Origin: Nocardioides caldifontis
GTDB taxonomy: Bacteria > Actinomycetota > Actinomycetes > Propionibacteriales > Nocardioidaceae
NCBI RefSeq assembly: GCF_008087345.1
Contig: NZ_VHIB01000001.1
Span: 372,001 to 436,000, forward strand
Length of the DNA stretch: 64,000 bases
Direction of reading: 5' to 3'
Position numbers and translations under genes: made by a program. The notes below the pieces were generated by a model, which saw only the letters and a list, made by a program, of their open reading frames with translations, was not told the origin of the DNA and made no database searches. Below, piece after piece: positions 1 through 64,000 of this stretch (position 1 is its first letter; each line of letters starts with the position of its first letter).

Positions 1-71
1 GGGAGCGCGAGCAGCAGCGCCGCGAGGGCCACGGGGAGCCGACGGCTGCGGCGGCTCCTCGGGTCGTTCAC
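1..71 (-). CDS. N-terminal fragment of an exported protein (signal peptide only)
   Basis: A reading frame starts at a GTG at 69-71 on the minus strand and runs off the left edge. Its first 24 residues are an Arg-rich n-region (NDPRSRRSRR) followed by an Ala/Leu hydrophobic core, which is a typical signal peptide. It diverges from the CCA-adding enzyme gene. In Mycobacterium and relatives the gene divergent from pcnA belongs to the cluster leading to a large exported DUF6049-type protein and murJ, so this may be that protein. That identity is inferred only from position; the visible part shows just the export signal. Confidence 0.5.
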   Translation of the reverse strand, partial: MNDPRSRRSRRLPVALAALLLAL

Positions 72-169
72 GGGGTCAGGCTAGCCGTGGCCGGTCGCCC
101 GTCCGGCCACCCTCGGCGCGGCCGGGCGGGGCCGGAGCGGCGCACGGCCGGACTCTAGAGTGGGTCCTC

Positions 170-1657
170 GTGCCCGAACAGCCGACCGACCCCGCCCCTC
201 CGCAGGGCGCCGACGCGCCCCTCTCGATGGCGGAGGTGCAGGAGCGGGCGACCCGTGAGCTGGCCCGGGTCGGCGAGGTCATCGAGCCGCTGGGGGCCCG
301 GTTCGCCGAGGCCGGCGAGGAGCTCGCGCTGGTCGGGGGGCCGGTCCGCGACGCGATGCTCGGCCGGCTCGGCAACGACATCGACCTGACCACCTCCGCG
401 CACCCGGAGAAGACCGAGCGGCTGCTCGCCGGGTGGGCCGACGCGATCTGGGACATGGGCCGGGAGTTCGGCACGATCGGCTGCCGGAAGGGCGGCTGGA
501 CGATCGAGATCACGACGTACCGCTCCGACACCTACGAGCCGACCTCCCGCAAGCCCGAGGTCGCCTACGGCACCTCGCTCGAGGGCGACCTCGGCCGCCG
601 CGACTTCACCGTCAACGCGATGGCGGTCGCCGTGCCCGGCACCCGCTTCGTCGATCCGTACGGCGGCATCGTGGACCTCGCCCACCGGGTGCTCCGCACG
701 CCCGGGCGCCCCGAGGACTCGTTCTCCGACGACCCGCTCCGGATGATGCGGGCCGCCCGGTTCGCCGCCCAGCTCGGCTTCTCCGTCGCCCCCGAGGTCG
801 TCGAGGCGATGACCGCGATGGCCGACCGGATCTCGATCATCTCCGCCGAACGGGTCCGCGACGAGCTGGTGAAGCTGGTCTGCGCGCCCCACCCGCGCCG
901 GGGGCTGACGCTGCTCGTCGAGACCGGCATCGCCGAGCGGGTCCTCCCCGAGCTCCCCGCGCTCGCGCTCGAGCGCGACGAGCACCACCGCCACAAGGAC
1001 GTCTACGAGCACACGCTGACCGTGCTCGAGCAGGCGATGGCGATGGAGGACCGGCTCGGCGGCACCCCGGACTTCGTCACCCGGTTCGCCGCGTTGATGC
1101 ACGACGTCGGCAAGCCCCGCACCCGGCGGTTCCTCCCCGACGGCACCGTGACCTTCCACCACCACGACGTGGTCGGCGCCAAGCTCTCCCGCAAGCGGAT
1201 GAAGGCGCTGCGCTTCTCCAACGACACGATCGAGGCGGTGTGCCGGCTCGTCGAGCTGCACCTGCGGTTCCACGGCTACGGCTCCGGGGAGTGGACCGAC
1301 TCCGCGGTCCGCCGCTACGTCCGCGACGCCGGCGAGGAGCTGAGCCGGCTGCACGTCCTCACCCGGGCCGACTGCACGACCCGCAACCGGCGCAAGGCCG
1401 ACCGGCTCCGCCGCACGTACGACGACCTCGAGGCGCGGATCGAGCGGCTGGCCGAGCAGGAGGAGCTCGACGCGATCCGCCCGGACCTCGACGGCAACCA
1501 GATCATGGCGCTGCTCGGGATCGGTCCCGGCCGTCAGGTCGGGGAGGCCTACCGGCACCTGCTCGAGCTGCGGATGGAGCACGGCCCGCTCGGCGAGGAC
1601 CGGGCCGAGGAGGAGCTCCGGGCCTGGTGGGCCGCGCGCTCAGAAACCCAGGGCTGA
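170..1657 (+). CDS. cca: CCA tRNA nucleotidyltransferase (poly(A) polymerase/HD family)
   Basis: The 495-residue cytoplasmic enzyme adds or repairs the 3'-CCA end of tRNAs. The nucleotidyltransferase head carries GGPVRD (residues 56-61), the metal-binding D70xD72 of NDIDLTT, and RRDFTVNAMA (143-152). The RNA-binding middle follows, and then a C-terminal HD domain with MHDVGKP (H311, D312) and upstream histidines (DEHHRHKD). This is the usual actinobacterial fused form. The GTG at 170 is chosen because the frame opens there; residues 1-20 are Pro/Ala rich and poorly conserved, so the start could lie slightly downstream. It diverges from an exported-protein gene, and its last 18 bases overlap the convergent SARP regulator gene. 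Confidence 0.95.
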   Translation: MPEQPTDPAPPQGADAPLSMAEVQERATRELARVGEVIEPLGARFAEAGEELALVGGPVRDAMLGRLGNDIDLTTSAHPEKTERLLAGWADAIWDMGREFGTIGCRKGGWTIEITTYRSDTYEPTSRKPEVAYGTSLEGDLGRRDFTVNAMAVAVPGTRFVDPYGGIVDLAHRVLRTPGRPEDSFSDDPLRMMRAARFAAQLGFSVAPEVVEAMTAMADRISIISAERVRDELVKLVCAPHPRRGLTLLVETGIAERVLPELPALALERDEHHRHKDVYEHTLTVLEQAMAMEDRLGGTPDFVTRFAALMHDVGKPRTRRFLPDGTVTFHHHDVVGAKLSRKRMKALRFSNDTIEAVCRLVELHLRFHGYGSGEWTDSAVRRYVRDAGEELSRLHVLTRADCTTRNRRKADRLRRTYDDLEARIERLAEQEELDAIRPDLDGNQIMALLGIGPGRQVGEAYRHLLELRMEHGPLGEDRAEEELRAWWAARSETQG

Positions 1658-4600
1658 GCGCCGCTCGGTGAACCACGCGACGTAGCGGTCCAGCCCCCAC
1701 TCCTCGGCGAGCCGGAGGGCCGACGCGGCGTGGCGCGCCGCGTCGTCGCGCCGGCCGAGCGTCGCCTCCGCCAGCGCGAGGTAGCCGTCCTGCGGCCCGA
1801 TCACCGTCGAGATCCCGGAGACCACCATCCGGCCCGCGAGCGGCGCGCACTGGCGCAGCGCGTCCTCCGCGAGCTGCTCGTCGCCCAGTGCCGCGGCGGC
1901 CTCGGCGAGGCAGGCGGCGCCGGTCGCCGAGCTCCAGTTCGGCGCGGGGTAGCGCAGCGGCCGCCGGGCGCGGTCGCCGAGCTCGTCGAGCCGGCCCGTG
2001 CGCGCCAGGGTCACCAGCAGCACGTCGCGGCCGATGTCGGCGTCGGACACCTCGACCCCGGCACGCAGCGGCCCGACGATCGGCTCGAGGCCGCCGCTGC
2101 CGCTCCACATCCGGGTGATCAGCTCGACGCCCGCCATGTGCAGCTGCTGCAGCGGGAGGCTCGTCCGTGGTCGCATCTCGGTCAGCTCGGCCCGCCGCCG
2201 CTCGATCTCCGGCTCGTCGCCGCGCATCGACGCCAGGCTGAGCTCCACGAACCCCAGCGCGGTCAGCACGTAGTTGAGCCGGCGCCGCCGGGCGAGTCGC
2301 TCGGCCTCGCCGACGTAGCGGCGGTAGCCGTCGAGGTCGGCCAGCTCCACCGCGTCGCCGGCAGCGGTCATCAGCGCGACCGCGAGCCCCTCGGGGTCGT
2401 CGGCGGCGCGGGCCGCCTCGAGCCCCTCCCGGGAGAGCTCCGCGCGCCGGTGCGCCCGGGCCGGTGTCCACAGCGCGAGCGCGGCGCTCCGGCAGGCCCA
2501 CATCAGCAGCCTGGGGTCGCCGACGCGGCGGGCCATCGCCAGTCCCTCGTCGACGAGCGCCTCGACCTCCGCGTCGACCGAGGGCACGTAGTAGAGCTGC
2601 ACCGCGAGCCCCAGCATCACGTGGCACCGCTCGACGGAGTCGTGCTCCGGCAGCCGGGACAGCGCCCACCGGAGGTCGTCGATCGAGTCCTCCTCCACGA
2701 CCTGCCACTCCATCGGGAGCCACATGCTGTTGCGGTTGAGGGTCGCGGCGGCCTGGGCGAGGCGCAGCGGGTCGTCCGCCGTACGGCCGAGCGTGATCGC
2801 CTCGTGGCAGGAGGCCTGGAGGACGTCGGCGTCGGCGGCGAGCTGGGCGTCGGCCGCGCGAGCCAGCAGCAGCTCGCACCGCTCCTGCGGCGTGCCGAGC
2901 GGGTCGCGCCGGTGGGCGTCGACGGCGGTGCCGAGGAGCGCGACCGCCTCCTCGTGGGCGAAGCTGTGCCGCGCCTGGTCGGCGGCGGCCACCGCGGCCC
3001 GCCACGCCCGGCCGACGTGGGCGGGGCCGGCGGCCCGCCAGTGGTGGGCCAGCTCGGTGACCCGCTCCTCGGGACGGACCAGCGCCTGCACCTGCGGGTC
3101 GTTCTCGAGGGTGTGCGCGACCTGCGCGTGCCACCGGGCCCGACGGCTCGGGGTCACCGACTCGGCGACCGCGTCGCGGGTCAGCGCGTGCACGAAGGCC
3201 GACGTCCCGGCGGCGACGTCGACGACCAGCCCGGCCTTCCGCGCGGGCGCCAGCCGCTCGTCCACCTCGTCGGGGTCGGCCAGCGCGACGGCGGCCAGCA
3301 CGTCGAGCGAGAACCGCCGGCCGAGCACCGCCGCGACCAGCAGCAGGTCGCGGGTGGGCGCCGGGAGCTCCTCGAGCCGGCGCAGCAGCACCTCGCGCAG
3401 GGTGGCGGGCACGGTCCCACCGGCGTCCGCGGAGCTGCCCAGCCGGGCGAGCTCGATGAGGAAGAACGGGTTGCCGCCGGCCCGGCCGTGCCACGACTCC
3501 AGCGTCGCGGCGTCGACGTCGCCGCCGGCGACCGCGCCGACCAGCTCCCGGGCGCCGTCCCGGTCGAGCCCCGTGAGCTCCAGCCGCGTCGCGTGGCGGC
3601 GGGCGAACGCCTCGGAGACCTCCGAGAGCGCCCCCATCGGCTCCGGCCAGGTGCGCCGGGTCGCCACCACCGCGAGCCGGTGGCCGGGTGCCATGACGGT
3701 CAGCAGGTGGCGGAGCACCCGCAGGCTCGCGGTGTCGGCCCAGTGCAGGTCCTCGAGCACCACCAGCACCGGGCGGTCGGCGGCCCGCGAGGTCACCTCG
3801 GCGACGACCGCGTCCCAGGCGAGGAACTCCTGCGCCCGATCGGCGGCCGCAGCGCCGGAGCCGACGACCCGGGCGAGGACCTCCTCGGCCACCGGCCGGT
3901 CGGTCTGCCGGTCGAGGTCGTGGAGCACCGCGGCCCACGGCCACAGCGGCGGCGCACCGTCGTCCTGCGAGCACCGCCCGGTGGCCACCGCGAACCCGCG
4001 GAGCGACGCCTCGCTCGCCAGGTGCTCGACGAGCCGGCTCTTGCCGATCCCCGGCTCGCCGACCAGCAGCGCAGGCGCCGGGGTGCCGGCCGCGGCCCGC
4101 TCGAGGACGCCGACCAGCGCGGCCTCCTCGGCCTCCCGGCCGATCGTGTCCCACGCCCTGCGGACGGCCGGCTCGGCGGGAGCCTCCGGCACCGTCCGTA
4201 CGGCGGCCACCGGCTCGGCCGCGAGCCACCGGCCGAGGAGCGGGTCCTGGCGGAGCACCAGCTGCTCGAGCTCGCGGAGCTCCTCGCCCGGGTCGAGCCC
4301 GAGCTCCTCGGCGAGCACCTCGCGCACCCGGCGCAGCGCGGCGAGCGCCTCGGCCTGCCTCCCGGAGCGGGTGAGGGCGAGCGCGTGCAGCGCCCAGGTC
4401 CGCTCCCGGAGCGGGTTGCGGCGGGTGGCCTCCTCGGTGCTGGCCACGACCGTCGCGTGCTCGCCGAGCGCCAGGAGGGCCAGCACCCGGTCGTCCTCGG
4501 CGGTGAGCCGGAGCTCCTCGAGGGAGGTGCGGGCGAGGGCGACCTCGGGGTGGTCCGGCAGGTCGGCGTACGGCTCCCCGGTCCATCCGGCGAGCGCCGC

Positions 4601-5056
4601 CTCGAGCCGGTCGAGCGCCGCGGTGACGCGGGTCCGGTCGAGCCCCTCGACCGGCCACCCGTCCGGGCCGCGGATGCCGAGCTGGCCGGCGAGGGGCTCG
4701 AGCTCCCGGTGGAGCCGGCGCACCTCGGCGGAGAACCGGTGGGCGTCGACGTCCTCGGGGCCGAGGTCCAGTCGGTAGCCGTGGTCGGTGGTCACCAGCA
4801 GCGTGGGCCGCTCACGCGGGCCGAGCCCCGGCTCCAGCGTCCGGCGCAGCCCGGAGATGTAGGAGTGCAGCGTCCCGTGAGCGCCCGGAGGCGGCGCACC
4901 ACCCCAGACGAGGTCGGCGAGCACGTCGGGAGCGACGTCCGCGCCCACCCGCAACGCCAGCCCGGCCAGCACCGACCGCGGCTTCCGCGCGCCGATGTCC
5001 GCAGCGGTCCCCCCGGCCAGGACCGCCGCACTCGGCCCCAGCACCTGCACCTGCAC
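1640..5056 (-). CDS. SARP/AfsR-type transcriptional regulator with BTAD and AAA ATPase domains
   Basis: This is a 1138-residue regulator. Residues 1-95 form a winged helix of the OmpR/SARP type (VQVLGPSAAVLAGG, then LHSYISGLRRTLE). A bacterial transcriptional activator domain (BTAD) occupies about 100-270. A STAND/AAA ATPase follows, with Walker A GEPGIGKS (333-340) and Walker B VLVVLEDLHWAD. The C-terminal 500 residues are helical TPR-like repeats. Such proteins usually activate secondary-metabolite or stress genes in response to a ligand sensed by the C-terminal part. No biosynthetic cluster is visible nearby, so the target is unknown. The GTG start sits between repeated GTGCAGGTGCAG codons. 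The gene is single, and its 3' end overlaps that of cca by 18 bases. Confidence 0.9.
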   Translation of the reverse strand: MQVQVLGPSAAVLAGGTAADIGARKPRSVLAGLALRVGADVAPDVLADLVWGGAPPPGAHGTLHSYISGLRRTLEPGLGPRERPTLLVTTDHGYRLDLGPEDVDAHRFSAEVRRLHRELEPLAGQLGIRGPDGWPVEGLDRTRVTAALDRLEAALAGWTGEPYADLPDHPEVALARTSLEELRLTAEDDRVLALLALGEHATVVASTEEATRRNPLRERTWALHALALTRSGRQAEALAALRRVREVLAEELGLDPGEELRELEQLVLRQDPLLGRWLAAEPVAAVRTVPEAPAEPAVRRAWDTIGREAEEAALVGVLERAAAGTPAPALLVGEPGIGKSRLVEHLASEASLRGFAVATGRCSQDDGAPPLWPWAAVLHDLDRQTDRPVAEEVLARVVGSGAAAADRAQEFLAWDAVVAEVTSRAADRPVLVVLEDLHWADTASLRVLRHLLTVMAPGHRLAVVATRRTWPEPMGALSEVSEAFARRHATRLELTGLDRDGARELVGAVAGGDVDAATLESWHGRAGGNPFFLIELARLGSSADAGGTVPATLREVLLRRLEELPAPTRDLLLVAAVLGRRFSLDVLAAVALADPDEVDERLAPARKAGLVVDVAAGTSAFVHALTRDAVAESVTPSRRARWHAQVAHTLENDPQVQALVRPEERVTELAHHWRAAGPAHVGRAWRAAVAAADQARHSFAHEEAVALLGTAVDAHRRDPLGTPQERCELLLARAADAQLAADADVLQASCHEAITLGRTADDPLRLAQAAATLNRNSMWLPMEWQVVEEDSIDDLRWALSRLPEHDSVERCHVMLGLAVQLYYVPSVDAEVEALVDEGLAMARRVGDPRLLMWACRSAALALWTPARAHRRAELSREGLEAARAADDPEGLAVALMTAAGDAVELADLDGYRRYVGEAERLARRRRLNYVLTALGFVELSLASMRGDEPEIERRRAELTEMRPRTSLPLQQLHMAGVELITRMWSGSGGLEPIVGPLRAGVEVSDADIGRDVLLVTLARTGRLDELGDRARRPLRYPAPNWSSATGAACLAEAAAALGDEQLAEDALRQCAPLAGRMVVSGISTVIGPQDGYLALAEATLGRRDDAARHAASALRLAEEWGLDRYVAWFTERRSALGF

Positions 5057-5223
5057 GGCGGAACGCTATCCCGCACGCCGCGTCCCGGCACAGGACGTAC
5101 GGCCCGCGGTGTCGCCCCGCCTGCACCGCGCGCGCCGAGCCGCCCTCGGGCCCAAGAGCGGCCCAAGCGGCACCCAAGGTCGCTCCGCCACCGTCGGGAC
5201 CACACCACGAGCAGGAGGAACCG

Positions 5224-5934
5224 ATGACCACCACCACCCAGGTCCCCCAGATCACGCTGCCCGGCCAGGCGCACACCGCCGAGGGACCCCACGACATGGG
5301 CGGGATGTACGTCATGCACCACGCCTTCCGTCGCGACCTCGACCGGTTCGTCTCCGCGGTCCGGCGCACGCCGGTCTGCGAGGAGGCGACCTGGCGGGCG
5401 CTGCAGCGGCGGTTCGGCCTCTTCGACGAGGCGCTCCACCACCACCACGAGATCGAGGACGCCGAGATCTGGCCGATCCTCCTCGACCGGGCGGAGGGCG
5501 TCGACCGGGAGACCCTCGAGGCGATGGAGGCCGAGCACGGCACGATCGACCCGGCCCTCGAGAGCTGCCGCGAGGGGTTCGCCGCGATGGTCGAGCACCC
5601 GTGCGCCGACCACCGCAACGCGCTCGACGTGCGGGTCACCGCGCTCCGCGCCAGTCTCGCCGACCACCTGCGCCACGAGGAGACCGAGGCGCTGCCCCTG
5701 GTCCAGCGGACGATGACGGCGGCGGAGTGGGAGGCGTCGGAGAAGGCCGCGGGCAAGGGGTACCCGCTCCGGATGATCCCGTTCCTCGTCTGCTGGACGA
5801 TGGAGGGGATGCCCGAGGAGGTGCGGCGCAACGTGCTCGGCCAGGCCGGCCCCGGCTACGGCGTGGTGCTGCGGCTCCTCGAGGGCCGGCACGCCCGCCG
5901 GGAGCGCGGTGCCTTCCGGTTCGCCGACTGCTGA
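5224..5934 (+). CDS. hemerythrin (HHE) domain protein
   Basis: A 236-residue cytoplasmic protein built of helices with spaced histidines and acids: MYVMHHAFRRDLDRF near residue 35, LHHHHEIEDAEIWPIL near 75, EAEHGTIDP near 105 and DHLRHEETEALPLVQ near 150. This is the di-iron HHE arrangement. Family members bind O2 or NO or act as redox sensors; the ligand here is unknown. The ATG is preceded by a good ribosome site (AGGAGGAACCG). It diverges from the SARP regulator at 1640-5056 (167 bases apart), so the regulator may control it, but that is inference. Confidence 0.85.
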   Translation: MTTTTQVPQITLPGQAHTAEGPHDMGGMYVMHHAFRRDLDRFVSAVRRTPVCEEATWRALQRRFGLFDEALHHHHEIEDAEIWPILLDRAEGVDRETLEAMEAEHGTIDPALESCREGFAAMVEHPCADHRNALDVRVTALRASLADHLRHEETEALPLVQRTMTAAEWEASEKAAGKGYPLRMIPFLVCWTMEGMPEEVRRNVLGQAGPGYGVVLRLLEGRHARRERGAFRFADC

Positions 5935-5987
5935 GGCGTCGCGCAGGTCACGGTTTCCGGCTCGCGGGGCCGGGGGATCCCCTCCTC

Positions 5988-6449
5988 ATGGGGACCGACA
6001 TCGTCAGGACCGAGACGGCCGAGGCGCCGATCGGCGTGGCCTTCGCCTACCTCGACGACTACCGCGAGGTGCCGAGCTGGATGTTCGGGGTCGAGGACTT
6101 CCGGGTCGTGGGCGACCAGGACCACGGGCTGGGCTCGGAGTTCGAGGCGACGCTGAACCTCGGGATCAAGCTCCACACCCGGATCCGCTGCACCGAGTGG
6201 GAGAAGAACCGGGTGATCGGGATGGACTCCGTCAAGGGGTTCAAGGTCCGCTCGCGCTGGTACTTCGAGGAGGACGGTCCCGGACGCACGAAGGTCCGGG
6301 CGGAGGTGACCTACGGGCTGCCGTTCGGGCCCGCCGGCAAGGCGATGGGCAAGGTCATCGGTCCCGCGGTCCAGCGGGCCGTCGGCCACTCCGCCGAGAC
6401 GCTGATCAGGAACATCGAGGCGCTGGCCGCGCGGGAGGCCGGTCGCTGA
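5988..6449 (+). CDS. SRPBCC family protein (polyketide cyclase/dehydrase-like)
   Basis: A 153-residue single-domain protein. The START-like fold is suggested by the N-terminal strand (IVRTETAEAPIGVAFAYLDDY), the central strands (EFEATLNLGIKLHTRIRCTEW) and the long C-terminal helix (GKVIGPAVQRAVGHSAETLIRNIEAL). Proteins of this size usually bind a hydrophobic ligand or protect a membrane-linked function; no catalytic residues can be assigned. The ATG at 5988 is used because the frame continues far upstream only as antisense of the SARP gene. It lies 53 bases after the hemerythrin gene and could be co-transcribed with it. Its last 44 bases overlap the convergent MFS gene. Confidence 0.8.
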   Translation: MGTDIVRTETAEAPIGVAFAYLDDYREVPSWMFGVEDFRVVGDQDHGLGSEFEATLNLGIKLHTRIRCTEWEKNRVIGMDSVKGFKVRSRWYFEEDGPGRTKVRAEVTYGLPFGPAGKAMGKVIGPAVQRAVGHSAETLIRNIEALAAREAGR

Positions 6450-7713
6450 CCGGTGCCCAGCGGGCGAAGGCCACGGCGGTGAGCAGGTACCCCGCCGCCA
6501 GCACCCCCAGCACGGCGTACGAGCGGCCGTCGGCCGGCAGGACGAGCGCCCCGGTCGCCGCCGCCGCCACGAAGACCACGTTGAACAGCACGTCGTAGAG
6601 CGAGAAGACGCGGCCCCGGAAGGCGTCGTCGATGCCGGCCTGCACGAAGGTGTCGACGCAGATCTTGACCCCCTGCGACACCAGGCCGAGCACGAACACC
6701 GACACCAGGACCGCGGTCTCGGTGTAGGCAGCCGTCGGGTAGAGCTGCACCGCGGCGCCGACCACCAGCAGCACCAGCACCCAGGTGCGTGCCGGGAGCC
6801 GGTCGGTCACCGGTGGCGTGACCAGCGCCGCTGCGAGGAACCCCGCGCCGCCGACCAGCGCCGCGAGGGAGAGCCCCGAGAAGGCGGCGTCGGGGTCGCC
6901 GGGGTGGAAGGCGTTGCGGTGCAGCAGCACCAGCGCGACCGAGGAGATCCCGAACCAGTAGCGGTGCGCGCCGATCGCCAGCAGCCCGCTCGCCGGCAGC
7001 GGCCGCGACCCCAGGTGGCGCAGCCCCTCGACGAGGCCGCGCACGACCGCGCCGAGCGAGGCGAGCACCGGTGGCCGCCGCGGGTCGGGGTCGGGTCCCA
7101 GCCGGTCCCGCGGGATGCGGAGCGCAAGCAGCCCGGCGCCGGCGTACGCGAGGCTCGCGCCGAGGAGCACGGTCACGTCCCCGTCCCACCCGACGCCCCC
7201 GGCCAGCGAGCGCAGCCCGGCGCCGGCGCCCAGCCCGAGGACGTAGGCGAGAGTGCCGGCGGTGGGGGTGAGCGCGTTCGCGGTGACCAGGTCGTCGCCG
7301 GCGACGGTGTGCGGGAGCGCGGCGGAGAGCCCGGCGAGCAGGAACCGGTTGATCGAAAGGCCGAGGAGGACCGTGGCGTAGAAGAGCGGGTCCGGCACCT
7401 CCGCCGCCACCTCCACGGCCACCACGGCCGCGACCGCGACCCGGCTGAGGTTCGCCCAGACCAGCACCTGGCGCCTCGACCACCGGTCGAGGAAGACCCC
7501 GGCGAACGGGCCGAGCAGCGAGAAGGGGAGCAGCACGACCGCGAGCGCGGCGGCGACCGCCGACGCGGAGAGCTGCTCGTTCGAGAACAGGGCGTACGAC
7601 GCCAGCGCGACCTGGAACACCCCGTCGCTGCCCTGGCTGGCGAGCCGGACCCCGAACAGCCGGCGGAACCAGACCCCGCGGAGCAGGCGGATCAGGTGGG
7701 CCGGCGCGGACAT
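6406..7713 (-). CDS. MFS transporter (drug-efflux-like, 12 TM)
   Basis: A 435-residue inner-membrane protein with about 12 hydrophobic segments. The loop GVFLDRWSRRQVLVW after TM2 is the MFS motif A region (D-R-x-x-R-R). The N-terminus (LRGVWFRRLFGVRLASQGSDGVFQVALASY) resembles actinobacterial permeases annotated as major facilitator transporters of unknown substrate. The ATG start at 7713 follows an Arg/Gly-rich leader region without a clear ribosome site. The C-terminal codons overlap the convergent SRPBCC gene. Substrate not identifiable. Confidence 0.85.
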   Translation of the reverse strand: MSAPAHLIRLLRGVWFRRLFGVRLASQGSDGVFQVALASYALFSNEQLSASAVAAALAVVLLPFSLLGPFAGVFLDRWSRRQVLVWANLSRVAVAAVVAVEVAAEVPDPLFYATVLLGLSINRFLLAGLSAALPHTVAGDDLVTANALTPTAGTLAYVLGLGAGAGLRSLAGGVGWDGDVTVLLGASLAYAGAGLLALRIPRDRLGPDPDPRRPPVLASLGAVVRGLVEGLRHLGSRPLPASGLLAIGAHRYWFGISSVALVLLHRNAFHPGDPDAAFSGLSLAALVGGAGFLAAALVTPPVTDRLPARTWVLVLLVVGAAVQLYPTAAYTETAVLVSVFVLGLVSQGVKICVDTFVQAGIDDAFRGRVFSLYDVLFNVVFVAAAATGALVLPADGRSYAVLGVLAAGYLLTAVAFARWAPVSDRPPARPAPRCS

Positions 7714-7773
7714 GCGGCGATCCTCCCAGCCGCACCTGCGGGTCCCGGCACCGACAGGACCCGGGACGCACCA

Positions 7774-7804
7774 CGCCCCGCGGCCGACGGACGGCCGCGG
7801 GGCG
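7774..7804 (-). terminator. perfect 13-bp stem hairpin
   Basis: The arms 7774-7786 and 7792-7804 (CGCCCCGCGGCCG and its complement) pair perfectly around a 5-base loop. It lies 46 bases past the stop of the Pro/Gly-tailed membrane protein gene (minus strand) and 60 bases upstream of the MFS start. It is best read as a factor-independent-like terminator lacking a T tract, as is common in high-GC actinobacteria. Confidence 0.7.
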
Positions 7805-7824
7805 CGGGTGGGTCGAGCTGTCCC

Positions 7825-7848
7825 GGGTGGTCGAGCTCGTCGAGACCC
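7825..7848. repeat. interspersed repeat copy, GGTGGTCGAGCTCGTCGAGACC type
   Basis: This 24-bp intergenic sequence contains GGTCGAGCTCGTCGAGAC. It matches the two arms of the element inside treY (33775-33829) and a degenerate copy at 45164-45178. The shared core is GGTCGAGCYTGTCGAG. A second half-copy (GGGTCGAGCTGTCCC) lies just to its left. The motif is partly self-complementary and resembles a short palindromic repeat dispersed in actinobacterial genomes. Confidence 0.5.
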
Positions 7849-7849
7849 G

Positions 7850-8749
7850 TCAGGGAGCGACGGGCTCGTTCTGCAGGGCGCGGTAGGTGTAGGCCTGGCC
7901 CAGGACGATCACCGGGACCGCCACGAGGAGCCCGATGCCGCAGAGCAGCGCACCGACGAACCCGACGACGATCGCGAGCAGGAAGAACAGCAGCGTCGGA
8001 CCCAGGTTCTGGGTGGTCAGCTGGATGCTCGCCTTGATCGCGTCGACCGGCGCGAGGCGGCGGTCGATGACGAAGTACATCGTGTACATCGTGACGAACT
8101 GCCAGATCAGCCCCGGCAGGTAGCAGAGCAGCAGGCCGACGAACGACCCGATGCCGATGAGGATCGCGGCGACGACGACGCTCCCCCAGGGGATGCCGGC
8201 GAACGCGGCGCCGGGGTTGACCGGCTCACCACGGGCGATCTTCAGCGCGGCGTGGGTCAGCGCGGTCATCACCGCGAAGCCGGCCGCGATCGCGATGCCG
8301 GCCACCAGCATGAGGACCGCGGTGTAGACCCAGAAGTTCCCGCCGCCCTCCTCGATCTGGCCGGTCTCGAAGTTGAACGTGTCGGCCTCGGGGGCGAACG
8401 GCTGCGCGACGAGGAAGCCGAGCCCGTAGACGACGGCGTACACCAGGATCGCGGCGAGCGCGAGGGTCAGCATCGTGCCGACGTTCTGGGTGAACTTCGT
8501 CCAGGCCCACTGGATCGCGTTCACCGGGCTGTAGGCGCCCGCTCCCGAGGGAGGTCCGTAGCCGGGGGGCGGTCCGTAGCCGCCGGGCGGCGGCCCCTGC
8601 GGGGGGTAGCCCCCACCGGGCGGCGGCCCCGAGGGCGGGCCCTGGGGCGGGTACCCGCCACCGGGCGGCGGTGGCGGTGCGCCCCCTCCGGGCGGCGGGG
8701 GCGGGGTGCCTCCTCCAGGAGGCGGGGGAGGCGGGTTCGAGTCGCTCAT
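7850..8749 (-). CDS. membrane protein with Pro/Gly-rich N-terminal tail (DUF4013-like)
   Basis: A 299-residue protein. Residues 1-75 are a low-complexity cytoplasmic tail of PPPPPGGG / GGGYPPQGPP repeats, followed by about five or six TM segments (for example MLTLALAAILVYAVVYGLGFL and LLFFLLAIVVGFVGALLCGIGLLVAVPVIVLG). The motif NAIQWAWTKFTQN before TM1 and the overall shape match uncharacterised integral membrane proteins common in actinobacteria. The start MSDSNPP at 8749 is preferred over an upstream ATG at 8854, because the longer N-terminus would run through unrelated sequence and into the terminator hairpin. Function unknown; the tail may bind partners in membrane organisation (inference). 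Confidence 0.75.
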   Translation of the reverse strand: MSDSNPPPPPPGGGTPPPPPGGGAPPPPPGGGYPPQGPPSGPPPGGGYPPQGPPPGGYGPPPGYGPPSGAGAYSPVNAIQWAWTKFTQNVGTMLTLALAAILVYAVVYGLGFLVAQPFAPEADTFNFETGQIEEGGGNFWVYTAVLMLVAGIAIAAGFAVMTALTHAALKIARGEPVNPGAAFAGIPWGSVVVAAILIGIGSFVGLLLCYLPGLIWQFVTMYTMYFVIDRRLAPVDAIKASIQLTTQNLGPTLLFFLLAIVVGFVGALLCGIGLLVAVPVIVLGQAYTYRALQNEPVAP

Positions 8750-8806
8750 GGGCCGCAGAGTAGTGATCCGAGACCCCGCGCAGGGCGAAGAACGGCCGGA
8801 CACACG

Positions 8807-8844
8807 GGTGCCGCGGACCTCACGGGACGGAGGTCCGCGGCACC
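8807..8844 (-). terminator. perfect 15-bp stem hairpin after ino1
   Basis: The arms 8807-8821 and 8830-8844 (GGTGCCGCGGACCTC and its complement) pair perfectly around an 8-base loop. The hairpin lies 57 bases beyond the ino1 stop codon on the minus strand and ends the padR-ino1 operon. Confidence 0.8.
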
Positions 8845-8901
8845 ACGTAGGCAAACCGGGTCATGCGGGCATGGTCACGCCCGCGACGTGCGGTCAGGCG
8901 T

Positions 8902-9993
8902 TCAGCGCTCGACCTCGCCGCGGATGAAGGCCTCGACCTGCGCACGGCCGAGGTCGTCGGGCATCTGCACCGGCGGGGACTTCATGAGGTACGTCGACGC
9001 CGACAGGATCGGGCCGCCGATGCCGCGGTCCTTCGCGATCTTGCAGGCGCGCAGGGCGTCGATGATGATGCCGGCGCTGTTCGGGGAGTCCCAGACCTCG
9101 AGCTTGTACTCCAGGTTCAGCGGGACGTCGCCGAACGCACGACCCTCGAGCCGGACGTAGGCCCACTTGCGGTCGTCGAGCCACGCGACGTAGTCCGACG
9201 GGCCGATGTGGACGTTGCGGTCGCTGACCTTGTTGGCCAGCTCGCCCTGGAGGTTCGAGGTGACCGCCTGGGTCTTGGAGACCTTCTTCGACTCCAGCCG
9301 CTCGCGCTCCAACATGTTCTTGAAGTCCATGTTGCCGCCGACGTTGAGCTGGTAGGTGCGGTCGAGGGCGACGCCGCGGTCCTCGAACAGCTTCGCCATC
9401 ACGCGGTGGGTGATCGTCGCGCCGACCTGGCTCTTGATGTCGTCACCGACGATCGGGACGCCGGCCGCCTCGAACTTCGCCGCCCACTCCGGGTCGGAGG
9501 CGATGAACACCGGCAGCGCGTTGACGAAGCCGACACCGGCGTCGATCGCGCACTGGGCGTAGAACTTGTCGGCCTCCTCGGAGCCCACCGGAAGGTAGGA
9601 CACGAGCACGTCGGCCTTCGAGTTCTTCAGCGCCTGCACGACGTCGACCGGCTCGGCGGCCGACTCCTCGATGGTCTGGCGGTAGTACTTCCCGAGGCCG
9701 TCGTACGTGGGGCCGCGCTGCACCTCGACGCCGAGCGTCGGGACGTCGCAGATCTTGATGGTGTTGTTCTCGGAGGCGTTGATCGCCTCGGAGAGGTCCT
9801 TGCCAACCTTCTTGTCGTCGACGTCGAAAGCCGCGACGAACTCCACGTCGGAGATGTGGTAGTCGCCGAACTTGACGTGCATGAGCCCGGGGACGGTGGT
9901 CTCGGGATCGGCGTCCTTGTAGTAGTGGACGCCTTGGATCAGCGAAGTGGCGCAGTTGCCCACACCCACGATCGCGACGCGTACGGAACCCAT
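8902..9993 (-). CDS. ino1: inositol-3-phosphate synthase
   Basis: This 363-residue NAD-dependent enzyme converts glucose 6-phosphate to 1D-myo-inositol 3-phosphate, the entry to phosphatidylinositol and mycothiol. The Rossmann glycine motif is [16 protein letters not shown] (residues 5-20). The family core is seen in [41 protein letters not shown] and in [14 protein letters not shown]. The C-terminal [28 protein letters not shown] is typical of the actinobacterial/archaeal type. The ATG at 9993 has a purine-rich site (GGAAGAAGGAGAG). It is 17 bases downstream of padR, forming an operon as in Mycobacterium Rv0047c-Rv0046c, so PadR probably regulates it. Confidence 0.97.
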
Positions 9994-10010
9994 CGGGCTC
10001 TCCTTCTTCC

Positions 10011-10685
10011 TCAGGTTGTTTCCGGTTTGCCGAGCCGTCCGGTGACGGTCGGTCCGTCCTGCCCCTCGTGACGCCCCTCGCCGCGTTCCGCGGCGATGAG
10101 GTCGGAGAGCCAGCTGACCTCCCGCTCGACCGACTCCAGGCCGTGGCGTGCCAGCTCCACGGCGTAGCTGTTGGTGGTGGGTGCTCCCTCGGACGCCAGG
10201 AGGTCGCGGCGCACGTGTGCGAGCCGCTCCTCCAGCCGCGCCCGTCGACCTTCGAGGATCCGCAGCCGGATCTCCCGGTCGGTGCGCCCGAAGAACGCGA
10301 ACCGGACCCCGAAGTCGTCGTCCTCCCACGCCGCCGGGCCGGCCTCCGACATCAGCTTCGCGAACCGCTCGTCGCCCGCGGGCGTGAGCTCGTAGACGAT
10401 GCGCTGACGACGGCTGACCGCGCCGGTGGTGGTGGTCTTCGCAGCGCCGCTGCGGGCGCGGGTGGCCCGCTTCGCCGGCACGGGCGCCGCGGCGACGTGC
10501 TCGGTGATGAACCCCGCGCGGAGCATCTTCTTCAACGCCGGGTAGAGCGAGCCGTAGGAGAGCACCCGCCCGCGCCCGAGGACCAGGTTGAGCTGCTTGC
10601 GCAGCTCGTAACCGTGCATGGGGTTCTCGTGCAGCAGTCCGAGGACCGCCAGCTCGAGGGTCTCTCCCCTGCGGGTCACCGTCAC
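10011..10685 (-). CDS. PadR family transcriptional regulator
   Basis: A 224-residue protein. Residues 1-85 are the PadR winged helix ([43 protein letters not shown]). A basic Ala/Arg linker of about 30 residues follows, then the dimerising C-terminal helices ([35 protein letters not shown]). It starts at a GTG and shares an operon with ino1. The upstream region shared with ponA contains a TATCG/CGATA palindrome that may be its own operator. The equivalent mycobacterial protein is Rv0047c. The effector is unknown. Confidence 0.92.
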
Positions 10686-10715
10686 CTCGGGTTCCTGCGG
10701 CGTTCACCGCTCGTC

Positions 10716-10742
10716 GTATCGGACTGACGTATCGTAGCGATA
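10716..10742. promoter_or_regulatory. candidate PadR operator in the padR-ponA intergenic region
   Basis: The palindrome TATCG-TAG-CGATA lies at 10730-10742. A second direct GTATCG half-site at 10716-10721 lies 13 bases from the GTATCG at 10729-10734. The region is AT-rich for this genome and lies 31-57 bases upstream of the padR start, where an autoregulatory site would be expected. Binding is inferred from position and symmetry only. Confidence 0.45.
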
Positions 10743-10943
10743 TATCAAGCGCTGCTCAAAGCGGCGCGCCCCCGTGTGCGGAGGGTGGCTGACGTCACCG
10801 CGTCACCGCCGCCGGGCGCCCTCGTTGACCGGTCGGAGGACCGACGCCCCCCGTACGCTGAGGTGTCGCCCCGGACGGGAGGGGCACCCTCACGGGGTCG
10901 GATCGGGGCACCGGCCGTGGGGCCCCCTCGTGGAGAAGGTCGA

Positions 10944-13460
10944 GTGAGCGGACAGCGCAAGGAGCCCTACCCCTGGCAGAAGCGCCAGGCGGAGGAGGCG
11001 AGGAAGGCCGAGGCGAAGAAGGCGGCGGCCCGCAGGGCCGCCGCCCAGCGCGAGGCCGCACACAAGCGCCGGCCGGCAGGCGCCGGCGGCGGCTCGAGGC
11101 CCCCCGGCCCGCCCGTGCCGCCCAAGGAGCGCGGCAAGTGGTCGCGCGGGTGGCGCCGTGGCGTGAAGTGGCTCGCCGCCAGCTTCGGCGTCGTCTTCGT
11201 CGTCGGGCTCGTGCTCTTCGCGATCGCCTACGCCCGCACCGACATCCCCGACCCCAACGAGGGGTTCGAGGCGCAGACCTCCTACGTCTACTACGCCGAC
11301 GGCAAGACGGTGATCGGCAAGTTCGCCGAGCAGGACCGCACCAACGTCGAGCTCGAGGACGTCCCGACCCACGTGCAGGACGCGGTGATCGCCGCCGAGG
11401 ACCGCACCTTCTGGACCAACAAGGGGCTCGACCCCAAGGGGATCCTCCGCGCGGCCTTCAACAACGCCAAGGGCGGCAACACCCAGGGCGCCTCGACGAT
11501 CACCCAGCAGTACGTCAAGGTCTTCTACCTCAGCCAGGAGCGCACCTGGTCGCGGAAGTTCAAGGAGGCCATCCTCTCGCTGAAGATCCAGCGCCAGATG
11601 GACAAGGAGGAGATCCTCGAGGGCTACCTCAACACGATCTACTTCGGTCGCGGCGCCTACGGGATCGAGGCCGCGGCCCGTGCGTACTTCGACACGACGG
11701 CCGCGGAGCTGAACGTCCGCCAGGGCGCCGCGCTCGCGGCGATCATCAACTCGCCCAACGGCTACGACCCCGCCGGCGGCCGTGAGTCCCGCCAGGGGCT
11801 GCGGGCGCGCTACTCGTACGTGGTCAGCGGCATGGAGGACATGGGCACGCTGCCCGCGGAGCTGGTCGGCTCCCGCAAGGTGTCCAAGCTGCCGAAGTTT
11901 CCCGAGATCAAGGGCGAGAGCACCTACGGCGGCCAGCGCGGCCACGTCCTCAAGATGGTCCGCGACGAGCTGCAGCGGCTCGGGTTCAGCGACGCCGAGA
12001 TCGACGGCGGGGGCTTGAGGATCACCACCACCTTCAACCAGAAGGTGATGCGGGCGGCCCAGGCCGGCGTGCAGGAGAACCGCCCCGACCTCAAGGGGCT
12101 GCACGTCGGCGTCGCCTCCGTGGACCCGCGCAACGGCGCGCTCCGCGGGATGTACGGCGGCCAGGACTACCTCGAGAGCCAGATCAACTGGGCCCGCGCG
12201 GGCGGTGCACCGGGGTCGGCCTTCAAGCCGTTCGCCCTCGCCGCCGCGCTGACCTACGGCTACTCGCTGCAGTCTGTCTTCGACGGCAGCTCTCCGCTCG
12301 AGGTCGCCGGCACCGAGTTCGAGAACCAGGGCGAGAACGCCGGCGTGAGCTACGGCCCGGTCAGCCTGCTCACCGCGACCGAGAAGTCGATCAACACCGC
12401 CTACGTCGAGATGGTCGACAGCATCGAGCCCAACGGGCCCCGGGCGGTCCGCGACCTCGCGATCAAGATGGGCATCCCGGCGAACGCCCCGGGCTTCGAC
12501 GAGAACCTCAGCATGGTGCTCGGCTCCCAGACGGTGAGCCCGATCGACATGGCCAACGGCTACGGCACGATGGCCGCCGGCGGCAAGGCGAAGAAGGTCT
12601 ACACGGTCGAGGAGGTCCGCTCGGCCTCCGGGCAGGTGGAGTACCAGCACCGTGTGAAGGCCGAGCAGGCGGTCAGCGAGGAGGTCGCCGCCGACGCGAC
12701 CTACGCCCTCCAACGGGTCACGCAGTACGGCAGCGGCACCAACGCCAACGTGCTCGGCCGCGACATCGCCGGCAAGACCGGCACCGCCACCGACGACAAC
12801 GGCAACGTCCGGTCGTCGTGGTTCGTCGGCTACACGCCGCAGCTCTCGACCGCGGTGATGTACGTGCGCGGCAACGGCGCCGAGCCGCTCGACGGCTTCC
12901 TGCCGACCTTCTACGGCGGCGAGTACCCCGCCCGCACCTGGGCCTCGGTGATGGGCGCTGCCCTGGAGGGTGCGGACTACCTCGAGTTCCCCGAGCCGGC
13001 CTACCTCGACCACTCCGTCGAGGGCCACGCGCCGACGCCGACCTTCACCCCCGACCCGTCCCCGTCGGAGTCGGAGGGCGACGAGGGCAGGCGCAACCGT
13101 GGCAACCGCGGCGGCGACGACGACGAGCAGGAGCAGCCCGACCCCTCGCCGCCCGCGACCAGCCCGGGCGGCGGCAACGGCGGCGGCAACGGCGGCGGCA
13201 ACGGTGGCGGCACCGGCGGCGGTTCCGGTGGCGGCAACGGTGGCGGCAACGGTGGCGGCAACGGTGGCGGTTCCGGCGGTGGCGGTGGGTCCGGGGGCGG
13301 CTCCGGCGACGGCAGCGGGAGTGGTGACGGTGGCACCGGGACCGACGGCGGCGGCACCGGAACCGGTGGGGGTACGGGCGGTGGCACGGGCACCGGGACC
13401 GGTGGTGGCACCGGCGGAGGCACGGGCACCGGAACCGGCCAGGGGCAGGAAGCGGCCTGA
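10944..13460 (+). CDS. ponA: bifunctional class A penicillin-binding protein (PBP1A/PonA)
   Basis: This 838-residue peptidoglycan synthase has a basic, Ala-rich cytoplasmic tail (1-75), one TM segment (LAASFGVVFVVGLVLFAIAYA), a GT51 glycosyltransferase domain and a transpeptidase domain. The GT51 domain shows EDRTFWTNKGLDPKG near 151 and GASTITQQYVK. The transpeptidase domain shows SAFK near 425, KSINTAY and KTGTA near 611. The C-terminus is a ~95-residue exported tail of GGGN/GGGT/GGGS repeats. The GTG at 10944 is preferred to an upstream in-frame ATG because GGAGAAGG lies just before it. It corresponds to mycobacterial ponA1 (Rv0050) in the conserved block and is followed by the GT87 gene. 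Confidence 0.95.
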   Translation: MSGQRKEPYPWQKRQAEEARKAEAKKAAARRAAAQREAAHKRRPAGAGGGSRPPGPPVPPKERGKWSRGWRRGVKWLAASFGVVFVVGLVLFAIAYARTDIPDPNEGFEAQTSYVYYADGKTVIGKFAEQDRTNVELEDVPTHVQDAVIAAEDRTFWTNKGLDPKGILRAAFNNAKGGNTQGASTITQQYVKVFYLSQERTWSRKFKEAILSLKIQRQMDKEEILEGYLNTIYFGRGAYGIEAAARAYFDTTAAELNVRQGAALAAIINSPNGYDPAGGRESRQGLRARYSYVVSGMEDMGTLPAELVGSRKVSKLPKFPEIKGESTYGGQRGHVLKMVRDELQRLGFSDAEIDGGGLRITTTFNQKVMRAAQAGVQENRPDLKGLHVGVASVDPRNGALRGMYGGQDYLESQINWARAGGAPGSAFKPFALAAALTYGYSLQSVFDGSSPLEVAGTEFENQGENAGVSYGPVSLLTATEKSINTAYVEMVDSIEPNGPRAVRDLAIKMGIPANAPGFDENLSMVLGSQTVSPIDMANGYGTMAAGGKAKKVYTVEEVRSASGQVEYQHRVKAEQAVSEEVAADATYALQRVTQYGSGTNANVLGRDIAGKTGTATDDNGNVRSSWFVGYTPQLSTAVMYVRGNGAEPLDGFLPTFYGGEYPARTWASVMGAALEGADYLEFPEPAYLDHSVEGHAPTPTFTPDPSPSESEGDEGRRNRGNRGGDDDEQEQPDPSPPATSPGGGNGGGNGGGNGGGTGGGSGGGNGGGNGGGNGGGSGGGGGSGGGSGDGSGSGDGGTGTDGGGTGTGGGTGGGTGTGTGGGTGGGTGTGTGQGQEAA
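13171..13450 (+). repeat. Gly-rich coding repeats (GGCGGCAAC-type) in the ponA 3' end
   Basis: The DNA is a run of degenerate 12-base units of GGYGGCAAC type, coding for GGGN, GGGT and GGGS. It then changes to GTG/GTGTGGG units. It is in frame and forms the exported C-terminal tail of the PBP. Confidence 0.85.
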
Positions 13461-13472
13461 CGTCTGTCGGGG

Positions 13473-13505
13473 CTCGTGTCCCCCTCGTGTCCCCCTCGTG
13501 TCCCC
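13473..13505. repeat. three tandem copies of an 11-bp unit CTCGTGTCCCC
   Basis: Three exact copies (13473-13483, 13484-13494, 13495-13505) lie in the 83-base gap between ponA and the GT87 gene. No function is evident; replication slippage is a simple origin. Confidence 0.8.
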
Positions 13506-13543
13506 GCCGGTGAACGCCCGCGAGGCCGGCGTACCCCGGTAGC

Positions 13544-14956
13544 GTGCGCCCGGTGGAGGTCGTGCACCCGACGGTCGAGGACCCGGTCGCCCGCGCGGCG
13601 AGCGAGGGGATCGGCGGGCCGTCCGGGCGGCACTCGCGCGGCCACCGCTGGTGGACGCCGGTGCGCGTCGTCCTCGCGGTCGCCTGCGTGGCCTGGCTGC
13701 TGGCGATGGTGCAGAAGGCGCCGTGCGCCGCGGACGGCTGGAACGGCGAGAACGCGCGCTACGCGCAGATGTGCTACTCGGACGTGCCGTACCTCTACAC
13801 CGGCCGTGGGTTCGCCGAGCTCCAGGTGCCCTTCGCCGACTCCGACGGACGTTACGAGGGGCTGGAGTACCCGGTGCTCATCGGGTGGTTCGCCTACGGC
13901 GCCTCCTGGCTCACCCAGCAGCTCGTCGGCGAGGCCGACCTCGAGCGACGGCGCGCCGCCCCTGTCGACGAGCTGAGCAGCTTCCCCGGGGTCGAGGAGG
14001 AGCGGCGGCTGTCGTTCGTCGTCACCGCGATCCTGCTCGCGCCGTTCGTGCTGCTCGCCGCCTGGTTCCTCGCCGGCGCCCACCGCGGCCGGCCGTGGGA
14101 CGCGCTGCCGTTCGCGGCCGCGCCGACCCTCGTCGTCGCCGGGCTCGTCAACTGGGACGTGATCGCGGTCGCCTGCGTCGCCGGGGCGTTCTGGGCCTGG
14201 TCGCGCGGGTCACCGCTGCTGGCCGGCGTGATGGTGGGGCTCGGCACCGCCGCCAAGCTCTACCCGCTGTTCCTCCTCGGCGCGTTCCTGGTCGTCGGCC
14301 TGCGCCGCCGGAGCTGGCGGCCGCTGGCCCTCGCCTTCGGCGGCGCGCTGGCGAGCTGGCTGGCGGTGAACCTCCCGGTGATGCTCTACGGCTGGGAGGG
14401 GTGGCGGGTCTTCTGGTCGTTCAACGCCGACCGCGGCCCCGACCTCGGCTCGCTCTGGCTGGTCGCCGCGCACGCCGGTCACGCCGCGTCCGCCGACACC
14501 GTGAACCTGGTGTCGTGGGTGGTGTTCCTCGCCGTCTGCGCAGCGGTGCTGGTGCTCGGGCTCACCGCGCCGCAGGTCCCGCGGGTCGCCCAGCTGGCGT
14601 TCCTCGTGCTCGTCGGGTTCCTGCTGGTGAACAAGGTGTACTCGCCGCAGTACGTCCTCTGGCTGCTCCCGGTCGCGGTGCTCGCCCGCCCCCGCTGGCG
14701 CGACCTGCTGATCTGGCAGGCGGGCGAGCTCTTCTACTTCGCGATGGTGTGGATGTACCTCGGGCAGTACACCGCCTCGGCCACCACCGGGGGCCAGGAC
14801 CTCGCCTACTCGGTGGCGATCGTGGTCCGGGTGGCCGCGGAGCTGTACCTCGCCGCGGTCGTCGTCCGCGACGTGCTCCGGCCCTGGCGGGACCCCGTCC
14901 GTCTCTCCGCCGGCGACCTGACGCACGACCCGATGACCCCCGTCGGACGACGTTGA
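13544..14956 (+). CDS. GT87 family integral membrane glycosyltransferase (DUF2029)
   Basis: A 470-residue polytopic membrane protein with about 10 TM helices, of the mannosyltransferase-like GT87/GT-C family that uses polyprenyl-phosphate sugars at the outer membrane face. Visible features are an acidic first loop after TM1 (CYSDVPYLYTGRGFAELQVPF), GTAAKLYPLFLLGAFLVV with the family Lys-Leu-Tyr-Pro, and VNKVYSPQYVLWLLPVAVL near the C-terminus. The Mycobacterium counterpart Rv0051 occupies the same place after ponA1, so a role in envelope glycan assembly is likely. The GTG at 13544 follows no strong ribosome site; a second GTG at 13553 is possible. Confidence 0.85.
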   Translation: MRPVEVVHPTVEDPVARAASEGIGGPSGRHSRGHRWWTPVRVVLAVACVAWLLAMVQKAPCAADGWNGENARYAQMCYSDVPYLYTGRGFAELQVPFADSDGRYEGLEYPVLIGWFAYGASWLTQQLVGEADLERRRAAPVDELSSFPGVEEERRLSFVVTAILLAPFVLLAAWFLAGAHRGRPWDALPFAAAPTLVVAGLVNWDVIAVACVAGAFWAWSRGSPLLAGVMVGLGTAAKLYPLFLLGAFLVVGLRRRSWRPLALAFGGALASWLAVNLPVMLYGWEGWRVFWSFNADRGPDLGSLWLVAAHAGHAASADTVNLVSWVVFLAVCAAVLVLGLTAPQVPRVAQLAFLVLVGFLLVNKVYSPQYVLWLLPVAVLARPRWRDLLIWQAGELFYFAMVWMYLGQYTASATTGGQDLAYSVAIVVRVAAELYLAAVVVRDVLRPWRDPVRLSAGDLTHDPMTPVGRR

Positions 14957-15047
14957 GCCGCCCTTCGTGGCGCGCCTGGGGGTGTGTTGAGCCGCCCCTC
15001 GTGGCGCGCGTTGGGGTGTTGAGCCGCCCGTCGTGGCGCGGCCCGGC
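14952..15047. repeat. array of three ~32-bp-spaced repeats, core GAGCCGCCCCTCGTGGCG
   Basis: GTTGAGCCGCCC occurs at 14952, 14986 and 15018 (spacing 34 and 32). Each copy continues as CTTCGTGG, CCTCGTGG or GTCGTGG followed by CGCG, and variable bases separate the copies. The array fills the gap between the convergent GT87 and alanine racemase genes. The same unit recurs at 20963-21255 and 48447-48476. Confidence 0.9.
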
Positions 15048-15050
15048 GCG

Positions 15051-16088
15051 TCATCCCAGGGCGATCTCGTCGAACGTGCTCACGGTGAACCGCACCCGCA
15101 CGTCGACCCGGTCGCCCACCCGCGGGACCGGGGTGTCGTGCGGGACGAAGAGCATCGACGCCTGCATGTGCGGCGGCTCGGCGAAGAGCCGCTGCTTGCC
15201 GTCGATCGTGAACGGCGAGCGGACGAAACCGGCCGCGTCGAGCCCGCCCTTGGCGATCCGCGCGGCGCGGTCGCGCAACGTCGCCCCTCCGGTCGGCGCC
15301 TCGAGCCCGATCCCGTGCGCCGTCCCGCCCGAGACGACCACGATGTGGCCCTGCCGCGGAGCGGTCCGGCCGCGGTAGCCGAAGACGTCGCCGCGCTCGA
15401 CGGGGTGCACGTCGAGGACGGTCGCCGTGACCCGGAGCGCCCCCCTGTCGCCGAGCCAGAGCCGGGTGCCGATCCGGGGGCGGAGCTCGAAGTCGGCGTA
15501 CGACGAGGACAGGCTGGCCAGCTCGGCGTCGGTGAGGTGCGAGACGTAGACCCGGCGTACGTCGATCCCGCTGGCGACCACGTCGGTCATCAGCCTCCCG
15601 ACCTCGCCGAGGTGGGAGCCGTGCGCCATCGGCAGGTGCAGCGCGAACCCCTCGACGTCGAGCCCGTCCAGCCGGGCCGCTGCCTCCCGGAGCTCGCGCC
15701 GGCGGAACCCGTGGCGCAGCATCGAGGTCAGCACCTCGAGCACCACCCGAGGTCGGTCGACGCCGGCGCGGGCCCGGAGCTCGTCGAGGTCCTCGAGCCG
15801 TCCGACCGTGTGCACCACGCGCGGGTCGTAGACGGTCCGGGTCTCCGAGGGACGCCACGGGGAGAGCACGAGCACGGTGCCGTCGAACCCCTCGCGGGCG
15901 GCGGCCACCTCGGCGTACGTCCCGACGGCGAGGACGTCCGCACCGAGCGACGCGGCCGTGGCGGCGAGCCGCGGGATGCCGAAGCCGTAGCCGTTGCCCT
16001 TCGCGACGGGGACGATGCCGGGGTGGGCCTCGACGACCGAGCGCAGGTGGCGGTGCCACCGCTGCTCGTCGATGGTCAGCGTCAGCAC
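15051..16088 (-). CDS. alanine racemase-like PLP enzyme
   Basis: This 345-residue protein matches fold-type III alanine racemases along its length. It has the N-terminal barrel strand with the PLP lysine in VAKGNGYGFG (canonical VKANAYGHG), a barrel Arg/His-rich region, RIGTRLWLG, then a beta domain with RGDVFGYRG that could hold the catalytic Tyr, and the C-terminal PRVGDRVDVRV. The motif differs from the canonical one at several positions, so a different amino-acid substrate is possible. It lies 4 bases downstream of the FemX-like gene; the pair suggests peptidoglycan side-chain chemistry. The start is the ATG at 16088. Confidence 0.8.
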   Translation of the reverse strand: MLTLTIDEQRWHRHLRSVVEAHPGIVPVAKGNGYGFGIPRLAATAASLGADVLAVGTYAEVAAAREGFDGTVLVLSPWRPSETRTVYDPRVVHTVGRLEDLDELRARAGVDRPRVVLEVLTSMLRHGFRRRELREAAARLDGLDVEGFALHLPMAHGSHLGEVGRLMTDVVASGIDVRRVYVSHLTDAELASLSSSYADFELRPRIGTRLWLGDRGALRVTATVLDVHPVERGDVFGYRGRTAPRQGHIVVVSGGTAHGIGLEAPTGGATLRDRAARIAKGGLDAAGFVRSPFTIDGKQRLFAEPPHMQASMLFVPHDTPVPRVGDRVDVRVRFTVSTFDEIALG

Positions 16089-16092
16089 GCGG

Positions 16093-17235
16093 TCACCCCC
16101 GCCGGGCCATGTAGAGGGCGAACGCCTTGTACAACACCCGGTTCACCGGTCGGTCCCACTCGCCGGCGAGCTCGACGGCCTCGCCGCCGGTGCCGACCTT
16201 GAAGGTGATCAGCCCGACGTGGCTGTCGTCCGGGTCGAGCGTGTCGGTGATGCCGCGGAGGTCGTAGACGTCGGCTCCCTGCTTCAGCGCGTGCCGGATC
16301 ATCGCCCACTGCACGGCGTTGGAGCCGCGGACCTCGCGCTTCTCGGTGGAGGAGGCGCCGTAGGAGTACCAGACGTGAGTGCCCACCTGGACCAGGATCG
16401 TGCTGGCCACCAGGTCGCCCTCGTGCTCGGCGTGGAACAGCGCGATCCGGTCGGGGTCCTCCGCGCCGAGCGCTCGGAACATCGTCGCGAAGTAGCTCCG
16501 TGGACGCGGCGTGAACCCGTCCCGCTCGGCGGTGTGGACGTAGAGCGCGTGGAACCGGTCGAGCTCGGCCTCGAGCCGGTCGGCGGGGACCCGATCGGCG
16601 ACGACTCCTTCCTTGGTGGCCTTCTTGATGTTGCGCCGCCACAGCTGGTTCATCCCCTTGAGCACCTCGTCCTCGGTGCGGGCGGTGCCGTCGGGGTGGC
16701 GGAGCGGGACCTGGAAGACGTGCTGCGGCTGGCCGGCCGCGAAACCGCCGGCCACCGACTGCGGCAGCCACCCGAGCTCGCGCAGCTGGGAGACGACCGC
16801 GGCGCCCTCCGGTTCGCGGGCGGTCGGGGCGAGGTCGTCGAGCCGGCGTACTCCGTCGTCGGCGATGCCCTGCTTGACGGTGGCGGCGTCCCAGCGGCGA
16901 ACGACGACGGGGGGGCCCATCCTGATGCCGAAGGCACCCTGCACCTTCAGGTGGCGGACCATCGGGTCCAGCCATTCCGCGAGCGGGTCCGCCGCCCAGT
17001 CGATGACCGGTCCCTCGGGGAGGTAGGCGAGGTGACGCCGCACCTTCGGCAGCTGCCGGTAGAGGACCAGCCCGGCCCCGCGGAGCTCGTCGCCGTCGAA
17101 CCAGCCGAGCGACTCACGCCGCCACTCGCTCTTCACCTCGCCCCAAGCCGGCACCTGCAGGAAGCTGGCGCTGCGCCGGGACGCGACGAACGCGAGGTGC
17201 TCGGCCGGGGTGATGGTGCGGACGGTGAGGGTCAC
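16093..17235 (-). CDS. FemABX family peptidyltransferase (peptidoglycan interpeptide bridge)
   Basis: A 380-residue GNAT-fold transferase of the FemA/FemX/MurM family, which uses aminoacyl-tRNA to add amino acids to lipid II. Visible family features are SFLQVPAWGEVKSEWRRESLGW at the N-terminus, LYRQLPKVRRHLAYLPEGPVIDW, and the C-terminal HVWYSYGASSTEKREVRGSNAVQWAMIRHALKQGADVYDLRGI. Nocardioides-type walls carry LL-diaminopimelate linked through glycine, so glycine addition is the likely reaction (inference). The GTG at 17235 is preferred over an upstream ATG, which would reach into the divergent lipoprotein promoter. It is in an operon with the alanine racemase-like gene. Confidence 0.88.
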   Translation of the reverse strand: MTLTVRTITPAEHLAFVASRRSASFLQVPAWGEVKSEWRRESLGWFDGDELRGAGLVLYRQLPKVRRHLAYLPEGPVIDWAADPLAEWLDPMVRHLKVQGAFGIRMGPPVVVRRWDAATVKQGIADDGVRRLDDLAPTAREPEGAAVVSQLRELGWLPQSVAGGFAAGQPQHVFQVPLRHPDGTARTEDEVLKGMNQLWRRNIKKATKEGVVADRVPADRLEAELDRFHALYVHTAERDGFTPRPRSYFATMFRALGAEDPDRIALFHAEHEGDLVASTILVQVGTHVWYSYGASSTEKREVRGSNAVQWAMIRHALKQGADVYDLRGITDTLDPDDSHVGLITFKVGTGGEAVELAGEWDRPVNRVLYKAFALYMARRG

Positions 17236-17333
17236 GTCGCCCGAGCCTAGTTCCCCGACCACCGCCCGGTTTGCGCCGACATGGTTGGATGCTGCAAGCG
17301 CAGGCAGCGCGACGCACCCGAGGAAGGCACCAC

Positions 17334-18032
17334 ATGAGGACCTGGCAGGCAGCACTGACGGGGGTCGCGGCAGCGGCCCTTCTCTCCGCGTGCGGAGGGG
17401 GGTTCGCCGAGGAGTCGCCCGAGGCCATCGGCGAGGCCGCCGAGAAGGACATGAAGGCGCTGGAGTCGGTGCGGATCGCGGGGGAGCTGACCAGCGACGG
17501 CGAGGAGATCTCCGTCGACATGGCGCTCACCACCGACGGCGACTGCCAGGGCACGCTCGGGATCCAGGGCGGCTCGACCGAGATCCGCAGCCTCGGTGGC
17601 GAGACCTGGATGAAGCCGGACGCGGCGTTCTGGGAGGCCTCGGCCGGCGAGCAGGCCGCGCTGATCCAGGGCGTCGTCGGCGACAAGTGGGTCGTCCTCG
17701 GCGACGACCAGGACTTCGCCGAGCTCTGCGACCTCGACGAGCTGCTCGACCAGATGGGTGGCGACGACGACGACTCGAAGGCCGAGACCGACGGCACCGA
17801 GGACGTCGACGGCACCGAGGCGGTCAAGGTCGTCGGCGAGACCGACGAGGGCGACCCGGTCACCGTGTGGGTGAAGGTCGACGAGCCGCACCACATCCTG
17901 AAGATGCAGGTCACCGAGGGCGGCGAGCCCGGCGAGATCACCTTCTCCGACTTCGATGAGAAGCTCGAGGTCGAGGCACCGGCCGACGACGAGGTCGTCG
18001 ACCTCGAGCAGCTCGGCAGCCAGGCGGGCTGA
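17334..18032 (+). CDS. LppX/LprG-like lipoprotein
   Basis: A 232-residue exported lipoprotein. A short signal peptide ends in the lipobox LLSAC (Cys at about residue 20). The mature part shows the pattern of the mycobacterial LppX/LprAFG family: an N-terminal helix (AIGEAAEKDMKALESVRIAGELTSD), then beta strands (GTLGIQGGSTEIRSLGGETWMKP). An acidic insertion (MGGDDDDSKAETDGTED) lies in the middle. Such proteins carry lipids or help envelope assembly. The ATG at 17334 follows AGGAAGG. It diverges from the femX-like gene and converges with DNase IV. Confidence 0.85.
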   Translation: MRTWQAALTGVAAAALLSACGGGFAEESPEAIGEAAEKDMKALESVRIAGELTSDGEEISVDMALTTDGDCQGTLGIQGGSTEIRSLGGETWMKPDAAFWEASAGEQAALIQGVVGDKWVVLGDDQDFAELCDLDELLDQMGGDDDDSKAETDGTEDVDGTEAVKVVGETDEGDPVTVWVKVDEPHHILKMQVTEGGEPGEITFSDFDEKLEVEAPADDEVVDLEQLGSQAG

Positions 18033-18062
18033 CCCTCCGGGCCGCAGGGCGGCTCCGTCGGA

Positions 18063-18872
18063 TCAGAGCCGCCCGCGGAGCCACTCGAAGTCGGCCTTGT
18101 GCCGCTCGGCCGGTCCGGGCGTCTCGACGATCACCGGGGCGCCGGCCTGCCGCACCAGCTCGACGAACGCCTCGTGGTCGAGCTGGCCCTCGCCGAAGTT
18201 GGTGTGCCGGTCGGCGCCGGAGTCGAAGGCGTCGCGGCTGTCGTTGGCGTGCACCAGGTCGATCCGGCCGGTGAGCGCGAGCAGCCGCTCGACCGCGGTG
18301 TGGAGCGCGATCCCGCCGGCGTGCGCGTGGCAGGTGTCGAGGCAGAAGCCGACCTTGTCGGCCTGCTTGCAGGCGGAGATCGCCTCGAAGACCCGGCCGA
18401 TGCGCTCGGCCTGGCGGGCCATCGCGTTGTCGCCGCCCGCGGTGTTCTCGATCAGCAGCGGGACCTTGATCTCCGTGGCGTCGACGGCCTTGCGCCAGTT
18501 GTCGAACCCCTTCTCGGGGTCGTCCTTGGCGTTGACGTGGCCGCCGTGGACGATCAGCCCCTTGGCGCCGATCTCCGCGGCGGCGTCCATGTGCTGCTGA
18601 AGCAGCTTGCGGCTCGGGATCCGGATCCGGTTGTTGGTGGTCGCGACGTTCACGATGTAGGGGGCGTGCACGTAGAGGTCGACCCCCGCGGCCTCGGCGG
18701 CCTCCTTCAGCGCGGCGGCGCCCCCGGCGTACCGGATCTCGGGGCCCTTGTAGCCCTGCGGGTCCCCGAGGAAGAACTGCACCATCGTGCTGTCGCGGGC
18801 CTGGGCCTCCGCGACGGGATCGGTCTGGTCGACGTGGGCGCCGATGCGCAGCTGGTCCGCGGTGAGGGGCAT
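18063..18872 (-). CDS. nfo: deoxyribonuclease IV (AP endonuclease)
   Basis: This 269-residue TIM-barrel enzyme cleaves DNA 5' to abasic sites in base-excision repair. Metal ligands are visible in the family motifs LYVHAPYIVNVA, GLIVHGGHV, LLIENTAGG, CLDTCHAHAGG, DLVHANDSRD and NFGEGQLDHEAF, and the end VIVETPGP is typical. Length and motifs are complete. The start is the ATG at 18872. It is convergent with the lipoprotein gene and divergent from rpsF; mycobacterial blocks lack it at this place. Confidence 0.96.
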   Translation of the reverse strand: MPLTADQLRIGAHVDQTDPVAEAQARDSTMVQFFLGDPQGYKGPEIRYAGGAAALKEAAEAAGVDLYVHAPYIVNVATTNNRIRIPSRKLLQQHMDAAAEIGAKGLIVHGGHVNAKDDPEKGFDNWRKAVDATEIKVPLLIENTAGGDNAMARQAERIGRVFEAISACKQADKVGFCLDTCHAHAGGIALHTAVERLLALTGRIDLVHANDSRDAFDSGADRHTNFGEGQLDHEAFVELVRQAGAPVIVETPGPAERHKADFEWLRGRL

Positions 18873-19102
18873 GCCGCCAGGCTATGACGGGGCTCCGACA
18901 GGTCGCACCGGGCCCGTGAGGCTGTGGATCACGATTTCGGGCGGGGGAGCACGCGCTGGTAGCCTTGGGCGGTCCGGTCGCCCCGGCGCCACCGACGGCG
19001 TACGACGACGGACACGGCCCACCGCTCTGGTGGGCCGACGCACCAGCCCTCCTGCCACGGAACGACCGTGGCCGCCTGAGTCCGAAGGAGGTGGAGACTG
19101 CT

Positions 19103-19393
19103 GTGCGTAGCTATGAAGTGATGGTCATCCTCGACCCCAGCCTCGACGAGCGCACCGTCGCCCCGTCGCTCGACACTTACCTCAACGTGGTCCGTCAGGA
19201 CGGCGGCGAGGTGGAGAACGTCGACGTGTGGGGCAAGCGACGGCTCGCCTACGAGATCCAGAAGAACGCCGAGGGGATCTACGCCGTCATCGACCTGAAG
19301 GCCGAGCCGGCGACGGTCAAGGAGCTCGACCGTCAGCTCACGCTGAACGAGTCGGTGCTGCGGACCAAGGTCATCCGTCCCGACGCCAAGTGA
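19103..19393 (+). CDS. rpsF: 30S ribosomal protein S6
   Basis: A 96-residue S6 protein: [16 protein letters not shown] at the start, [22 protein letters not shown] in the middle and [14 protein letters not shown] at the end. It binds the S18 protein and 16S rRNA in the platform of the 30S subunit. The GTG at 19103 is chosen because AAGGAGG lies upstream at the right spacing and the protein then starts at the conserved MRSYE. It is the first gene of rpsF-ssb-rpsR-rplI; 230 bases separate it from nfo and should carry the promoter. Confidence 0.97.
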
Positions 19394-19471
19394 GGCTCCC
19401 GGTTGTCGGCGCGCCCCACTAGGTTCGCAGGCAACCGAGCATCCGAGTTCCACTGACGCAGGAGTCAACCC

Positions 19472-20050
19472 ATGGCAGGCGAAACCCCGATCACCGTGGT
19501 CGGCAACCTCACCGCTGACCCCGAGCTGCGCTTCACCCCCTCGGGTGCTGCCGTCGCGAACTTCACCGTGGCCTCCACGCCGCGGACGTTCGACCGGCAG
19601 ACCAACGAGTGGAAGGACGGCGAGGCGCTGTTCCTCAACTGCTCCGTGTGGCGGCAGGCGGCCGAGAACGCCGCCGAGTCGCTGGTGCGGGGGATGCGCG
19701 TGATCGTCCAGGGCAACCTCAAGGCCCGCAGCTACGAGACCCGCGAGGGCGAGAAGCGCACGGTGTTCGAGATCGACGTCCAGGAGGTCGGGCCCAGCCT
19801 GAAGTACGCCACCGCCAAGGTGCAGAAGACCAGCCGCTCCGGCGGCGGTGGTGGGTCGTACGGCGGCGGGGGCGGCGCCCCAGCGCAGCAGGACGACCCG
19901 TGGGCGACCCCCGGCGTCTCGGGCGGCAACCAGGGCGGCGGCCAGGGTGGCGGCCAGGGTGGCGGCGGTTGGGGCGGTCCGACCGCCCAGCCGGCCAACG
20001 ACCCGTGGGCGTCCAACGCTCCGGCCGCCCAGGACGAGCCTCCGTTCTGA
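19472..20050 (+). CDS. ssb: single-stranded DNA-binding protein
   Basis: A 192-residue SSB. The OB fold covers residues 1-115 ([70 protein letters not shown]). A Gly/Gln-rich flexible linker follows ([28 protein letters not shown]), and then the acidic tip DEPPF that binds partner proteins. It lies between rpsF and rpsR in the conserved ribosomal operon, so it is probably transcribed with them. Confidence 0.97.
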
Positions 20051-20165
20051 GGACCGGCCCGCCTCGGCGGGCCACCCGGCGCACCGTCCTCGGTGCGCCA
20101 CGACAACACGACAACCATTCCGGCCCCGTCATCGGCAGGGGCCGGGCTCACGAAGGAGCACCACA

Positions 20166-20402
20166 ATGGCCAAGCCGGTTCTGCGCAAGCCCAAGAAGAA
20201 GGTCTGCCAGTTCTGCAAGGACAAGACGGCGTACGTGGACTACAAGGACACGACGCTGTTGAGGAAGTTCATCTCCGACCGCGGCAAGATCCGCGCGCGT
20301 CGGGTCACCGGCAACTGCGTGCAGCACCAGCGTGACGTCGCCACGGCGGTCAAGAACGCCCGCGAGGTCGCGCTGCTGCCCTACACGTCGACCGCGCGCT
20401 GA
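20166..20402 (+). CDS. rpsR: 30S ribosomal protein S18 (cysteine-containing form)
   Basis: A 78-residue S18 that pairs with S6 in the 30S platform. The N-terminal [11 protein letters not shown] has a CxxC pair and a further Cys is in [11 protein letters not shown], so this is the zinc-type (C+) paralogue rather than the zinc-independent form made in zinc starvation. The core [24 protein letters not shown] is conserved. The ATG at 20166 follows AAGGAGCACCACA. It lies 116 bases after ssb and 15 before rplI. Confidence 0.97.
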
Positions 20403-20416
20403 GAGGGGAGCACCAG

Positions 20417-20872
20417 ATGAAGCTCATCCTGACCCAGGAGGTCACCGGCCTCGGTTCGCCCGGTGACATCGTCGAGGTGAAGGACGGCTACGGCCGCAAC
20501 TTCCTGATCCCGCGCGGCTTCGCGATCCGCTGGACCCGCGGCGGCGAGAAGCAGATCGACTCGATCAAGAGCGCCCGTCAGGCGCGCCAGGTCGCCGACC
20601 TCGGCAAGGCCAAGGAGATCAAGGCGACCCTCGAGGGCACAGCCGTGACCGTCCCCGTGCGGGCCGGCCAGGGCGGCCGTCTCTTCGGCGCCGTCACGGT
20701 GTCGGACATCGCCGCCGCGATCAACAAGGCAGCGGGCGGCTCGTCCGACGTGGTCGACAAGCGGAAGATCCTCGTCGGCAACCCGATCAAGTCGCTCGGC
20801 GAGCACCGCGTCACCGTCAAGGTGCACGACGAGGTCGAGGCGCAGGTCAACCTCAACGTCGTCCCTGCCTGA
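20417..20872 (+). CDS. rplI: 50S ribosomal protein L9
   Basis: A 151-residue L9 with the N-terminal globular domain ([36 protein letters not shown]), a long connecting helix ([31 protein letters not shown]) and the C-terminal RNA-binding domain ([19 protein letters not shown] ... [22 protein letters not shown]). The ATG follows GAGAGGGGAGCACCAG. It is the last gene of the operon and is followed by a strong terminator at 20914-20946. Confidence 0.98.
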
Positions 20873-20913
20873 CCCTGGACGGCTGACGGCGTCCGCGGAC
20901 GTCGTACCTCCTC

Positions 20914-20946
20914 CGACCGCCCCTGGGGTTCCCCCGGGGGCGGTCG
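20914..20946 (+). terminator. terminator of the rpsF-rplI operon
   Basis: The arms CGACCGCCCC (20914-20923) and GGGGCGGTCG (20937-20946) pair, and an inner GGGG/CCCC can extend the stem. The sequence then reads CCGTTTTCC, so it has a short T tract. It lies 42 bases after the rplI stop. Confidence 0.85.
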
Positions 20947-20962
20947 CCGTTTTCCGGGTCGC

Positions 20963-21255
20963 GTCGAGCCGCCCCTCGTGGCGGGGGGTTCGGTGTTGAG
21001 CTGCCCCTCGTGGCGCGGGATTCGGTGTTGAGCCGCCCCTTGTGGTGAGGGGAGCCGCCGCTGGCGGCGGTCCTCGGCCGTCCGGGGTCGCGGGGCGGGG
21101 AACCACCCCTGCGCTCCTTCGTCGCTCCGGGGGGTCAGTCCCATGCACGCCCGCCCCGCCACCCCTCCCGGCCGCCGCCACCAGCGGCGCCCCCGCGCCA
21201 CGAAGGGCGGCTCGACACAGCCCGGGCGCGCCACGAGGGGCGGCTCGACACAGAA
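20963..21255. repeat. repeat array with inverted halves (core GAGCCGCCCCTCGTGGCG)
   Basis: Three forward copies begin at 20963, 20995 and 21027, exactly 32 bases apart. Two reverse-complement copies end near 21217 and 21250 (33 bases apart). About 150 bp of GC-rich non-coding sequence lies between. The block fills most of the 385-base gap between the convergent rplI and membrane-protein genes. I see no gene in it. The same repeats lie at 14952-15047 and 48447-48476. Confidence 0.9.
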
Positions 21256-21257
21256 GT

Positions 21258-21800
21258 TCAGTCGTCGGGGGCGGTGCGGCGGCGGATCCGCGTCAGGGGG
21301 TCGTCGTCGTCCTCCTCGTCCTCGTCGCCGGCCGACCAGAGCGCCACGACGAGCACCACGTTGCACCCCACGGCGAGGGCGGCGCTCGGCAGCTCGAGCC
21401 ACTCCCAGCCGACCCAGTGCACGAGCAGCGGGAGGACGGCCACGACGACGTACAGGTTCCGCAGCCACCGGAAGAGCGCCTGCCGACCGCTGTCGGAGAG
21501 GTCGGTGAGCGCGTCGCAGACCAGGAAGCAGAAGGCGAGGGTCGGCACGCTGAAGAGCCACCCGAGGCTGTCGTCGACCTCCGCCACCGACCCCGGCGGC
21601 CAGATCAGCACGTCGACGAGGAGGCACAGCCACGCGGTGACCGTGGTGCCCCTGTGGTTGGGGAGCAGCTCCTTGAGCCCGGAGAGGCCGAGCAGCACCA
21701 GCACCCAGCCCAGGGGGTCCGGGACCCAGTCCCATCCGGACGGCTGGACGTCGAGGAAGACGAGGACCAGCCCCATCGCAACCGTCTGCAGCGCGGCCAT
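21258..21800 (-). CDS. small integral membrane protein, unknown function
   Basis: A 180-residue protein with about five TM segments: MAALQTVAMGLVLVFLDV, WVLVLLGLSGL, TAWLCLLVDVLIW, LFSVPTLAFCFLVCDAL, and the paired VVVAVLPLLVHW/LAVGCNVVLVVALW. The C-terminal tail is acidic then basic (AGDEDEEDDDD, TRIRRRTAPDD). I recognise no family for certain. The ATG at 21800 lies 12 bases downstream of the MATE stop, so the two are probably one transcript (MATE first). Confidence 0.7.
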   Translation of the reverse strand: MAALQTVAMGLVLVFLDVQPSGWDWVPDPLGWVLVLLGLSGLKELLPNHRGTTVTAWLCLLVDVLIWPPGSVAEVDDSLGWLFSVPTLAFCFLVCDALTDLSDSGRQALFRWLRNLYVVVAVLPLLVHWVGWEWLELPSAALAVGCNVVLVVALWSAGDEDEEDDDDPLTRIRRRTAPDD

Positions 21801-21811
21801 CGCCGGGCAGC

Positions 21812-23209
21812 CTAGTGGCGCTCGGTGCCCAGGACCATCCAGCGGTCGGTACGCGCGCGGAGCACCAGGACGACCGCGCGGCCGCCGATGAACACCACCC
21901 CGAAGACCACCCAGAGCCACACCAGCCCGGTCGAGCCGGAGACCTGCGAGGCCAGGAGCACCGCGCAGGGGACGAAGCCGGCGGTGACCAGCGCGCCGAC
22001 GGCGGCGAGGTACCGACCGTCCCCCGCCCCGATCAGCACGCCGTCGAGGACGAACACGACGCCGGCGACCGGCTGGAACACGGCGGCCACCAGCAGCACC
22101 TTCGCGAGCAGCCGCACCACCTCGGGGTCGTCGGTGAAGAGCGGCCCGAGGACCGGGGCGGTGAGGGCGAGCAGCACCCCGGTGACGACCCCGGACACCA
22201 ACCCGATCCGCACCATGCGGTCGGTCGCCTCGCGGGTCAGCGCGGCGTCGCCGGCCCCGAGCGCCGTCCCGGTGATGGTCTGCGCGGCGATCGCCACGGC
22301 GTCGAGGGCGTAGGCGAGGAAGCTCCAGACCGTCGTCGCCACCTGGTGCGTCGCCGTGGCGGTGGCCCCCATCCCGGCTGCGCACCAGGTCATCGCGACC
22401 AGGCACGCCTGGAGGCTGAGGGTCCGCACGAGCAGCGGACCGCCGGCGCGCGCGGAGCGGCGTACCCCGTCGGCGTGGGGGCGGAGCGCGGCCCCCTCCC
22501 GCCGGGCCAGCCGGACCACCACGGCGACCAGCGCGACCGCGGCACCGAGCTGGGCCAGGTCGGTGCCGAGCGCGGAGCCGGCCACCCCGAGGTCGAGGCC
22601 GTAGACGAGGACCACGTTGAGGACGACGTTGACGACGTTGGCCGCGACCGCCACCACGAGTGGGGTGCGGGTGTCCGCGAGGCCGCGCAGCACGCCGGTG
22701 GCGGCGAGCACCAGCAGCATCGGGGTGACGCCGAACCACGCCACCCGGAGGTACGTCGACGCGGCGTCGGCGACCTCGTTGCCCGAGCCGAAGAGGGCCA
22801 CCACCTGCTGGGTGACCAGGAGTCCGGCGACGGTGGTGGCCGCACCGACGACCACCGCGAGCCACAGCCCGTCGACCCCCTGCTGGAGTGCCGCCGCCCG
22901 CCGGCCGGCCCCGAGCTGGCGGGCCACCGCCGCCGTCGTGGCGTAGGCCAGGAAGACGCAGAGCCCGACGACCAGGCGCAGCACGACCGACGCGATCCCG
23001 AGGCCGGCGAGCTCGGTGGTGCCGAGGTGGCCGATGATCGCGGCGTCCGCGAGGAGGAAGAGCGGCTCCGCGACGAGCGACAGGAAGGCCGGGACCGCGA
23101 GGGCGATGATCTGCCGGTCCACCTCGCGGCCGGCCCGAGGGGTGGTCTCGGGATGGCGACGACGGGGCACCTGGGCACGGTACCTGCGCCCGGAGCGGGT
23201 CATTGACAT
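21812..23209 (-). CDS. MATE family efflux transporter (DinF-like)
   Basis: A 465-residue, 12-TM protein. The N-terminal helices read IIALAVPAFLSLVAEPLFLLADAAIIGHLGTTELAGLGIASVVL, which is the DinF/MATE signature, and the pseudo-repeat begins near VAMTWCAAGMGATATATHQVATTVWSFLAYALDAVAIAAQTITGTALGAGD. It should export cationic compounds by Na+/H+ antiport. The first 25 residues are basic, and in-frame ATG or GTG codons at 23209, 23203 and 23170 are all possible starts. It is divergent from dnaB across a 526-base region. Confidence 0.9.
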   Translation of the reverse strand: MSMTRSGRRYRAQVPRRRHPETTPRAGREVDRQIIALAVPAFLSLVAEPLFLLADAAIIGHLGTTELAGLGIASVVLRLVVGLCVFLAYATTAAVARQLGAGRRAAALQQGVDGLWLAVVVGAATTVAGLLVTQQVVALFGSGNEVADAASTYLRVAWFGVTPMLLVLAATGVLRGLADTRTPLVVAVAANVVNVVLNVVLVYGLDLGVAGSALGTDLAQLGAAVALVAVVVRLARREGAALRPHADGVRRSARAGGPLLVRTLSLQACLVAMTWCAAGMGATATATHQVATTVWSFLAYALDAVAIAAQTITGTALGAGDAALTREATDRMVRIGLVSGVVTGVLLALTAPVLGPLFTDDPEVVRLLAKVLLVAAVFQPVAGVVFVLDGVLIGAGDGRYLAAVGALVTAGFVPCAVLLASQVSGSTGLVWLWVVFGVVFIGGRAVVLVLRARTDRWMVLGTERH

Positions 23210-23735
23210 CGCTGGCTCCGGACTATTTCCGGCCGACTCCTTGCGGAGCGCCGCCGGTCCGCGGTAGTGGGCCGCCCTGTGTAGAACCTGTGGAGGGTGT
23301 GGCTGCGCACGGCTGGGCGGTGGTCCGGACGACCGAAGGTCCTGTCCCGGTCAGCGATGCGGAATCCGTCTCGGAATTTCTTCGACTCACATCGGGGGAG
23401 AGACGTTCCCGCAGGTCAGAACGGGTGTCGGCGGAGATTCACAGGTTCTGTCCACAGGTGTGTGAACAGGCCGTGCACACCGATCACGGCGTGTTCCACA
23501 CGGTTCCCCCAGTTATCCACATGGCCTGTGGACAACGGGGTTGGTGCCCCGCCCGATCCGCACTACGTTCGCCTTTCCGCAACCGGTCGCCGGCTCCTCC
23601 GAGCCGTCCAGGGCCGGGCTCGACGCGATTTGTCGGTGGTGTTCCGTACGTTCGCCGGCAAGGCACACCAGCACCAGCAGCACCACTGACAGCACCACCA
23701 GTGAAGCCGGCAGCACGAGCCGTGGGAGGCAGCGG
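23210..23735. other. 526-base non-coding region upstream of dnaB
   Basis: It separates the divergent MATE and dnaB genes. Its right part is richer in A/T than the surroundings and holds several DnaA-box-like sequences (listed separately). I see no convincing gene: the open frames have atypical codon use and no ribosome sites. It should contain the promoters of both genes. Confidence 0.6.
23448..23535. promoter_or_regulatory. cluster of DnaA-box-like sites
   Basis: TTATCCACA, a perfect DnaA box, lies at 23513-23521. TTGTCCACA, on the minus strand (TGTGGACAA at 23527-23535), faces it across 5 bases. CTGTCCACA at 23448-23456 has one mismatch, and TGTTCCACA near 23492-23500 is weaker. TTGTCCACA is the preferred box in high-GC actinobacteria. 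The cluster ends 200 bases before the dnaB start codon. Confidence 0.7.
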
Positions 23736-25568
23736 ATGAGCGTGACGGGGCAGGCCGGACCGGGCTCGGCGATGGACGCCGAGCCGTGGGACCCCGAGGC
23801 GGCCTACGCGAGCGCGGGGGGCGGCTACTCCGACCGGATGCCCCCGGCGGACAACTCCGCGGAGCAGTCGGTGCTCGGCTCGATGCTGCTCTCCAAGGAC
23901 GCCATCGCCGACGTCGTCGAGACGATCCGCGGGACCGACTTCTACCGCCCCGCCCACGAGACGATCTTCGAGGCGATGATCGACCTCTACGGCCGGGGCG
24001 AGCCGGTCGACCCGGTCACCACCGCTGCGGAGCTCAGCCGGCGCGGCGAGCTCGTCCGGGTCGGCGGCGCGCCGTACCTCCACACGCTGTCGGCGTCGGT
24101 GCCGATCGCCGCGAACGCCTCCTACTACGCCGAGATCGTCCGCGAGAAGGCGATCCTGCGCCGGCTGGTCAGCGCCGGCACCCGCATCGTCCAGATGGGG
24201 TACGCCGGTGAGGGCGAGGTCGACGACGTGGTCGACGCCGCGCAGCAGGAGGTCTACCAGGTCACCGACAAGCGGAGCACCGAGGACTACGCCCCGCTGA
24301 GCGCGATCATGGAGGCGACCCTCGACGAGATCGAGGCGATCTCCAACCGCGGCGGCGAGATGACCGGCGTGCCGACCGGGTTCGCCGACCTCGACGAGCT
24401 CACCAACGGCTTCCACGGCGGCCAGATGATCATCATCGCCGCGCGTCCCGCGGTCGGGAAGGCGCTCGCCCTCGACACGCCGCTGCCGACCCCGACCGGG
24501 TGGACCACGATGGGCGAGGTCCGGGTGGGCGACCTGCTGCTCGACGCGACGGGCGCGCCGACCGAGGTGGTCGCCGCGACCGGGGAGATGCTCGGGCGCC
24601 CCTGCTACGAGGTGACCTTCTCCGACGGCTCGAGCCTGGTGGCCGACTGGCAGCACCAGTGGCGGACCACCGCGGCCGGCGACGAGGTGCCCGCGACGGT
24701 GACCACCGGCGACATCCGCCGCTCGCTCGCCGCGGGCCGTGCCCACGCGATCACGATGCCCGACGGGTCGGCGATGAAGGTCGAGCGCGTCGAGCCGGTG
24801 CCCACCGTGCCGGTGCGCTGCGTCCAGGTGGAGAACGACGACCACCTCTACCTCGCCGGCCCCTCCGGCGTCCCCACCCACAACTCGACGCTTGCGCTCG
24901 ACCTCTGCCGCGCCGCGAGCATCCACCACAACCAGGCCGCGGTGATCTTCAGCCTGGAGATGACGCGCAACGAGATCACCATGCGGTTGCTCTCCGCCGA
25001 GGCGAAGATCCCGCTCAACCACATGCGCAACGGCCACATGACCGACGAGGACTGGCAGAAGCTCGCCCGCAAGATGGGCGAGGTCTCGGCCGCCCCGCTC
25101 TTCATCGACGACTCGCCCAACATGACGATGATGGAGATCCGGGCGAAGGCCCGCCGGCTCAAGCAACGCCATGACCTGCGGCTGATCGTCATCGACTACC
25201 TGCAGCTGATGACCTCCGGCAAGAAGGTCGAGTCCCGCCAGCTCGAGGTCTCGGAGTTCTCCCGGCAGATCAAGCTGCTCGCCAAGGAGCTCGAGGTCCC
25301 GGTCATCGCGCTCTCCCAGCTCAACCGTGGCCCGGAGCAAAGATCGGACAAACGGCCCATGCTTAGCGATCTACGCGAGAGCGGATCTATCGAGCAAGAT
25401 GCGGACATGGTGATCCTGCTCCACCGCGAGGACGTCTACGAGAAGGAGTCGACCCGCCCCGGCGAGGCCGACCTGATCGTCGCCAAGCACCGCAACGGCC
25501 CGACCCGCGACGTGGTCGTCGCGTTCCAGGGCCACTACTCGCGGTTCGTGGACATGGCCCAGGGCTAG
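23736..25568 (+). CDS. dnaB: replicative DNA helicase DnaB, intein-containing precursor
   Basis: The precursor is 610 residues; without the intein the mature helicase is 469. Residues 30-150 form the N-terminal primase-interacting domain (DNSAEQSVLGSMLLSKDAIADV). The RecA-like motor follows: ARPAVGK is split from STLALD by an intein exactly inside Walker A (K242 / S384). Further on come IFSLEM, LRLIVIDYLQLM (Walker B) and LREGS-type motif RESGSIEQDAD. It is the ring helicase that unwinds the fork. The ATG at 23736 follows GGGAGGC. Codons 25338-25400 are unlike the rest of the gene. It closes the conserved origin-proximal block. Confidence 0.97.
   Translation: MSVTGQAGPGSAMDAEPWDPEAAYASAGGGYSDRMPPADNSAEQSVLGSMLLSKDAIADVVETIRGTDFYRPAHETIFEAMIDLYGRGEPVDPVTTAAELSRRGELVRVGGAPYLHTLSASVPIAANASYYAEIVREKAILRRLVSAGTRIVQMGYAGEGEVDDVVDAAQQEVYQVTDKRSTEDYAPLSAIMEATLDEIEAISNRGGEMTGVPTGFADLDELTNGFHGGQMIIIAARPAVGKALALDTPLPTPTGWTTMGEVRVGDLLLDATGAPTEVVAATGEMLGRPCYEVTFSDGSSLVADWQHQWRTTAAGDEVPATVTTGDIRRSLAAGRAHAITMPDGSAMKVERVEPVPTVPVRCVQVENDDHLYLAGPSGVPTHNSTLALDLCRAASIHHNQAAVIFSLEMTRNEITMRLLSAEAKIPLNHMRNGHMTDEDWQKLARKMGEVSAAPLFIDDSPNMTMMEIRAKARRLKQRHDLRLIVIDYLQLMTSGKKVESRQLEVSEFSRQIKLLAKELEVPVIALSQLNRGPEQRSDKRPMLSDLRESGSIEQDADMVILLHREDVYEKESTRPGEADLIVAKHRNGPTRDVVVAFQGHYSRFVDMAQG
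24462..24884 (+). mobile_element. 141-residue class 3 mini-intein in the DnaB Walker A site
   Basis: The intein reads from ALALDTPLPTPTGW to GVPTHN and is followed by Ser of the C-extein. Residue 1 is Ala instead of Cys/Ser. Block B reads ADWQHQW with His65 and Trp67, block F has Cys120 (VRCVQV), and block G has Thr139 before His140-Asn141. This Trp-Cys-Thr set defines class 3 inteins, in which the block F Cys makes the first branched ester. No homing endonuclease domain is present, and only a short 30-residue spacer lies between blocks B and F. Splicing would restore GKST in DnaB. Confidence 0.9.
25338..25400 (+). other. atypical-codon patch across the RESG/SIEQ site of dnaB
   Basis: In a gene with almost only G/C-ending codons, these 21 codons include CAA, AGA, AAA, CTT, AGC, GAT, CTA, AGC, GGA, TCT, CAA and GAT. 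GC is 33 of 63 by hand count (52%). The patch encodes QRSDKRPMLSDLRESGSIEQD and includes the RESG/S junction (25385/25386), a well-known insertion site of DnaB inteins in other bacteria. Confidence 0.75.
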
Positions 25569-25814
25569 CTCCTCCCAGCTGCCCCGGGTCTCCCGGTCGC
25601 GGACCACTCTCCCGGGTCCACGGCCGGGTGGGAGGTGGTGGGGGCCCGTTCTCCCCGGGTCCCCACCAACCCGTCCTCACCGATCCGTCCCGCCGATCCG
25701 TCCCGAGCCGCGCACGATCGGGACGAAGGGCCCCGTCCGCCGGAGGCTCGCAGGCTTACGGTGCAAGGGAGTCCCCGCGCTCGGGGCGGGGAACCACACC
25801 TCGAGGTGAGCGCC
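25569..25814. other. 246-base intergenic region after dnaB
   Basis: It is GC-rich with several CCCGGG-containing short inverted sequences that could act as a terminator after dnaB. No single long stem stands out, and no gene is seen. Confidence 0.4.
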
Positions 25815-26681
25815 ATGACGCACCGGCTCCTCACCGGCCTCGCGGCCGGATTTCTCCTCGTCCCGCTGGTCACGCCGCCTGCTGCGGCCGTCCCGCCGGA
25901 CAACGACTCACCTGCCGGCGCCGTCCGGCTCCGCCTCGACGAGCGGGTCGTCCAGGACACCCGCGAGGCGACCACCGACGACCAGGACGGGCGGCTCAAC
26001 AACTTCTGCGGGGCCCCGGCCACGGGGGCGTCGGTCTGGTACACCGTCCACGCCCGCCGCGACCGCGACCTGGTGGTCGACCTGCGCCGCTCCGACTACA
26101 GCGTCGGCGCCATGGTGTTCCGGGGCGAGCCACGGCCCCGGACGCTGGTGAACTGCGGGCCGGAGCGGGTCGCGTTCCAGGCGCGCGCCGGCACGACGTA
26201 CTCGGTGATGATCTTCAACGACACCCGGGACCAGGGCGGCCGCCTCGTCGCCACGCTGAAGGTCGCGCCGAAGCCGCGGATCGAGCTCTCGGTCGCCCGC
26301 CGCGGGCTCGCCTACCGCAACGGCGATGCCCGGGTCCGTGGCAGCTACCGGTGCCGCGGCGAGGGCGCCGGGTTCCTCTTCGGCTCGCTCGAGCAGCGGG
26401 CCGGCCGGCTGAAGATCCCGTCGGCGTTCGGCACCCGGATCCGCTGCGACGGCCGCCGCCACACCTGGTCGGTCCGGGCGGTGTCGGAGATCGGGCTCTA
26501 CGCCCCCGGCCGCGCGCGGGTGGTCGTGGAGGCGCAGGGGTGCGGGCTCGCCTCCTGCACCACCGAGAAGGCCCGCCGCACCGTCCGGCTGGTCCGCGCC
26601 GGCGGGTCCTCGGTCCGCTCCCAGGCTCCTCCGCCCGTCGAGCGGCCGCGGCTGTCGACCACCCGCGCTTGGCCGCGCTGA
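25815..26681 (+). CDS. secreted protein of unknown function
   Basis: A 288-residue protein. A signal peptide (MTHRLLTGLAAGFLLVPLVTPPAAAV) ends at about residue 26. Residues 28-160 form a beta-rich region (NDSPAGAVRL, SVWYTVHARRDRDLVVDLR, TYSVMIFNDT) that resembles bacterial pre-peptidase C-terminal (PPC)-type domains with their NDSPxxA start and SVWYT strand. The rest is less clear, with two Cys pairs. It may be a cell-surface or carbohydrate-binding module, but no enzyme motif is present. The ATG at 25815 is chosen for the signal peptide. The 3' end touches a tandem repeat. Confidence 0.7.
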   Translation: MTHRLLTGLAAGFLLVPLVTPPAAAVPPDNDSPAGAVRLRLDERVVQDTREATTDDQDGRLNNFCGAPATGASVWYTVHARRDRDLVVDLRRSDYSVGAMVFRGEPRPRTLVNCGPERVAFQARAGTTYSVMIFNDTRDQGGRLVATLKVAPKPRIELSVARRGLAYRNGDARVRGSYRCRGEGAGFLFGSLEQRAGRLKIPSAFGTRIRCDGRRHTWSVRAVSEIGLYAPGRARVVVEAQGCGLASCTTEKARRTVRLVRAGGSSVRSQAPPPVERPRLSTTRAWPR

Positions 26682-26755
26682 GCCGCCCTCAGCCGCCCGT
26701 CAGCCGCCCGTCAGCCGCCCGTCAGCCGCCCGTCAGCCGCCCGTCAGCCGCCCGG
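26680..26755. repeat. six tandem copies of an 11-bp unit CAGCCGCCCGT
   Basis: Exact copies start at 26690, 26701, 26712, 26723, 26734 and (last base changed) 26745, preceded by a 10-base related unit. The array spans the stop codon of the secreted-protein gene and covers the last codons of the convergent oxidoreductase gene. It may have grown by slippage. Confidence 0.9.
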
Positions 26756-27652
26756 CCGGAGCTGCTCCACCACCCGCCGGGCGGCGTCGAACCGGAGCAG
26801 CTCGTCGTCATCGCCGGAGAGCAGCGCCTCGTAGAGCGGCCGGTAGTGGGCCACCTTCCGCGGCGTCGTGCCGTCGTCGTCGAGCCACGCCATGGGGCGA
26901 CCACCGCGGAACTTCGTCGCCGTCACCGCGGTGTGGTCGAGCCACACCTCGATGTCGTCGTCGTAGCGCAGCACGGTCCGCTTGCTGCTGTCCGCGGCGT
27001 ACCAGCTCGTCACCAGCGTGACCGTGCCCCCGCCGCCCAGCGTCCCGGCCGCGTGGCCCCGGTGGCCCTGGTCGTCGACGGAGGCGAGGGTGACGTCGTC
27101 CACCCAGCGGAGCAGCATGCTCAGCTGGTTGGGTCCGGAGTCGGTCCAGGACGAGCCGTACGACGCGAGCTCCTCCGGGCTCTTGCGGACGTAGGGGTCG
27201 TGGAACACCGACACCACGCTCCGGAGCGGACCCGGGGCCACCGTCGCAGCCCACCGGACCTCGGGGGAGTACGCGAAGTGGTGCGCCACCCGGAGCCGCC
27301 CCTCGACCGCCGCCGGGTCGACACCGTCGAGGGCAGCCAGCTCCGACGCGGAGGCGACGAGGGGTTTCTCGACCAGCACCGTCGCGGCGGTCGTGGTCAG
27401 CAGCCGAGCCGCGAGCGGGCCGTGGGTGTGGGTCGGGGTGGCGACCACCCACAGCCCCACCTCCGGGGCGGCGTCGAGGTCGGGGACCACGGCGTCGACG
27501 GCACCGGCGGCCGAGGCGGACGCGCCCCGAGGGTCGACGCCGACGAGCCGGGCGTCCGGCAGCAGCGCGCGGAGCACGGTCGTGTGGGTGAGCGCGATGG
27601 TGCCGAGCCCGACGATGCCGACGGTGCCGACGGGGGCGTGGGGCGTCGTCAT
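26744..27652 (-). CDS. Gfo/Idh/MocA family oxidoreductase
   Basis: A 302-residue NAD(P)-dependent dehydrogenase. The Rossmann motif VGIVGLGTIALTHTTVL (9-25) is followed by VVATPTHTHGPLAARLL and VLVEKPLVAS, which hold the family EKP lysine. The C-terminal alpha/beta domain contains HHFAYSPEVRW and FHDPYVRKSPEEL. The substrate is probably a sugar or inositol derivative, but it cannot be told. The ATG at 27652 overlaps the epimerase stop codon by 4 bases (ATGA), so translation is coupled. Its stop codon lies inside the 11-bp tandem repeat. Confidence 0.85.
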   Translation of the reverse strand: MTTPHAPVGTVGIVGLGTIALTHTTVLRALLPDARLVGVDPRGASASAAGAVDAVVPDLDAAPEVGLWVVATPTHTHGPLAARLLTTTAATVLVEKPLVASASELAALDGVDPAAVEGRLRVAHHFAYSPEVRWAATVAPGPLRSVVSVFHDPYVRKSPEELASYGSSWTDSGPNQLSMLLRWVDDVTLASVDDQGHRGHAAGTLGGGGTVTLVTSWYAADSSKRTVLRYDDDIEVWLDHTAVTATKFRGGRPMAWLDDDGTTPRKVAHYRPLYEALLSGDDDELLRFDAARRVVEQLRPGG

Positions 27653-28641
27653 GGCAGCTCGGCGAGGAAGGACCGCTCCTCCTCGTCGGTGAGCCCCGCG
27701 CCGGCCGGCGCCCCGACCGACTCCTGCCAGGCGAGCCCGTCGGCCAGCGTCTCGGCGAGCGGCCGGGGCACCAGCCCGAGGCCACGCGCGCCGGACGCGT
27801 CCCGGTCGCCGAAGCCGGCGTACTCCGGCAGCGGCAGCCACAGCGGCAGGGAGCGCGGCCCGGCCCACGGCTGCACCTCGCGCTCCTCCAGCCAGGCCGG
27901 CGGCACGGCGGCGAGCGGCCCGTCGTGGCCGGCGACCTCGCGCGCCGTGCGCAGGTGCTCCTCGAGGGGCACGGTGTCGCCGGTGGCGTTCACGGTGCCC
28001 GTGCGGCCGAGGCGGGCGGACTCGACGAGCCAGGTGGCGAGGTCGCGGGCGTCGACGACCTGCGTCATCAGCCCGGGCACGTCCGGCACCAGCACGGTCC
28101 CGTCGGCGGAGGCCGGGTGGGCGAACCGCCAGGGCCAGTACGTCGTGCGCCCGGACGCGTCCCCGGGCCCGCCGATCAGCCCGGCCCGCGCGACCAGCGA
28201 CCGGCCCGCGCCGAAGGTGGCCAGGACGGCCTGCTCGCAGGCGACCTTCGCCGAGCCGTACTCCTCCAGCGACCCCATCGTGTCGGCCGCCAGGGGTGGC
28301 AACGTCTCGGCGTCGACCGTCGCACCGGCCCGCGAGGTGTCGGCGTAGACGCTCCCGGACGAGACGTAGAGGTACCGCTCGCACCGGTCGGCCAGCGCCG
28401 CGACCGCGCCACGGACGTGACCGGGGTGGGTGGCCAGGTCGATCACGGCGTCGAACCGCCCGTCGAGCCCGTCGTACGCCGACGTGCCGGCCGTCCGGTC
28501 GGCGACCACGAGCCGGGCGCCCTCGGGCACCGTGGCCGCCGTCCCGCGCGCGAGGCAGACGACCTCGTCCCCTGCGGTCAGCGCGGCGGACACCACCTCG
28601 CGGCCGAGCCAGCGGGTTCCCCCCAGGACGAGCAGCCTCAT
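27649..28641 (-). CDS. NAD-dependent epimerase/dehydratase-like protein (extended SDR)
   Basis: A 330-residue protein with the SDR glycine motif MRLLVLGGTRWLGREVV at the very N-terminus and the catalytic Tyr-xxx-Lys in EEYGSAKVACEQ (about 125-136). SSGSVYAD comes before it, and LVARAGLIGGPGD and VDARDLATWLVE are typical of reductases that act on nucleotide-sugars or related compounds. The start MRLL at 28641 is preferred; an ATG three codons upstream is also in frame. It is the first gene of a two-gene operon with the Gfo/Idh/MocA protein, suggesting a shared carbohydrate substrate. Confidence 0.85.
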   Translation of the reverse strand: MRLLVLGGTRWLGREVVSAALTAGDEVVCLARGTAATVPEGARLVVADRTAGTSAYDGLDGRFDAVIDLATHPGHVRGAVAALADRCERYLYVSSGSVYADTSRAGATVDAETLPPLAADTMGSLEEYGSAKVACEQAVLATFGAGRSLVARAGLIGGPGDASGRTTYWPWRFAHPASADGTVLVPDVPGLMTQVVDARDLATWLVESARLGRTGTVNATGDTVPLEEHLRTAREVAGHDGPLAAVPPAWLEEREVQPWAGPRSLPLWLPLPEYAGFGDRDASGARGLGLVPRPLAETLADGLAWQESVGAPAGAGLTDEEERSFLAELP

Positions 28642-28769
28642 GCGCCCCATCCCACCGGTCGCGGTGCCGGTGGACAAGGCCACCGCGCGGGCGGCGTTGC
28701 AACTCGCGCGACGTGGGAAGCCTGCTCCGCGAGCCCCCGACGACCGACGGGGGGCGGCGAGGAGGACAC

Positions 28770-29081
28770 GTGAGCGACACGTCGGGGGACCAGATCCGCC
28801 ACCACGAGAACCCGGTCATCGACGAGGAGAGCCCGGCTCCGGAGCAGCAGCCCGGCGGGAAGGAGATCGTCGCGGACCGCGAGAAGTCGCCCGAGCAGAC
28901 CGAGCTCTCGGAGGAGGAGCTCGAGGCCGAGCGGCAGCGGAGGCTCGACCCGGAGAACCGGCCCGAGTTCACCGAGGTCGACAACACCGGCCGGACGTTC
29001 GACCCGATCAGCGGCACCTTCGAGGACGACGACCGGGACGGGGTCAACGCGCCGTTCGCGGACCCCAGCGAGTCCGTCTGA
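28770..29081 (+). CDS. small acidic protein, unknown function
   Basis: A 103-residue, very acidic and hydrophilic protein with no TM or signal (EQTELSEEELEAERQRRLDPENRPEFTEVDNTGRTFDPISGTFED). It looks disordered at the N-terminus, with one helix in the middle. The GTG at 28770 follows GGAGGACAC, a good ribosome site, which supports it being real. It is divergent from the epimerase operon. Confidence 0.7.
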   Translation: MSDTSGDQIRHHENPVIDEESPAPEQQPGGKEIVADREKSPEQTELSEEELEAERQRRLDPENRPEFTEVDNTGRTFDPISGTFEDDDRDGVNAPFADPSESV

Positions 29082-29129
29082 GCGAGGCCGCCCTTGTGTG
29101 CCGTCGGGCCGGTCGGGTACGACGGAGCC

Positions 29130-29294
29130 ATGAGCACCCACCCTGACGAGGAGCGCCCACTGGACCTCGGGGGCACCCCCGCGGAGGAAGGTGTCTCGAC
29201 GGCCGACGCGTCCGAGCGCGTCGACCTCAGCCCCGAGGAGCAGGAGAACCGGGTGGACGCTCCGGACGTCCCCGAGGAAGGAGCCGCCCCGTGA
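29130..29294 (+). CDS. 54-residue acidic protein
   Basis: A short acidic protein (MSTHPDEERPLDLGGTPAEEG ... EEGAAP) without recognisable domain. Its stop codon overlaps the GTG of the next gene (GTGA), and the two proteins are similar in acidity, so they probably form a transcription unit. Codon use fits the genome. Function unknown. Confidence 0.6.
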   Translation: MSTHPDEERPLDLGGTPAEEGVSTADASERVDLSPEEQENRVDAPDVPEEGAAP

Positions 29295-29473
29295 CCAGCA
29301 GCCCTGACGACGAACGGCTCGTCGCGATCGACGACGTCGACGACGAGGGGCTCTCGACCGGCACCGACGACGACGCGGCGGTGCGCGACGAGGAGCTCCA
29401 CGCCGAGGAACCACTCGCGCTCGACGACGAGAACCTGCGCGGCGACGGTCCGCCGGAGGACATCACCCCCTGA
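29291..29473 (+). CDS. 60-residue acidic protein
   Basis: An Asp/Glu-rich small protein (MTSSPDDERLVAIDDVDDEG) that starts at the GTG overlapping the previous stop by 4 bases. No domain, TM or signal is visible. Its end overlaps the convergent PIG-L gene by 11 bases. It may be a paralogue of its neighbour, but similarity is only in composition. Confidence 0.55.
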   Translation: MTSSPDDERLVAIDDVDDEGLSTGTDDDAAVRDEELHAEEPLALDDENLRGDGPPEDITP

Positions 29474-30230
29474 CCGGGACCCTCATCAGGTGCTCGGTGC
29501 AGAGGAACTCGTCCGCGAGCCCGTCGGGCAGCCCCTCGAACGGCGAGGTCTGCGAGCGGTGCGCGCGGATCGCCCGCCACCGCGCGTCGCGGTGGGCAGT
29601 GGTGTCGAGCCGGTCGGTGAGCTGGTCGTCGGGGGTGCCGAGCGGCCCCAGCGAGAGGTACGGCGAGGTGGGGTCGCCGGCCGCCATGAACGCCGCCCAC
29701 CGCTCCATCGTGGAGCGGGAGAGGCAGTGCAGGTACGCCGGCACGCCCCGCGCCGCCGCGACCTCCACCGCCGCGTCGCGGATCCGGGCGTGGTCGCGGT
29801 GCCCGTCGCTGGCGTCGAGGGTGACCACCACGTCGGGCGCGAAGCCGTCGACCGCCGCGGCGACGGCGTCCCGCACCTCGTCGTACGCCGCACCCACGAG
29901 CGTCGAGCCGTCGGCCGGGCCGTCCATCCCGGAGTCCCGGAACCCGAGCAGCGTCACCTCGCCGACCCCGAGCAGCCCGGCCGCGTCGTGCAGCTCGCGT
30001 TCGCGCAGGACGCCCAGCCCGCCCTCGGGCAGCGTGGTGCCCGGGGCCGGTTCACCCGCCTCGCCGCGGGTCGCGCAGCAGACCGCGGTCGTCACGCCGG
30101 CCGCAGCCGCGAGGAGGAGCAGCGACCCGCAACCGAACGTCTCGTCGTCGGGGTGGGCGACCACGACCTGCAGCCGCGCCCCTGGTCGCAGCAGCCGCTC
30201 GAACCGCTGCTCGGTCACCGTCCCGGTCAT
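29463..30230 (-). CDS. PIG-L family deacetylase (LmbE-like)
   Basis: A 255-residue zinc hydrolase of the GlcNAc-PI/GlcNAc-Ins deacetylase family. Key motifs are VVVAHPDDETFGCGSLL (the AHPDDE zinc motif, about 24-29) and VVTLDASDGHRDHARIRDA, with the second metal-binding His (H-x-DH). The family includes mycothiol enzymes MshB and Mca, but this protein is shorter and cannot be placed among them. The ATG at 30230 is used because earlier codons continue into unrelated sequence. It diverges from glgX. Confidence 0.85.
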   Translation of the reverse strand: MTGTVTEQRFERLLRPGARLQVVVAHPDDETFGCGSLLLLAAAAGVTTAVCCATRGEAGEPAPGTTLPEGGLGVLRERELHDAAGLLGVGEVTLLGFRDSGMDGPADGSTLVGAAYDEVRDAVAAAVDGFAPDVVVTLDASDGHRDHARIRDAAVEVAAARGVPAYLHCLSRSTMERWAAFMAAGDPTSPYLSLGPLGTPDDQLTDRLDTTAHRDARWRAIRAHRSQTSPFEGLPDGLADEFLCTEHLMRVPVRG

Positions 30231-30451
30231 CCTCGATCTCCTCGTCTGGTCGCCCCGCCCGGCGCCCTTGCCGTGGCCGCCCGGCCGATGGTGTCGTGGG
30301 CGGACGGCCCTCGGTAACGGACCAAGGTCGCTGGGTGCCGGCTGCGTGTCCTGCAGCACTCCGCGACGGGGGTCCGCCGAGGGTTGGCGGGCCGAGGCGC
30401 GGGTACGTCTTGGATCGTTCACAGCAGCACCCGCATGACCTGAGGAGAACC

Positions 30452-32653
30452 GTGCACGTCTGGCCCGGAAACGCCTATCCGCTCGGTGCGACGTACGACG
30501 GGAGCGGGACCAACTTCGCGCTCTTCTCCGAGGTCGCCGAACGCGTCGAGCTCTGCCTCTTCGACGACGAGCGCAACGAGACCCGCGTCGAGCTGACCGA
30601 GGTCGACGCGCACGTCTGGCACGGCTACCTGCCGCTCGTCCAGCCGGGGCAGCGCTACGGCTACCGGGTGCACGGCCCCTACGACCCGGCGAACGGCGTC
30701 CGGTGCAACCCGAACAAGCTGTTGCTGGACCCCTACGCCAAGGCCACCGACGGCGAGATCGACTGGGACGAGTCGCTGTTCGGCTACCACTTCGGCGACG
30801 AGGACAGCCGCAACGACCTCGACAGCGCCCAGCACATGATGCTCGGCGTCGTCATCAACCCCTTCTTCGACTGGGAGGGTGACCGGCAGCTCTCGGTCCC
30901 CTACAACGAGTCGTTCATCTACGAGGCGCACGTCAAGGGGCTCACCAAGCTCCACCCGGAGATCCCCGAGGAGCAGCGGGGCACGTACGCCGGCCTCGGC
31001 CACCCGGCCGTCACCGACCACCTCACCAAGCTCGGTGTCACCGCGATCGAGCTGATGCCGGTCCACCAGTTCGTGCAGGACTCGACGCTGCTGGAGAAGG
31101 GGCTGCGCAACTACTGGGGGTACAACACCCTCGGGTTCTTCTCGCCGCACGCCGACTACGCCTCGGTCCGCACCGCGGGCCAGCAGGTGCAGGAGTTCAA
31201 GGCGATGGTCAAGGCGATGCACGCCGCGGGCATCGAGGTGATCCTCGACGTGGTCTACAACCACACCGCGGAGGGCAACCACCTCGGCCCGACGTTGAGC
31301 ATGAAGGGGATCGACAACCCGGCGTACTACCGGTTGGTCGACGACCAGCCGCAGTACTACATGGACTACACCGGCACCGGGAACTCCTTGAACGTCGGCC
31401 ACCCGCACTCGCTGCAGCTGATCATGGACTCGCTGCGCTACTGGGTGACCGAGATGCACGTCGACGGCTTCCGGTTCGACCTCGCCTCGGCGCTGGCCCG
31501 CGAGTTCTACGACGTCGACCGGCTCGCGGCGTTCTTCGAGCTCGTGCAGCAGGACCCGGTGGTCAGCCAGGTCAAGCTGATCGCGGAGCCGTGGGACGTC
31601 GGCCCCGGCGGCTACCAGGTCGGGAACTTCCCGCCGCAGTGGACGGAGTGGAACGGCAAGTTCCGCGACACCGTCCGCGACTTCTGGCGCGGCGAGCCGA
31701 CCCTGGGCGAGTTCGCCAGCCGGCTCGCGGGCTCCTCGGACCTCTACGAGCACTCCGGCCGGCGCCCCTTCGCCAGCATCAACTTCGTCACCGCCCACGA
31801 CGGCTTCACCCTGCGCGACCTCGTGTCCTACAACGAGAAGCACAACGACGCGAACGGTGAGGACAACCGCGACGGCGAGAGCCACAACCGTTCCTGGAAC
31901 CACGGTGTCGAGGGCCCGACCGACGACATCGAGGTGCTCGCGCTCCGCGCCCGCGCCCAGCGCAACTTCCTCGCGACCCTGCTGCTGAGCCAGGGCGTCC
32001 CGATGCTGCTGCACGGCGACGAGATCGGCCGCTCGCAGGGCGGCAACAACAACACCTACGCCCAGGACTCCGAGATCTCCTGGGTGCACTGGGACAAGGC
32101 GGACTGGCCGCTGGCCGAGTTCACCGCGGCGGTCGCCAAGCTGCGGATGGCCCACCCGACCTTCCGCCGCAAGCGGTTCTTCACCGGCAACACCGTGCGG
32201 ACCGGCGACGGCACGCGGCTCAACGACATCGTCTGGCTGCACCCCGACGGCGAGCCGATGGAGGACCACCAGTGGACGGAGGAGGGCGCCAAGGCGATCG
32301 GGATGTACCTCAACGGCAACGGGATCGCCGGCCCCGACGCCACCGGCAACCAGATCATCGACGACCACTTCCTGCTCTACTTCAACGCCGGCGCGGACCC
32401 GGTCGAGCTGGTGCTCCCCTCCGAGGAGTACGCCCCCGCCTGGGAGGTCGTCATCGACACCGCGGCCGCCCAGCTCGACGCCGACCCGCAGAAGGCGGGC
32501 TCGAGGATGACCCTCGAGGGGGGCAGCGTGCTCGTGCTCGCGGAGTACTCCGAGCCCGAGGCCGAGCCGGACACCTCCGTCGCGGCCTCGCTGGTGGCCC
32601 TCGCCGACCCGGTGACGGCCAGCGGCTCACCGTCGCGCAGCCGGCGTCCCTGA
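30452..32653 (+). CDS. glgX: glycogen debranching enzyme GlgX/TreX (isoamylase, GH13)
   Basis: This 733-residue enzyme hydrolyses alpha-1,6 branches of glycogen. An N-terminal CBM48 domain (NAYPLGATYDGSGTNFALFSEVAERVELCLFD) is followed by the GH13 barrel. Conserved regions I-IV read EVILDVVYNHTAEGNH, DGFRFDLASAL (nucleophile Asp), LIAEPWDVGPGGYQVG (acid Glu) and VTAHDGFTLRDL. A C-terminal beta domain ends the protein. The GTG at 30452 has TGAGGAGAACC. It lies 39 bases upstream of the treY-treZ gene and supplies linear maltodextrin for it; together they form the TreXYZ trehalose pathway. Confidence 0.95.
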   Translation: MHVWPGNAYPLGATYDGSGTNFALFSEVAERVELCLFDDERNETRVELTEVDAHVWHGYLPLVQPGQRYGYRVHGPYDPANGVRCNPNKLLLDPYAKATDGEIDWDESLFGYHFGDEDSRNDLDSAQHMMLGVVINPFFDWEGDRQLSVPYNESFIYEAHVKGLTKLHPEIPEEQRGTYAGLGHPAVTDHLTKLGVTAIELMPVHQFVQDSTLLEKGLRNYWGYNTLGFFSPHADYASVRTAGQQVQEFKAMVKAMHAAGIEVILDVVYNHTAEGNHLGPTLSMKGIDNPAYYRLVDDQPQYYMDYTGTGNSLNVGHPHSLQLIMDSLRYWVTEMHVDGFRFDLASALAREFYDVDRLAAFFELVQQDPVVSQVKLIAEPWDVGPGGYQVGNFPPQWTEWNGKFRDTVRDFWRGEPTLGEFASRLAGSSDLYEHSGRRPFASINFVTAHDGFTLRDLVSYNEKHNDANGEDNRDGESHNRSWNHGVEGPTDDIEVLALRARAQRNFLATLLLSQGVPMLLHGDEIGRSQGGNNNTYAQDSEISWVHWDKADWPLAEFTAAVAKLRMAHPTFRRKRFFTGNTVRTGDGTRLNDIVWLHPDGEPMEDHQWTEEGAKAIGMYLNGNGIAGPDATGNQIIDDHFLLYFNAGADPVELVLPSEEYAPAWEVVIDTAAAQLDADPQKAGSRMTLEGGSVLVLAEYSEPEAEPDTSVAASLVALADPVTASGSPSRSRRP

Positions 32654-32692
32654 CCCGGCCTCCCACCCACACCGACCCCTGACAGGCCCCGC

Positions 32693-35600
32693 ATGCGCAC
32701 CCCCACGAGCACCTACCGGCTCCAGATCACCGAGTCCTTCGACCTCCTCGACGCCGCCCGCACCCTCGGTTACCTCCACGAGCTCGGGGTCGACTGGGTG
32801 TACGTCTCGCCGCTGCTCTCCTCGGAGTCCGGCAGCGAGCACGGTTACGACGTCGCGGACCACCGGGCGATCGACCCCTCCAGGGGCCGGGCCTCTGGGC
32901 TGTCGGCCCTGGCCACCGAGGCGCAGCGGTTCGGCATGGGGGTGCTCGTCGACATCGTGCCGAACCACGTCGGGGTCGCCAGGCCGTGGGAGAACGAGTG
33001 GTGGTGGCACGTCCTGACCCATGGCCAGGAGTCGCAGTACGCCGGCGCCTTCGACATCGACTGGGAGGCCGGCGGGGGCCGGCTCCGCATCCCCGTCATC
33101 GGCGACGACGACCTGCTGCCCGACGGCCGCATCGACAACCTGCGGGTGCTCGCGGGCGAGCTGCACTACCACGACAACCGCTTCCCGCTGGCTCCCGGCA
33201 CCGTCCACGACCCCGGCGAGGACGCCAACCACGTGCACGCCCGCCAGCACTACGAGCTGGTCAGCTGGCGGGACGCCGACCACGACCTCAACTACCGCCG
33301 GTTCTTCGCGGTCAACACCCTCGTCGCGATCCGCGTCGAGGACCACGAGTGGTTCGAGCGGTCGCACGCCGAGATCCGCCGCTGGTTCGACGAGGGGCTC
33401 GTCGACGGGCTCCGCGTCGACCACCCCGACGGCCTGCGCGACCCGGGGAAGTACCTCGACGACCTCGCCGAGCTCACCAAGGGCTCCTACGTCCTGGTCG
33501 AGAAGATCCTCGAGCCCGGAGAGGTGCTGCCCCGCACCTGGGCGACCGCCGGCACGACCGGCTACGACGCGATGGCCACCGTCGACCGGCTCTTCGTCGA
33601 CCCCGCCGGTGAAGAGCCCCTCGACGCGCTGGAGGCCCGGCTCCGCGGTGCCGCAGTCGACTGGCACGCGATGACCCACGGCACCAAGCGCGAGGTCGCC
33701 GACGGGATCCTGCACTCCGAGGTCCGGCGGATCACCCGCGAGCTGCTCGCCGTGCTGGAGGAGGCCCCCGAGGCGGTCGAGCCTGTCGGGACCACCTCAC
33801 CGGAGGACGTGGCCTCGACAGGCTCGACCACCGAGGCGATCTCACCCACCTTCGAGCAGGTCGAGGACGCGGTCGCCGAGCTCCTCGCCTGCTTCCCGGT
33901 CTACCGCTCCTACCTCCCCGAGGGGCGCGAGCACCTCGAGCAGGCCCTGGCCGCGGCCCGCGAGCACCGGCCGGACCTCGCCGGCGTGCTCGACGTACTG
34001 GCGCCCGTGCTGTCCGACGGCGCCGCCGCGCCGACGCAGCGGTTCCAGCAGACCAGCGGCATGGTGATGGCCAAGGGTGTCGAGGACTGCGCCTTCTACC
34101 GCTGGTCCCGGCTCACCTCGCTCAACGAGGTCGGTGGCGACCCGAGCGTCTTCTCCGTGGCGCCCGAGGAGTTCCACCAGGCGATGGCGGTGCGCCAGTC
34201 CGACTGGCCGCACGCGATGACCGCGACCTCGACCCACGACACCAAGCGCGGCGAGGACGTCCGCGCACGGATCACCGTGCTGGCCGAGCTCCCCGAGCTG
34301 TGGGCGTCGACGCTCGAGCGGCTGCTCGAGCTCGTCCCGGTCCCCGACCCCGGGTTCGCGAGCCTGCTGTGGCAGGCGGTCCTCGGCGCGTGGCCGTCCG
34401 GCGGCCACGAGACCGACCCGGCCTTCCGCGACCGGCTCCACGCGTACGCCGAGAAGGCGATGCGCGAGGCCGGCGACCGCACCCTGTGGACCGCGCCCGA
34501 CGAGGAGTACGAGCGCGCCATGCAGGCCGTCGTCGACGCGGTGCTCGACCGTCCCGAGGTCCGGGCGGTCTTCGACGAGCTGCTCGAGGCGGCCGACGAG
34601 GCCGGGTGGAGCAACGCGATCAGCTCCAAGCTGGTGTCGTTGACGATCCCCGGCGTGCCCGACGTCTACCAGGGCAGCGAGCTGTGGGAGCAGAGCCTCG
34701 TCGACCCCGACAACCGGCGCCCCGTCGACTTCGACCGCCGCGCCGCCCTGCTCAAGGAGCTGCGGGCGGGCGAGCGCCCCACGCTCGCGGAGGCCGGCGC
34801 CGACGGCGGGTCGCTCAAGCTGCTGCTCACCCACGTGGCGCTGACCGCGCGCCGTGACCGCCCCGACCTCTTCACCTCCTACGCCCCGCTCACCGCCGAC
34901 GGCTCGGCGGCCGACCACGTCGTCGCGTTCGACCGCGGCGGCGCGATCACGGTCGCCACCCGGCTCCCGGTCGGGCTGCGCCGCAAGGGCGGCTGGGGCG
35001 ACACCACCGTGCCGCTCCCTCCGGGGCTGTGGACCGAGCTGCTCACCGGACGCCGCTTCCGGGCCGACGAGCACGGTCGCCTTGCGCTCGCCGAGCTGCT
35101 GACGACGTACCCCGCGGCGCTGCTGGTCCGCGACGACCGTCGCGGCGGTCGCGGCCGCTTCGACGTCTGGGCACCGCTGCCGAAGAGCCTCTCCCTGCAG
35201 GTCGGCGACCGCGTGGTCCCGATGGCGAAGGGCGACGACGACTGGTGGTCGCCGGTCGGTCCGGACCCGATCGGCGAGGTCGACTACGGCTACCGCGTCG
35301 ACGGCGCCGAGACCCCCGTCCCGGATCCGCGCTCGCGCCGCCAGCCGGCGGGGGTGCACGGGCTGTCGCGCACCTTCGACCCCGGCGTCCACCACTGGTC
35401 CGACGAGGGCTGGGCCGGGCGGCAGCTCGCGGGCTCGGTGGTCTACGAGCTGCACGTCGGGACGTTCACCCCGGAGGGCACGCTCGACGCGGCGGCGACG
35501 AGGCTGGAGCACCTCCGGTCGATCGGCGTCGATCTCGTGGAGGTGCTGCCGGTGAACGCGTTCAACGGCGAGCACGGCTGGGGCTACGACGGCGTCCTGT

Positions 35601-36892
35601 GGCACGCCGTCCACGAGCAGTACGGCGGACCGGCGGCCTACCAGCGGTTCGTGGACGCCTGCCACGCCGCCGGACTGGGAGTCGTCCAGGACGTCGTCTA
35701 CAACCACTTCGGGCCGTCGGGGAACTACCTGCCGATGTTCGGGCCCTACCTCTCCTCCGAGGGCGCCAACCCGTGGGGCGACCACGTCAACCTCGACGGC
35801 GAGGGCAGCGACGAGGTCCGCGCGTACGTCCTGGAGAACGTCCGCATGTGGTTCGAGGACTACCACGTCGACGCGCTGCGGCTCGACGCCGTGCACGCGC
35901 TGGAGGACTCCTCACCGACGCACCTCCTCGAGGAGATGGCCGTCCTCACCCAGCGGCTCTCGGCGCACCTCGGCCGGCCGCTGACGCTGATCGCCGAGTC
36001 GGACATGAACGACACCCGCATCGTCACCCCCCGCGAGGGCGGCGGCTACGGCGTCGACGCGCAGTGGAGCGACGACTTCCACCACGCGCTGCACGTCCAG
36101 CTGACCGGCGAGACCGACGGCTACTACGCCGACTTCGAGCCGCTGTCGGCGCTGGCGAAGGTGTGCGAGAAGGGGTTCTTCCACGACGGCACCTGGTCGT
36201 CGTTCCGGGAGAGCGAGCACGGCCGTCCGGTCGACGTCGACCGGATGCCCGGCTGGCGGCTCGTGGTCTGCAGCCAGAACCACGACCAGGTCGGCAACCG
36301 CGCCCGCGGCGACCGGATCACCGAGAAGCTCGACGACGACCAGCTCGCGTGCGCGGCGCTGCTCACGCTGGCCGGCCCGTTCACCCCGATGCTCTTCCAG
36401 GGCGAGGAGTGGGCCGCGTCGACCCCGTTCGCGTTCTTCACCTCGCACCCCGAGCCCGAGCTCGGCGCGGCGGTCACCGAGGGGCGGACCAAGGAGTTCG
36501 CGAAGATGGGGTGGGACCTCGCCTCGGTCCCGGACCCGCAGGATGCCCGGACCTTCGCGATGTCGAAGCTGGACTGGTCCGAGCCGGAGGGCGGGCGTCA
36601 CGCGGTGGTGCTGTCGGTCTACCGGTCGCTCGCCGACCTCCGGCGCCGGCTGCCCGAGCTGACCGACCCGGACCTGCGCACTACTTCTTGTGAGTACGAC
36701 GAGGATGCGCGCTGGTTCGTGCTGCGCCGTGGCAGGGTTGCCGTCGTGGTGAACTTCGGTTCCTCCTCGGTGACGGTCGACCTGGGCGCCGACCACGAGG
36801 TGCTGTGGACGACGCCGGCCGGCGCGACCGCCGTACGCCGCGGGGTGGAGCTGCCTCCGCACGCCGGGGCCGTGCTGGTGCCGCTGCCGTAG
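32693..36892 (+). CDS. treYZ: fused malto-oligosyltrehalose synthase (TreY) and trehalohydrolase (TreZ)
   Basis: A 1399-residue protein carrying two enzymes that are normally separate. Residues 1 to about 815 are TreY ([76 protein letters not shown]). It turns the reducing end of maltodextrin into trehalosyl form. Residues from about 820 are TreZ ([74 protein letters not shown]). It releases trehalose. The join is [16 protein letters not shown] ~55-base palindromic repeat is translated near residues 361-379 of TreY. Substrate channelling is possible (inference). Confidence 0.93.
33775..33829. repeat. palindromic interspersed repeat inside treY
   Basis: The arms 33775-33788 (GGTCGAGCCTGTCG) and 33816-33829 (its exact complement) flank 27 bases. 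The element is in frame and encodes [20 protein letters not shown], a hydrophilic stretch. The same arm is seen at 7825-7848 and, with a mismatch, at 45164-45178. Confidence 0.85.
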
Positions 36893-36940
36893 CGGATCCT
36901 CGCCCGTGACCTGCGGGCCGCGCGCCCCTAGGATCGCGAC

Positions 36941-38638
36941 GTGGCAGCGGGTGACCGACCGGCGTTGATCCTGGTCTCCGACGAGCACGCCGGCGTGCTG
37001 CTCGAGGAGTTCGGCCGCTACGAGCGCGACTACGACGTCCGTGCGGTGCGCACCGCATGGGACGCCGAGGTGCTTGCCGAGCAGCTCCGCGACCAGGGGG
37101 TGCCCGTCGCGATGTTCGTGGCCGAGTCGGCGCTACCGGACATGTGGGTGGTCGAGGCGTTCGCGCGATGGCGTGCGGTCGTGCCGACGGCGCGGAGGCT
37201 GGTGGTCGCGCACATCTCGCGGTTCCTCGAGGACGCCCCGGCGCTGCGTCCGGTGATGGCGAAGGGGAAGTTCGACGCCTACCTGCTGATGCCCCGCGGC
37301 CCGCGCGACGAGGAGTTCCACCACGCGGTCACCGAGCTGCTCTCGGACTGGGGGTGGACCGCGGCGGCGCCGGAGGTGGAGAGCATCCGCATCGTCGCCC
37401 CGTCGGTCGACCCGCTCACCTCGGCGGTGCGGGACTTCTGCGACCGGATGGGGATGCCGCACGGGCTCCACGCGCCCGGCAGCCCCGTCGGCCGCGAGCT
37501 CGTCGCCCGGCTCGGTCTCGCCGACGGCACGGAGCCGACGTACCCCGTCGTCCAGACCATCGGCGACCACGTCATCGAGGTCACCAGCGTGCGCGACGTC
37601 GCGGTCGCGATGTACGGCCGCCCCGAGGAGGTCGACGTCGACGACGTGGTCGACCTGCTCGTCGTGGGGGCGGGGCCGGCGGGGCTCGCCGCCGCGGTCT
37701 ACGGCGCCTCGGAGGGGTTGAGCACCGTCGTGCTGGAGGCCGAGGCCGTCGGCGGGCAGGCCGGGACGAGCTCGATGATCCGCAACTACCTCGGCTTCCC
37801 GCGCGGCATCTCCGGGATGCGGCTCGCGCAGCGGGCGCGCAACCAGGCGGTCCGGTTCGGCACCCGGTTCTTCACCGGCTGGGAGGCGACCGCCCTCGTC
37901 CCCGGTGTCGACGGCGCCCCGCACGTGGTACGCACCGAGGGGGGCGACGTGCGGGCGCGTTCGGTCGTCGTCTCCTGCGGTGTCTCCTACCGCCGGCTCC
38001 GGGTGCCGGGCATCGACGACCTCGTCGGCAGCGGCGTCTTCTACGGCAGCGCGATGACCGCGGCCCGCGAGCTGGAAGGGTACGACGCGGTGGTGGTCGG
38101 CGGGGGCAACTCGGCCGGTCAGGCCGCCCTCCACCTGGCCCGGTTCGCCCGCTCGGTGACGGTGCTGGTGCGCCGCCCGGAGCTCGCCGAGACGATGTCG
38201 CGGTACCTCGTCGACGAGATCCGCTACCACCCCGTCGTGACCGTCGAGACCTGCTCGGAGGTGGTCGACGGCGGCGCCGGGCCCGAGGGACGGCTGACCT
38301 GGATCGACGTGCGCGACACCCGCACCGGGGCGGTCCGCCGGCGGGAGGTGCAGGGGCTGTTCCTGCTCCTCGGTGCCGAGCCGCGGTGCGAGTGGCTCCC
38401 GCCCGAGGTGGCCATCGACGAGCGCGGGTTCGTGCTCACCGGACGCGACGTGCCCAAGGAGCTCTGGGTCGACGGCCGCCCGCCGGCGAACCTCGCCACC
38501 ACGGTCCCCGGCGTCTTCGCAGCCGGCGACGTGCGCGCGGGCTCGATGAAGCGCGTCGCCGCGGCGAGCGGGGAAGGCGCGTCGGTGGTGCCGCTGGTGC
38601 ACGGGTGGCTGGCGCCGGTCCCGGTGCCCGCGAGCTAG
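36941..38638 (+). CDS. fused receiver-like / thioredoxin-fold / thioredoxin reductase-like flavoprotein
   Basis: A 565-residue three-part protein. Residues 1-135 resemble a response-regulator receiver (ALILVSDEHAGVLLEEF ... YDVRAVRTAWDAEVL). Residues 148-230 resemble a thioredoxin/glutaredoxin-like fold with a single Cys (VRDFCDRMGMPHG). Residues 238-565 are a TrxR-like FAD/NAD(P)H module with GAGPAG (243-248), VGGGNSAGQAALHLARFA (NADPH) and GVFAAGDVRAGSMKRVAAASGEG. The CxxC redox pair of thioredoxin reductase is missing; only CGVSYRR is found there. The reaction is therefore unknown, perhaps a redox-responsive signalling protein. The GTG start at 36941 is the first in frame. Confidence 0.85.
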   Translation: MAAGDRPALILVSDEHAGVLLEEFGRYERDYDVRAVRTAWDAEVLAEQLRDQGVPVAMFVAESALPDMWVVEAFARWRAVVPTARRLVVAHISRFLEDAPALRPVMAKGKFDAYLLMPRGPRDEEFHHAVTELLSDWGWTAAAPEVESIRIVAPSVDPLTSAVRDFCDRMGMPHGLHAPGSPVGRELVARLGLADGTEPTYPVVQTIGDHVIEVTSVRDVAVAMYGRPEEVDVDDVVDLLVVGAGPAGLAAAVYGASEGLSTVVLEAEAVGGQAGTSSMIRNYLGFPRGISGMRLAQRARNQAVRFGTRFFTGWEATALVPGVDGAPHVVRTEGGDVRARSVVVSCGVSYRRLRVPGIDDLVGSGVFYGSAMTAARELEGYDAVVVGGGNSAGQAALHLARFARSVTVLVRRPELAETMSRYLVDEIRYHPVVTVETCSEVVDGGAGPEGRLTWIDVRDTRTGAVRRREVQGLFLLLGAEPRCEWLPPEVAIDERGFVLTGRDVPKELWVDGRPPANLATTVPGVFAAGDVRAGSMKRVAAASGEGASVVPLVHGWLAPVPVPAS

Positions 38639-39378
38639 CCGTCGTCCTCCGCGGCCTGCTGCTCGTCGACCTTCTTCTTGATCCGCCCCATGCCGGGGAC
38701 CTTGCCGAGCAGCTGGTTGAGCTCCTGCATCACGTCGAGGAGGTCGTGCACGTCCGGGGCGACGGTGCGCAGCGTGGAGAGCACCGGCAGGACGTCGCGC
38801 TCGAACTGCTCGACGAGCCCGGGCAGGTGGTCGATCAGGCGGGACGCCGCCTGCACCTCCTCGGGGCTGGTCGTGTCGGCGAGCGTGTCCAGGGTCGGCT
38901 GCAGCCGGACCAGCGACGGCTCGAACATGTCGAGCAGCCGGACCACCCGGTCCATGGGGCCCTCGAGCCGGGCGATCAGCGAGTCGGCGTCTCCGGTGGT
39001 CTTCCCGATCCGCTCGACGGCCTCGTCGGCCTTGTCCTGGATGGGACCGATGCGCCCGATGGCCTTGTCGGCCTCGGCCTGGGTGGTGCCGATCCGTTCG
39101 ATCGCCTTGTCGGCGGCCTCCTGGGTGGCGCCGATCCGTTCGATGGCCTTGTCGGCGGCTTGCTGGGTCGCGCCGATCCGCTCGATCGCGGCGTCCGCGG
39201 CCTGGCGCGTCGACTCCATCCGGACGAGCAGCGTTCGGACGTCGTCGAGCAGGACCTCGACGGCCCCGACGAGCCGGGTGATCCGCGGGACGAGGCTGAG
39301 CAGCTGCTCGACGGCGCCCGACGAGCGGGAGACCAGGGTGAGGACGTCTCCCGGGCCCGGGATGGCTGGCAGCCGCAT
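38635..39378 (-). CDS. helical protein with 14-residue repeats, unknown function
   Basis: A 247-residue protein. Residues 57-140 are about six 14-residue repeats of the type TQxAADKAIERIGA, two heptads each, so a long amphipathic helix or coiled coil is expected. The flanks are also helical (VEQLLSLVPRITRLVGAVEVLLDDVRTLL; LDHLPGLVEQFERDVLPVLSTL), and the end is acidic/basic (KKKVDEQQAAEDDG). No TM or signal is seen. Similar proteins occur in actinobacteria as uncharacterised. Its stop overlaps the end of the flavoprotein gene. Confidence 0.75.
   Translation of the reverse strand: MRLPAIPGPGDVLTLVSRSSGAVEQLLSLVPRITRLVGAVEVLLDDVRTLLVRMESTRQAADAAIERIGATQQAADKAIERIGATQEAADKAIERIGTTQAEADKAIGRIGPIQDKADEAVERIGKTTGDADSLIARLEGPMDRVVRLLDMFEPSLVRLQPTLDTLADTTSPEEVQAASRLIDHLPGLVEQFERDVLPVLSTLRTVAPDVHDLLDVMQELNQLLGKVPGMGRIKKKVDEQQAAEDDG
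38959..39210 (-). repeat. 42-bp coding repeats (six units) in the helical protein
   Basis: The DNA units of 42 bases encode the 14-residue repeats; the central three are nearly identical at DNA level (…GCCTTGTCGGCGGC… recurs), pointing to recent duplication. Confidence 0.75.
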
Positions 39379-39443
39379 GGCCCGACGTTACCCACCTCAC
39401 ACGAGCGGGATTCGGCTTCGCGCGCCCCGGGCAGGGTGGGGCC

Positions 39444-40052
39444 ATGACCGACCTCCGCGCCTTGCTCCTCGTCTGCACCCTGAAGCCCTCGCCGTCGGAG
39501 TCCTCCTCCGAGCTGCTCGCGCGCGACCTCGAGCGCGAGCTGCAGCAGCTCGGCGTCGTCACCGAGGTCGTGCGGGTCGTCGACCACGACGTGAAGTTCG
39601 GCGTCAGCACCGACGAGGGCGACGGCGACGAGTGGCCCGCGATCCGTTCGAAGATGCTCGAGTCGAACATCCTCGCGCTCTGCACCCCGATCTGGATGGG
39701 GCAGCCGTCGTCGGTCTGCAAGATGGTGCTCGAACGGCTCGACGCCGAGCTGAGCGAGACCGACGACGAGGGGCGGATGACGACCTACGGCAAGGTCGGG
39801 ATGGTCGGCGTCGTCGGCAACGAGGACGGCGCCCACCACGTCATCTCCGAGTGCCTGCAGGGGCTCAACGACGTCGGGTTCTCCTTCGCCGCCAACGCCG
39901 GGACCTACTGGGTCGGCGAGGCGATGCAGTCGGTGGACTACAAGGACCACGACGAGACCCCGGAGAAGACGGCGGCCACGAACAAGACGGCCGCGCAGAC
40001 CGCCGTACACCTGGCGAGGCTGCTGCGGGAGAACCAGTACCCGGCGGACTGA
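39444..40052 (+). CDS. flavodoxin-fold NADPH-dependent FMN reductase-like protein
   Basis: A 202-residue flavoprotein. The N-terminal strand and phosphate loop read LLLVCTLKPSPSESSSELLARDL, the flavin loop is ALCTPIWMGQPSSVCKMVLERLD, and MVGVVGNEDGAHHVISECLQGLNDVGFSFAANAGTYWVGEAM forms the third FMN-binding part. This matches WrbA/flavodoxin-like reductases of actinobacteria. Electron partner and substrate are unknown. The ATG at 39444 is the first codon after the divergent helical-protein gene. Confidence 0.85.
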   Translation: MTDLRALLLVCTLKPSPSESSSELLARDLERELQQLGVVTEVVRVVDHDVKFGVSTDEGDGDEWPAIRSKMLESNILALCTPIWMGQPSSVCKMVLERLDAELSETDDEGRMTTYGKVGMVGVVGNEDGAHHVISECLQGLNDVGFSFAANAGTYWVGEAMQSVDYKDHDETPEKTAATNKTAAQTAVHLARLLRENQYPAD

Positions 40053-40057
40053 ACCCC

Positions 40058-40738
40058 TCAGGCGGTACGCCGCTCGTCGGCCGGCTCGGCGTCGTACCAA
40101 CCGCTGCGCGTCGCCAGCGCCACCGCCTCGAGCTGTGACCCGACCCCGAGCTTGAGGTGGATCGCACGGACCTGCGTGCGGACGGTGGGGACGGAGACGA
40201 CCCACTCCTCAGCGATCTGGCCGACGCTCCGGCCGTCGCAGAGCGCGCGGAGCACCTGGCGCTCGCGCGGGGTGAGCCGGGCGAACGGCGCGAGTGCGGC
40301 CTCCTGCTCGGCGCGGTGGCGGCGCAGCTCGTCGAGGAGGACGTGGCGCTCGGCGGCGCTCGTCACCTCCTCGCCCTGGGCGACGCGCACGGCCGTCTCG
40401 AGCAGCACGTCGAACGGCGCGCTCTTGCTGACGTGGCCGACCGCGCCGGCCTCGATCGCCCGCGCGATCTCCGGCCGCTCGGTGACGCCCGAGACGATCA
40501 GCACCCGGGCGCCGGTCGCCACGAACGGTGCGACGAGCTGCTGCCCCTCGCCGATCGGGGTGCCGAGCTGGAGGTCGAGCAGCACCACGTCCGGCGCGAT
40601 GCTGCCGACCTGCTCGACGAGCTCGTCGGTGCTGGTCAGGGGGAGCTGCCGGGCCTCGAACCCCTGCGCCTGCAGTGCGAGGCAGAGGCTCTGGGCGAGG
40701 AGGACGTGGTCGTCGACGACGACGAACCGCGCCGTCAT
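40058..40738 (-). CDS. LuxR/NarL family response regulator
   Basis: A 226-residue regulator. The receiver domain has D9, D10, phosphoacceptor D55 (VVLLDLQLG), S83 and K105 (HVSKSAPFD). The C-terminal HTH (150-215) reads LTPRERQVLRALCDGRSVGQIAEEWVVSVPTVRTQVRAIHLKLGV. Its ATG overlaps the stop of the histidine kinase gene by 4 bases, so the two form one two-component system. Targets are unknown; the exported proteins and signal peptidase upstream in the same orientation are candidates. Confidence 0.94.
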   Translation of the reverse strand: MTARFVVVDDHVLLAQSLCLALQAQGFEARQLPLTSTDELVEQVGSIAPDVVLLDLQLGTPIGEGQQLVAPFVATGARVLIVSGVTERPEIARAIEAGAVGHVSKSAPFDVLLETAVRVAQGEEVTSAAERHVLLDELRRHRAEQEAALAPFARLTPRERQVLRALCDGRSVGQIAEEWVVSVPTVRTQVRAIHLKLGVGSQLEAVALATRSGWYDAEPADERRTA

Positions 40739-42267
40739 GCGCTCCTCCGGGATTGCGCCGGCAGCGGCTTGAGGAGGGTGAGCGCCCTGCCGCTGCGGGG
40801 CTCGTTGCCGGGCGGGACGGACCGCGCCGACGGGAGCGTGAGCTCGAAGCATGCGCCGCCCTCGGCGCCCTCGACGAACCTGAGGTCGCCGCCCTGCTCG
40901 CGGACGAGCGTCCTGCTGACGTTGAGCCCGAGGCCCGTGCCGTCGTCGCGCTTCGTGGTGACGCCGCGCTCGAACAGCGTGCGGCGCAGCTGGGCCGGCA
41001 CGCCGGGGCCGCGGTCCTCGACGGTGATCCGGACGGTGCCGCCGTGCTCTGCGGCACGGACCACGACCGGGCTGCGCGGCGCGTGCTCGCGGGCGTTCAC
41101 CAGCAGGTTGCGGAGCACCCGGGAGAGGTCCTGGGCACCCGCCCGGGCGCGGCACGGCTCGAGGTGGAGCTGGACGTCGAGGCCGTTCATCCGCTCGGTG
41201 GCGACGACGGTGCGGATGGCCTCCGCGACGTCAACCTCCTCCTTCGCGTGGCTCGTCGGGCTGGTGAGCATCTGGTGCAGCTGGCCGAGCTCGTCGACGA
41301 TCGCGCGGCGGAGCTGCTGGCGCACCTCGGCGTCGAGCCGGTCGCCGTGCTCCGCCAGCGTCGTCGAGGCGGCCTGGAGCGCCAGGATCACGTTGCGCGC
41401 GTCGTGGGCGAAGTTCCGCCGCTCGCGGTCGAGCGTCGCGAACGCCTGCGCCACCTCGGTCAGCGCCTGCTCGGTGGAGTCGAGCCGCTCGCGACCGGCG
41501 TCGGTGGTGTCGGCGTACTCCTCGGCGACGGCGAACAGCACCACGACCGAGCTCGTCAGGAGCAGCAGCGTGGCGGCGAACGGCCACGCCACGACGTCGA
41601 CGACGGCGAGCGCCCGGAGCACCCACACCACGCCGAGGGTGGCAAGGAGCGGCGGCATCAGGGACAGCGACGCGGGATCCTCGTTCCGCACCTTGTGCAC
41701 CCAGGCGAACGCTGCGGCGAACCAGCAGGCCGCCACGGCCAGCTCGAGCAGCACGATCGTGTCCGGCGCGAGGTCGAAGTTCACCGTCGCCAGCCGCGGT
41801 GCGAGCAGCGGGGTGAGCACCAGCCCGAGGACCAGCGCCGCCGAGGAGACGGCGCCCACGCACAGCCGGACGGTGCGCGAGACCGAGGCCCCGAGCACCT
41901 TGCCGAGCACGATCGCGGTCAGCGCGACGAGCGCGGCGGTCAGCGGGCTGAGCACCACGTTGAGGTCGTCGGAGTGGAGGAGCCGGCCCATGCTGACGTT
42001 CCACGGTGCGAGGAAGCCGAGGGCGAGCATCATCCCGGCGCTCTGGATGTGTGCGGCAGCGCGATCGACGCGCCAGACCGAGAGCTGCATGAGCCCGGCC
42101 CCGAAGAGGATGGCGCCGGTGAGGACCTGGAGCGGCTCGCGAAGCCGCAGCAGCAGCCACCCCTCGACCGGATCCCCGGTGAGCACCAGGCCGACGGCGA
42201 TGTAGACGAATGCAGCGATCCCGAGCTGTACCGGCGCGCGGCGCGCGTGCGTGACGAACTTCTTCAC
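40735..42267 (-). CDS. membrane sensor histidine kinase
   Basis: A 510-residue kinase. About eight TM helices fill residues 15-250 with short loops and no large sensor domain, so it may sense the membrane itself. A DHp helix carries the phosphoacceptor in NFAHDARNVILAL (H288). The ATPase domain has VLRNLLVNAREHAP (N box), VEDRGPGVP (G1) and DGTGLGLNVSRTL (G2). The GTG at 42267 begins a basic n-region (MKKFVTHARR). It is coupled to the response regulator and follows the acidic exported protein by 113 bases. Confidence 0.93.
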   Translation of the reverse strand: MKKFVTHARRAPVQLGIAAFVYIAVGLVLTGDPVEGWLLLRLREPLQVLTGAILFGAGLMQLSVWRVDRAAAHIQSAGMMLALGFLAPWNVSMGRLLHSDDLNVVLSPLTAALVALTAIVLGKVLGASVSRTVRLCVGAVSSAALVLGLVLTPLLAPRLATVNFDLAPDTIVLLELAVAACWFAAAFAWVHKVRNEDPASLSLMPPLLATLGVVWVLRALAVVDVVAWPFAATLLLLTSSVVVLFAVAEEYADTTDAGRERLDSTEQALTEVAQAFATLDRERRNFAHDARNVILALQAASTTLAEHGDRLDAEVRQQLRRAIVDELGQLHQMLTSPTSHAKEEVDVAEAIRTVVATERMNGLDVQLHLEPCRARAGAQDLSRVLRNLLVNAREHAPRSPVVVRAAEHGGTVRITVEDRGPGVPAQLRRTLFERGVTTKRDDGTGLGLNVSRTLVREQGGDLRFVEGAEGGACFELTLPSARSVPPGNEPRSGRALTLLKPLPAQSRRSA

Positions 42268-42380
42268 ACGATTCCCCCGAATGTGTCCCCCGTTGTACGG
42301 ATGATCCTCATCGGGAGGGGTTGGTGCGCCAACCGCCAGTGGGCCCTACTCGGTGTCCGAAGGTCCCGCGAGTTGAAGGT

Positions 42381-42914
42381 TCACTCGGCCCCGGTGGCTT
42401 GCGAGACCTGGCCGGGGCCGTCCGCCGCTGCGTCGACGGCTGAGTCCTGGGCCGGCTCGGGCGCGGCCGGCGGGTGGGGGACCTCGTCAGCGTCGGGGTG
42501 ACCGGTGTCGCCGCCGGGCTGGGGTACCGGGGTGTCCTCGCCGTCGGGACCGCCGTCGGTACCAGCGTCGCCGTCGCCGGCGTTGCCACCGCCGTCGCCT
42601 GAGTCCTCACCACCGCCGTTGCCGGTGTCGCCTCCGGTGCTGCCGCCCGCCCCCGGGTCGTCAACAGAAGGCGCCTCGGGCAAGGGCGCCGAGTCGGTGT
42701 CGCCGTCCTGGGTCAGCTCGTCGACGACCTCGTGCGGGAGCTCGACCTGGACCTTCAGGTCCCAGAACTGGATCGGCGTGGCCGTGACGCGGAGCTGGGC
42801 GGCGGATCCGACCTGGCCCGCCGCGAGGGTGCAGAGCACGGCGCCGGCGGCTGCGGAGAGCGCGGTGGTGCGGAGCGTGCGCCAGGCCGAGCCGGCGGTG
42901 GCGTTCTCAGACAT
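42381..42914 (-). CDS. exported acidic low-complexity protein
   Basis: A 177-residue protein. The N-terminus is a signal-peptide-like stretch (WRTLRTTALSAAAGAVLCTLAAGQVGSA). A short conserved-looking strand follows (LRVTATPIQFWDLKVQVELPHEVVDEL), and then a Gly/Asp/Pro-rich disordered tail from about residue 70 (GDGDAGTDGGPDGEDTPVPQPGG). Its ATG overlaps the stop of the signal peptidase gene by 8 bases, so it is probably a substrate of that peptidase. No known family is recognised. Confidence 0.7.
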   Translation of the reverse strand: MSENATAGSAWRTLRTTALSAAAGAVLCTLAAGQVGSAAQLRVTATPIQFWDLKVQVELPHEVVDELTQDGDTDSAPLPEAPSVDDPGAGGSTGGDTGNGGGEDSGDGGGNAGDGDAGTDGGPDGEDTPVPQPGGDTGHPDADEVPHPPAAPEPAQDSAVDAAADGPGQVSQATGAE

Positions 42915-43536
42915 GCGTGTCGCTCCGGGTGTCGTGCTCGGCCTCGCGCTGACGGGGCAGGGGCTCGTCGCCGAGCAGCTGGCCGACGAGGTTGTGCACG
43001 TCGTCGGAGCCGGACGGGACGACGACACCGGCCTCGGCGACGTCGGCCTCGGCGCGCTTGCGGCGCGGCCGGCCGTCCCACAGGAGCACGACGAGCGTGA
43101 CGAAGCCGGCGGAGATGCCGGCGAACTTCGGGTCCGCAGGGAGCTCGAGCAGGTGGGCCTTCTGCGGCAGGTGGATCCACGCCTTGCCGACGACGTCCTC
43201 GTCGGTCGGGTGCCACGGGTCCGGGTGGGGGTTGTTGTCGCCCTGGAGCGTGTACCCCTTCTCACCGTCGCCGCCGATGATCCGGTGGATCACCTGGCCC
43301 CCGTCGACCTTGAACGCGACGATGTCGCCCTTCGCGTAGCTGTCCTGCTCCTTGGTGATCACCAGGTCACCGGTGAGGTAGGTGCCGTCCATGCTGTGGC
43401 CCTGGACGTTGATGAACGCCGCGGGGCCACCGATCGTGGTCGGGGCGAAGGTGAGGTACCACAGCCCGAGGACCGCGAGCACGACGACGTTTCCGAGCGT
43501 CTTGCGGCTCAGCACGTAGGCGCGGATGCGGTTCAT
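42907..43536 (-). CDS. signal peptidase I, S26B (SipW/ER-like) type
   Basis: A 209-residue membrane peptidase. TM1 (VVVLAVLGLWYLTFA) is followed by the catalytic Ser48 in VQGHSM, and His84 in QVIHRIIG takes the place of the bacterial Lys. GDNNPHPDPW is box E. A second TM (ISAGFVTLVVLLW) precedes a charged C-terminal tail. The Ser-His type is the archaeal/ER/SipW class, which in Bacillus processes matrix proteins. Here it lies between two small exported-protein genes, its likely clients. The ATG is at 43536. Confidence 0.9.
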   Translation of the reverse strand: MNRIRAYVLSRKTLGNVVVLAVLGLWYLTFAPTTIGGPAAFINVQGHSMDGTYLTGDLVITKEQDSYAKGDIVAFKVDGGQVIHRIIGGDGEKGYTLQGDNNPHPDPWHPTDEDVVGKAWIHLPQKAHLLELPADPKFAGISAGFVTLVVLLWDGRPRRKRAEADVAEAGVVVPSGSDDVHNLVGQLLGDEPLPRQREAEHDTRSDTHV

Positions 43537-43627
43537 GGTCGTACCTCCCTTCGGTCACTGCTCGTGGTGCTGGGTGCGGGTGGTGGCGTTCGGTGAGCGC
43601 CACCACCCGCTTCGACTGGCCCGGAGG

Positions 43628-44056
43628 TCAGTTCTTGGGCAGCTGCGACAGCCCGGCGTAGCCTCCGTCCACCGTGATGCGGACCGCGTTCAGGTCCGCG
43701 ATGTTGATGGGCGACTCGAAGGTCACACGGGCGTAGTCGGTGTTGCCGGAGTCCGCGATGATGCCGGACGTCGCACGCACCATCTGGCCGCCGCTCGAGT
43801 TGAGGGCGACGACGTGGAGGGCGCTGCCCTCGCAGTGCGAGCCGTTCAGCTGGACGCGGGCGTTGACGACGTTCGGCGGGTTCAGGTGGTCGTTGCTGCC
43901 CCACTCGATGACCCGGGCGCTGCTCGCGCAGGTGAGGTCGGTCGCGTCGCCCGACTGGATCGGGCTGGCGCTGACGCCACCGGCGAACCCGGCGGCCGAG
44001 GCAGCGGCACCCGCGGCGAGAATCGCCACGACCGGCACGGCGATGAGCTTCTTCAT
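43628..44056 (-). CDS. small exported protein, probable S26B client
   Basis: A 142-residue protein with a clean signal peptide (MKKLIAVPVVAILAAGAAASAAGFAGGVSA). A ~110-residue beta-rich mature part has two Cys (LTCASS and GSHCEGS) that could form a disulfide. No enzyme motif is present. The ATG is preceded by AAGAAGGAGACACC, a strong site suggesting high expression. It is the first gene of a run followed by the signal peptidase, the acidic exported protein and the kinase/regulator pair. A structural surface role is inferred. Confidence 0.75.
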   Translation of the reverse strand: MKKLIAVPVVAILAAGAAASAAGFAGGVSASPIQSGDATDLTCASSARVIEWGSNDHLNPPNVVNARVQLNGSHCEGSALHVVALNSSGGQMVRATSGIIADSGNTDYARVTFESPINIADLNAVRITVDGGYAGLSQLPKN

Positions 44057-44145
44057 GGTGTCTCCTTCTTGGTGGGGACACGTCCCCCCAGGTATTCCGA
44101 TCCGCCCCCCTCGAGCGGATCGCGACGTGGGTCAACCATCGCGGC

Positions 44146-45162
44146 GTGGGCGTGGGCGCCTCATCGTCACAATTGGGTAAACCGCCGGCCGTCCTCCGAG
44201 GAGCTCCCATCGACGCCAACCAGCTGACGACGTACCTCCGCGACCACGTCGCCCCACCCAGTGCCGGCGCGGTCGTGCGCAACGGCGGGGTGGTCGTCGC
44301 GACGGACCGTGTCGACGAGACGGCGGACTTCGAGGTCGGGTCGGTGAGCAAGGCGGTCACCGGGCTGCTGTACGCCGACGCGCTCGACCGTGGTGAGGTC
44401 GCGACCGACACGACGCTCGGCGAGCTTCTTCCGCTCGCCGGCGCACCCGCCGCGGAGGTTCGCCTCGCCGACCTGGCGGTCCACCGCTCGGGGCTGCCCC
44501 GGCTCCCCGCCGCCATGCACCCGTGGCGCCGGACCTTCGTGATGCTGCGGGACGGCACGAACCCGTACGGCGACACGCTGGCCGAGCTCCTGGAGCAGGT
44601 GCGGACGGCGAAGGTGGGGCGGCCGCGGCCTGCGTACTCGAACCTCGGGTTCATGCTCCTCGGCCACGCCGTCGCGGCGGCCGCCGGCACGACGTACCGC
44701 GACCTGGTGCGCACCCGCATCACCGAGCCCCTCGACCTCGACGGCTTCTACGTCGCAGAACGCGTCGAGCAGCTGAGCGGCAAGGCCGTGGAGGGCCGGA
44801 GCCGCCGGGGACGGCCGCGCGACCCCTGGGTCGGGGAGGGGCTCGGCCCTGCCGGCGGCATCCGCGCGACGGTGACCTCGGTGGCGCGGCTTCTCGCAGC
44901 GGTGCTCGACGGGACCGCGCCGGGGACGCGCGCGCTCGACCCCGTGGCACCGCTGGCGGGCAAGGCGGTGCGCATCGGAGCCGGGTGGGTGACGCTCGAG
45001 AAGCGCGGGCGCGAGATCGCCTGGCACAACGGCGGCACCGGCGGGTTCCGCAGCTGGGTGGGCGTCGACCGCGCCGCCGGCACCGGGGCGGTGGTGCTGA
45101 GTGCCCGGACCAGGTCCGTCGACCGCGCGGGGCTGGAGCTCCTGGGGAGAACGACCGGGTGA
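44146..45162 (+). CDS. serine hydrolase (beta-lactamase/D-Ala-D-Ala peptidase fold)
   Basis: A 338-residue class C beta-lactamase-like protein. The SxxK motif lies in EVGSVSKAVTGLLYADAL, the YxN motif in RPAYSNLGFMLLGHAVAA and the third box in IAWHNGGTGGFRSWVG. No signal peptide is visible, so it is probably cytosolic, like many esterase-type members. Starts at GTG 44146 and 44152 are equally possible; there is no clear ribosome site. It is divergent from the exported-protein gene and 38 bases ahead of an acyl-CoA ligase. Confidence 0.85.
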   Translation: MGVGASSSQLGKPPAVLRGAPIDANQLTTYLRDHVAPPSAGAVVRNGGVVVATDRVDETADFEVGSVSKAVTGLLYADALDRGEVATDTTLGELLPLAGAPAAEVRLADLAVHRSGLPRLPAAMHPWRRTFVMLRDGTNPYGDTLAELLEQVRTAKVGRPRPAYSNLGFMLLGHAVAAAAGTTYRDLVRTRITEPLDLDGFYVAERVEQLSGKAVEGRSRRGRPRDPWVGEGLGPAGGIRATVTSVARLLAAVLDGTAPGTRALDPVAPLAGKAVRIGAGWVTLEKRGREIAWHNGGTGGFRSWVGVDRAAGTGAVVLSARTRSVDRAGLELLGRTTG

Positions 45163-45163
45163 G

Positions 45164-45178
45164 GGTCGAACCTGTCGG
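45164..45178. repeat. degenerate interspersed repeat arm GGTCGAACCTGTCGG
   Basis: One mismatch from the GGTCGAGCCTGTCGG arm in treY. It lies in the 38-base gap between the hydrolase and ligase genes. Confidence 0.4.
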
Positions 45179-45200
45179 CTCCCGGGGTCAGGATGGGGCC

Positions 45201-46904
45201 ATGACGACGCCCACCGAGAACCTCAAGGCCGCCCGCGACCTGCTCCTCGAGCTCCGAGACGACCGCGAGCAGGCGCTCGAGCGGTTCCGCTGGCCCGACG
45301 TCGGCCCCACCTTCAACTGGGCCCACGACTGGTTCGACACCTGGGCGCGCGGCGACGACCGGCCGGGGCTGGTGATCGTCGAGGAGGACGGCGCGCGGGC
45401 GGAGTACTCCTTCGACGAGCTCGTACGCCGATCCGACCAGCTCGCCACCCGGTTGGCGGGCGAGGGGATCGGCCGAGGGATGAGCGTGATCGTCATGCTC
45501 GGCAACCAGGTCGAGCTCTGGGAGACGATGCTCGCGATCACCAAGCTCGGCGCGGTGATCATGCCGACGACGACGGCGCTGGGTTCCGCCGAGCTCGTCG
45601 ACCGGATCGCCCGCGGCCAGGCGCGCGCCGTCGTCTGCAACGCCGAGGACACCGTGAAGTTCGACGGGATCGAGGGCGACTTCCTGCGGTTCTCCGTCGG
45701 CGACGCGCCCGAGGGGTGGCTGGCCCACTCCGCGGCGTACGACCTCGAACCCGAGCCCGTGCCGCACCCGGGCAACGGCACCGACGACCGGCTGCTGCTG
45801 TACTTCACCAGCGGTACGACGAGCCGGCCGAAGCTCGTCGAGCACACGCACCGCAGCTACCCCGTCGGCCACCTGTCGACGATGTACTGGCTCGGCCTCC
45901 GCCCCGGCGACGTGCACCTCAACATCTCGAGCCCCGGTTGGGCGAAGCACGCCTGGTCGAACTTCTTCGCGCCGTGGCTCGCGCAGGCGACCGTGTTCGT
46001 CCACAACTACCGACGGTTCGACGCCGCCGCGCTCCTGTCGCTGCTGCGACGCGAGCAGGTGAACACCTTCTGCGCACCGCCGACCGTGTGGCGGATGCTC
46101 ATCAACGCCGACCTCTCCGGCGGGCCGGGCTCGCTGCGGGAGGCGATCGGGGCGGGCGAGCCGCTCAACCCCGAGGTGATCAGCCAGGTCGAGCAGCACT
46201 GGGGGCTGACGATCCGCGACGGGTTCGGGCAGACCGAGACCACCGCGTCGATCGCGAACACCCCGGGGCAGCCGGTCAAGGCCGGCTCGATGGGCCGACC
46301 CCTTCCCGGCGTGCCGGTGGCGCTCGTCGACCCCGTGTCCGGCAAGCCGATCGAGGGACCCGGCGAGGGCGAGATCTGCCTCGAGCTGAACGGTCCGCTC
46401 GGACGGCCGTTGACGTTGATGACCGGATACCAGGGCGACGAGGCGCGCAACGACGAGGCGATGGCCGGCGGCTACTACCACACCGGTGACGTCGCGAGCC
46501 GTGACGAGGACGGGTTCATCACCTACGTCGGCCGCACCGACGACGTCTTCAAGGCCTCCGACTACAAGGTCAGCCCGTTCGAGCTCGAGAGCGTGCTGAT
46601 CGAGCATCCCGCCGTCGCGGAGGCCGCCGTCGTACCGGCGCCGGACGCCGTCCGGCTCGCGGTGCCGAAGGCGTACGTCGTGCTCGTCGCCGGCCACGAG
46701 CCCAACGCCGAGACCGCCCGGTCGATCCTCGCCCACGCGCGAGCCCAGCTGCCGCCGTACCTCCGCGTCCGCAGGCTCGAGTTCGCCGAGCTGCCCAAGA
46801 CAATCTCCGGGAAGATCCGGCGCGTGGAGCTCCGCACCCGTGAGGAGCAGCTCGCCGACCAGCGCATCGACGCCGAGTGGCGCGACGACCAGTTCGACTT
46901 CTGA
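45201..46904 (+). CDS. AMP-dependent acyl-CoA synthetase
   Basis: A 567-residue ANL-superfamily enzyme. The P-loop is LLLYFTSGTTSRPKLVEHTH, the adenine motif GEPLNPEV, the aromatic/acid motif DGFGQTETT, then YYHTGDVASRDEDGFITYVGRTDDVFKASDYKVSPFELE (hinge), and the catalytic Lys is in LPKTISGKIRR. It activates a carboxylic acid via AMP; similarity in NFFAPWLAQATVF suggests acetyl- or medium-chain acyl substrates, but specificity is not certain. The ATG is at 45201. It is alone with the hydrolase. Confidence 0.9.
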   Translation: MTTPTENLKAARDLLLELRDDREQALERFRWPDVGPTFNWAHDWFDTWARGDDRPGLVIVEEDGARAEYSFDELVRRSDQLATRLAGEGIGRGMSVIVMLGNQVELWETMLAITKLGAVIMPTTTALGSAELVDRIARGQARAVVCNAEDTVKFDGIEGDFLRFSVGDAPEGWLAHSAAYDLEPEPVPHPGNGTDDRLLLYFTSGTTSRPKLVEHTHRSYPVGHLSTMYWLGLRPGDVHLNISSPGWAKHAWSNFFAPWLAQATVFVHNYRRFDAAALLSLLRREQVNTFCAPPTVWRMLINADLSGGPGSLREAIGAGEPLNPEVISQVEQHWGLTIRDGFGQTETTASIANTPGQPVKAGSMGRPLPGVPVALVDPVSGKPIEGPGEGEICLELNGPLGRPLTLMTGYQGDEARNDEAMAGGYYHTGDVASRDEDGFITYVGRTDDVFKASDYKVSPFELESVLIEHPAVAEAAVVPAPDAVRLAVPKAYVVLVAGHEPNAETARSILAHARAQLPPYLRVRRLEFAELPKTISGKIRRVELRTREEQLADQRIDAEWRDDQFDF

Positions 46905-46910
46905 CGGTCC

Positions 46911-46997
46911 TCGCCGAGCCGTCGCATCTTCACGGGGCTTTCCCGCCGAGTCGTCGCATCTTCACCCGGCATCGGCGCCGACCCGTCGCATCTTCAC
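46911..46997. repeat. three 32-bp tandem units with core GTCGCATCTTCAC
   Basis: GTCGCATCTTCAC occurs at 46921, 46953 and 46985, exactly 32 bases apart. Each is preceded by CCGAGCC/CCGAGTC/CCGACCC and followed by about 10 variable bases. A degenerate fourth unit follows (GCGAGTCGGCGCGTCC). The array lies between the acyl-CoA ligase and the DUF222/HNH gene. Confidence 0.9.
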
Positions 46998-47104
46998 GCC
47001 GGAATGGGCGCGAGTCGGCGCGTCCTGCCGACGGGCTCGGCATCTTCTCCACAACTGTTCGATGCTGTTCGAATAATGTCGGTGGCCGGTCGTAGCGTGC
47101 TCGC

Positions 47105-48412
47105 ATGGAGAACAAGCTGCCGGTCCACCAACGCCCGAACCGGGTGCACTGGGCCACCGGCCGGATCCACGAGGTCCTCGACACCGCACTGGCCGGCGGG
47201 ATCCACCTCCTCGAGCTCGGCGCCACCGACACCGCGGATGCGTTGCAGGAGATCGCGTCGGCGCAGGCCCGGCTCGACGGGCTGAAGCTGCACCTGCTCG
47301 CGCACGCCGAGACCGTCGACGTCGCCCAGGAAACCGCCGCCACCAGCACCGCCGCCTGGCTGACCCAGACCACCCGGCTCCCCGGCGGTGAAGCGCGGAA
47401 GCTCGTCAAGACCGCTCAGCGGCTCCCGTCGTTCGAGGCCACCGCCACCGCAGCGATCGCCGGCCGGGTCGACGGGGCGCAGGCGAAGGTGATCATCGAC
47501 GCCGTCGACGGACTACCGGCTGAGGTCTCGTCGACGGATCGGGCTCGCGCCGAGCAGCACCTGATCGAGCTCGCCGGCGAGTTCGACGCCGTGGCGCTCA
47601 AGCGGCTGGCCCGGCACCTGCACCACGTCATCGACCCCGACGGCGCCGACGCCGCGCTGGCCAAACAGCTCGAGAAGGAGGAAGCCCGGGCCGCGGCGAA
47701 GACAGTGCTGGTGATGTACGACGACGGCCACGGCTCCACCCACGGCCGGTTCACCATCCCCTCGGTCCATGGGGCGATGCTCAAGGTCACCCTCGACGCC
47801 CTGATGTCACCCAAGCGACCCGACCCCATCGCCCGCGAGGTGCCCGCGCCCGCGGTGGACGGCGACTAATCGTCGGAGCGGCTCGTCACCCGGCCACTCG
47901 AAGAGCTCCGCGGAGAAGCCCTGTGCGAGCTGCTCGAACGGATCCCGACCAAGAAGCTCCCCGAGTCCGGCGGCCTCTGCACCGTCCTGGTCACCATCCC
48001 GCTCCACGTCCTCGAACGAGGGCGGGGCGTCGCGAACCTGTCCACCGGCGGCTCGATCAGCGTGGGTGCCGCCCGAAGGTTGGCCTGCCGGGCCGGGATC
48101 ATCCCCCAAGTCCTCGACTCCAGATCGGTGGTGCTCGACCAGGGCCGCCGCACCCGGCTGCACACCCACCCCCAACGCATCGCGATGGCATCGAGGGACA
48201 AGCACTGCACCGCCACCAGCTGTCGGATCCCCGCCTCGTTCTGCCACGCCCACCACAAACAACCCTGGTCCCGCGGCGGCCGAACCACCGTCCGAGACGG
48301 CACGATGCTCTGCCCCAGGCACCACCGGATGGTCCACGACCCCCGCTACACCACCGACTACAGGGACGACGGAAAGACCTGCATCACAAGGACTCGTCGG
48401 CGGCGGACGTGA
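47105..48412 (+). pseudogene. DUF222/HNH endonuclease gene interrupted by one in-frame stop
   Basis: The frame from the ATG at 47105 encodes a DUF222 (13E12-type) domain, with WATGRIHEVLDTALAGGIHLLELG, AWLTQTTRLPGGEARKLVKTAQRLP and AEQHLIELAGEFDAVALKRLARHLHHVIDPDGAD. It ends at a TAA (47867-47869). The same frame then continues without a stop to 48412 and encodes the rest of the family: RIPTKKLPESGGLCTVLVT and the C-terminal HNH nuclease motif DKHCTATSC ... FCHAHHKQPW ... MLCPRHHRMVH. The full length (434 codons plus the stop) is normal for the family. So it is either a recently broken gene or needs read-through. Confidence 0.85.
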
Positions 48413-48446
48413 TCGGCCAGGTCGCATCCCGAGTCTCAGCGGAGAG

Positions 48447-48476
48447 AGCGCGCCGCGAGGGGCGGCTGAACACCAG
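48447..48476. repeat. single reverse copy of the GAGCCGCCCCTCGTGGCG repeat
   Basis: CGCGCCGCGAGGGGCGGCTG (reverse complement CAGCCGCCCCTCGCGGCGCG) matches the arrays at 14952-15047 and 20963-21255 with few changes. It again lies between convergent genes (HNH remnant and MFS). Confidence 0.7.
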
Positions 48477-48488
48477 CACCGCGGGCTG

Positions 48489-49760
48489 TCACCGGACGGC
48501 AGCAGGGTCAGCTGTCGTGCGTTGCGTCCGCACGCCGGCCAGCAGGAGGAGGAAAGCCGCGATGATGAGCACCGGCTCGACAGCCAGCGCGGGGCCGAGC
48601 CCGTGGTGATCAGCCAGGGTGCCGATGAGGTAGGGCGACCCGGCGCTCAGTGCTCCGACGAGGAGCTGCGTCCGCGCGTTAGCCTGGTCCTCGTGGCCCT
48701 GGGCGGCGCCCAAGGTGAGGGCCAGCGCGAGCGGGTAGACGTTCGCGACCCCGACGCCGCAAGCGAACAGCCCGATGACGGCCAGCACCGGCTCGTCGCT
48801 CACCCAGAAGAGACCGAACCCTGCTGCGGTGAGCGCCAGCGAGCCGTGGAGCAGCACAACGGTCCGGCCGGGCCGCCTCGTCACCGCCGCGCCGCCGACC
48901 CGGCCGACCAGGATGCCGAGGTAGTTGCTGCTCAGCGTGGTCGCCGCCACCGCCGGCGTGAGGCCGGTGCCGATCAGCACCTCGGCGCCGAAGTAGACGA
49001 TGCAGAACTCGATCGCCGTCGCCAGCGCGGTCAGGCCGGCGAACACCCAGCAGGCGAGCGGCAGCCGTTCGTGACCTCCGTCGGCCGGTCGGCCCCGTGA
49101 TGCCGGCATCGGACTGCGGCGCAGGAAGACCCACATCCCCGCCAGGACGACCGCCGGCAGCGCGAACGCGACCCGCCAGCCGAGTGCGGACGCGGCGAGC
49201 GCACCGAGCACCAGCGGCGCCACGACGGCGGACGCACCTGCACCGACGTTGGCCTCGGTGAGCGCCTTGTCGCGCCGCTCCTGGTGCCGGTCGGAGAGCA
49301 CCGCCTGGACGACCATCAGCAGCGTCGTGCCTGCGATGCCCATGACCGCGGTGCCGACCAGGGTCGCGGGGAGGCCGGAGCCGATCGTGAACAGCGCGGC
49401 GCCGAGCGCGGTGACCGCTGCCGACCCCCACAGGAGCACGCTCCGCGAGAGGTGCCGGGCCGCCCGTGCGAACGTGAACCCGGCGACGCAGGAGCCGAGC
49501 GCCCAGAGAGCGGAGTAGAAGCCGAGGAGCGTGTACGAGAAGCCGAGCTCCTGCCGGAGCAGCGCCAGGGACGGTCCGAAGGCGTACAGCCAGAACGTGA
49601 AGCAGCCGAGCGCCGCGTAGCCGAGCGCCGTCGCCCGGTCGCGTACGAAAGCGTCGTCCGGCGCGACCGAGGCTGCGGACCCGGACGGCCGCGAGCCGGC
49701 GGAGTCGGTGCGCGCAACGGCGCCGCTGGAGGGGCGCCGGTCATCCGTGTATCGATACAC
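48489..49760 (-). CDS. MFS transporter
   Basis: A 423-residue, 12-TM permease. Recognisable are FTFWLYAFGPSLALLRQELGFSYTLLGFYSALWALGSCVAGF (TM1-2) and the symmetric second half GRPADGGHERLPLACWVFAGLTALATAIEFC. It resembles MFS proteins of unknown substrate; the neighbouring LacI regulator suggests a sugar or small-molecule inducer. The GTG at 49760 is chosen because the TACACT -10 element is 6 bases upstream, so a leaderless mRNA would start exactly there, and because farther upstream starts would overlap the lacI gene. Confidence 0.82.
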   Translation of the reverse strand: MYRYTDDRRPSSGAVARTDSAGSRPSGSAASVAPDDAFVRDRATALGYAALGCFTFWLYAFGPSLALLRQELGFSYTLLGFYSALWALGSCVAGFTFARAARHLSRSVLLWGSAAVTALGAALFTIGSGLPATLVGTAVMGIAGTTLLMVVQAVLSDRHQERRDKALTEANVGAGASAVVAPLVLGALAASALGWRVAFALPAVVLAGMWVFLRRSPMPASRGRPADGGHERLPLACWVFAGLTALATAIEFCIVYFGAEVLIGTGLTPAVAATTLSSNYLGILVGRVGGAAVTRRPGRTVVLLHGSLALTAAGFGLFWVSDEPVLAVIGLFACGVGVANVYPLALALTLGAAQGHEDQANARTQLLVGALSAGSPYLIGTLADHHGLGPALAVEPVLIIAAFLLLLAGVRTQRTTADPAAVR

Positions 49761-49772
49761 AAGTAGAGTGTA
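49747..49772. promoter_or_regulatory. divergent promoters and operator of the MFS/LacI pair
   Basis: GTGTATCGATACAC (49747-49760) is a perfect 14-bp palindrome with a central CG, as in LacI-family operators. TAGAGT (49764-49769) is a -10 element for lacI, 7 bases before its GTG. TACACT (49772-49767, minus strand) is a -10 element for the MFS gene, 6 bases before its GTG, which is the first three bases of the palindrome. The two -10 elements overlap, so the promoters exclude each other, and the operator covers the MFS start. Confidence 0.7.
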
Positions 49773-49776
49773 GGCC

Positions 49777-50853
49777 GTGCCGTCCACCGATGACCACCCC
49801 CGCAGGCGACCCACCATGCGGGACGTCGCGCGCGCGGCGGGCGTCTCGCCGATGACGGTCTCCTACGCCTACTCGCGCCCCGGGCGGGTCTCCGCCGACG
49901 CGGCTGCGAAGGTGCGCGCGGCTGCGGAGCAGCTGGGGTACCCCGGCCCGGACCCGACCGCCCGGTCGCTGCGGCGCGGCCGAGTCGGCAGCCTCGGTGT
50001 GGTGCTGGGCGAGCGGCTGACGTACGCCTTCGACGACCCGCAGGCGGCTCGGTTCCTCTCCGGCGTGGCCGACGTCTGTGCCTCCGAGGGCGTCGGGCTC
50101 ACCCTCCTGCCGACCACCGGCGCGGAGACCGACGTGCAGCGGATCGCGCAGGCGGTGGTCGACGGGTTCGTGCTCTGGACGACCAGCGACGACGACCCGG
50201 TGCTCGACGCGGTCGCCGGCACCGGACGTCCGGCCGTCGTCCACGCAGGCCCCGCCCGCGCGGGGCTGCCGGTGGTCGGCATCGACGACACGGCGGCAGC
50301 CACGGCGATCGGTCGGGCGGCGTTCGCCGGGGCAGAGCGTCCGCTCGTGCTCGGCTTCCCCGTCGACCGCGACCGGCAGCGACTGCTCGTGCCGGCGCCA
50401 GAGGTCGGGCCCATCGCCTTCCCGGTCACGCGACACCGGTGGACCGGGATGCTCGACGCCTGGGCGGAGGGCGGCGGGGCCCCCGAGGAGCTGCGGCTCG
50501 CGACGTGCTCCGGCAACGACGCCGCCGAGGGGGAGGAGGTCGCCTACGCGCTGCTCACAGGTGACGACCCGCCCGACGCGATCGCCGCGATGAGCGACGA
50601 GCTGGCGCTCGGGGCGCTGCGGGCGGCCGCGCGAGCGGGGCTCACCGTCCCCGACGCGGTGGCGGTCACCGGTTGGGACGACAGCGACGCAGCTGTCCCG
50701 GCCGGGCTCACCACCGTCGCCCAGTCGTTGCGCGAGCAAGGTGCGCACTGCGCCCGGGTCGCGCTCGGCGGCGAGGTTGCGGGGGTCGAGCGGTGGGAGG
50801 TCGTCGTACGGTCGACCACCCGCGCCGACCAGAACCGGGGCACGGGCGCGTGA
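49777..50853 (+). CDS. LacI family transcriptional regulator
   Basis: A 358-residue repressor. The HTH and hinge read TMRDVARAAGVSPMTVSYAYSRPGRVSADAAAKVRAAAEQLGY (13-55), followed by the periplasmic-binding-like effector domain (SLGVVLGERLTYAFDDPQAARFLSGVADV ... AVTGWDDSDAAVPAGLTTVAQSL). In place of the usual D-N loop it has GIDDTAAATAIGRAAFAG. It most likely controls the divergent MFS gene and itself through the palindrome at 49747-49760. The effector is unknown. The GTG at 49777 directly follows the -10 region, indicating a leaderless transcript. Confidence 0.93.
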   Translation: MPSTDDHPRRRPTMRDVARAAGVSPMTVSYAYSRPGRVSADAAAKVRAAAEQLGYPGPDPTARSLRRGRVGSLGVVLGERLTYAFDDPQAARFLSGVADVCASEGVGLTLLPTTGAETDVQRIAQAVVDGFVLWTTSDDDPVLDAVAGTGRPAVVHAGPARAGLPVVGIDDTAAATAIGRAAFAGAERPLVLGFPVDRDRQRLLVPAPEVGPIAFPVTRHRWTGMLDAWAEGGGAPEELRLATCSGNDAAEGEEVAYALLTGDDPPDAIAAMSDELALGALRAAARAGLTVPDAVAVTGWDDSDAAVPAGLTTVAQSLREQGAHCARVALGGEVAGVERWEVVVRSTTRADQNRGTGA

Positions 50854-50869
50854 GCCGGACGCCCGGGTC

Positions 50870-52645
50870 TCAGCCCGCCCATGCGCTCCACAGCTCGGCG
50901 TAGCGACCGCCGAGGGCGAGCAGCTCGTCGTGGCTGCCCTCCTCGATGACGCGTCCCTCGCGCATCACCAGGATCCGGTCGGCGGTCTCGGCCTGGCTGA
51001 GCCGGTGGGCGACCACCAGAGCGCCGCGGCCGGCCGTCACCGCCGATGCGGCGCGCTCGAGGTCCCGCGCGCCGGCCGAGCCGGCCTCGGCCGTGGCCTC
51101 GTCGAGCACCACGAACCACGGGTCCGCCAGCACCACCCGGGCGAGGGCGAGCTGCTGGGCCTGTGCCGGGGTGAGGGTGTGGCCGCCGTCGCCGATCCGC
51201 GTGTCGAGCCCGTCCGGCAGCGTGCGCACCCACCCGGAGGCGAGCACGGTGCGCAAGGCGTCCTCCACCTCGGCGTCCGTCGCGTCCGGAGCCGCCAGCG
51301 TGACGGCGTCGCGGACGGTGCCGGCGAAGACGTGGAAGTCCTGGCTGACCAGCACGATGCGCGACCGGACGGCGCGGGTCCCGAGCGAGGCGAACGGGTG
51401 GCCGGCGAGCGTCACGGAGCCCCTCGTCGGAGTGAGGACGCCGGCGGCGATCGCGCCGAGGGTGGTCTTGCCGGCGCCGGTGGCGCCGACCAGCGCGACC
51501 CGCTCGCCCGGGAGCAAGGTCAGCGTGGTCGGCTCGAGGACCGGCCGCCCCGGAACGTACTCGTGGCCCACCCCCGACAGTCCGAGCGGCCCCGGGCGGT
51601 CGAGCCCCGACGGCGCACCAGGGACCGGCCGGTCCGGCAGCAGCGTCACCCCGACCAGCCTGGCCAGCGAGGCGCCCGTCGACTGCAACGAGTCGAAGAT
51701 GAAGAGCAGCGCGTTGATCGGGTTGAACAGCCGGTGGAAGTAGAGCGCCGCCGCGGTCACCGCGCCGACGGTCGCGGCGTCCGAGCGGACCAGCCAGAAA
51801 CCGGTGCCGAGCACGGAGGCCAGCCCGATCAGCTCCGCCCGGTTGGAGCGGCCGAAGAACCGGGTGAGCAGGTGGAAGACGTCGACGGTCAGGTCCCGCG
51901 CCCGGGCCGAGCGCTGCTCGATGACGGCCAGCTGCCGGTCCTGGTGGCCGAACGCGCGCAGCGTCGCCGCGCCGCGCAGCCCGCCGACCAGCGCCTCGGC
52001 CCGCTCGCCCTGGGCGACGCGTTCGCGGGCGTAGTAGGGGCCGGAGCGCGGGAGGTACCACCGGAGCCCGAGCACGTAGAACGGCGCCGCGACCAGCCCG
52101 GCCAGCCCGAGCCGCCAGTCGAGGGCGAACAGCCCGCCGGCGGTGAACACCACCAGGACCACCGAGTTCACGAGCATCGGCACGATCTCGCCGAGCGCCT
52201 CGGCCACCGTCCGTGCGTCGTCGCCGACCCGGGACAGCACGTCGCCGGTGCCGGCTGCCTCCAGCCGCGCCGAGTCGAGGTGGAGAGCCTTGTCGAGCAC
52301 CTCCTCGCGCAGCTCCGCGAGGGCCGGCTCGCCGGCGCGGGCGACGAACGCGACCGACAGCACGGTGAAGATCCCGCCGAGCACGGCGGCGACCGCGATC
52401 GCCACCGCCTCCCTGGTCACCGAGGTGCCGCCGGCACCGACCGTGTCGACGATCCGGCCGAGCATCCACGGCGGCACCAACGCGCACAGCCCGACGACCA
52501 CGAACGACACGACGGCGCCGAGCAGGGGGCCGCCGTGGCGCCGGGAGAGCCGCCAGGCCGCAAGGGTGGTCTCGCGCCGGGACGCGATCGGCAGCAGGTC
52601 GCGATCGCTCTCGGGGGCGGCGGTGGCGAGCCGGTCGGCGCTCAT
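50870..52645 (-). CDS. ABC exporter half-transporter with consensus Walker motifs
   Basis: A 591-residue TM-NBD protein. Six TM helices lie in residues 40-320. The NBD has Walker A GATGAGKT (387-394), the Q-loop in LVSQDFHVF, Walker B FVVLDEATAE (D515, E516) and the H-loop in VVAHRLSQAETADR. Its signature is LTPAQAQQLALARV (491-) instead of LSGGQ. It pairs with the gene upstream (ATGA overlap) as a heterodimer with one active ATP site. The exporter class is lipid or drug; the substrate is unknown. Confidence 0.93.
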   Translation of the reverse strand: MSADRLATAAPESDRDLLPIASRRETTLAAWRLSRRHGGPLLGAVVSFVVVGLCALVPPWMLGRIVDTVGAGGTSVTREAVAIAVAAVLGGIFTVLSVAFVARAGEPALAELREEVLDKALHLDSARLEAAGTGDVLSRVGDDARTVAEALGEIVPMLVNSVVLVVFTAGGLFALDWRLGLAGLVAAPFYVLGLRWYLPRSGPYYARERVAQGERAEALVGGLRGAATLRAFGHQDRQLAVIEQRSARARDLTVDVFHLLTRFFGRSNRAELIGLASVLGTGFWLVRSDAATVGAVTAAALYFHRLFNPINALLFIFDSLQSTGASLARLVGVTLLPDRPVPGAPSGLDRPGPLGLSGVGHEYVPGRPVLEPTTLTLLPGERVALVGATGAGKTTLGAIAAGVLTPTRGSVTLAGHPFASLGTRAVRSRIVLVSQDFHVFAGTVRDAVTLAAPDATDAEVEDALRTVLASGWVRTLPDGLDTRIGDGGHTLTPAQAQQLALARVVLADPWFVVLDEATAEAGSAGARDLERAASAVTAGRGALVVAHRLSQAETADRILVMREGRVIEEGSHDELLALGGRYAELWSAWAG

Positions 52646-54342
52646 CGCAGCACCAGCTCCCGGTAGACCGGGTCGGCCGCCAGCTCGTGGTGGCTCCCCT
52701 CGACGACGGTCCCGTCGGCGCGGACCAGCACCACCCGGTCTGCCTGTGCCAGCAGCGCCGGCGCGGAGGTCAGCACCCACGTCGTACGGTCGGAGCCCGG
52801 CGCGTGCCGCGCCGCGCGGATCCCGGAGGCGATCCGCTGCTCGGTGACCGAGTCGACGGCGGTCGTCGGGTCGTGGAGCACCAGGACCGGTGCGTCCGCG
52901 GCGAGCGCACGGGCGAGGGCGATGCGCTGCCGCTGGCCGCCGGAGTACGCCGCGCCGTCCGGGGTCACGTGCTGCTCGAGCCCGTCGGGCACCAGGGCGA
53001 CCACGTCCGCGGCGGCGGAGGCGTCGAGGAGCTCCACGAGCCGGTCGGGTCCGAGCGCGTCGAGGGGGTCGACGTTGCTGCGGAGCGTCCCCTCGAAGAG
53101 GTCCACCTGGTGCGGGGCGACGACGAGCAGCCGGTGGCGGGCGGTCGTCGAGAGGTCGTCGAGCGGCGAGCCCGCCAGCCGCACCGCTGACGACCCCTCG
53201 GCGAGCAGCCGGACCAGCTCGCCCGCCGCGGCCGGGTCCTCGACCGCGAGGCCGAGCAGCTCGCCTGGGGCCGACCGGAGGGTGAGCGGCGGCAGGTGCT
53301 CGCCGCGGAGCCCGTCGAGCTCGACCGTCGCGGGACCGGCCGGGTCGGTGGGACCGGCGGCGACCAGCGGCGGGGTCGCGAGGTGCTCGACGATCCGGCG
53401 GGCGGAGGCGTGGGCCTGGGCCACCTGGGCGCTGATCGAGCCGAGCACCTCGAGCGGCTCGGCGAGGTACTGCGTCAACCCGACGACCACCACCAGCTCG
53501 CCGATCGTGATCTCCCCCTCGACGGCCAGCCGCCCGGCCAGCAGCGCGACGAGGGCGAGAAAGAGCCCGCCGGTCGTCGAGGTCAGTCCGAGCATCCCGC
53601 CGAACGACTCCGCGCTCCGGATCCCGGCGAGCCGGGCGTGCCGGCTGTGGCCGCGGTACCGCTCCGCGGCGACGTCCTCGGCGCCGATCCCCTTGAGCAC
53701 GCGGAGCCCGCGGACCAGGTCGGTGGCGATGCCGGTGGCGAGCGCCGCGCTCGCCTGGTGGTGCCGGGTCCGCAGCGCGACGACCGGGGTGAGCACCTGG
53801 ATCAGCACGAGGACGAGCGGGGCGCCGAGCAGGACCACGAGCCCGAGCACGACGTCGATCCGGAGCAGCACCCACGCACTGAGCGCGAGCGAGCCGACGG
53901 CGGACGCGGTGTAGCCGAGGGAGCGCAGCGCGAAGCCGACGTTGGTGGTGTCCGAGGTCGCCAGCGACAGCGTCTCGCCGGGCAGCAGCCCCGACCGTGC
54001 GCCGCGGGGATGCAGCGAGTGCGCGGCGATCTCCATCCGGAGCCGGTGCATCTCCCGTTGCACGACTCCGTAGCCGAGCCGGGCGCCGAACCGGTAGGAG
54101 AACGAGAGCACCGTGAAGAGCGCCGCCAGCCCGAGCCCCCACCACAGCAGGAGGTCGAGCGCGGAGGTGGCCACCGCCCGGTCGATGACCAGCCCGATGA
54201 AGACCGGCACGAGCGTCTCGCAGAGCTGCCAGCAGGTGAGGAGCAGCAGGGAGCCGGCCATCGGCGCCCTGTTCCGGCGCAGCCCGCGGACCAGGAGCCC
54301 CCACGGCGTGCGCGGTGGGGGCGGGGTCACGCTGGCAGGCAC
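52642..54342 (-). CDS. ABC exporter half-transporter with degenerate ATP-binding motifs
   Basis: A 566-residue TM-NBD protein. Six TM helices lie in residues 25-290. In the NBD the Walker A region reads LLGLAVEDPAAAGELV with no GxxGxGKS, and the Walker B reads PVLVLHDPTTAVD, with His for Asp and Asp for the catalytic Glu. The signature AYSGGQRQRIALARAL is intact. The protein therefore cannot hydrolyse ATP on its own site and supplies the signature to the partner's site. It is first in the two-gene operon; the start ATG/GTG at 54342 is near a Pro-rich leader. Confidence 0.92.
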   Translation of the reverse strand: MPASVTPPPPRTPWGLLVRGLRRNRAPMAGSLLLLTCWQLCETLVPVFIGLVIDRAVATSALDLLLWWGLGLAALFTVLSFSYRFGARLGYGVVQREMHRLRMEIAAHSLHPRGARSGLLPGETLSLATSDTTNVGFALRSLGYTASAVGSLALSAWVLLRIDVVLGLVVLLGAPLVLVLIQVLTPVVALRTRHHQASAALATGIATDLVRGLRVLKGIGAEDVAAERYRGHSRHARLAGIRSAESFGGMLGLTSTTGGLFLALVALLAGRLAVEGEITIGELVVVVGLTQYLAEPLEVLGSISAQVAQAHASARRIVEHLATPPLVAAGPTDPAGPATVELDGLRGEHLPPLTLRSAPGELLGLAVEDPAAAGELVRLLAEGSSAVRLAGSPLDDLSTTARHRLLVVAPHQVDLFEGTLRSNVDPLDALGPDRLVELLDASAAADVVALVPDGLEQHVTPDGAAYSGGQRQRIALARALAADAPVLVLHDPTTAVDSVTEQRIASGIRAARHAPGSDRTTWVLTSAPALLAQADRVVLVRADGTVVEGSHHELAADPVYRELVLR

Positions 54343-54387
54343 CCGGAGCAGGGTACGGCGGTGCGGCAGCCGCCCCGGAGGCCGGGC

Positions 54388-55974
54388 TCAGACGAGCGTG
54401 CGTTCGCGGCCCTGCCACTCCTTCGCCCGCAGGTCCTTCTTCAGGATCTTGCCGGTCGGGTTGCGCGGAAGGGCGTCGACGATCTCGATCGACCGCGGGC
54501 ACTTGAACTTCGCGAGCCGCTCCTCGCAGAACGCGACGAGCTCCTCGCCGGTCGCCGTGGCCTCCGGCTTCAGCCCGACGATCGCCTTGACCACCTCGCC
54601 CCACCGGTCGTCCGGGACCCCGATGACGGCGACCTCGAGGACCGCCGGGTGCTCGGCGAGGACCCGCTCGACCTCGGGCGAGTAGATGTTCTCGCCGCCC
54701 GAGATGATCATGTCCTTCAGCCGGTCCTCGACGTAGACGTAGCCGCCCTCGTCGACGCGACCGATGTCGCCGGTGCGGAACCAGCCGTCCTCGGTGATCA
54801 CCTTCGCGGTCTCCTCGGGCTTGCCGAGGTACCCCTTCATCAGCTGCGGCGTACGGAACCACAGCTCGCCCGGCTGCCCGGGCTCGACGTCCTTGCCGGT
54901 CGCGACGTCGACGACGCGCATCTCCGCCTCGGGGATCACCGTCCCGGCGGACAGGAGCCGCTCGGGGTGCTCGGCGTCGGTGTGGGCCTCGGGCAGCAGG
55001 TGGGTGATGACGCCGCAGACCTCGGTCAACCCGTAGACCTGCATGAACTGCGTGTTCGGCCAGGCCTCCATCGCCGCGCGGAGCAGCGGGGTCGGCATCG
55101 GCGCGGCGCCGTAGGTGTAGGTCTTGAGCGCGCCGAACAGCTTGATCGCGTCCGGGCCGCTCTGCAGCACCTGGGCGAGCACCGCCGGGACGAGGAAGGT
55201 GCGGTTGGCGCCGTTCATGATCGCCCACGCGAGCGAGGCGCCGTCGGGGTCGCGGGTCATCACGCTGGGGATGCCGTCGAAGATCGAGAAGAGGATGTAC
55301 GACGAGCCGCCGACGTGGAAGAGCGGCATGGCGACGAGCGACTTGTCGCCCTCGTCGAACCCCCAGCCCTCGTGGGCGTTGTCGGTGTGCCGGATCATGC
55401 TCCGGTGGGTGAGCATGACGCCCTTGGGGCGGCCCGTCGTCCCTGAGGAGTACATGACCAGGCAGACGTCGTCGGCCGAGGTCTCCTCCGGCCGGTCGAG
55501 CGCCGTCGAGCCGGCCAGCCAGGCTTCGTACTCGTCCACCTCGGCGCCGTCCGGGGTGACGGTGATGATCTTCTCGACGGTCGTCAGCTTGTCGCGGATC
55601 GCGTCGATCGTCGGCAGCAGCTCGACGCCGACGAAGAGCACCTTCGCGCCGCAGTCGTTGACGGCGTAGTCGACCTCGTCACCGGCCGAGCGCCAGTTGA
55701 CGATCGCGTGCGCGGCACCGATCGACCCCGCCGCCAGGGTGATCTCCACACAGGCCGGGTGGTTCTTGTCGAGGAACGCGACGACGTCGCCCCGACCGAC
55801 GCCCAGCGCCCGGAGCCCGCCGGCCGCGCGCCGGACCCGGTCGTTCCACTCCGACCACGTCCACCGCCGCTGGCCGTACAGCACGGCCTCCCCGTCGGGG
55901 TCCACCGCGGCCCAGTGGGCGAGGGGCTCGTCGAGGGTGCGGGGCTCGGAGGGGAGACGCGTCAGGAAGGTCAT
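54388..55974 (-). CDS. long-chain fatty-acyl-CoA synthetase (FadD-like)
   Basis: A 528-residue ANL enzyme. The P-loop is VCLVMYSSGTTGRPKGVMLTHRS, A5 is FMQVYGLTEVCG, A7-A8 are WFRTGDIGRVDEGGYVYVEDRLKDMIISGGENIYSPEVE, and the catalytic Lys is in NPTGKILKKDLR. It activates fatty acids or related acids to CoA esters. It is alone, 45 bases upstream of the ABC pair on the same strand, and the penicillin-binding gene lies 73 bases further upstream. The ATG at 55974 (MTFLTRLPSEPRTLDEPL) is preferred to a GTG six codons upstream. Confidence 0.92.
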   Translation of the reverse strand: MTFLTRLPSEPRTLDEPLAHWAAVDPDGEAVLYGQRRWTWSEWNDRVRRAAGGLRALGVGRGDVVAFLDKNHPACVEITLAAGSIGAAHAIVNWRSAGDEVDYAVNDCGAKVLFVGVELLPTIDAIRDKLTTVEKIITVTPDGAEVDEYEAWLAGSTALDRPEETSADDVCLVMYSSGTTGRPKGVMLTHRSMIRHTDNAHEGWGFDEGDKSLVAMPLFHVGGSSYILFSIFDGIPSVMTRDPDGASLAWAIMNGANRTFLVPAVLAQVLQSGPDAIKLFGALKTYTYGAAPMPTPLLRAAMEAWPNTQFMQVYGLTEVCGVITHLLPEAHTDAEHPERLLSAGTVIPEAEMRVVDVATGKDVEPGQPGELWFRTPQLMKGYLGKPEETAKVITEDGWFRTGDIGRVDEGGYVYVEDRLKDMIISGGENIYSPEVERVLAEHPAVLEVAVIGVPDDRWGEVVKAIVGLKPEATATGEELVAFCEERLAKFKCPRSIEIVDALPRNPTGKILKKDLRAKEWQGRERTLV

Positions 55975-56047
55975 GGGTCCGGACTGTGACACAGGCCACG
56001 TCCGGCGGCAACGGTTCCGGCCGAGCGCCCGGCGCAGGCGCGGCGGC

Positions 56048-57892
56048 TCAGCGCAGGAACGCCTCCAGCAACGGACCCGCCGTGCTCGACCCGGACGTGC
56101 CGTTCTCCACGAAGACCGCGACCGCGAGGTCGCCGCGGGTGGCGACCATCCAGGCGTGGGTCGGCAGCGAGCCGCCGGGGCCGGCCTCGCCGTGCTCGGC
56201 CGTCCCGGTCTTCGCGCCGATCTCGCCCGGCAGCCCCGCGAGGAACGAGCCGGAGCCCTCGGTCACGACGGCCCGCATCAGCCCGCGAAGCGCCCGCGCC
56301 TCAGCCCCGGTGAGCGGCACGTCCGGCTCCGCCCCGGGGGCCGTCTCCTCCAACAGGTGGGGGACGACGGTGCGTCCCGCCGCGACCGACCCGGCCACGG
56401 CGGCCATCGTCAGCGGCGAGGCGAGCACCCGCCCCTGCCCGATGAGGTCGGCGGCCGCCTCCGTCTCGCTCTCGGGGGCCGGCACCTGCCCGAAGTACGC
56501 CGGGAACCCGAGGTCGAAGTCCTCGCCGAGCCCGAGGGCCTCCGCCGCGGCCGCGAGCGTCCCTTCGTCGAGCCGGTCCCGGGCCTCGATGAAGGCGGTG
56601 TTGCACGAGTGCGCCACGGCCTGCCGGAGCGTGATCCGTCCCAGCATCGACGGCGGGTAGTCGTCGTAGTTCTCGAACCGTTTGCCGTCGACCACCGTCG
56701 AGGCCGGGCAGTCGACGGGGCTCTGCGGCGTCAGCCCGCTGCGCAGCAGGGCCAGGGAGCTGACCAGCTTGAACGTCGAGCCGGGCGCGTACTGCCCGTA
56801 GGTGGCCGCGTTGAGCCCCTCGTTGGCCGGCCCGTTGGCGGCCACCAGGATCGCGCCGTCGGAGGGGCGCAGGGCGACGAGCGCCGCCACCTCGCGCTCC
56901 CCGCCGAGCACCCGCTCGGCCTTCAGCTGCAGCCGGTGGTCGAGCGTGGTCCGCAGCGGCGTCCCGTCGACCGGGCCGTCGTTGAAGAGCGGGCGCCGCT
57001 CGCCCTCCTCGTCCACGGCGGCGACCTCGATGCCGGTGGTGCCGGCGAGCTCCTCGTCGTAGCGGAGCTGGAGCCCGGAGAGCCCGGCCACGTCGCCGGC
57101 CTGGAGCCGCCCCTCGGACTCCTCGACGAGCTCGGCGGTGACCGGTCCGACCCGGCCGAGGATCGGCGCCGCGAAGTCCCGGGTCAGCCCGAGCGGCATC
57201 TCGTCCTCGATCGCCACCGCCCCGCGGATCCGGGAGTACGCCGCGTCGACCTCCCGTGCGTCGTCGGGGCGCAGCACGATCGCCTCGACGAACGCCTTGT
57301 CGCCGGCCGCGCGCACCGCCTCGACGTAGGGCTTCACCTCGACGCCCAGCACGCGGGCGACCCGTGCGGCGCTGTCCGCCGCCAGCCGCGGGGCGACCTT
57401 CGTCTTGTCGATCCCGTAGCGGACCACCGGCCGCTCGGTCACCAGCGGGAACCCCTTCGCGCCCAGGATGTCGCCACGCGCGGCGGAGACGGTGGAGAGC
57501 GACAGCCGCTCGCCCTCCTCCAGCGACGGCTCCACCAGCGACGGCGCCCAGACGACCTCCCACCGGTCGTCGCCCTCGGTGAGCTGGGCGGTGGAGGTGT
57601 AGGACCAGGTGGTCCCGTCGATCTCCCAGCTCCACTCGAGCTCCGCCTCGCCGGAGCCCTCCTCCTCGGTCACGCCGGCGACCGCGACCTCGGGAGACCG
57701 GTCGCCCAGCCCCTCGACGACGCCGTCGAAGGCCGCCTGCGGCGCCTCGCCGCCGAACAGTGCGGCGGGGAGCTCGCCGGCGGTCAGTGCCTGCGCCAGC
57801 TCGTCCGCCGCGTCTTCGGCGCCGTTGTCGTCCGACGTACAAGAAGTCAGGGCGAGGCTGAGCGTGACGAGGGCCGGGAGGAGCATCCGCAT
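56048..57892 (-). CDS. penicillin-binding lipoprotein (class B-like, MecA_N domain)
   Basis: A 614-residue transpeptidase. A lipobox LTSC puts the lipidated Cys at residue 18. Residues 25-125 form an NTF2-like MecA_N domain and the dimerisation domain follows. The transpeptidase has GSTFK (S372, K375), SCN (429-431) and KTG in IGAKTGTAEHG near 560. The C-terminus is complete. It lacks the TM anchor of FtsI/PBP2 and uses a lipid anchor, as in Streptomyces/Nocardioides PBPs of the MecA type. It could give tolerance to beta-lactams (inference). The start ATG is at 57892. Confidence 0.93.
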   Translation of the reverse strand: MRMLLPALVTLSLALTSCTSDDNGAEDAADELAQALTAGELPAALFGGEAPQAAFDGVVEGLGDRSPEVAVAGVTEEEGSGEAELEWSWEIDGTTWSYTSTAQLTEGDDRWEVVWAPSLVEPSLEEGERLSLSTVSAARGDILGAKGFPLVTERPVVRYGIDKTKVAPRLAADSAARVARVLGVEVKPYVEAVRAAGDKAFVEAIVLRPDDAREVDAAYSRIRGAVAIEDEMPLGLTRDFAAPILGRVGPVTAELVEESEGRLQAGDVAGLSGLQLRYDEELAGTTGIEVAAVDEEGERRPLFNDGPVDGTPLRTTLDHRLQLKAERVLGGEREVAALVALRPSDGAILVAANGPANEGLNAATYGQYAPGSTFKLVSSLALLRSGLTPQSPVDCPASTVVDGKRFENYDDYPPSMLGRITLRQAVAHSCNTAFIEARDRLDEGTLAAAAEALGLGEDFDLGFPAYFGQVPAPESETEAAADLIGQGRVLASPLTMAAVAGSVAAGRTVVPHLLEETAPGAEPDVPLTGAEARALRGLMRAVVTEGSGSFLAGLPGEIGAKTGTAEHGEAGPGGSLPTHAWMVATRGDLAVAVFVENGTSGSSTAGPLLEAFLR

Positions 57893-57930
57893 GCTGGCAG
57901 CATGCCACCGGCCGCCGACAGCCCCCCGAC

Positions 57931-57990
57931 AGCCCTCCGCAGCACCCGGCAGCCCTCCGCAGCACCCGGCAGCCCTCCGCAGCCGCCCCC
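57931..57990. repeat. 2.5 tandem copies of a 20-bp unit (AGCCCTCCGCAGCACCCGGC)
   Basis: Full copies lie at 57931-57950 and 57951-57970 and a half copy follows at 57971. They occupy the gap between the divergent PBP and GST genes. No function is evident. Confidence 0.85.
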
Positions 57991-58030
57991 GGCGCGACTA
58001 CCGTCCGCCCTCACCGGGTAGACCTTCCGC

Positions 58031-59005
58031 ATGACCACGGACACGAGCGCCCGCTACGTCACCGAGGGCGAGGCCTTCGACCGCGACATGAGCTACATCC
58101 CCGACCGGGTGACCGCCGAGCCCGGACGGTCGCGCGACCCGTTCGGCGGCGAGGAGCTCGACGTCCCGACCTGGCCGGTGGAGCCCGGCCGCTACCGGCT
58201 GGTGGCCGCCAAGGCCTGCCCGTGGGCGAACCGGTCGATCATCGTCCGCAACCTCCTCGGCCTCGAGCACGTCATCTCGCTCGGGCTCGCCGCCCCGGTG
58301 CACGACGCCCGCTCGTGGACCTTCGACCTCGACGAGGACGGCCGTGACCCGGTGCTCGGGATCCACCGGCTCCAGGAGGCCTACTTCAACCGCTTCCCGG
58401 ACTACCCGCGCGGGATCACCGTCCCGGCGCTCGTCGACGTCGAGACGAAGCAGGTCGTCACCAACGACTTCCCGTGGATCACCCACGACCTCTTCTTCGA
58501 GTGGCGCGAGCACCACCGCCCGGACGCCCCCGACCTCTGGCCGGCCGATCGCCGCGAGGAGATGGAGGACGTGATGCAGCGGATCTTCACCGAGGTCAAC
58601 AACGGCGTCTACCGCTGCGGCTTCGCCGGCTCCCAGCAGGCGTACGACGACGCCTACGACCGGCTCTGGGCGACCATGGACTGGCTGGAGGACCGGCTCG
58701 CCGGCCGGCGTTACCTCATGGGTGACGAGATCACCGAGGCCGACGTCCGGCTCTTCACCACGCTCGTCCGCTTCGACGCCGTCTACCACGGCCACTTCAA
58801 GTGCAACCGCAACCGGTTGACGGAGATGCCGGCGCTGTGGGGCTACGCTCGCGACCTCTTCCAGACTCCCGGGTTCGGCGAGACCGTCGACTTCGGCCAG
58901 ATCAAGGCGCACTACTACGTCGTCCACCAGGACATCAATCCGTCCCGGATCGTCCCGAAGGGGCCGGACCCCACGGTCTGGGCGACACCGCACGACCGCG
59001 GCTGA
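58031..59005 (+). CDS. glutathione S-transferase family quinone reductase (Xi class-like)
   Basis: A 324-residue thioredoxin-fold/helical protein. The active-site motif AKACPWANRSIIVRNLLGLE holds the Cys-Pro-Trp-Ala typical of glutathionyl-hydroquinone reductases. TRx-to-helix transition residues FPWITHDLFFEW and the C-terminal RLTEMPALWGYARDLFQTPGF are characteristic. The family reduces glutathionyl-hydroquinones. Actinobacteria of this group make mycothiol instead, so the physiological thiol is probably mycothiol (inference). The ATG is at 58031, divergent from the PBP gene. Confidence 0.9.
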   Translation: MTTDTSARYVTEGEAFDRDMSYIPDRVTAEPGRSRDPFGGEELDVPTWPVEPGRYRLVAAKACPWANRSIIVRNLLGLEHVISLGLAAPVHDARSWTFDLDEDGRDPVLGIHRLQEAYFNRFPDYPRGITVPALVDVETKQVVTNDFPWITHDLFFEWREHHRPDAPDLWPADRREEMEDVMQRIFTEVNNGVYRCGFAGSQQAYDDAYDRLWATMDWLEDRLAGRRYLMGDEITEADVRLFTTLVRFDAVYHGHFKCNRNRLTEMPALWGYARDLFQTPGFGETVDFGQIKAHYYVVHQDINPSRIVPKGPDPTVWATPHDRG

Positions 59006-59227
59006 TCCGTCCCGCCAGGGAAGTCCCGCCCGTTCCGGGCACTACGACCCGGCTGGCGGGGGAAGTCCGTTGCGCCTGTCATTAGCCCTTTCGGGTGGTA
59101 CGCCTGCGAAAAGCGGTTCTGACCGCCCAAAGTCCCTGCCGACGTGACCCCTGCGTCCGCCACAGTGTGCGACGGCGCCCCAAGTCCTGGGGCGTGACCG
59201 ACCGCGCACCACGCACCAGGAGTCAAC
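59006..59227. promoter_or_regulatory. 222-base region with four AAGTCC repeats upstream of the protease gene
   Basis: AAGTCC occurs at 59021, 59062, 59129 and 59181, usually preceded by G or C runs (GGGAAGTCCC, CCCAAAGTCCC, CCCCAAGTCCTGGGG). The left part also contains CCCGCCAG...CTGGCGGG, a possible terminator stem of the GST gene. The repeats may be regulator sites for the protease; this is inference. Confidence 0.35.
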
Positions 59228-60835
59228 ATGAGAAAGCGACTGACCGTCGCCGCGCTCGCGAGTGCAGCGATGCTGCTCGCTCCGGTCGCCGCCTCTGCCG
59301 AGGAGACGGCGAACCCGTCCGACGCGGGCACGACCGCGAGCGACCCGGACGAGATCAAGCCCTTGCAGCGCGTCAGCGCTTACGTCGAGCCGAGCGTGGC
59401 CTACATCGGCATCGAGTGGAGCGGCTACGTCTTCGACCGCTACAACAAGCAGTACCTCAACAACGGCAACCCGTTCACGTTCAGCATGCAGTGCACGGGC
59501 TACGTCGTGAACCCGGACGGCTACATCGCCACCGCGGGCCACTGCGTGGACCCGAAGGAGGTCGAGGCGACCTTCTTCCAGGCCGCTGCCGAGTGGGCGA
59601 TCGAGAACAACTTCTACGACGGCTTCTGGACCGCCGAGGAGCTCCCGGAGCTGAACAACTACCAGGTACGCAACTCCCAGGAGCGCAACGGCCCTGACCG
59701 CACGGTCACCGCTGCCTGGGGCGTCTCCGCCGGCGGCGTGCAGACCGGCAAGGCGCTTCCTGCCCGGGTCGTGAAGATGCAGCCCTTCGGCCAGGGCGAC
59801 GGCGCGATCCTCAAGGTCGAGGCCGACAACCTCAACGCGCTGCCCCTGTCCGACGAGGACCTGGGAGTCGGCTCGGAGATCGTCGCACTGGGCTACCCCG
59901 CGTCCGTCGACCTGGTGACCGACCAGACCTTCTCCCCGTCCTACAAGGAGGGCGCGATCTCCTCGGAGAAGACGGTCTCCAACGGGCTGCTCAAGGTCTA
60001 CGAGGTCTCCGCGGCGGTCTCCGGCGGCATGAGCGGTGGCCCCACCGTGAACCTCGAGGGTGAGGTCGTCGGCTTCAACAGCTTCAAGGTGAACAGCGCG
60101 GTCGAGACCCAGCAGTTCAACTTCATCCGCCCGGTCGACACCGTGCGGGAGCTGATGGCCGACACCGGCGCGGACAACACGCTCAGCGAGGACACGCAGA
60201 ACTACCGCGACGGGCTCGACGCGTTCTTCGACGGCGACAAGACCGAGGCCGTCGAGAAGCTCGAGGCGGTCGTCGACAGCCAGCCGACCTTCGAGCTCGC
60301 CTCCGAGTACCTCGCCAAGGCCAAGGACCTCCCGGACCCGGTCGACGAGGGCAGCGGTGACGACGAGGGCGGCAACATGGGGCTGATCCTCGGCATCGTC
60401 GGCGGTGTCGTGGTCCTCGCGCTGCTCCTCGGTGGCGTGCTGCTCGCGATGAGCCGTCGCAAGAAGGGCGGCTCCCCGGCCCCGGCCGGCCAGTACGCGC
60501 CGGTCCCGCCGGCCGGTGGCCCCGCGCCGACTGCTCCGTACGTCCAGGGCCCGCCGGCTCCGGCTCCCACGCCGCTGCCCTCGGGCAACGTGCCGCCCGC
60601 ACCGGTCGCGCCTCCGGTGCCGTCGACCCCGGCCGCTCCGACCGGGTTCGTCGCCCCGCCGCCGGCGCCGCAGGCGGCGGCCGCCCCCGAGGCGGTCGTG
60701 CGGCCCGAGGACGAGGCGCCGACGCAGACGGTCACCTCGCCGGTGGTGCAGGACACGACGCTGTTCTGCTCCAACTGTGGCACCAAGGGCGAGCCGAACC
60801 AGCGGTTCTGCAAGCACTGCGGCACCGCGCTCTGA
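59228..60835 (+). CDS. membrane-anchored trypsin-like protease with C-terminal zinc ribbon
   Basis: A 535-residue protein. A signal peptide (MRKRLTVAALASAAMLLAPVAASA) leads to an exported trypsin-like domain with the triad His105 (TAGHC), Asp191 (GQGDGAIL) and Ser269 (SGGMSGGP). Residues 325-375 form a helical stretch (TPR-like: GLDAFFDGDKTEAVEKLEAVVD). A TM segment lies at 385-408, then a Pro/Ala-rich linker, and the last 26 residues are a zinc ribbon (C514, C517, C528, C531). So the protease is outside and the ribbon faces the cytoplasm. The role is unknown. The ATG follows AGGAGTCAAC. Confidence 0.88.
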   Translation: MRKRLTVAALASAAMLLAPVAASAEETANPSDAGTTASDPDEIKPLQRVSAYVEPSVAYIGIEWSGYVFDRYNKQYLNNGNPFTFSMQCTGYVVNPDGYIATAGHCVDPKEVEATFFQAAAEWAIENNFYDGFWTAEELPELNNYQVRNSQERNGPDRTVTAAWGVSAGGVQTGKALPARVVKMQPFGQGDGAILKVEADNLNALPLSDEDLGVGSEIVALGYPASVDLVTDQTFSPSYKEGAISSEKTVSNGLLKVYEVSAAVSGGMSGGPTVNLEGEVVGFNSFKVNSAVETQQFNFIRPVDTVRELMADTGADNTLSEDTQNYRDGLDAFFDGDKTEAVEKLEAVVDSQPTFELASEYLAKAKDLPDPVDEGSGDDEGGNMGLILGIVGGVVVLALLLGGVLLAMSRRKKGGSPAPAGQYAPVPPAGGPAPTAPYVQGPPAPAPTPLPSGNVPPAPVAPPVPSTPAAPTGFVAPPPAPQAAAAPEAVVRPEDEAPTQTVTSPVVQDTTLFCSNCGTKGEPNQRFCKHCGTAL

Positions 60836-60861
60836 CACAGCACCACCACAGCACCAAGCAG

Positions 60862-60902
60862 ACGGCACGTGGCCGGGACCTGGAGTCCCGGCCACGTGCC
60901 GT
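60862..60902. terminator. perfect 18-bp stem, bidirectional terminator
   Basis: The arms 60862-60879 and 60885-60902 (ACGGCACGTGGCCGGGAC and its complement) pair without a mismatch around CTGGA. It lies between the convergent protease and hsp20 genes, 27 and 32 bases from their ends, and is followed by a TCTGTC stretch on the plus strand. Confidence 0.9.
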
Positions 60903-60933
60903 TCTGTCGTCGGTCGCCGCCCCTGACCCGGGG

Positions 60934-61359
60934 TCAGCTGCTGATCTCGCGGCGACCGCTGGAGCTCCCGATCGCGATCTTCCGTGGCTTGGCCTGCTCC
61001 GCGACCGGGATCCGGATCGTCAGGACGCCGGCGTCGTAGTCGGCGGTCAGCGCGTCCACGTCCAGGCTCTCGCCCAGGAACAGCTGGCGGCTGAAGGCGC
61101 CGTAGCTCCGCTCGGCCACGATCCGCTCGACCTTGTCGTCGTCGAAGCGCGGACGGCGCTCGGCGTGGACCGTGAGCACGTTCTTCTCGACGGTGAGGTC
61201 GATGGAGTCGGGGTCGACGCCCGGGACCTCCATCTCGATCACGAACGCCTGGTTGTCACGGAACGCGTCCATGGGCAGCGTGGTGGGTCGCGCCATCGAG
61301 CCGAAGACGCTCTCGGTGAGCCGGTCGAGGTCGCGGAAGGGGTCGGTGCGCATCAGCAT
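60934..61359 (-). CDS. hsp20: Hsp20/alpha-crystallin family small heat-shock protein
   Basis: A 141-residue chaperone. The alpha-crystallin domain spans about 28-125, with MDAFRDNQAFVIEMEVPGVDPDSIDLTVEKNVLTVHAERR in the front, YGAFSRQLFLGESLDVDALTADYDAGVLTIRIPV as the dimer and A-x-x-x-G-V-L region, and the short C-terminal RKIAIGS tail. It holds unfolding proteins during stress. The ATG at 61359 (MLMRTDPFRD) is the usual start of this subfamily. It is divergent from a MerR/HspR-like gene and has a strong promoter (TTGACG-N16-TAAAAT) with an overlapping inverted repeat. Confidence 0.95.
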   Translation of the reverse strand: MLMRTDPFRDLDRLTESVFGSMARPTTLPMDAFRDNQAFVIEMEVPGVDPDSIDLTVEKNVLTVHAERRPRFDDDKVERIVAERSYGAFSRQLFLGESLDVDALTADYDAGVLTIRIPVAEQAKPRKIAIGSSSGRREISS

Positions 61360-61402
61360 GGTCTCGCCTCCTCGTTGGCTTGCGGACCCGGATGGAGGTC
61401 CG

Positions 61403-61450
61403 ATCTCTATCGGTCAATAGAGATTTTATACTCTGCTCGACGCGCGTCAA
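61403..61450. promoter_or_regulatory. hsp20 promoter with overlapping ATCTCTAT inverted repeat
   Basis: On the minus strand the -35 TTGACG (61445-61450) and -10 TAAAAT (61423-61428) are 16 bases apart. The repeat ATCTCTAT-N6-ATAGAGAT (61403-61424) covers the -10 and start region, so a repressor bound there would block hsp20. On the plus strand TATACT (61427-61432) is a candidate -10 for the MerR-type gene. The repeat differs from the HspR HAIR consensus. Confidence 0.75.
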
Positions 61451-61491
61451 GTACAGTGGCTCCTGCATATCTGCGGCTGAGGAGGTGTGGC

Positions 61492-61857
61492 GTGCCACGT
61501 CCGTTCGACGGTTCGTCGCCCGGTCCCGCTCCGCACGGGCTCGACCGGCGCGGCCTCTACGGCATCTCGGTGACCGCGGAGCTGACCGGGGTGGCCCCGC
61601 CCAACCTGCGTGCCTACGAGGCGAAAGGGCTGATCGAGCCGACCCGCACCGAGGGCGGGACCCGGCGCTACAGCGAGCACGACCTGCACCGCATCGCGCG
61701 GATCAGCGGGCTGCTCGACGAGGGGCTCAACCTTCGCGGGATCGGCTACGTGCTCGAGCTGGAGGCCGAGACACAACGGCTGCGCCAGGAGATCGAGGAG
61801 CTCCGCGCCCGCCTCGGGAGGGGGGCGGCGAGGGGCGGCTCCAGGGACGAGCGCTGA
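61492..61857 (+). CDS. MerR family regulator related to HspR
   Basis: A 121-residue regulator. The winged helix reads LYGISVTAELTGVAPPNLRAYEAKGLIEPTRTEGGTRRYSEHDLHRIARISGLLDEGLNLRGIGYVLELE, close to HspR (including GGTRRYS). A C-terminal helix follows (EAETQRLRQEIEELRARLG) and acts as a dimeriser. It lacks the Cys ligands of metal sensors. It most likely represses the divergent hsp20 via the inverted repeat at 61403-61424. The GTG at 61492 follows AGGAGG. The last codons encode AARGGSRDER over a decayed copy of the GAGCCGCCCC repeat. Confidence 0.9.
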   Translation: MPRPFDGSSPGPAPHGLDRRGLYGISVTAELTGVAPPNLRAYEAKGLIEPTRTEGGTRRYSEHDLHRIARISGLLDEGLNLRGIGYVLELEAETQRLRQEIEELRARLGRGAARGGSRDER

Positions 61858-61860
61858 GCC

Positions 61861-63999
61861 TCAGCGCGGCAGCCGCCGCGCGCCGAGCACCGCGACGTCG
61901 TCGTCCCGGGTCGGGTCGCGCATCACCGCGGCGAGCTGCTCGAGCTCGTCGTGGGTCGGCCGCGGCCGCAGCCGGCGGCAGGTCTCGGCCAGCCGGTCCT
62001 TGCTGTCCTGCAGGTCCTCGCCGCGCCGCTCGAGCAGCCCGTCGGTGAACATCAGCAGGGTCTGCCCCGGGAGGAACGGCACGACCGTGCGCCGGCGCTC
62101 GACCCGCCCCACGCCGAGGATCGTGCCGCGCACGGTGTCGATGAACTCGGCGTTCCCCGCCTCGTCGAGGAGCAGCGGCGGCGGGTGGCCCGCGCAGGTC
62201 AGCACCACCTGGTCGAGCCGCGGGTCCACCAGGGCGTAGAGCAGGGTGACCAGCTGCTCGCTCGGGAACCGCTCGTAGAGCAGGTCGAGCCGGTTGAGGA
62301 CGACCTGCGGGTCGGGGTCGACCGCCACGAACGCGCGCACCGCCGAGCGGACCTGGGCCATCGCCGACGCCGCCTCGACGCCGCGCCCCATCACGTCGCC
62401 GATGATCAGCGCGAACCGGCCGTCCTGGAGCTTGATCGCGTCGTAGAAGTCGCCGCCGACCGACACCCGCCCGGCCACGGCGTACGCCGCCCCCAGCTCC
62501 CACCCCGGGACCTCCGGGAGCGCCGCCGGCAGCACCGCCTCCTGGAGCCGGTCGGCGACCTCCTTCAGCTCGCTGTGGAGCAGCGCGTTGTCGATCGCGA
62601 TCGCGGCGCGCCGCGCGATGTCCTCGCCGAAGATCAGGTCGGCCTCGCTGAACCGGCGCGCACTGTCGCCGTTGACCCAGGTGATCGTCCCGAAGGAGCG
62701 GCCGCGGGCCCGGAGGGCGACGGTCATCGCGCTGCGCAGGTTGAGCCGCCGGACCGTCGCGGCGTGCTCGGCCGACCGCGCGCCCGCGTCGATCATCTCG
62801 TCGGTGATCTCGGGGAGGAGCAGGGACTCCCCGGTGCGGAGCACCTGGTAGGCGCCGGTCTGGGCGTCCGGGTCGGTCGGGTAGCGCCGCTCGTACTCCA
62901 TCGCGAGCGCGACCTTCTCCGGGTCGACGTGGGCGACGGCGATCGGGCGGAGGAAGCCGTCCTGCTCGAGGTGGATCGCGCACCAGTCGGCGAGGGCGGG
63001 CACGGCGAGCCAGGCGACGTTGCGGAGCGTCGACTCGTAGTCGAGGCTGCTGGCGAGCTCGCTGCTCGCCTCGGCCAGGAATCGCAGCATCGCGGTCTGG
63101 GCGTCGACGGTCTCGCGCGCCCGGATCCGCTCGAGAGCCTGCGCGCAGGTGTCGGCCATCGCCCGGTAGACGGCGAGCTCGGCGTCGTCGATCTCGACGC
63201 GGCTGGGGAAGGAGAGCGTCGCGACCCCCGCGACCTCCTGGTTCACCACGAGCGGCAGGCAGAGCAGGGAACGCTCGCCCGGGGCGGAGTACGGCAGCGC
63301 GGGGAAGCGGCGGTCGAGCTCCGCGCGGCCGGCGATGAGGAGCGGCTCGCGGGACAGGGCCGCGACGCCCGCGGGGGTGTCCCCGTCGATCGGGAACCGG
63401 GCGTACTGCGTCGCGGCGGCCTGGCTGGCGCCGCGCAGCCCCACCATCTCGAGGTGGTCGCCGGACCGGGTGGACAGCGAGGCGGCGGTGGCGCCGGCCG
63501 CGTCGGCGATGTGCGAGACGACGACGTTGGCGAGCCCCTCGATGTCGCCGACGCGCTGGAGCTCCGCGGCGACGGCGACGAGCCGGGTGAGCCGCCCGGA
63601 GACGACCACGGCGCGCTCCGCGCCCGGCTGGGTCCGTTCGAGGTCCACCACCACGCCGGCGGGGCGGTCGCCCACGTGCGCCCTGGCGATGCGCGCCTGG
63701 ACCGGCCGGGGGCCGGCCGCGCCCGTCACCCGGAGCTCGCCGGACCAGCTGCCGGTGGCGGCGGTGAGCCGGAGCACCTCCTCGAAACCGCCCCGGTCGC
63801 GCTCGTCCATCGCCAGCGCGGTGAACGGCTCACCGGCGCGCTCCGAGAGCCGGACCCCGAGGAGCTCGTCGGCCGCGGCGTTCGCGACGAGGATGCAGCC
63901 CCCGTCGTCGAGGAGCACCACGGCGCGCGACAACGCGGACAGCCACGGCCTGAGCAGGTCGTGCGACTGGCCGGTCAGTGGTTCGGGCACGCCGCTCAC
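61861..63999 (-). CDS. PAS-GAF-GAF-SpoIIE (PP2C) serine phosphatase
   Basis: A 712-residue signalling protein whose GTG start is one base from the right edge, so a longer upstream start cannot be excluded. Residues 15-125 form a PAS domain (LSRAVVLLDDGGCILVANAAADELLG). About 140-300 and 315-480 are two GAF domains (LTRLVAVAAELQRVGDIEGLANVV; MLRFLAEASSELASSLDYESTLRNV). From about 500 comes the SpoIIE/PP2C phosphatase (GGDFYDAIKLQDGRFALIIGDVMGRGVEAASAMAQVRSAVRAF ... LVTLLYALVDPRLDQVVLTCAGHPPPLLLDE ... LMFTDGLLERRGED) with metal-binding Asp residues. Such RsbU-like proteins dephosphorylate anti-sigma-factor antagonists. It is convergent with the HspR-like gene, 3 bases apart. Confidence 0.93.
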   Translation of the reverse strand: MSGVPEPLTGQSHDLLRPWLSALSRAVVLLDDGGCILVANAAADELLGVRLSERAGEPFTALAMDERDRGGFEEVLRLTAATGSWSGELRVTGAAGPRPVQARIARAHVGDRPAGVVVDLERTQPGAERAVVVSGRLTRLVAVAAELQRVGDIEGLANVVVSHIADAAGATAASLSTRSGDHLEMVGLRGASQAAATQYARFPIDGDTPAGVAALSREPLLIAGRAELDRRFPALPYSAPGERSLLCLPLVVNQEVAGVATLSFPSRVEIDDAELAVYRAMADTCAQALERIRARETVDAQTAMLRFLAEASSELASSLDYESTLRNVAWLAVPALADWCAIHLEQDGFLRPIAVAHVDPEKVALAMEYERRYPTDPDAQTGAYQVLRTGESLLLPEITDEMIDAGARSAEHAATVRRLNLRSAMTVALRARGRSFGTITWVNGDSARRFSEADLIFGEDIARRAAIAIDNALLHSELKEVADRLQEAVLPAALPEVPGWELGAAYAVAGRVSVGGDFYDAIKLQDGRFALIIGDVMGRGVEAASAMAQVRSAVRAFVAVDPDPQVVLNRLDLLYERFPSEQLVTLLYALVDPRLDQVVLTCAGHPPPLLLDEAGNAEFIDTVRGTILGVGRVERRRTVVPFLPGQTLLMFTDGLLERRGEDLQDSKDRLAETCRRLRPRPTHDELEQLAAVMRDPTRDDDVAVLGARRLPR

Positions 64000-64000
64000 G

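Follow-up and report, generated by a model that had tools for sequence, protein, structure and literature searches.

A directional repeat unit of about 19-21 bp, called U1 (GTYGARCCGCCCYTCGTGGCG), is dispersed through the source genome, where it is probably a lineage-specific, REP-like interspersed repeat that has been mobilised to gene 3' ends and multiplied in place at a step of 32-33 bp. What is directly shown comprises its copy number, its restriction to the source genome, its step, the '> <' order of opposing arrays, its position at gene 3' ends, a second family (U2) in the same genome and the families of the genomes G001, G002 and G344. At up to one mismatch, U1 has 263 copies genome-wide and its reversed control none; among the other 340 genomes of the family, 30 showed one or two matches at this threshold and 310 showed none. 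The family is probably Nocardioidaceae, as the best named relatives of the L9 protein encoded in the window are records from Nocardioidaceae and Nocardioides. At up to two mismatches, 305 matches to the core stood against 26 for the reversed control. The search with three mismatches that had been proposed for the whole genome was also run and turned out to be unspecific at this threshold (453 matches versus 348 for the reversed pattern). In a class-level sample, 39 of 393 genomes had a match and none had more than two, the source genome aside, and a suspected likeness to the repeats of another actinobacterial family was dropped on the same counts. A wider collection of genome contigs, from which records near the source genome may be left out, gave no match to the tandem pattern.

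The window is the whole 64-kb stretch of DNA analysed here and corresponds to positions 372001-436000 of contig C1 in a genome of 4.81 Mb and 33 contigs. It contains 13 matches to the U1 core at up to three mismatches versus 1.28 expected from shuffles, and none of 100 shuffles reached 13. A sequence-only reading of the window had described a 32-bp repeat family between convergent genes. Its copies at 14952-15047, 20963-21058 and 21194-21253 were borne out with their steps (34 and 32; 32 and 32; 33), and independent gene calls with a dicodon model placed all three window locations (14952-15047, the pair of arrays at 20963-21253, and 48451) between convergent genes (Table 1). In the first of these arrays, the TGA stop of the upstream gene lies inside the first unit. 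The single copy proposed at 48447-48476 exists as one reverse copy, which is degenerate and starts at 48451. The decayed match suggested at the end of an HspR-like gene was not confirmed: HspR/MerR motifs were sought in all six frames of the window and none turned up, which is a weak negative. The U2 array had been overlooked in that reading.

Table 1. Coordinates of the repeat arrays and associated features (window positions unless a locus is named).
Feature	Position	Strand	Remarks
U1 array, three direct copies, steps 34 and 32	14952..15047	+	between convergent genes
Ribosomal protein L9 gene, upstream of the 20963 array	20417..20872	+	Pfam Ribosomal_L9_N and _C
Hairpin (arms 20914-20928 and 20932-20946), then short T-run	20914..20955	+	between L9 gene and 20963 array
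U1 array, three direct copies, 32 apart	20963..21058	+	
Separate element between forward and reverse arrays	21049..21194	.	other genomes too, stem sequences differ
U1 array, two copies 33 apart, opposing the 20963 forward array	21194..21253	-	
Convergent gene on far side of arrays	21258..21800	-	no Pfam match
U2 array, three direct copies 32 apart	46915..46997	+	co-directional gap, 10 nt past stop codon
Single degenerate U1 copy, 2 mismatches	48451..48469 (also given 48451-48468)	-	19 nt from stop of minus-strand gene
Aligned or related copies of the 21049-21194 element	L154-L158, L160, L161, L163, L165, L191, L192		
tRNA-Ser gene pair, opposite strands	L061 18922-19012 and L141 11184-11272		

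Gene context was determined in 1.20 Mb, made up of 850 kb of C1 taken irrespective of copies and of 20 stretches picked for exact copies, and motif counts refer to 1.57 Mb after 20 more stretches, 12 of them picked for copies, had been added later; the sampled share of the genome is a quarter to a third. Copy-picked stretches bias densities, and counts for C1 only are therefore given alongside. Genes were called with our own dicodon model (83% coding), and errors in individual strands and start sites are therefore to be expected in places.

The first step in the 68 tandem arrays of the 1.57 Mb was 33 bp in 37 arrays, 32 bp in 26 and another value in 5, i.e. 63 of 68 arrays advance by 32 or 33 bp. 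The same period emerged from a test that uses no motif: exact 14-mers were repeated 55 times at a lag of 32 and 49 times at a lag of 33, followed by a lag of 24 with 15 (lags 20-60). Most core positions of the unit are 90-100% conserved (position table, 195 copies). The linkers of 11-12 nt are partly conserved at their ends and variable in the middle, and they are 91% identical within arrays versus 56% between arrays and 34% at random. This difference suggests that units were multiplied in place with a set step, because copying of whole arrays should have preserved the linkers as well as the cores. Selfish spread alone leaves the fixed step with unlike linkers unexplained; speculatively, a protein bound to the array could account for this step.

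U1 is concentrated where genes end. In the 850 kb of C1, 45 blocks were distributed over convergent gaps (24), co-directional gaps (13), divergent gaps (2) and coding sequence (6); the 24 convergent blocks among 39 intergenic ones compare with 124 convergent, 469 co-directional and 125 divergent gaps (718 in total). The whole sample holds 80 blocks with 183 copies, of which 38 blocks are convergent, 25 co-directional, 4 divergent, 7 in called coding sequence and 6 at stretch edges, and its gaps are 173 convergent, 675 co-directional and 169 divergent. Two of the four blocks in gaps called divergent were checked together with their neighbours and gave no ground for calling them differently. The family, its 32-bp step and the convergent-gap excess proposed from the window thus hold genome-wide; copies are not equally common in genes or divergent gaps, and the excess at 32 bp is present, the two points on which the proposal had been staked.

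The unit is also oriented with respect to the gene. Its head (the GTYGA side) lay at a gene 3' end in 54 of 67 intergenic blocks (32 of 39 in C1), and the first unit followed the stop codon at a median distance of 14.5 nt (34 nt or less in 44 of 54, whole sample). Since a head at the 3' end is automatic in convergent gaps, the informative direction counts are those from co-directional and two-block gaps. Single blocks in co-directional gaps were concordant in nine cases and discordant in two, and two-block gaps were ordered '> <' throughout (12 of 12 convergent, 7 of 7 co-directional). The same order was found in all 28 mixed clusters, while 34 of 62 clusters are one-sided. Of 18 co-directional gaps, 17 had the array closer to the 3' end of the upstream gene (combined p 1.1e-5); with the final 60 nt ahead of a start set aside, 14 gaps remained and p was 1.1e-3. 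A count that speaks against this rule comes from the 14 convergent gaps with a single block, where cases with the head nearer and cases with the head farther numbered seven each.

Three of the genes that contain copies illustrate how U1 sits in coding sequence. An AtuA-family gene carries four in-frame copies with a 33-bp step between its AtuA domain (residues 5-429) and a ferredoxin-like domain (residues 492-590), a gene for a chorismate-binding enzyme has an in-frame '>><' directly ahead of the domain, and an Abi_alpha-family gene has two copies near its start, which may be miscalled.

DNA-uptake signals are dispersed single copies that often lie in genes. A role of U1 as such a signal, or as another label of the genome, agrees with its high copy number and species restriction and is extremely improbable, given that U1 gathers in direct arrays near 3' ends and is seldom met in coding DNA. 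We also rejected a CRISPR array, where the linkers of 11-12 nt, 91% alike within arrays, are not unique spacers; integron attC sites, where the U1 head often reads GTTRRRY and the '> <' order of core sites, judged by eye, is the reverse of that which defines attC; a viral origin (no viral contig with the exact tandem pattern); and a plasmid origin (no plasmid match to window positions 14945-15055).

The closest published likeness is with REPs and BIMEs. According to PMC3733652, most REPs occupy the gaps of convergent and co-directional gene pairs, many lie within 20 bp of 3' ends, and they are species-specific and sometimes in frame in genes; direct dimers are described there as absent, under-represented or negligible, and CGTC REPs as having no dedicated transposase. 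U1 resembles them in its scale of 20-40 bp, hundreds of copies, species restriction, 3'-end placement, inverted pairs and in-frame copies, and differs from them in being non-palindromic, in having no GTAG or CGTC end, in its usual fixed-step head-to-tail arrays and in '> <' as the sole inverted order. The sequence-only reading had called the layout unlike transposon ends. This contrast with mobile elements was too strong, since U1 shares with the published REPs its placement, its confinement to one species, the pairing of inverted units and the occurrence of in-frame copies.

With regard to REP membership, U1 has many copies, mostly extragenic and near gene 3' ends. Where PMC3733652 gives palindromic units with stems of 5-13 bp (its Table 1), the U1 unit shows just a 4-bp CGCC/GGCG inverted match at conserved positions; the matching pairs were absent, by eye, from the consensus units of U2, G001 and G344. 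Among 195 copies neither GTAG nor CGTC marks one end, CGTC before GAG being confined to a minority. A search for the Y1 transposase (PF01797, E<=0.01) yielded no match in the source genome, which is 99.65% complete, and the control was positive in 6 of 14 genomes; a REP driven by a RAYT was rejected on this result. The placement of U1 is thus REP-like and ordinary, and we do not file U1 as a REP, because it lacks the palindrome and the end tag and no Y1 gene was found. REPINs, described in PMC3116915 as inverted REP doublets whose palindromic units are tied to RAYT transposases, share with U1 the preference for inverted doublets and the existence of tandem clusters; they differ in that the source genome has no RAYT and that opposing U1 arrays have unlike linkers and mostly unshared interiors. 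The palindromic elements of Rickettsia (RPE), as mentioned in PMC3733652, likewise insert in frame in genes, and differ from U1 in being palindromic where U1 is directional and mostly extragenic. A search of the open-access literature returned REP and REPIN papers and no listing that names the U1 repeat. E. coli REP/BIME elements reportedly bind DNA gyrase.

Folding was evaluated for single units and for arrays. A single unit folded no better than its shuffles (z -0.54; 54 of 200 shuffles as good), and the single unit and one-direction arrays together (z -0.54, -1.81 and -1.04) were not clearly better. A hairpin terminator in every unit is unlikely because the single unit folds in this way, and its consensus contains no T-run. 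Opposing units behave differently: a '> <' pair with zero gap forms a 16-bp stem (z -7.2). Seven such pairs exist genome-wide at up to three mismatches, and in two of them both arms share the same variant. For the 401 nt from 20870 to 21270, the fold is much more stable than in shuffled sequence (z -9.9). Opposing arrays might accordingly act in RNA, forming long stems in read-through transcripts that end or stabilise mRNAs. We consider this very unlikely as the main role, because 34 of the 62 clusters are one-sided and the one-direction arrays do not clearly outdo their shuffles, and the stability of the 401-nt stretch derives partly from the hairpin behind the L9 gene and from the element between the arrays. 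That hairpin with its short T-run looks terminator-like, and it precedes the array, which argues against the array as the only terminator of the L9 gene. Speculatively, opposing arrays, being able to pair in read-through RNA, could help to separate convergent genes.

The layout recurs with other sequences. A k-mer scan of the 1.57 Mb ranked U1 first and U2 (CGAGYCGTCGCATCTTCAC) next. U2 has 138 copies at up to two mismatches (control 0), its first step is 32 in 16 of 17 arrays, and its clusters show '> <' in five cases and '< >' in none; the head lies at a 3' end in 11 of 18 U2 blocks and otherwise in 7, some of which are forced by pairing. The family V1 of G002 advances by 22 bp in all 13 of its arrays and has '> <' in five clusters and '< >' in none, and its head at the 3' end in 14 of 16 intergenic blocks. 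The pattern CGAGYCGGCGCATCTGCAC at up to two mismatches gave 125 matches in G001, a genome of the same genus, and 146 in G344, from another genus (controls 0 and 3). In 19 stretches of these two genomes the steps were 32, rarely 30 or 33, and many arrays followed directly on stop codons, with a direction that was not always as expected (L333) and was not counted. A U2-like pattern (CGAGYCGKCGCWTSTKCAS) at up to one mismatch reached at least 20 copies in 14 of 341 family genomes, the reversed control giving at most 8 in any; carriers besides the source genome, G001, G002 and G344 are known as counts alone.

Aligned in register, the units of U2, G001, G344 and V1 are 0.57-0.83 identical (column-shuffle p <=0.0004), with the V1 register picked after V1 had been viewed, and they look like one superfamily. 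U1 is 0.45-0.56 identical with these units (p 0.0007 to 0.04), but a different offset or strand scores equally against U2 and nearly so against G001 and V1; membership of U1 in the superfamily is therefore suggestive, the likeness being firm in layout and not in sequence. A U1-like tandem layout was sought in 77 loci of related genomes, where most of 86 matches appeared by eye to be simple-sequence or coding-like and none was clear, and no U1-like array was seen in 80 kb of G003. As a separate observation, a tandem array with a 38-bp step starts about 32 nt past the end of a plus-strand gene near position 9250 of L233 (Sinosporangium siamense).

U1 and its counterparts could be phased directional binding sites for a sequence-specific protein that would halt RNA polymerase or serve to mark where genes end, with a co-evolved version in each genome. 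The steps lie near whole helical turns in all three families (U1 32-33, U2 32, V1 22) with linkers that differ between arrays, the core stays constant while the linker middles vary, the direction of the unit follows the gene, and the layout is kept from species to species in spite of sequence change. Either a hypothetical bound protein or a hypothetical role in ending transcription would also explain the set step, constant core and direction. We nevertheless regard these phased sites as unlikely: 327 of 341 family genomes have fewer than 20 U2-like copies (other families may be missed), so that gene ends do not generally need them, copies inside genes occur and many are single (55 isolated copies versus 68 arrays in the 1.57 Mb), the protein is hypothetical, and a copying mechanism could also set the step.

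Arrays of Sal-box repeats after ribosomal RNA genes are protein-dependent terminators of eukaryotes. They work like the proposed sites in being oriented, repeated and placed just past a gene; U1 differs in lying after many different genes, in its unrelated sequence and in having no known binding protein. It is distinctly unlikely that a genome-wide gene-end system operates in which a protein, differing in specificity between carrier lineages, would read phased directional sites of ~19 bp after stop codons and stop or insulate transcription between convergent genes, sites and protein drifting together; such a system would be a bacterial counterpart of protein-dependent terminator arrays, a comparison that belongs to the same doubtful reading.

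Under the preferred reading of a mobilised, REP-like repeat, units would reach mostly gene 3' ends, singly or as inverted pairs, via a putative mobilising activity, and would then be multiplied in place head-to-tail, always 32-33 bp apart. Promoters and most coding sequence would have lost their copies, the repeat being kept where it is least harmful. The same layout with other sequences in U2 and its relatives would then define a class of stop-codon-proximal repeats that change fast between species. Against mobility stands that no mobiliser was found: besides the Y1 search, none of the six proteins enclosed by opposing arrays appeared transposase-like by eye.

A comparison with G002 shows gaps without the array. 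The G002 gap matching 14952-15047 measures about 10 nt versus 94 nt here and the one matching C1:783988 about 9 nt versus 164 nt, both from a set of only 13 sites with jointly placeable neighbours, several with other genes between, in which most sites are uninformative and G002 is too distant for base-exact junctions. As a possible trace of a target-site duplication, such as a MITE or insertion-sequence derivative would leave, the likeness between flank and linker was 0.449 versus 0.377 upstream (0 of 1000 shuffles) and 0.421 versus 0.392 downstream (p 0.025); this excess is small, spread over all positions and not confined to fixed ones.

Opposing arrays do not look like independent arrivals. 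In the sample, U1 and U2 share one cluster only, via a U2 match with three mismatches, yet 25 U1 gaps and 5 U2 gaps hold two blocks, indicating that array partners in one gap are not independent. Neither do they look like one inverted copy, as their linkers agree by 51% on average over 10 loci, with one at 92%, and the interiors are mostly without shared sequence. A single inverted copy is further disfavoured by the opposing U1 arrays at C1:468753, which enclose a minus-strand tRNA-Ser gene whose counterpart in the matching G002 gap is on the plus strand. In this one case the enclosed piece is inverted between the source species and G002, as if it had been flipped.

U1 adds a class of short bacterial repeat that is directional instead of palindromic, keeps to a fixed step and lies close behind stop codons, and related species preserve one layout with differing sequences. 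A functional U1 would represent a new type of mark for gene ends, and a selfish one a clear case of a repeat that reaches 3' ends with no transposase known for it. With carriers and non-carriers in one family, the gene for a mover or binder should be findable by presence/absence comparison.

Some further features were recorded alongside U1. Between C1:475888 and C1:643187 about 167 kb contain no U1 match at up to three mismatches, while elsewhere in the 850-kb stretch there is on average one cluster per 16 kb. In 792 kb of G002 (L113-L152), ATGTAACGCGGGGT, TGCGTGGGAAAAGC and GTTTCACTAGGTAC have 13, 11 and 19 copies at up to one mismatch, mostly as close inverted pairs. In the element between the two window arrays, some 50 nt (CTCCTTCGTCGCTCC...CCATCCACG) form a conserved core, the stem that closes this core varies in sequence between copies, and none of nine loci showed an Rfam family over the element. 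Among 12 aligned copies, 9 of 12 outer pairs occur both as G-C and as C-G and each pair is formed in 8-11 of 12, a count made with no shuffle control. The element was present in 6 of 24 genomes by BLAST and in 7 of 58 by exact pattern, and the source genome has four full copies of it, between U1 arrays.
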